Shown: positions 1 to 10,050 of the stretch, piece by piece
Layout of the letters: each line of letters opens with the position of its first letter
Numbering within the stretch: the stretch's first letter is position 1
Source of the DNA: Coriobacteriales bacterium
GTDB lineage: Bacteria; Actinomycetota; Coriobacteriia; Coriobacteriales; UBA8131
Direction: 5' to 3'
DNA: 10,050 nt
Assembly: GCA_031254255.1 (NCBI GenBank)
Contig: JAIRUT010000123.1
Coordinates: 1-10,050 of the forward strand
The notes under the pieces: generated by a model
The model's input: the letters and a program-made list of their open reading frames with translations, nothing else
What the model was told of the DNA's origin: nothing
Database searches by the model: none
Made by a program: the position numbers and the translations under genes

Positions 1-1
1 A

Positions 2-1462
2 ATGGATAACTTTAGTAAACAGGAGATTTTAAGTGTCGGGATCGACATCGGGACATCAACGACCCAGTTGGTGTTCACGAAGATCATGCTCAAGAATTTG
101 GCATCGGCCTTCAATATCGCCCGCATCGCCATCGTTGGCAAGACGATCATCTATCGTAGTGAGATCTACTTCACACCCCTGACCGCTGATGACCGGATTG
201 ACATGGATTCTGTCCTGCAGATCATCGATCGTGAATACCGCCACGCTGGCATCGAGAAAACAGACATCGACATCGGTGCGGTGATCATCACGGGCGAGAC
301 CGCCCGTCGTGCCAATGCCCGGGAAGCGGCGGCCAAACTCAGCAGTTATGCTGGCGATTTTGTAGTGGCAACAGCTGGGCCGGAGCTGGAAAGCATCATC
401 GCCGGCAAAGGCGCCGGGGCTGATAGGTATTCCAAAGACCATAAGGCGGTAGTCGCCAATATAGATATTGGTGGAGGCACCTCAAATATTGCGGTCTTTG
501 ACCGTGGCGATGCCATTGGTGCTGGCTGTCTGGATATCGGTGGTCGTCAGGTCAAGCTGGATCGTGACAACACCGTTATCTACATCAACGAGAAGATCGC
601 AAAGATCATCGAGCAGGAACGGTTGGGAATTACACTCGGCACCAAGGCGAATGCTTGTGAGCTGAGGAAGCTGGCCCGGATCATGGTCAACCAACTGGCG
701 GCCTCTGTTGGCCTTTGCCCACGTGACGCCTATTTCGAAATGATGCTGACCATCAAAGACATGCCATTGGCCACGCAGCCTGATTTCATCATGTTCTCAG
801 GCGGGGTAGCAGACATTTACTACCGTCAAAGCATCTGTGATGAGGATGTCTTCCGCTATCAGGATATGGGGGTCATCCTCGCAGAGGAATTGCGTAATTC
901 GAGCGTATTTGCCAACAGCACCACGATCGTCGTGGCCGAGCCGGAGGAGACCATCAGGGCAACAGTTGTCGGGGCTGGTTCGCATACCGCCAACATCAGC
1001 GGCACCACAGTGACCTTTGATCGCGAAGCGCTGCCGCTGAAGAATGTGCCGGTGATCAGGATTCCGGATTCCGTCGATCCTGCTGATTCAATATTTGCCG
1101 ATGAAATCGCCAAGCGAATCAAGTGGTTTGAGCTGGAGGGGGAGTTACCCCAGCTGGCCCTGGCTTTCAAAGGCATCAGTTCTCCAGATTTCTCAACTGT
1201 CGAGCTCATTGCCCGACATCTTATAAAGGCCATGGTCAATATTCTGCAGGCGGGTCAGAGCCTGATCATCTTGGTGGAAGAAGACATGGCCAAGGCGCTC
1301 GGGCAGACCCTGAAGCGCCTTTTGGCGTTGGATGGTTGGAAAAATTGCGTGGTCTGCATCGACAGCGTGGAAGCTGGGGAAGGAGATTACATCGATATTG
1401 GTAACCCTATCGCTGGCGGGATGGTCCTGCCGGTGATTGTTAAGACACTGATCTTCAAGTGA
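2..1462 (+). CDS. eutA: Ethanolamine ammonia-lyase reactivating factor EutA
   Basis: EutA is an ATP-dependent chaperone-like factor that exchanges inactivated cobalamin on ethanolamine ammonia-lyase for fresh adenosylcobalamin. The 486-residue product has two nucleotide-binding signatures of the actin/Hsp70-like ATPase fold: GIDIGTSTTQ at residues 13-22 (phosphate 1) and NIDIGGGTSN at 153-162 (phosphate 2). The stretches ITGETARRANAR, DFVVATAGPELESIIAGKGAGA and the C-terminal GDYIDIGNP...GG.VLPVIVKTL match E. coli EutA as I recall it. Length is close to the E. coli protein (about 467). The ATG at base 2 gives an N-terminus that aligns with known EutA proteins, so the gene is probably complete, but its ribosome binding site lies outside the window. 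It stops 18 nt before eutB, consistent with co-transcription with the enzyme it services. Confidence 0.95.
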   Translation: MDNFSKQEILSVGIDIGTSTTQLVFTKIMLKNLASAFNIARIAIVGKTIIYRSEIYFTPLTADDRIDMDSVLQIIDREYRHAGIEKTDIDIGAVIITGETARRANAREAAAKLSSYAGDFVVATAGPELESIIAGKGAGADRYSKDHKAVVANIDIGGGTSNIAVFDRGDAIGAGCLDIGGRQVKLDRDNTVIYINEKIAKIIEQERLGITLGTKANACELRKLARIMVNQLAASVGLCPRDAYFEMMLTIKDMPLATQPDFIMFSGGVADIYYRQSICDEDVFRYQDMGVILAEELRNSSVFANSTTIVVAEPEETIRATVVGAGSHTANISGTTVTFDREALPLKNVPVIRIPDSVDPADSIFADEIAKRIKWFELEGELPQLALAFKGISSPDFSTVELIARHLIKAMVNILQAGQSLIILVEEDMAKALGQTLKRLLALDGWKNCVVCIDSVEAGEGDYIDIGNPIAGGMVLPVIVKTLIFK

Positions 1463-1480
1463 CCTACGAAGGAGTTGATT

Positions 1481-2848
1481 ATGAAGCTTAAGACGGTAAT
1501 GTTCGGAACAACGTACCAGTTCAAGGACCTGAATGAGGTCCAGGCGAAAGCCAGTGAACAAAAATCCGGGGATGAGCTTGCCGGGTTGGCGGCCCTAAGC
1601 CGGGAGGAGCGGGCAGCGGCAAAGATCATCCTCTCAGAGACACCACTCTCAGATATCCGCAACCATCCGGCAGTTCCCTATGAGATCGATGATGTGACCC
1701 GTGTTATCCAAGACCAGGTGAACGAGACGGTCTATCGCGAGATCCAGAACTGGACAGTTGGTGAACTGCGTAACTTCCTGATGGAATATAGCTCCACCGG
1801 CCCAGTTATCAAGCGCGTTTGTGCCGGTCTGACCAGCGAGATGATCGCAGCTGTGACAAAGGTCATGTCCAACATGGATCTGGTCTATGCGGCCAGCAAA
1901 CTGGACTTCACTACCCGTTGCGTCACTGAACTTGGTCTGCACAATGTGGCCATGTGCCGGGCTTTGCCGAACCATTCCACAGATGACATCGATGCCATCT
2001 TTGCCGAGGCCTACGAGGCATTGTGCTATGGCATTGGCGACGCGATGATCGGCGTGAACCCTGTGCAGGATACCGTGGAATCCACCACATATCTCCAAAA
2101 CAAGCTCTATGAGCTGCGCATGAAGTGGGAGATTCCGACCCAGAACTGCGTGCTCTCGCACATTACCACACAGGTCGCAGCGATGAAGAAGGGTGCTCCG
2201 ACCGACATGATCTTCCAATCCTTAGCTGGCACCCAGAAGGCCAATGAGTCCTTTGGCATCAGTATCGACATCCTCGATGAGGCCTATGCCTTGGGAAAGG
2301 AACTCTGCGTATCTGGTGCCAAGAATCCGATGTATTTCGAGACCGGCGAAGGTTCGGAGCTTTCCGCCAATGCCCACATGGGTGTGGATGAGCTGACCCT
2401 TGAAGCTCGGACCTATGGCCTCGCCAAACGCTACGATCCTTTCACGATGATGTCCGTCGTCGGTTTCATCGGCCCCGAATACATATACGACTCCGTCCAG
2501 CAGCTGCGCGGCGGCTTGGAAGAGCTCTTCATGGGCAAGATGCATCTGATTCCGATGGGCGTCGACGTCTGCTACACGAATCACATGCCAGCCAGCCAAA
2601 ACGATTCCGAGACCTTGGCCATGCTCGTCGGCTTGGCCAAGATGCCCTATTACGTGACCTCGCCGATGGGCGACGATGTGATGCTCAACTACCAGCTGCT
2701 CGGCAACCATGACTACCAGACGGTGCTGGAACTGACCGGACTGCGCCGACATCCGGCCTTTGAGAAGTGGCTGCAGAAGATGGAGATCTTAGACGACAAG
2801 TTGATGCCCACCGAGCGCTTCGGCGACGCCTCGATATTCCTGCAATAA
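1481..2848 (+). CDS. eutB: Ethanolamine ammonia-lyase large subunit EutB, with altered substrate pocket
   Basis: This is the TIM-barrel catalytic subunit of adenosylcobalamin-dependent ethanolamine ammonia-lyase, which converts an amino alcohol to aldehyde plus ammonia. I use the ATG at 1481 (455 residues; E. coli has 453), preceded by GAAGGAG at 1468-1474; an in-frame TTG at 1475 would overlap the spacer. Conserved stretches include IQDQVNETVY, IGDAMIGVNPV, MYFETGEGSELSA, VVGFIGPEY, FMGKM and GDDVMLNYQ. Numbering is the same as in E. coli EutB through the active site: Arg160, Asn193, Glu287 and Asp362 are kept. Gln162, which contacts the substrate hydroxyl and amino groups in the E. coli structure, is Leu (codon TTG 1964-1966), and pocket residue Met392 is Val (GTG 2654-2656). 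The usual GTFSARLQPN segment reads NVAMCRALPN here. The family is certain; the substrate is not, and a related amino alcohol is possible. Confidence 0.95.
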   Translation: MKLKTVMFGTTYQFKDLNEVQAKASEQKSGDELAGLAALSREERAAAKIILSETPLSDIRNHPAVPYEIDDVTRVIQDQVNETVYREIQNWTVGELRNFLMEYSSTGPVIKRVCAGLTSEMIAAVTKVMSNMDLVYAASKLDFTTRCVTELGLHNVAMCRALPNHSTDDIDAIFAEAYEALCYGIGDAMIGVNPVQDTVESTTYLQNKLYELRMKWEIPTQNCVLSHITTQVAAMKKGAPTDMIFQSLAGTQKANESFGISIDILDEAYALGKELCVSGAKNPMYFETGEGSELSANAHMGVDELTLEARTYGLAKRYDPFTMMSVVGFIGPEYIYDSVQQLRGGLEELFMGKMHLIPMGVDVCYTNHMPASQNDSETLAMLVGLAKMPYYVTSPMGDDVMLNYQLLGNHDYQTVLELTGLRRHPAFEKWLQKMEILDDKLMPTERFGDASIFLQ

Positions 2849-2869
2849 ATGTGAAGGAGATGAGAAACC

Positions 2870-3832
2870 ATGTTCAATGAAGATGCATTACGGGACTCCA
2901 TCCGCACGCTCGTGTCGGATGTGATTCGCGAGGAGGTTGTCAAGAATGGCGGTAGCAGCGCGGGCACTGCGCCTGGTCTGGCTGGTCAGGCCGGTCAGGC
3001 TGGACAGTCACCGAATCCTATTCCAGTTACCGCTGCCTCGAATCTGCCGAGCACCGAGACGGTCGAGGAGGTTCCGGATGCCACGCTGATAACCATGGAG
3101 GATACATTCTGGGTTCCCAACGCCCACGACGAAGAGGGCTATCGGAGGATGAAGCAGTTCACATCCGGGCGCCTTGGAATCTGGCGTGCCGGTCCACGGC
3201 CCTTGACCAAGGCCTACGTGCGCGCCAAGGCAGATCATGCCGCAGCTCAGGGAACAGTTTGGTCCAATGTGGGCGAGCAGGTCATCAGTTCGTTGGGGTT
3301 CATTCCGTTGCAAAGCCGTTCGGCTGACAAGGCTGAGTATCTGAAAAAGCCGCCGACTGGTAAACGTCTGACCGACGAGTCAGTGGAGATCGTCAAGAAG
3401 AATGCCCAGACCGGCAAGCAAGTGCAGATCGTCTTCTCCGACGGACTTTCCTCCAAGGCCATTGAAAAAAATGCCAAGGACTTTCTGCCTGCTTTGAAGC
3501 AGGGTCTTCAGGCCTTTGGCATCAGTGTTGCCGATCCGATCTTCTTCGTCAACAACGGGCGTGTTGCTGTCTCTGAGGAGATCGGCGAGCTGACCGATGC
3601 TGAGGTAGTAATCATGCTCACCGGCGAGCGCCCCGGTCTGAACTCCCAGACATCAATGGGTGCCTACCTGGCCTACAGGCCGACGATCGGCATGGAGGAG
3701 TCCCGACGTACCGTGATCTCCAACATTCATGCCAAGGGTACCCCACCGGTGGAAGCCGGTGCCCAGATTGCAGAACTAGCGCAATCAATGCTTCAACACA
3801 AGATGTCCGGCGTCGATTTGAAACTTGTTTAA
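2870..3832 (+). CDS. eutC: Ethanolamine ammonia-lyase small subunit EutC
   Basis: EutC is the small subunit that helps bind cobalamin in the EutB6C6 complex. The product is 320 residues against about 295 in E. coli; the extra length is at the N-terminus. Residues 1-26 form a likely amphipathic helix (MFNEDALRDSIRTLVSDVI...), the position of the known BMC-targeting segment of EutC. A Gly/Ala/Gln/Ser-rich linker follows (about 27-60), containing the repeat GLAGQAGQAGQS at 36-47. The catalytic part starts near residue 65 and has family signatures: SGRLGIWRAGPRPLT, VFSDGLSSKAI, ADPIFFVNNGRVAV, GERPGLNSQTSMGAYLAY and ISNIHAKGTPPVEAG. The start has GAAGGAGA at 2853-2860, nine bases upstream. It begins 21 nt after eutB, as expected for subunits made together. 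Confidence 0.95.
   Translation: MFNEDALRDSIRTLVSDVIREEVVKNGGSSAGTAPGLAGQAGQAGQSPNPIPVTAASNLPSTETVEEVPDATLITMEDTFWVPNAHDEEGYRRMKQFTSGRLGIWRAGPRPLTKAYVRAKADHAAAQGTVWSNVGEQVISSLGFIPLQSRSADKAEYLKKPPTGKRLTDESVEIVKKNAQTGKQVQIVFSDGLSSKAIEKNAKDFLPALKQGLQAFGISVADPIFFVNNGRVAVSEEIGELTDAEVVIMLTGERPGLNSQTSMGAYLAYRPTIGMEESRRTVISNIHAKGTPPVEAGAQIAELAQSMLQHKMSGVDLKLV
2975..3010 (+). repeat. Degenerate 9-bp tandem repeat in the eutC linker
   Basis: Four consecutive 9-base units, GGTCTGGCT, GGTCAGGCC, GGTCAGGCT and GGACAGTCA, encode GLA-GQA-GQA-GQS at residues 36-47 of EutC. The units lie in frame, so gain or loss of one would alter only the length of the flexible linker between the targeting helix and the catalytic domain. 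Units two and three differ at a single base. Confidence 0.75.
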
Positions 3833-3846
3833 GGGGGACGGTAAAA

Positions 3847-4503
3847 ATGCAAGGAGATATCATCCGTGCAAAGCTTGTCTGCCAGAAGATTATCCCCAGC
3901 GTGGACGCAGGGCTTGCCAAAAGGATGAATTTGACGGAAGGACAGAGGAGCCTGGCCTTGTTCACGGCCTCTGTGGATGACATTACTTTCGTTGCCGCAG
4001 ATGAGGCAACCAAGAAGGCCGACGTCAAGGTCGTTTACTGCGAGAGTACATTCTCCGCCCTGGATGACCCCTATGCCAAGCTCTCCGGCGAGGCTATCGC
4101 CATCTTGGCTGGGTCGAACCCGGCCGAGGTACAAGCAGGTTTGGAAGCTGCTGTTGACCATGTTGCCAACGGAGCGTTCTACATCAATGCCGACGAAGCA
4201 GGTGAGTCGATCTACATGGCACATACCATCTCGGCCTGCGGAAGCTATTTTGCCGAAATGTGCAATGTCCAAGTCGGCACAGCGCTGGCCTACTGCATGG
4301 CACCTCCGGTTGAGATGTTTTATGCAGTGGATGCTGCTCTGAAGGCAGCCGATGTCCGCATCGTGGAATTTTATAACCCGCCGCTGAACACCACCAATAT
4401 ATCCGGTGCCATCATGGCCGGGACTCAGTCTGCTTGTCGGGCTGCCTGTGATGCATTTGCATCAGCCTGCATATACGTAGCAAATAATCCAATAGAGGTA
4501 TGA
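3847..4503 (+). CDS. eutL: BMC shell protein EutL (tandem-domain trimer)
   Basis: EutL is a trimeric shell protein made of two circularly permuted BMC domains. It forms facets of the microcompartment and has a pore that can be gated. The product is 218 residues, against 219 for E. coli EutL. Shared features include SVDDITFVAADEATKKA (residues 42-58; the Asp44-Asp45 pair lies in the small-pore region of known EutL), SGEAIAILAGSNPAEVQAGL, the second-domain block AYCMAPPVE..YAVDAALKAADV and the C-terminal GTQSACRAACDAFASA. The ATG at 3847 follows the GGGGGAC region at 3834-3840, and the gene begins 14 nt after eutC. EutL is characteristic of eut-type compartments, so its presence argues that the shell is of Eut rather than Pdu type. 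Confidence 0.95.
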   Translation: MQGDIIRAKLVCQKIIPSVDAGLAKRMNLTEGQRSLALFTASVDDITFVAADEATKKADVKVVYCESTFSALDDPYAKLSGEAIAILAGSNPAEVQAGLEAAVDHVANGAFYINADEAGESIYMAHTISACGSYFAEMCNVQVGTALAYCMAPPVEMFYAVDAALKAADVRIVEFYNPPLNTTNISGAIMAGTQSACRAACDAFASACIYVANNPIEV

Positions 4504-4544
4504 ACATGAAGACAAGCATGAAAAGAAAGGAGGATGATGAATGA
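4500..4544 (+). CDS. Possible 14-codon mini-ORF bridging eutL and eutE
   Basis: An ATG at 4500-4502 overlaps the eutL stop (ATGA, 4500-4503). It opens a frame reading MNMKTSMKRKEDDE and ends in TGA at 4542-4544, overlapping the eutE start (ATGA, 4541-4544). In-frame ATGs at 4506 and 4518 are alternative starts; GAGG at 4495-4498 is better spaced for 4506. The AAAGGAGG used by eutE lies inside the frame. The peptide is Lys/Glu/Asp-rich and resembles nothing I know. It may serve only to carry ribosomes from eutL to eutE, or be chance. Confidence 0.25.
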   Translation: MNMKTSMKRKEDDE

Positions 4545-6115
4545 CCAAGCTGATTGACAAGGACTTGTTGTCAGTTCAGGAGACCCGAGATCTTCTGCGC
4601 CAAGCAACTGCGGCTCAGGCCAAGCTCGCCAAGATGAGTCAGACAGAGGTGGATACCATCTGCCTGGCCATCAAGGACGCTGCATTGGCAAATGCTGAGC
4701 GGTTGGGAAAGATGGCCAACGAGGAGACCGGATACGGCAAGGCGCCGGACAAGGCCATCAAGAACTATTTTGCTGCACAGGTCGTCTATGACTACATCAA
4801 GGACATGAAAACTGTCGGAATCGTCAATCATGATGAAGAGCATAGGCTCTTCGAAGTGGCTGTGCCGGTTGGCGTTATTGCCGGATTGATTCCCTCTACA
4901 AATCCGACGTCGACGGTTATCTACAAGGCATTGGTTGCCATCAAAGCCGGTAACGCGATTATCTTTTCGCCGCATCCTGGCGCGAAGAACTGCATCATCG
5001 AGACCGTGGAGGTTGTCAGGCGGGCGGCTGAGGCTGCCGGTCTGCCAGCCGGATGCATCAGCGTTTTGAAGCAAGCCACAAAAGAGGGTACAGACGAGCT
5101 GCTCTGCAACAGGCAGACCTGCCTGATTCTGGCAACCGGTGGTGAGGCAATGGTCAGGGCAGCCTATTCCTCCGGCAATCCGGCCATCGGCGTCGGTCCG
5201 GGTAATGGGCCTGCCTATATCGAGAAGAGCGCCGACGTCCCACTTGCCGTAAAACGCATCATCGACTCCAAGACCTTTGACAATGGCGTGATCTGCGCTT
5301 CCGAGCAGTCAATCATTGTCGAGCGGGAGACCGAGGCCCCTGTCCTCGCTGAACTGCAGAAGCAGGGCTGCTACCTGCTCAGTGAAGAGGAGAAGCAAAA
5401 AGTCGATGCCATCCTGATGACGGCGAATATGACCCCAAATCAGGCGGTTGTCGGGAAAACGGCGGTTCAGGTAGCTGAGATCGCTGGGGTGATAGTGCCT
5501 CAGGAGACAAAACTGCTGATCGGCCGGGAAACCCAAGTCGGCAAAAAGATACCCTTCTCGCGCGAGAAACTCTGTCCGGTATTGGCCTTTTTTGTGGTCA
5601 ATGACTGGCAGGAAGCCTGCGCCTTGGCCATCAAAATACTGAACAACGAAGGTGCTGGACACACCATGATCATGCACTCCAACAATGCGGATCTGATTCG
5701 CGAGTTTGCATTGGAGAAGCCAGTCAGCCGCCTGCTGATCAACACACCCGGAGCGCTCGGCGGCATCGGTGCGACAACCATGCTCGCACCCGCCCTTACA
5801 CTGGGCTGCGGTGCAGTTGGTGGCAGCTCCACGTCAGACAACATCACACCGCAAAATCTCCTCAACTTCCGGCGTATCGCCTATGGCACCCAGGAGCTGG
5901 CCGACATTCGCCAGTCTGTGTCCATGGCGACCAAGGCTGGCGGCCAGGGAGCTCAGGCATACCAGAAGCTGAGCCCAAGCTCTGAGCACCCATGCAGGGA
6001 AAGTGCTGTTTCGCAGACAGTCACAAGCTCGGTTTTCAGCGTCGACGAAGAAGATCAGATCACCTCATTGGTTGACCTGATCTATGCAAAACTCAAGGAC
6101 CAAAAGATTATTTAG
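4541..6115 (+). CDS. eutE: CoA-acylating aldehyde dehydrogenase EutE with C-terminal targeting helix
   Basis: The enzyme oxidises acetaldehyde (or a similar aldehyde) to acyl-CoA with NAD+ and CoA inside the compartment. The product is 524 residues against about 467 for E. coli EutE. The catalytic nucleophile is Cys252 in NGVICASEQ. Other family blocks are AVPVGVIAGLIPSTNPTST, KAGNAIIFSPHPGAKNC, ATGGEAMVRAAYSSGNPAIG, GVGPGNGPAYIEKSADV and the C-terminal GGIGATTMLAPALTLGCGAVGGSS. Unlike E. coli EutE, the N-terminus starts almost directly at the catalytic domain. At the other end is a Ser/Gln-rich linker (about 470-500) and a terminal amphipathic helix, EEDQITSLVDLIYAKLKDQK at 503-522, typical of an encapsulation peptide. 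The start follows AAAGGAGG at 4526-4533. PduP-like specificity for propionaldehyde cannot be excluded from sequence alone. Confidence 0.94.
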   Translation: MTKLIDKDLLSVQETRDLLRQATAAQAKLAKMSQTEVDTICLAIKDAALANAERLGKMANEETGYGKAPDKAIKNYFAAQVVYDYIKDMKTVGIVNHDEEHRLFEVAVPVGVIAGLIPSTNPTSTVIYKALVAIKAGNAIIFSPHPGAKNCIIETVEVVRRAAEAAGLPAGCISVLKQATKEGTDELLCNRQTCLILATGGEAMVRAAYSSGNPAIGVGPGNGPAYIEKSADVPLAVKRIIDSKTFDNGVICASEQSIIVERETEAPVLAELQKQGCYLLSEEEKQKVDAILMTANMTPNQAVVGKTAVQVAEIAGVIVPQETKLLIGRETQVGKKIPFSREKLCPVLAFFVVNDWQEACALAIKILNNEGAGHTMIMHSNNADLIREFALEKPVSRLLINTPGALGGIGATTMLAPALTLGCGAVGGSSTSDNITPQNLLNFRRIAYGTQELADIRQSVSMATKAGGQGAQAYQKLSPSSEHPCRESAVSQTVTSSVFSVDEEDQITSLVDLIYAKLKDQKII

Positions 6116-6138
6116 CCTGCACTGACAATCAGTACAGG
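6116..6138 (+). promoter_or_regulatory. Intergenic hairpin between eutE and eutM
   Basis: CCTGCACTGA (6116-6125) and TCAGTACAGG (6129-6138) pair at nine of ten positions around the loop CAA, with one C-A mismatch. The stem starts directly after the eutE stop codon. No run of T follows, so it is not a standard intrinsic terminator. It could stabilise the downstream eutM message, mark a processing site or cause partial attenuation. The loop does not match the hexanucleotide A1/G4 loop of EutV (ANTAR) antitermination sites. Confidence 0.5.
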
Positions 6139-6171
6139 TAAGGAAAACAATTCAATTCAGGAGGTAAGAAA

Positions 6172-6450
6172 ATGGAAGGTTTGGTTGCATTGGGAATGAT
6201 CGAGACCAAGGGATTGGTTGGAGCAGTGGAAGCTGCAGATGCCATGGTCAAGGCGGCAAATGTCACTTTGATCGGCAAGGAACATGTTGGCGGCGGTCTG
6301 GTGACCGTGATGGTTCGCGGTGATGTAGGGGCCGTGAAAGCCGCAACTGATGCTGGTGCTGCGGCAGCCGATCGTGTCGGCGAGCTGATCTCGATACATG
6401 TCATTCCGCGTCCGCATGCTGACGTCGAAAAGATTCTGCCCAAGAACTAA
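6172..6450 (+). CDS. eutM: BMC hexameric shell protein EutM (PduA-like)
   Basis: This small single-domain BMC-H protein of 92 residues forms the hexagonal facet tiles of the shell. It opens with the classic [20 protein letters not shown] and contains [19 protein letters not shown] and [15 protein letters not shown], which match both EutM and PduA. The C-terminal half ([19 protein letters not shown], then VEKILPK) is closer to PduA as I recall it. The pore loop reads KEHVGGG at residues 36-42, against KQIGGG in E. coli EutM and EKIGSG in PduA, so a His and a Glu lie near the pore. The ribosome binding site CAGGAGGT (6158-6165) is the closest to consensus in the window, fitting an abundant structural protein. 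I call it eutM by context. Confidence 0.93.
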
Positions 6451-6544
6451 TGGACGATGCGGACCTCTTCATTTGATGTGATTCAAGTCGCAGGCTCTGA
6501 TGGGCTTGCTTCTTGGGTCACAAAAAAGACAAAAAGGTGAATCG
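6451..6544 (+). other. 94-nt intergenic region between eutM and eutT
   Basis: This is the longest gap in the window. It ends in a purine-rich run with the eutT ribosome binding site AAGGTG (6534-6539). Only a weak imperfect hairpin (CAAG 6484-6487 with CTTG 6505-6508, inner CAG/CTG) is visible, without a T-tract. I see no convincing promoter, terminator or EutV-type dual hairpin. An in-frame ATG at 6500 would extend eutT by 15 residues but has no good ribosome binding site. Confidence 0.5.
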
Positions 6545-7345
6545 ATGAAGCTGATTACAGAATCTGATATGAAACAAATTATCAAAACCGGCGATGGCAT
6601 TGTTGGTGGGGAGCTCTTTCTCTCTGAAGACTGTATGCTGACGCCATCAGCCCAAGCCATTGCCATCGATTTCAAATTGAAACTGAAGCAGAATGGAAAG
6701 GTAGACGGAGGCTGGATCAAAAACATCAGGGGCGAATCCGGCAAGGGCAAAAGGCCCGAAGCTGGAAAGCCTTGTGCTGGCAAGAGTGAATCCGGCAAAG
6801 ACGGAGCTGGAACGGACAGGACTGGAAAGCCTGACCATATGACCCAGCTGAATGCCATGACTCTGGTGGCCAAAGACAATGCCCGTATCCGTCTGCGTGG
6901 AGAGATCGACCTGCTCATAGCAGAGCTGTTGAAAGTTCAGATGCGAGCTGCCGGGCTGAGTCAGCAGTTGGTTGAAGATCTGGAAGATGTCTACCGTTTT
7001 ATCGGGAAGATCTCGCGTGCGGAGGTACGAGACGAACCTTTTGAGGTCGCCGAGGTCATCGGATTGGACTATTGCAAGGTTCGAGAAATCTCCCATCACC
7101 CCCAGCAGTATTTCAGCAGAGGACATCTGTTTGACATCTCTTATCGTGATGGCGAACTGACTGTTTTGCTGAATGGCCTCCGGGCCCTGTCGCGGCGTTG
7201 CGAGTTGACATTTTATGAGGCTTTCAAAGAAGCAGACGGTACAGTGTCGAGGCCGGATCTGATGGAAGCCTACAACCGCCTCTCCTCCATTCTTTACATC
7301 CTCTGCCTGCGGGCGGTTTCCGGTCAATACGAGGTGCAGTCATGA
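6545..7345 (+). CDS. eutT: Corrinoid adenosyltransferase EutT, type without the metal-binding motif
   Basis: EutT transfers the adenosyl group of ATP to cob(I)alamin, making the coenzyme for EutBC. With the ATG at 6545 the product is 266 residues (E. coli 267), and the N-terminus MKLITESDM aligns with known EutT. Residues 1-45 hold an LIT...LTP module (LTP at 32-34). Residues 61-98 are a Gly/Lys-rich linker. The helical adenosyltransferase part includes ARIRLRGEIDLLIAELL and the C-terminal YNRLSSILYIL (Asn244-Arg245 conserved). The HX11CCX2C metal site of enterobacterial EutT is absent: cysteines are isolated, with no CC pair. That fits the metal-independent EutT class described from Listeria and other Firmicutes. 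The stop overlaps the next start by four bases, indicating translational coupling with pduL. Confidence 0.9.
   Translation: MKLITESDMKQIIKTGDGIVGGELFLSEDCMLTPSAQAIAIDFKLKLKQNGKVDGGWIKNIRGESGKGKRPEAGKPCAGKSESGKDGAGTDRTGKPDHMTQLNAMTLVAKDNARIRLRGEIDLLIAELLKVQMRAAGLSQQLVEDLEDVYRFIGKISRAEVRDEPFEVAEVIGLDYCKVREISHHPQQYFSRGHLFDISYRDGELTVLLNGLRALSRRCELTFYEAFKEADGTVSRPDLMEAYNRLSSILYILCLRAVSGQYEVQS
6734..6832 (+). repeat. Degenerate repeats in the eutT linker
   Basis: GAATCCGGCAA occurs at 6734-6744 and 6788-6798, and CTGGAAAGCCT at 6762-6772 and 6822-6832. Together with related GGCAAG/GCTGG words they build a linker of about 38 residues rich in Gly, Lys, Ala and Ser. The two pairs have different spacings (54 and 60 bases), so this is a decayed or patchwork duplication rather than a clean tandem array. 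Confidence 0.5.
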
Positions 7346-7992
7346 GTAATCAAATAGATGTATTAACCGAAACGCTGACCGATCTGGTACTGGACCGTCT
7401 ACGCACCGGTCTGGCCGCTGAAGGCTGGTTTCAGGTGGAAGCCTCCGGTCGCCATGTGCATTTATGCGTTGACGATGCCAAGGCACTGTTTGGTGATGAC
7501 TATGCACTGACTTGGATAAAGGACCTCTCTCAACCCGGCCAGTTTGTCGGCAAGCAACGAATGTCCGTGGTCGGGCCAGCTGGACGTCTGGACAATGTCG
7601 TCGTCATTGGGCCGGAGCGTGAGCGGACACAGATAGAGGTATCCATGACTGATGCCCGTCTGCTGGGCGTCAACCCACCTTTTCGGGACAGCGGTAATCT
7701 TGCCGACACACCAAGTATCAGGATCGAGAACGGAGATATTGCAGTGGCGACGCGTGGCGGCCTGATCGTTGCGGAACGCCACATTCACATGCGTCCGGAG
7801 GCTGCTCAAGCCTTGGGCCTGAAGGATGGTGACCGCGTGGACTTCGCTTTGGATTCCCCGCGCCCACTGACCTTTCGGGATGTCAAGGTGCGTGTCTTAG
7901 AGACTGCAAGCAATTTCATGCATATCGATTATGACGAGGCCAATGCCGCAGGATTCAGTCCAGGTATGTTCGGTTCAATCAAACGGAATTGA
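7342..7992 (+). CDS. pduL: PduL-type phosphotransacylase (EutD role)
   Basis: PduL converts acyl-CoA plus phosphate to acyl-phosphate and CoA. This regenerates CoA inside the compartment and lets acetate kinase make ATP. The 216-residue product has two related PduL domains. Probable metal-ligand histidines lie in GRHVHL (His38, His40) and ERHIHM (His147, His149), with His194 in NFMHIDYDEANA. Other signatures are GPAGRLDNVVVIGPERERTQIEVSMTDARLLGV, with conserved arginines, and RDSGNL. Residues 1-24 look like an amphipathic helix (SNQIDVLTETLTDLVLDRL), as in PduL proteins with an N-terminal encapsulation peptide. In Firmicutes eut clusters this gene is often called eutD although it is unrelated to Pta-type EutD. 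Its ATG overlaps the eutT stop (ATGA, 7342-7345). Confidence 0.93.
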   Translation: MSNQIDVLTETLTDLVLDRLRTGLAAEGWFQVEASGRHVHLCVDDAKALFGDDYALTWIKDLSQPGQFVGKQRMSVVGPAGRLDNVVVIGPERERTQIEVSMTDARLLGVNPPFRDSGNLADTPSIRIENGDIAVATRGGLIVAERHIHMRPEAAQALGLKDGDRVDFALDSPRPLTFRDVKVRVLETASNFMHIDYDEANAAGFSPGMFGSIKRN

Positions 7993-8016
7993 AATCGGCA
8001 GGTTAGGAGAACAGAT

Positions 8017-8394
8017 ATGGACATTGAGAGGCTGACCGAAGAGGTCATCCGCCGACTCTTGGAGAGAATTCGTCAGGAGGAAGCTTATAAGATCGAAGAG
8101 GCTATTGGCCAAGTGAAAGCCTGCATGACCGAAGTAGCTGCATCCGAGGCACCCCAGACAGTGGGGGAGAGCCCCTGTTGCTGCCCGACAGTGGGCAACG
8201 TAGTTGCGACAGGCAGCTCGGATACAGCTGGCAGCTCTGCAGAAGCAAGCTCTAAAAAACAGCTCATCACGGAAGAAAAAGCGAGACAGGTGCCTGCAGG
8301 CAGCAAGGTTATTTATCCCAAGGGCAGCATCATCACGCCGTTGGCCAAAGACATGTTCAAAGAGCGTGGAGTTTGCTTCGAGCTCGAACAATAA
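8017..8394 (+). CDS. Small uncharacterised BMC-operon protein with EutQ/EutT-like LIT-TP module
   Basis: I do not recognise a named family for this 125-residue protein. Three parts are visible. Residues 1-35 form a charged amphipathic helix ([20 protein letters not shown]...), similar in style to BMC encapsulation peptides. Residues 36-79 are a low-complexity Ala/Ser/Thr/Gly linker with a Cys triplet (Cys54-56) and Cys36. Residues 80-125 form a compact module, [17 protein letters not shown] followed by [19 protein letters not shown]. That module resembles the N-termini of EutQ (LIT..DIR...IITPEAREVA) and EutT (LITESDM...LTPSA) as I recall them. The start has AGGAGA at 8005-8010. Its place after pduL corresponds to a hypothetical gene in Listeria-type eut clusters. 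A role as cargo, scaffold or corrinoid/metal handling is conjecture. Confidence 0.85.
8152..8207 (+). repeat. Cluster of overlapping inverted repeats inside the small gene
   Basis: Four short stems fall in 56 bases: CCCCA 8152-8156 with TGGGG 8162-8166; GGGG 8164-8167 with CCCC 8172-8175; TGCCC 8182-8186 with GGGCA 8193-8197; GCAAC 8195-8199 with GTTGC 8203-8207. GTTGC also occurs at 8177-8181 and GACAGTGGG is repeated at 8157 and 8187. Several stems are mutually exclusive. They lie in the linker-coding part of the gene, about 230-290 bases before pntA. Confidence 0.55.
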
Positions 8395-8438
8395 ACAACG
8401 CGAACAATACACGTATAGGTATAGATAGGAGAGTATCA

Positions 8439-10016
8439 ATGAGAATTGGTATTCCTCATGAAACAAAAAAAGGTGAGGCCCGAGTCGCTGGGACACCGAA
8501 AACGGTAACCCAGTTGATCAAATTGGGTTATACGGTCTGTGTGGAAGCCGGCGCCGGTTCCTCGTCCTCATTTCCCGACAAGGACTACATCTCGGCTGGG
8601 GCTGAAATAGCCGATCGAGAAACCGTCTGGGATTCCGATATAGTCACCAAGATCAACGCACCAAGCGATGAAGAGATTGATATGCTGCATGAAGGGGCAA
8701 CGCTCATCTCCATGCTTGATGCTCCGCGCGCGCCGCAACTGCTTCAGAAACTGGCTGACAAAGGCATCGATGCCCTGGCCATGGATGCGGTGCCCCGCAT
8801 CTCCCGCGCCCAATCTCTGGATGTCATCTCTTCGATGGCCAACATCGGCGGTTATCGGGCGGTTATTGAGGCCTCGAACCTCTTCGGGTCCTTCTTTACC
8901 GGTCAGGTGACGGCTGCAGGCAAGGTGCCTCCCGCCAAGGTCTTTGTATCTGGTACCGGAGTGGCCGGCTTGGCTGCCATCGGTACGGCCCGCTCCCTCG
9001 GAGCCATTGTTCGGGCTACGGATATCCGTGCCGAGACAGCCGAACAGGTGGAATCGATGGGCGCAGAGTTCGTGGCCGTGGCCTCAGCCGACCAACAGCT
9101 AAGCTCAGATGGCTACGCCAAGGAGGCCACAGAGGACTATGCCGCCGCCGCCGCGCGGATGTATACCGAACAATGCAAGGAGATGGATATAATCATCACC
9201 ACTGCCCAGATTCCCGGGCGAGCCGCTCCTCGTCTTCTGACCGAGGAGATGGTGGCTTCCATGAAGCCTGGATCGGTGATTGTCGACATGGCTGCCTCCA
9301 GTGGTGGCAATGTCGCTGGTTCGGTGGCCGATCAGGTGGTGGTCACCGACAATGGTGTGAAGATCATCGGCTATACCGATCTGCCGGGACGTCTTCCCAC
9401 CCAGGCCTCCCAGATGTTTGCCACTAACATCCTGAACCTGCTGAAGCTCGTGACTCCGGCCAAGGACGGTCAACTGACCTTGGACACTGAGGACGTCGTG
9501 CAGCGGGGCATGCTGGTCAGTCGCGAACATCAGGTGACTTGGCCGCCTCCGGAGATCTCTGTTTCAGCCGCTCCGGCAGCTGCAGCAGCTACGTCTCCAC
9601 AGGCGCCGGTTGAGAAGAAGGAAAAGAAGCGGCTGGATCGCCGTGTCCTCTATGTCGGAGCCGGGCTTCTGGCGGCGCTTTTCATGGTTCTCTTCTTTAT
9701 TTCCCCGGAAAGCCTGCTCGGGCACTTTATGGTGTTGATGCTTTCTGTGGTCATCGGCTTTTATGTCATCGGCAATGTATCCCATTCCCTGCATACCCCA
9801 TTGATGAGCGTGACCAATGCCATCTCCGGAATCATCGTTGTCGGCTGTTTGAACGGCCTGCAACTGTTGAACAGGGATCTACCCCTGACTGATCCGATCA
9901 ATCTGGCCATCTCGATAATCTCGATTGCTGGCATCGGCTTGGCCTCGATCAATGTCTTTGGTGGATTTACCGTGACTCAGCGAATGTTGAACATGTTCAG
10001 AAAGGGGCAAAAATGA
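8439..10016 (+). CDS. pntA: Proton-translocating NAD(P)+ transhydrogenase subunit alpha PntA
   Basis: PntA carries the NAD(H)-binding domain and part of the membrane domain of the transhydrogenase, which exchanges hydride between NADH and NADP+ coupled to proton movement. The start at 8439 (MRIGIPHE) aligns with E. coli PntA and has TAGGAGAG at 8426-8433; a longer frame from 8373 would overlap the previous gene. The product is 525 residues (E. coli 510). Signatures are [24 protein letters not shown], the Rossmann motif GTGVAG at 172-177, [15 protein letters not shown] and [14 protein letters not shown]. An Ala/Pro linker (about 375-395) leads to four predicted membrane segments (about 403-421, 427-447, 455-480, 487-510), including [20 protein letters not shown] and [14 protein letters not shown]. 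This is the undivided E. coli-type alpha subunit, not the split PntAA/PntAB form. Finding it in a eut operon is unusual. Confidence 0.96.
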
Positions 10017-10050
10017 GGTCATCTTTAAGTGACGGTGCCTTCATCGTCTC
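10013..10050 (+). CDS. pntB: Start of PntB, transhydrogenase subunit beta (partial)
   Basis: An ATG at 10013-10015 overlaps the pntA stop (ATGA, 10013-10016) and stays open to the window end, reading [19 protein letters not shown] at 10001-10007 serves as ribosome binding site. E. coli PntB begins with a short polar stretch leading into LVTAAYIVAAIL, and this fragment fits that pattern. PntB supplies the rest of the membrane domain and the NADP(H)-binding domain. Only 12 codons are visible, so the call rests mostly on the invariable pairing with pntA. Confidence 0.7.

Follow-up and report, generated by a model that had tools for sequence, protein, structure and literature searches.

The eut genes of the window

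The window (the whole stretch of DNA that was analysed, 10,050 bases) is an entire contig, G000:C30, of a genome assembly (G000) of 849,686 bases in 163 contigs that is 51% complete. Its genes lie on the plus strand in the order eutA, eutB, eutC, eutL, eutE, eutM-like, eutT-like, PduL-type eutD, a short relative of TIGR02536 and pntA (Table 1), and the curated profile cut-offs are reached by EutA, EutB, EutC, EutL (with NF011934), EutE, PduL and PntA. EUT2-type loci are described in PMC4207490 as having EutB, EutC, a reactivating factor, shell proteins and a PduL-like phosphotransacylase, and profiles find all of these in the window, with EutA as the reactivating factor. The TIGR02536-like eut protein is 125 residues long in the window and about 228 in Acetobacterium, and its C-terminal part alone is matched. 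A pntA gene with 78% identity is present near the eut operon of the sister genome G019, on the opposite strand (L049:3805-6797). Searches with Rfam families over seven sources gave nothing at the gathering score, and a profile scan of the ten window proteins found no glycyl radical enzyme of the CutC type.

Table 1. Features of the window, and positions in other loci of two small genes mentioned in the text
Feature	Position	Strand	Support or remark
eutA, lyase reactivating factor	2..1462	+	NF007992 603.6 bits, cut-off 598; begins at contig edge
eutB, large subunit, Leu162/Val392 clade	1481..2848	+	NF011649 577 bits, cut-off 554
eutB Arg160 codon, kept	1958..1960	+	
eutB Leu162 codon TTG	1964..1966	+	Gln in 402/433 EutB rows
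eutB Glu290 codon	2348..2350	+	Gln in Gln162 group
eutB Met324 codon	2450..2452	+	Asn in Gln162 group
eutB Asp362 codon, kept	2564..2566	+	
eutB residues 388-396, MPYYVTSPM	2642..2668	+	last long predicted strand (390-394); M388-P389-V392 is the clade signature
eutC, small subunit	2870..3832	+	NF003971 274.2 bits, cut-off 230
eutL, shell protein	3847..4503	+	NF011934 260.8 bits, cut-off 198; TIGR04502 262.6, under cut-off 300
eutE, acetylating acetaldehyde dehydrogenase	4541..6115	+	TIGR02518 732.9 bits, cut-off 620.1
eutM-like shell protein	6172..6450	+	NF012018 131.8 bits, 1.2 bits under cut-off 133
eutT-like cobalamin adenosyltransferase	6500..7345	+	NF011595 107 bits, well under cut-off 226; PF01923 44.7, cut-off 24
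PduL-type phosphotransacylase (eutD)	7342..7992	+	NF011652 220.1 bits, cut-off 209
Short relative of TIGR02536 eut protein C-terminus	8017..8394	+	26.6 bits, cut-off 152.6
pntA, transhydrogenase subunit alpha, complete	8439..10016	+	3' of eut genes
~90-residue protein copies	L048:1294-1554, L145:1519-1779, L146:446-706, L005:18857-19138, L002:18838-19143		
HAD-type hydrolase	L189:1187-1837, L180:10791-11438, L183:8715-9347, L177:16837-17451, L011:17065-17688		

Residue changes in EutB and their phylogeny

Translation of eutB from the ATG at 1481 gives R160, L162, N193, E287, F329, D362 and V392 (the last a GTG at 2654-2656), and the first-pass annotation, which had called Leu162 and Val392 in an EutB that keeps Arg160, Asn193, Glu287 and Asp362, is borne out on each of these residues. 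In E. coli EutB we take the substrate hydroxyl to be held by Arg160, Asn193 and Glu287, and the substrate amino group by Glu287, Gln162 and Asp362. Alignments with the E. coli (3ABO) and Listeria (2QEZ) proteins are nearly full length, with one single-residue gap near the C-terminus. An AlphaFold2 model of the window protein (pLDDT 88.9) has 3abo_A as its best PDB match (TM 0.97) and contains strands at 158-161, 284-288, 322-327 and 390-394, with low confidence at 291-295 and 366-368; these strands are taken as four of the eight of the barrel, and residues 162, 290, 324 and 388-393 are predicted to lie on or just beside them. The product passes the family cut-off and has the 3ABO-like fold with Arg160, Asn193, Glu287 and Asp362 present and Gln162 absent, and its sequence makes it an EutB-family protein and putative lyase rather than a proven ethanolamine lyase.

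To place these residues in the family we used 433 EutB rows, made up of 332 proteins from three homology searches and 99 different locus sequences, plus the window and E. coli. Each search contributed the best 120 of about 8,000 scored proteins, one of the three taking the EutB of a Glaciecola MAG as its query, and the resulting collection is redundant and biased towards the three query proteins. At position 162, 402 of these rows have Q and 31 have L, and R160, N193, S247, E287 and F329 are invariant. M388, P389 and V392 are each found in 30 of the 31 Leu162 rows (the exception, L009, is incomplete there) and in none of the 402 Gln162 rows, which have either M (352 rows) or I (50 rows) at position 392. 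Because Ile is this common at 392, Met392 alone is no rigid family mark as Gln162 is; the first-pass annotation had treated both as marks of the pocket, and it is Gln162, present in all 402 rows outside the Leu162 group, that keeps this standing. The same annotation spoke of two coordinated changes, and coordinated they are, but there are more of them: 161 L>A, 290 Q>E, 324 N>M, 348 D>E and 393 G>T also characterize the Leu162 group, and residue 416, an Arg in 401 of the 402 Gln162 rows, is Leu, Phe or Ile in 30 of the 31 Leu162 rows. When the set was thinned to 128 Gln162 proteins (at 85% identity) and 23 Leu162 proteins (at 95%), 69 positions were at least 99% conserved in the former, and the commonest Leu162 residue differs from them at 162, 290, 324, 348 and 416; the changes at 162, 290, 324 and 348 are fixed in at least 96% of the 23.

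In a 96-sequence tree computed after removal of columns 161, 162, 290, 324, 348, 388, 389, 392 and 393, a single branch (SH-aLRT 100, length 0.39) separates all 31 Leu162 rows from the others, and the Leu162/Val392 clade that had been envisaged does exist. Its neighbour is P0018, a Gln162 protein, and one change accounts for the trait; because Leu162 arose once on the tree, the gene-linkage associations reported below are not independent counts. Records in the clade come from Acetobacterium, Alkalibaculum sporogenes, Coriobacteriales, Actinomycetes, Firmicutes and Bacillota. Twelve of the 13 Leu162 genomes have one copy of EutB, and in the other, G009, it is split over two contig pieces. The window eutB compared with L001 has a dN of 0.059 and a saturated dS of 2.07, and dN is far under dS against both L001 and L006 (for three more distant relatives dS was not computable); decay of the gene, which had been discounted from the intact frame, is ruled out by this purifying selection.

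The other presumed amine contact is lost elsewhere in the family: Asp362 is replaced in 25 of the 433 rows (24 Ala and 1 Gly), with Gln162 kept, examples being L032, L111, L113-L118, L120-L124, L142-L144 and others. Twelve of these 25 rows were placed in the tree, where they group in a single clade distinct from that of Leu162.

Transporters and choline-demethylation-type genes near eut

In whole-genome searches, none of the 13 Leu162 genomes, several of which are incomplete (that of the window is 51% complete), gave a match to the ethanolamine transporter EutH (PF04346), and all nine Gln162 genomes selected for comparison did, including G104 of the window's own order; two of these nine, G010 and G011, also hold an Ala362 EutB. 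When locus flanks only were searched with one tblastn query, EutH was near 11 of 44 canonical loci and 11 of 24 Ala362 loci. Eut loci without a nearby EutH are thus common, 33 of the 44 canonical ones being of this kind. Several Leu162 loci carry either an EamA-family transporter accompanied by a small, ~90-residue protein or an amino acid permease. The permeases of the Coriobacteriales and Acetobacterium loci are 63% identical, and the top NCBIfam match of the permease, far under its cut-off, is a trimethylamine N-oxide permease; the EamA-like genes of Coriobacteriales are under the Pfam cut-off. Neither module is visible in the window because the contig ends. The ~90-residue protein adjoins several EamA-like genes, some of them in eut operons and others next to mthB, has no Pfam or NCBIfam match (one copy was scanned in each), and is absent beside the EamA genes of L070. 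The Acetobacterium loci also contain a histidine kinase and a response regulator, which are presumably EutW and EutV.

In Eubacterium limosum, according to PMC12155760, MthK phosphorylates choline and MthB demethylates the phosphocholine, the product of choline demethylation is N,N-dimethylaminoethanol, which accumulates, and mthK adjoins mthB, mthC and mthA in divergent orientation. The A. dehalogenans eut genes are preceded, on the same strand and in this order, by genes for an APH-family kinase, EamA, an MttB-family methyltransferase, a corrinoid protein and a methyltetrahydrofolate:corrinoid methyltransferase. Another genome of that order, G146, which appears to belong to the E. limosum group, has MthC, MthA, EamA and MthB with a divergent neighbouring MthK; the A. 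dehalogenans kinase and methyltransferase are 33% and 28% identical, respectively, to those of G146. Among 67 genomes of the order, an MthK-like kinase of at least 93% identity is present in 6 of the 10 with Leu162 (the query's own included) and in none of the 57 others, four of which have a relative at 32-34%. The first-pass annotation had pointed to the operon contents of such a clade as informative, and co-directional genes for the kinase, EamA and MthB-like, MthC-like and MthA-like proteins, a cluster of the choline-demethylation type, are indeed found upstream of eut in 5 of the 13 Leu162 genomes. In four of the six kinase genomes the cluster lies on the same contig as eutB, at a distance of 9.7 to 10.6 kb and with eut genes between; in G003 the cluster is followed by an RnfC-like gene 83% identical to that of the A. 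dehalogenans eut operon, and in G009 the contigs are too short to place it relative to eutB.

The kinase was not found in the Leu162 genomes G002, G005, G007 and G130, and none of their compared MttB matches (2/2, 5/8, 4/11 and 5/5, respectively) exceeds 31% identity to either MthB. The MttB matches of G004, G005, G007 and G130 have no in-frame TAG. A dimethylamine methyltransferase (PF09505) was considered as a partner of Leu162 and is ruled out, with none in the 67 genomes of the A. dehalogenans order. A second corrinoid protein and a PocR-AraC regulator lie 3' of the A. dehalogenans eut operon (L041:7570-9529), with no methyltransferase adjoining them.

The window itself, the whole contig of a 51% complete genome, contains no mth genes. 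On another contig of the same genome is an MttB-family gene 53.5% identical to the MthB of the limosum-type genome, adjoined by an EamA-like gene and the small protein (L145:1519-4466), and relatives of these two (76% and 62% identical, respectively) open the Leu162 eut operon of the sister genome G019 (L048:126-1554). G030 has mthB and mthK with the same EamA-like and small-protein module, and in G013, which belongs to the genus of the window, mthB (55%) and mthK (47%) are adjacent. Judged from these sequences, a transporter-like module is common to choline demethylation and Leu162 eut. MthK was not found in the window's genome (G000), where the MthB-type gene is present, and G019 (93% complete, with a Leu162 EutB) has MttB at 31% only and no MthK match. 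MthB presence does not predict EutB, since MthB-type genes (53-62% over the best stretch) occur in 13 of 100 relatives and EutB in 4. Five Coriobacteriales MttB genes (L250, L251, L252, L253 and L254, one of them in G013) have a single in-frame TAG in a similar place, presumably as in the pyrrolysine trimethylamine methyltransferase.

Is such a linkage peculiar to Leu162? Loci, extended by at most about 10 kb in either direction, were classed by their EutB residues (24 Ala/Gly362 and 44 canonical-only; two Ala362 and three canonical loci are under 12 kb), and relatives of MttB or MthK were found in 9 of the 24 Ala/Gly362 loci and in 1 of the 44 canonical loci (Fisher p 0.0002, kinship ignored). 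The Leu162 count of 5 in 13 genomes gives a Fisher value of 0.0016 in a comparison that is not strictly like for like, the genes being partly just outside 10 kb. A canonical EutB is also held by 11 of the 24 Ala362 loci (e.g. L010, L177 and L181), and by L176 and L177 among the nine with MttB or MthK relatives. The canonical exception, L207, has a split EamA, an MthB-like gene fragment and, further out, a split MttB, and from these pieces it is read as carrying relics of the same cluster. In L180 and L183 (and in part in L189) the gene order is kinase, EamA, mthB-like, HAD-type hydrolase, eutB, eutC. The HAD-type hydrolase, of about 215 residues, was found in Ala362 loci only: five of them have it close to mthB-like genes, and in three of these five it lies between the mthB-like gene and eutB. 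It could release dimethylethanolamine from its phosphate. All five Ala362 loci tested have an in-frame TAG near codon 330 of MttB, which we take to mark the pyrrolysine trimethylamine methyltransferase. Ala362-type eut loci with TAG-MttB or pyl genes are L180, L183, L184, L188, L190, L239 and L243; pyl profiles detect PylB, PylC and PylD above cut-off in L190, PylB and the PylS N-terminal domain in L239, and the PylS N-terminal domain in L243. Ala362 is not always accompanied by methylamine genes, since the Ala362-only loci L178, L179 and L187 carry EutH instead.

Substrate of the Leu162 enzyme and comparison with known systems

The above observations show coordinated remodelling under purifying selection in one clade, and this argues for an altered substrate rather than decay, but at which end of the molecule is the substrate altered? 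The change is likely to be at the amine end rather than in the carbon skeleton, because a two-carbon aldehyde is expected from the match of EutE to the acetaldehyde dehydrogenase profile and the gene neighbourhoods point to N-methylated amines. We lean, tentatively, to the reading that Leu162 EutBC is a lyase for an N-methylated ethanolamine, with N,N-dimethylethanolamine the most likely one. EutB and EutC would split it to acetaldehyde and a methylamine within the predicted microcompartment. The presumed hydroxyl contacts are kept and one of the presumed amine contacts is replaced by a hydrophobic residue, a change of the kind that an N-methylated amine would require, and loss of the Gln162 amide together with the change at 388-393 may make room for N-methyl groups. 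The adenosyl radical mechanism is probably retained, since R160, N193, E287 and D362 are kept. EutE and the PduL-type EutD would convert acetaldehyde to acetyl-CoA and acetyl phosphate.

A wider proposal, possible though more doubtful, is that of a B12-dependent microcompartment for choline-derived N,N-dimethylethanolamine, in which the amine pocket would have been remodelled twice (Leu162 and Ala362), genes for demethylation of the phosphocholine type having become associated with it on both occasions, and which would allow whole choline to be used without CutC; Leu162 EutBC would there convert dimethylethanolamine to acetaldehyde and dimethylamine.

The main rival, which we consider unlikely, is that the enzyme is still an ethanolamine ammonia-lyase in which Leu162 is tolerated and compensated by the neighbouring changes, ethanolamine entering via other transporters. 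That all other contact residues are kept would suit it, but Gln162 in all 402 other rows, the long stem of the clade and its coordinated changes would not. Likewise, the standing together of eutA, B, C, L, E, M-like, T-like and D, the single copy of EutB in nearly every Leu162 genome, and the presumed EutW and EutV of Acetobacterium favour ethanolamine, but the linkage to choline-demethylation-type genes speaks for something else. The failure to find EutH in the Leu162 genomes, some of them incomplete, counts against ethanolamine, tempered by the frequency with which canonical loci lack it nearby.

It is improbable that choline itself is cut, to acetaldehyde and trimethylamine, which would make the enzyme a B12-dependent equivalent of the glycyl radical lyase CutC. 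Leu162 EutB retains Glu287 and Asp362 though choline offers no N-H, and the upstream mth clusters would compete for choline; the MttB with in-frame TAG is tied to Ala362 loci and occurs in a member of the window's genus, G013, which would fit a trimethylamine product, but the MttB matches of four Leu162 genomes lack the codon. The G019 eut operon, which has the EamA-like module in a genome without an MthB-type gene, is another point in favour of choline. The first-pass annotation had proposed a different amino alcohol, with 1-amino-2-propanol and 2-amino-1-propanol as the C3 candidates, and the altered substrate is upheld by the coordinated clade changes and purifying selection, but the C3 skeleton now seems very improbable. 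Residues 162 and 392 are more hydrophobic, and a PduL-type phosphotransacylase could perhaps take propionyl-CoA (NF011652 is named phosphate propanoyltransferase); on the other hand EutE is above the acetaldehyde dehydrogenase (TIGR02518) cut-off, so that a two-carbon aldehyde is expected and aminopropanols are disfavoured, and no profile-scanned protein was named for aminopropanol use. A bulkier N-substituted ethanolamine such as di- or triethanolamine is highly improbable: the same pocket logic would apply, Acetobacterium is in the clade, and homoacetogens related to it reportedly ferment triethanolamine through acetaldehyde (Schink and co-workers), but we know of no natural source of these compounds for Coriobacteriales members, and the neighbouring methyltransferases point to methyl groups.

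If N,N-dimethylethanolamine is the substrate, Leu162 EutBC would give a fate to the product at which published anaerobic choline demethylation stops, N,N-dimethylaminoethanol; acetyl-CoA would be supplied to acetogens and Coriobacteriales, and methylamines would be freed without the choline lyase CutC. Residues that set amine specificity in ethanolamine ammonia-lyase would also be revealed, and labelling every EutB an ethanolamine enzyme would be unsafe. Within the partial coverage of our literature search there was no paper linking dimethylaminoethanol with ethanolamine ammonia-lyase, and nothing usable on Gln162, on EutB with dimethylaminoethanol or on a triethanolamine lyase; the passages of PMC12670283 consulted likewise gave nothing usable on these three subjects. 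The EutB family itself is known, and the possible microcompartment for methylated ethanolamine would be new.

Compared with the EutB proteins of 3ABO and 2QEZ, the window protein has the same fold (TM 0.97), length, Arg160, Asn193, Glu287, Phe329, Asp362 and EutC partner, but differs in Leu162, Glu290, Met324, Met388-Pro389, Val392 and Leu416; and whereas the canonical eut system has EutH, the Leu162 genomes, as far as they are complete, appear to do without it. The Ala362 lineage resembles Leu162 in the loss of a presumed amine contact and in some loci with MthK and MthB-like genes, but differs in that Gln162 is kept, a canonical EutB accompanies it in nearly half of its loci, and an HAD phosphatase and a TAG-MttB are present in several. 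Relative to EUT2 as set out in PMC4207490, related Leu162 loci lack EutH and have an amino acid permease or EamA-like modules instead, and five Leu162 genomes add the choline-demethylation-type cluster. With the Mth system of E. limosum, as reported in PMC12155760, the window's genome shares an MthB-type gene (53.5% to that of a limosum-type genome) and its genus MthB and MthK; dimethylaminoethanol accumulates in E. limosum, whereas here the variant EutBC would consume it.
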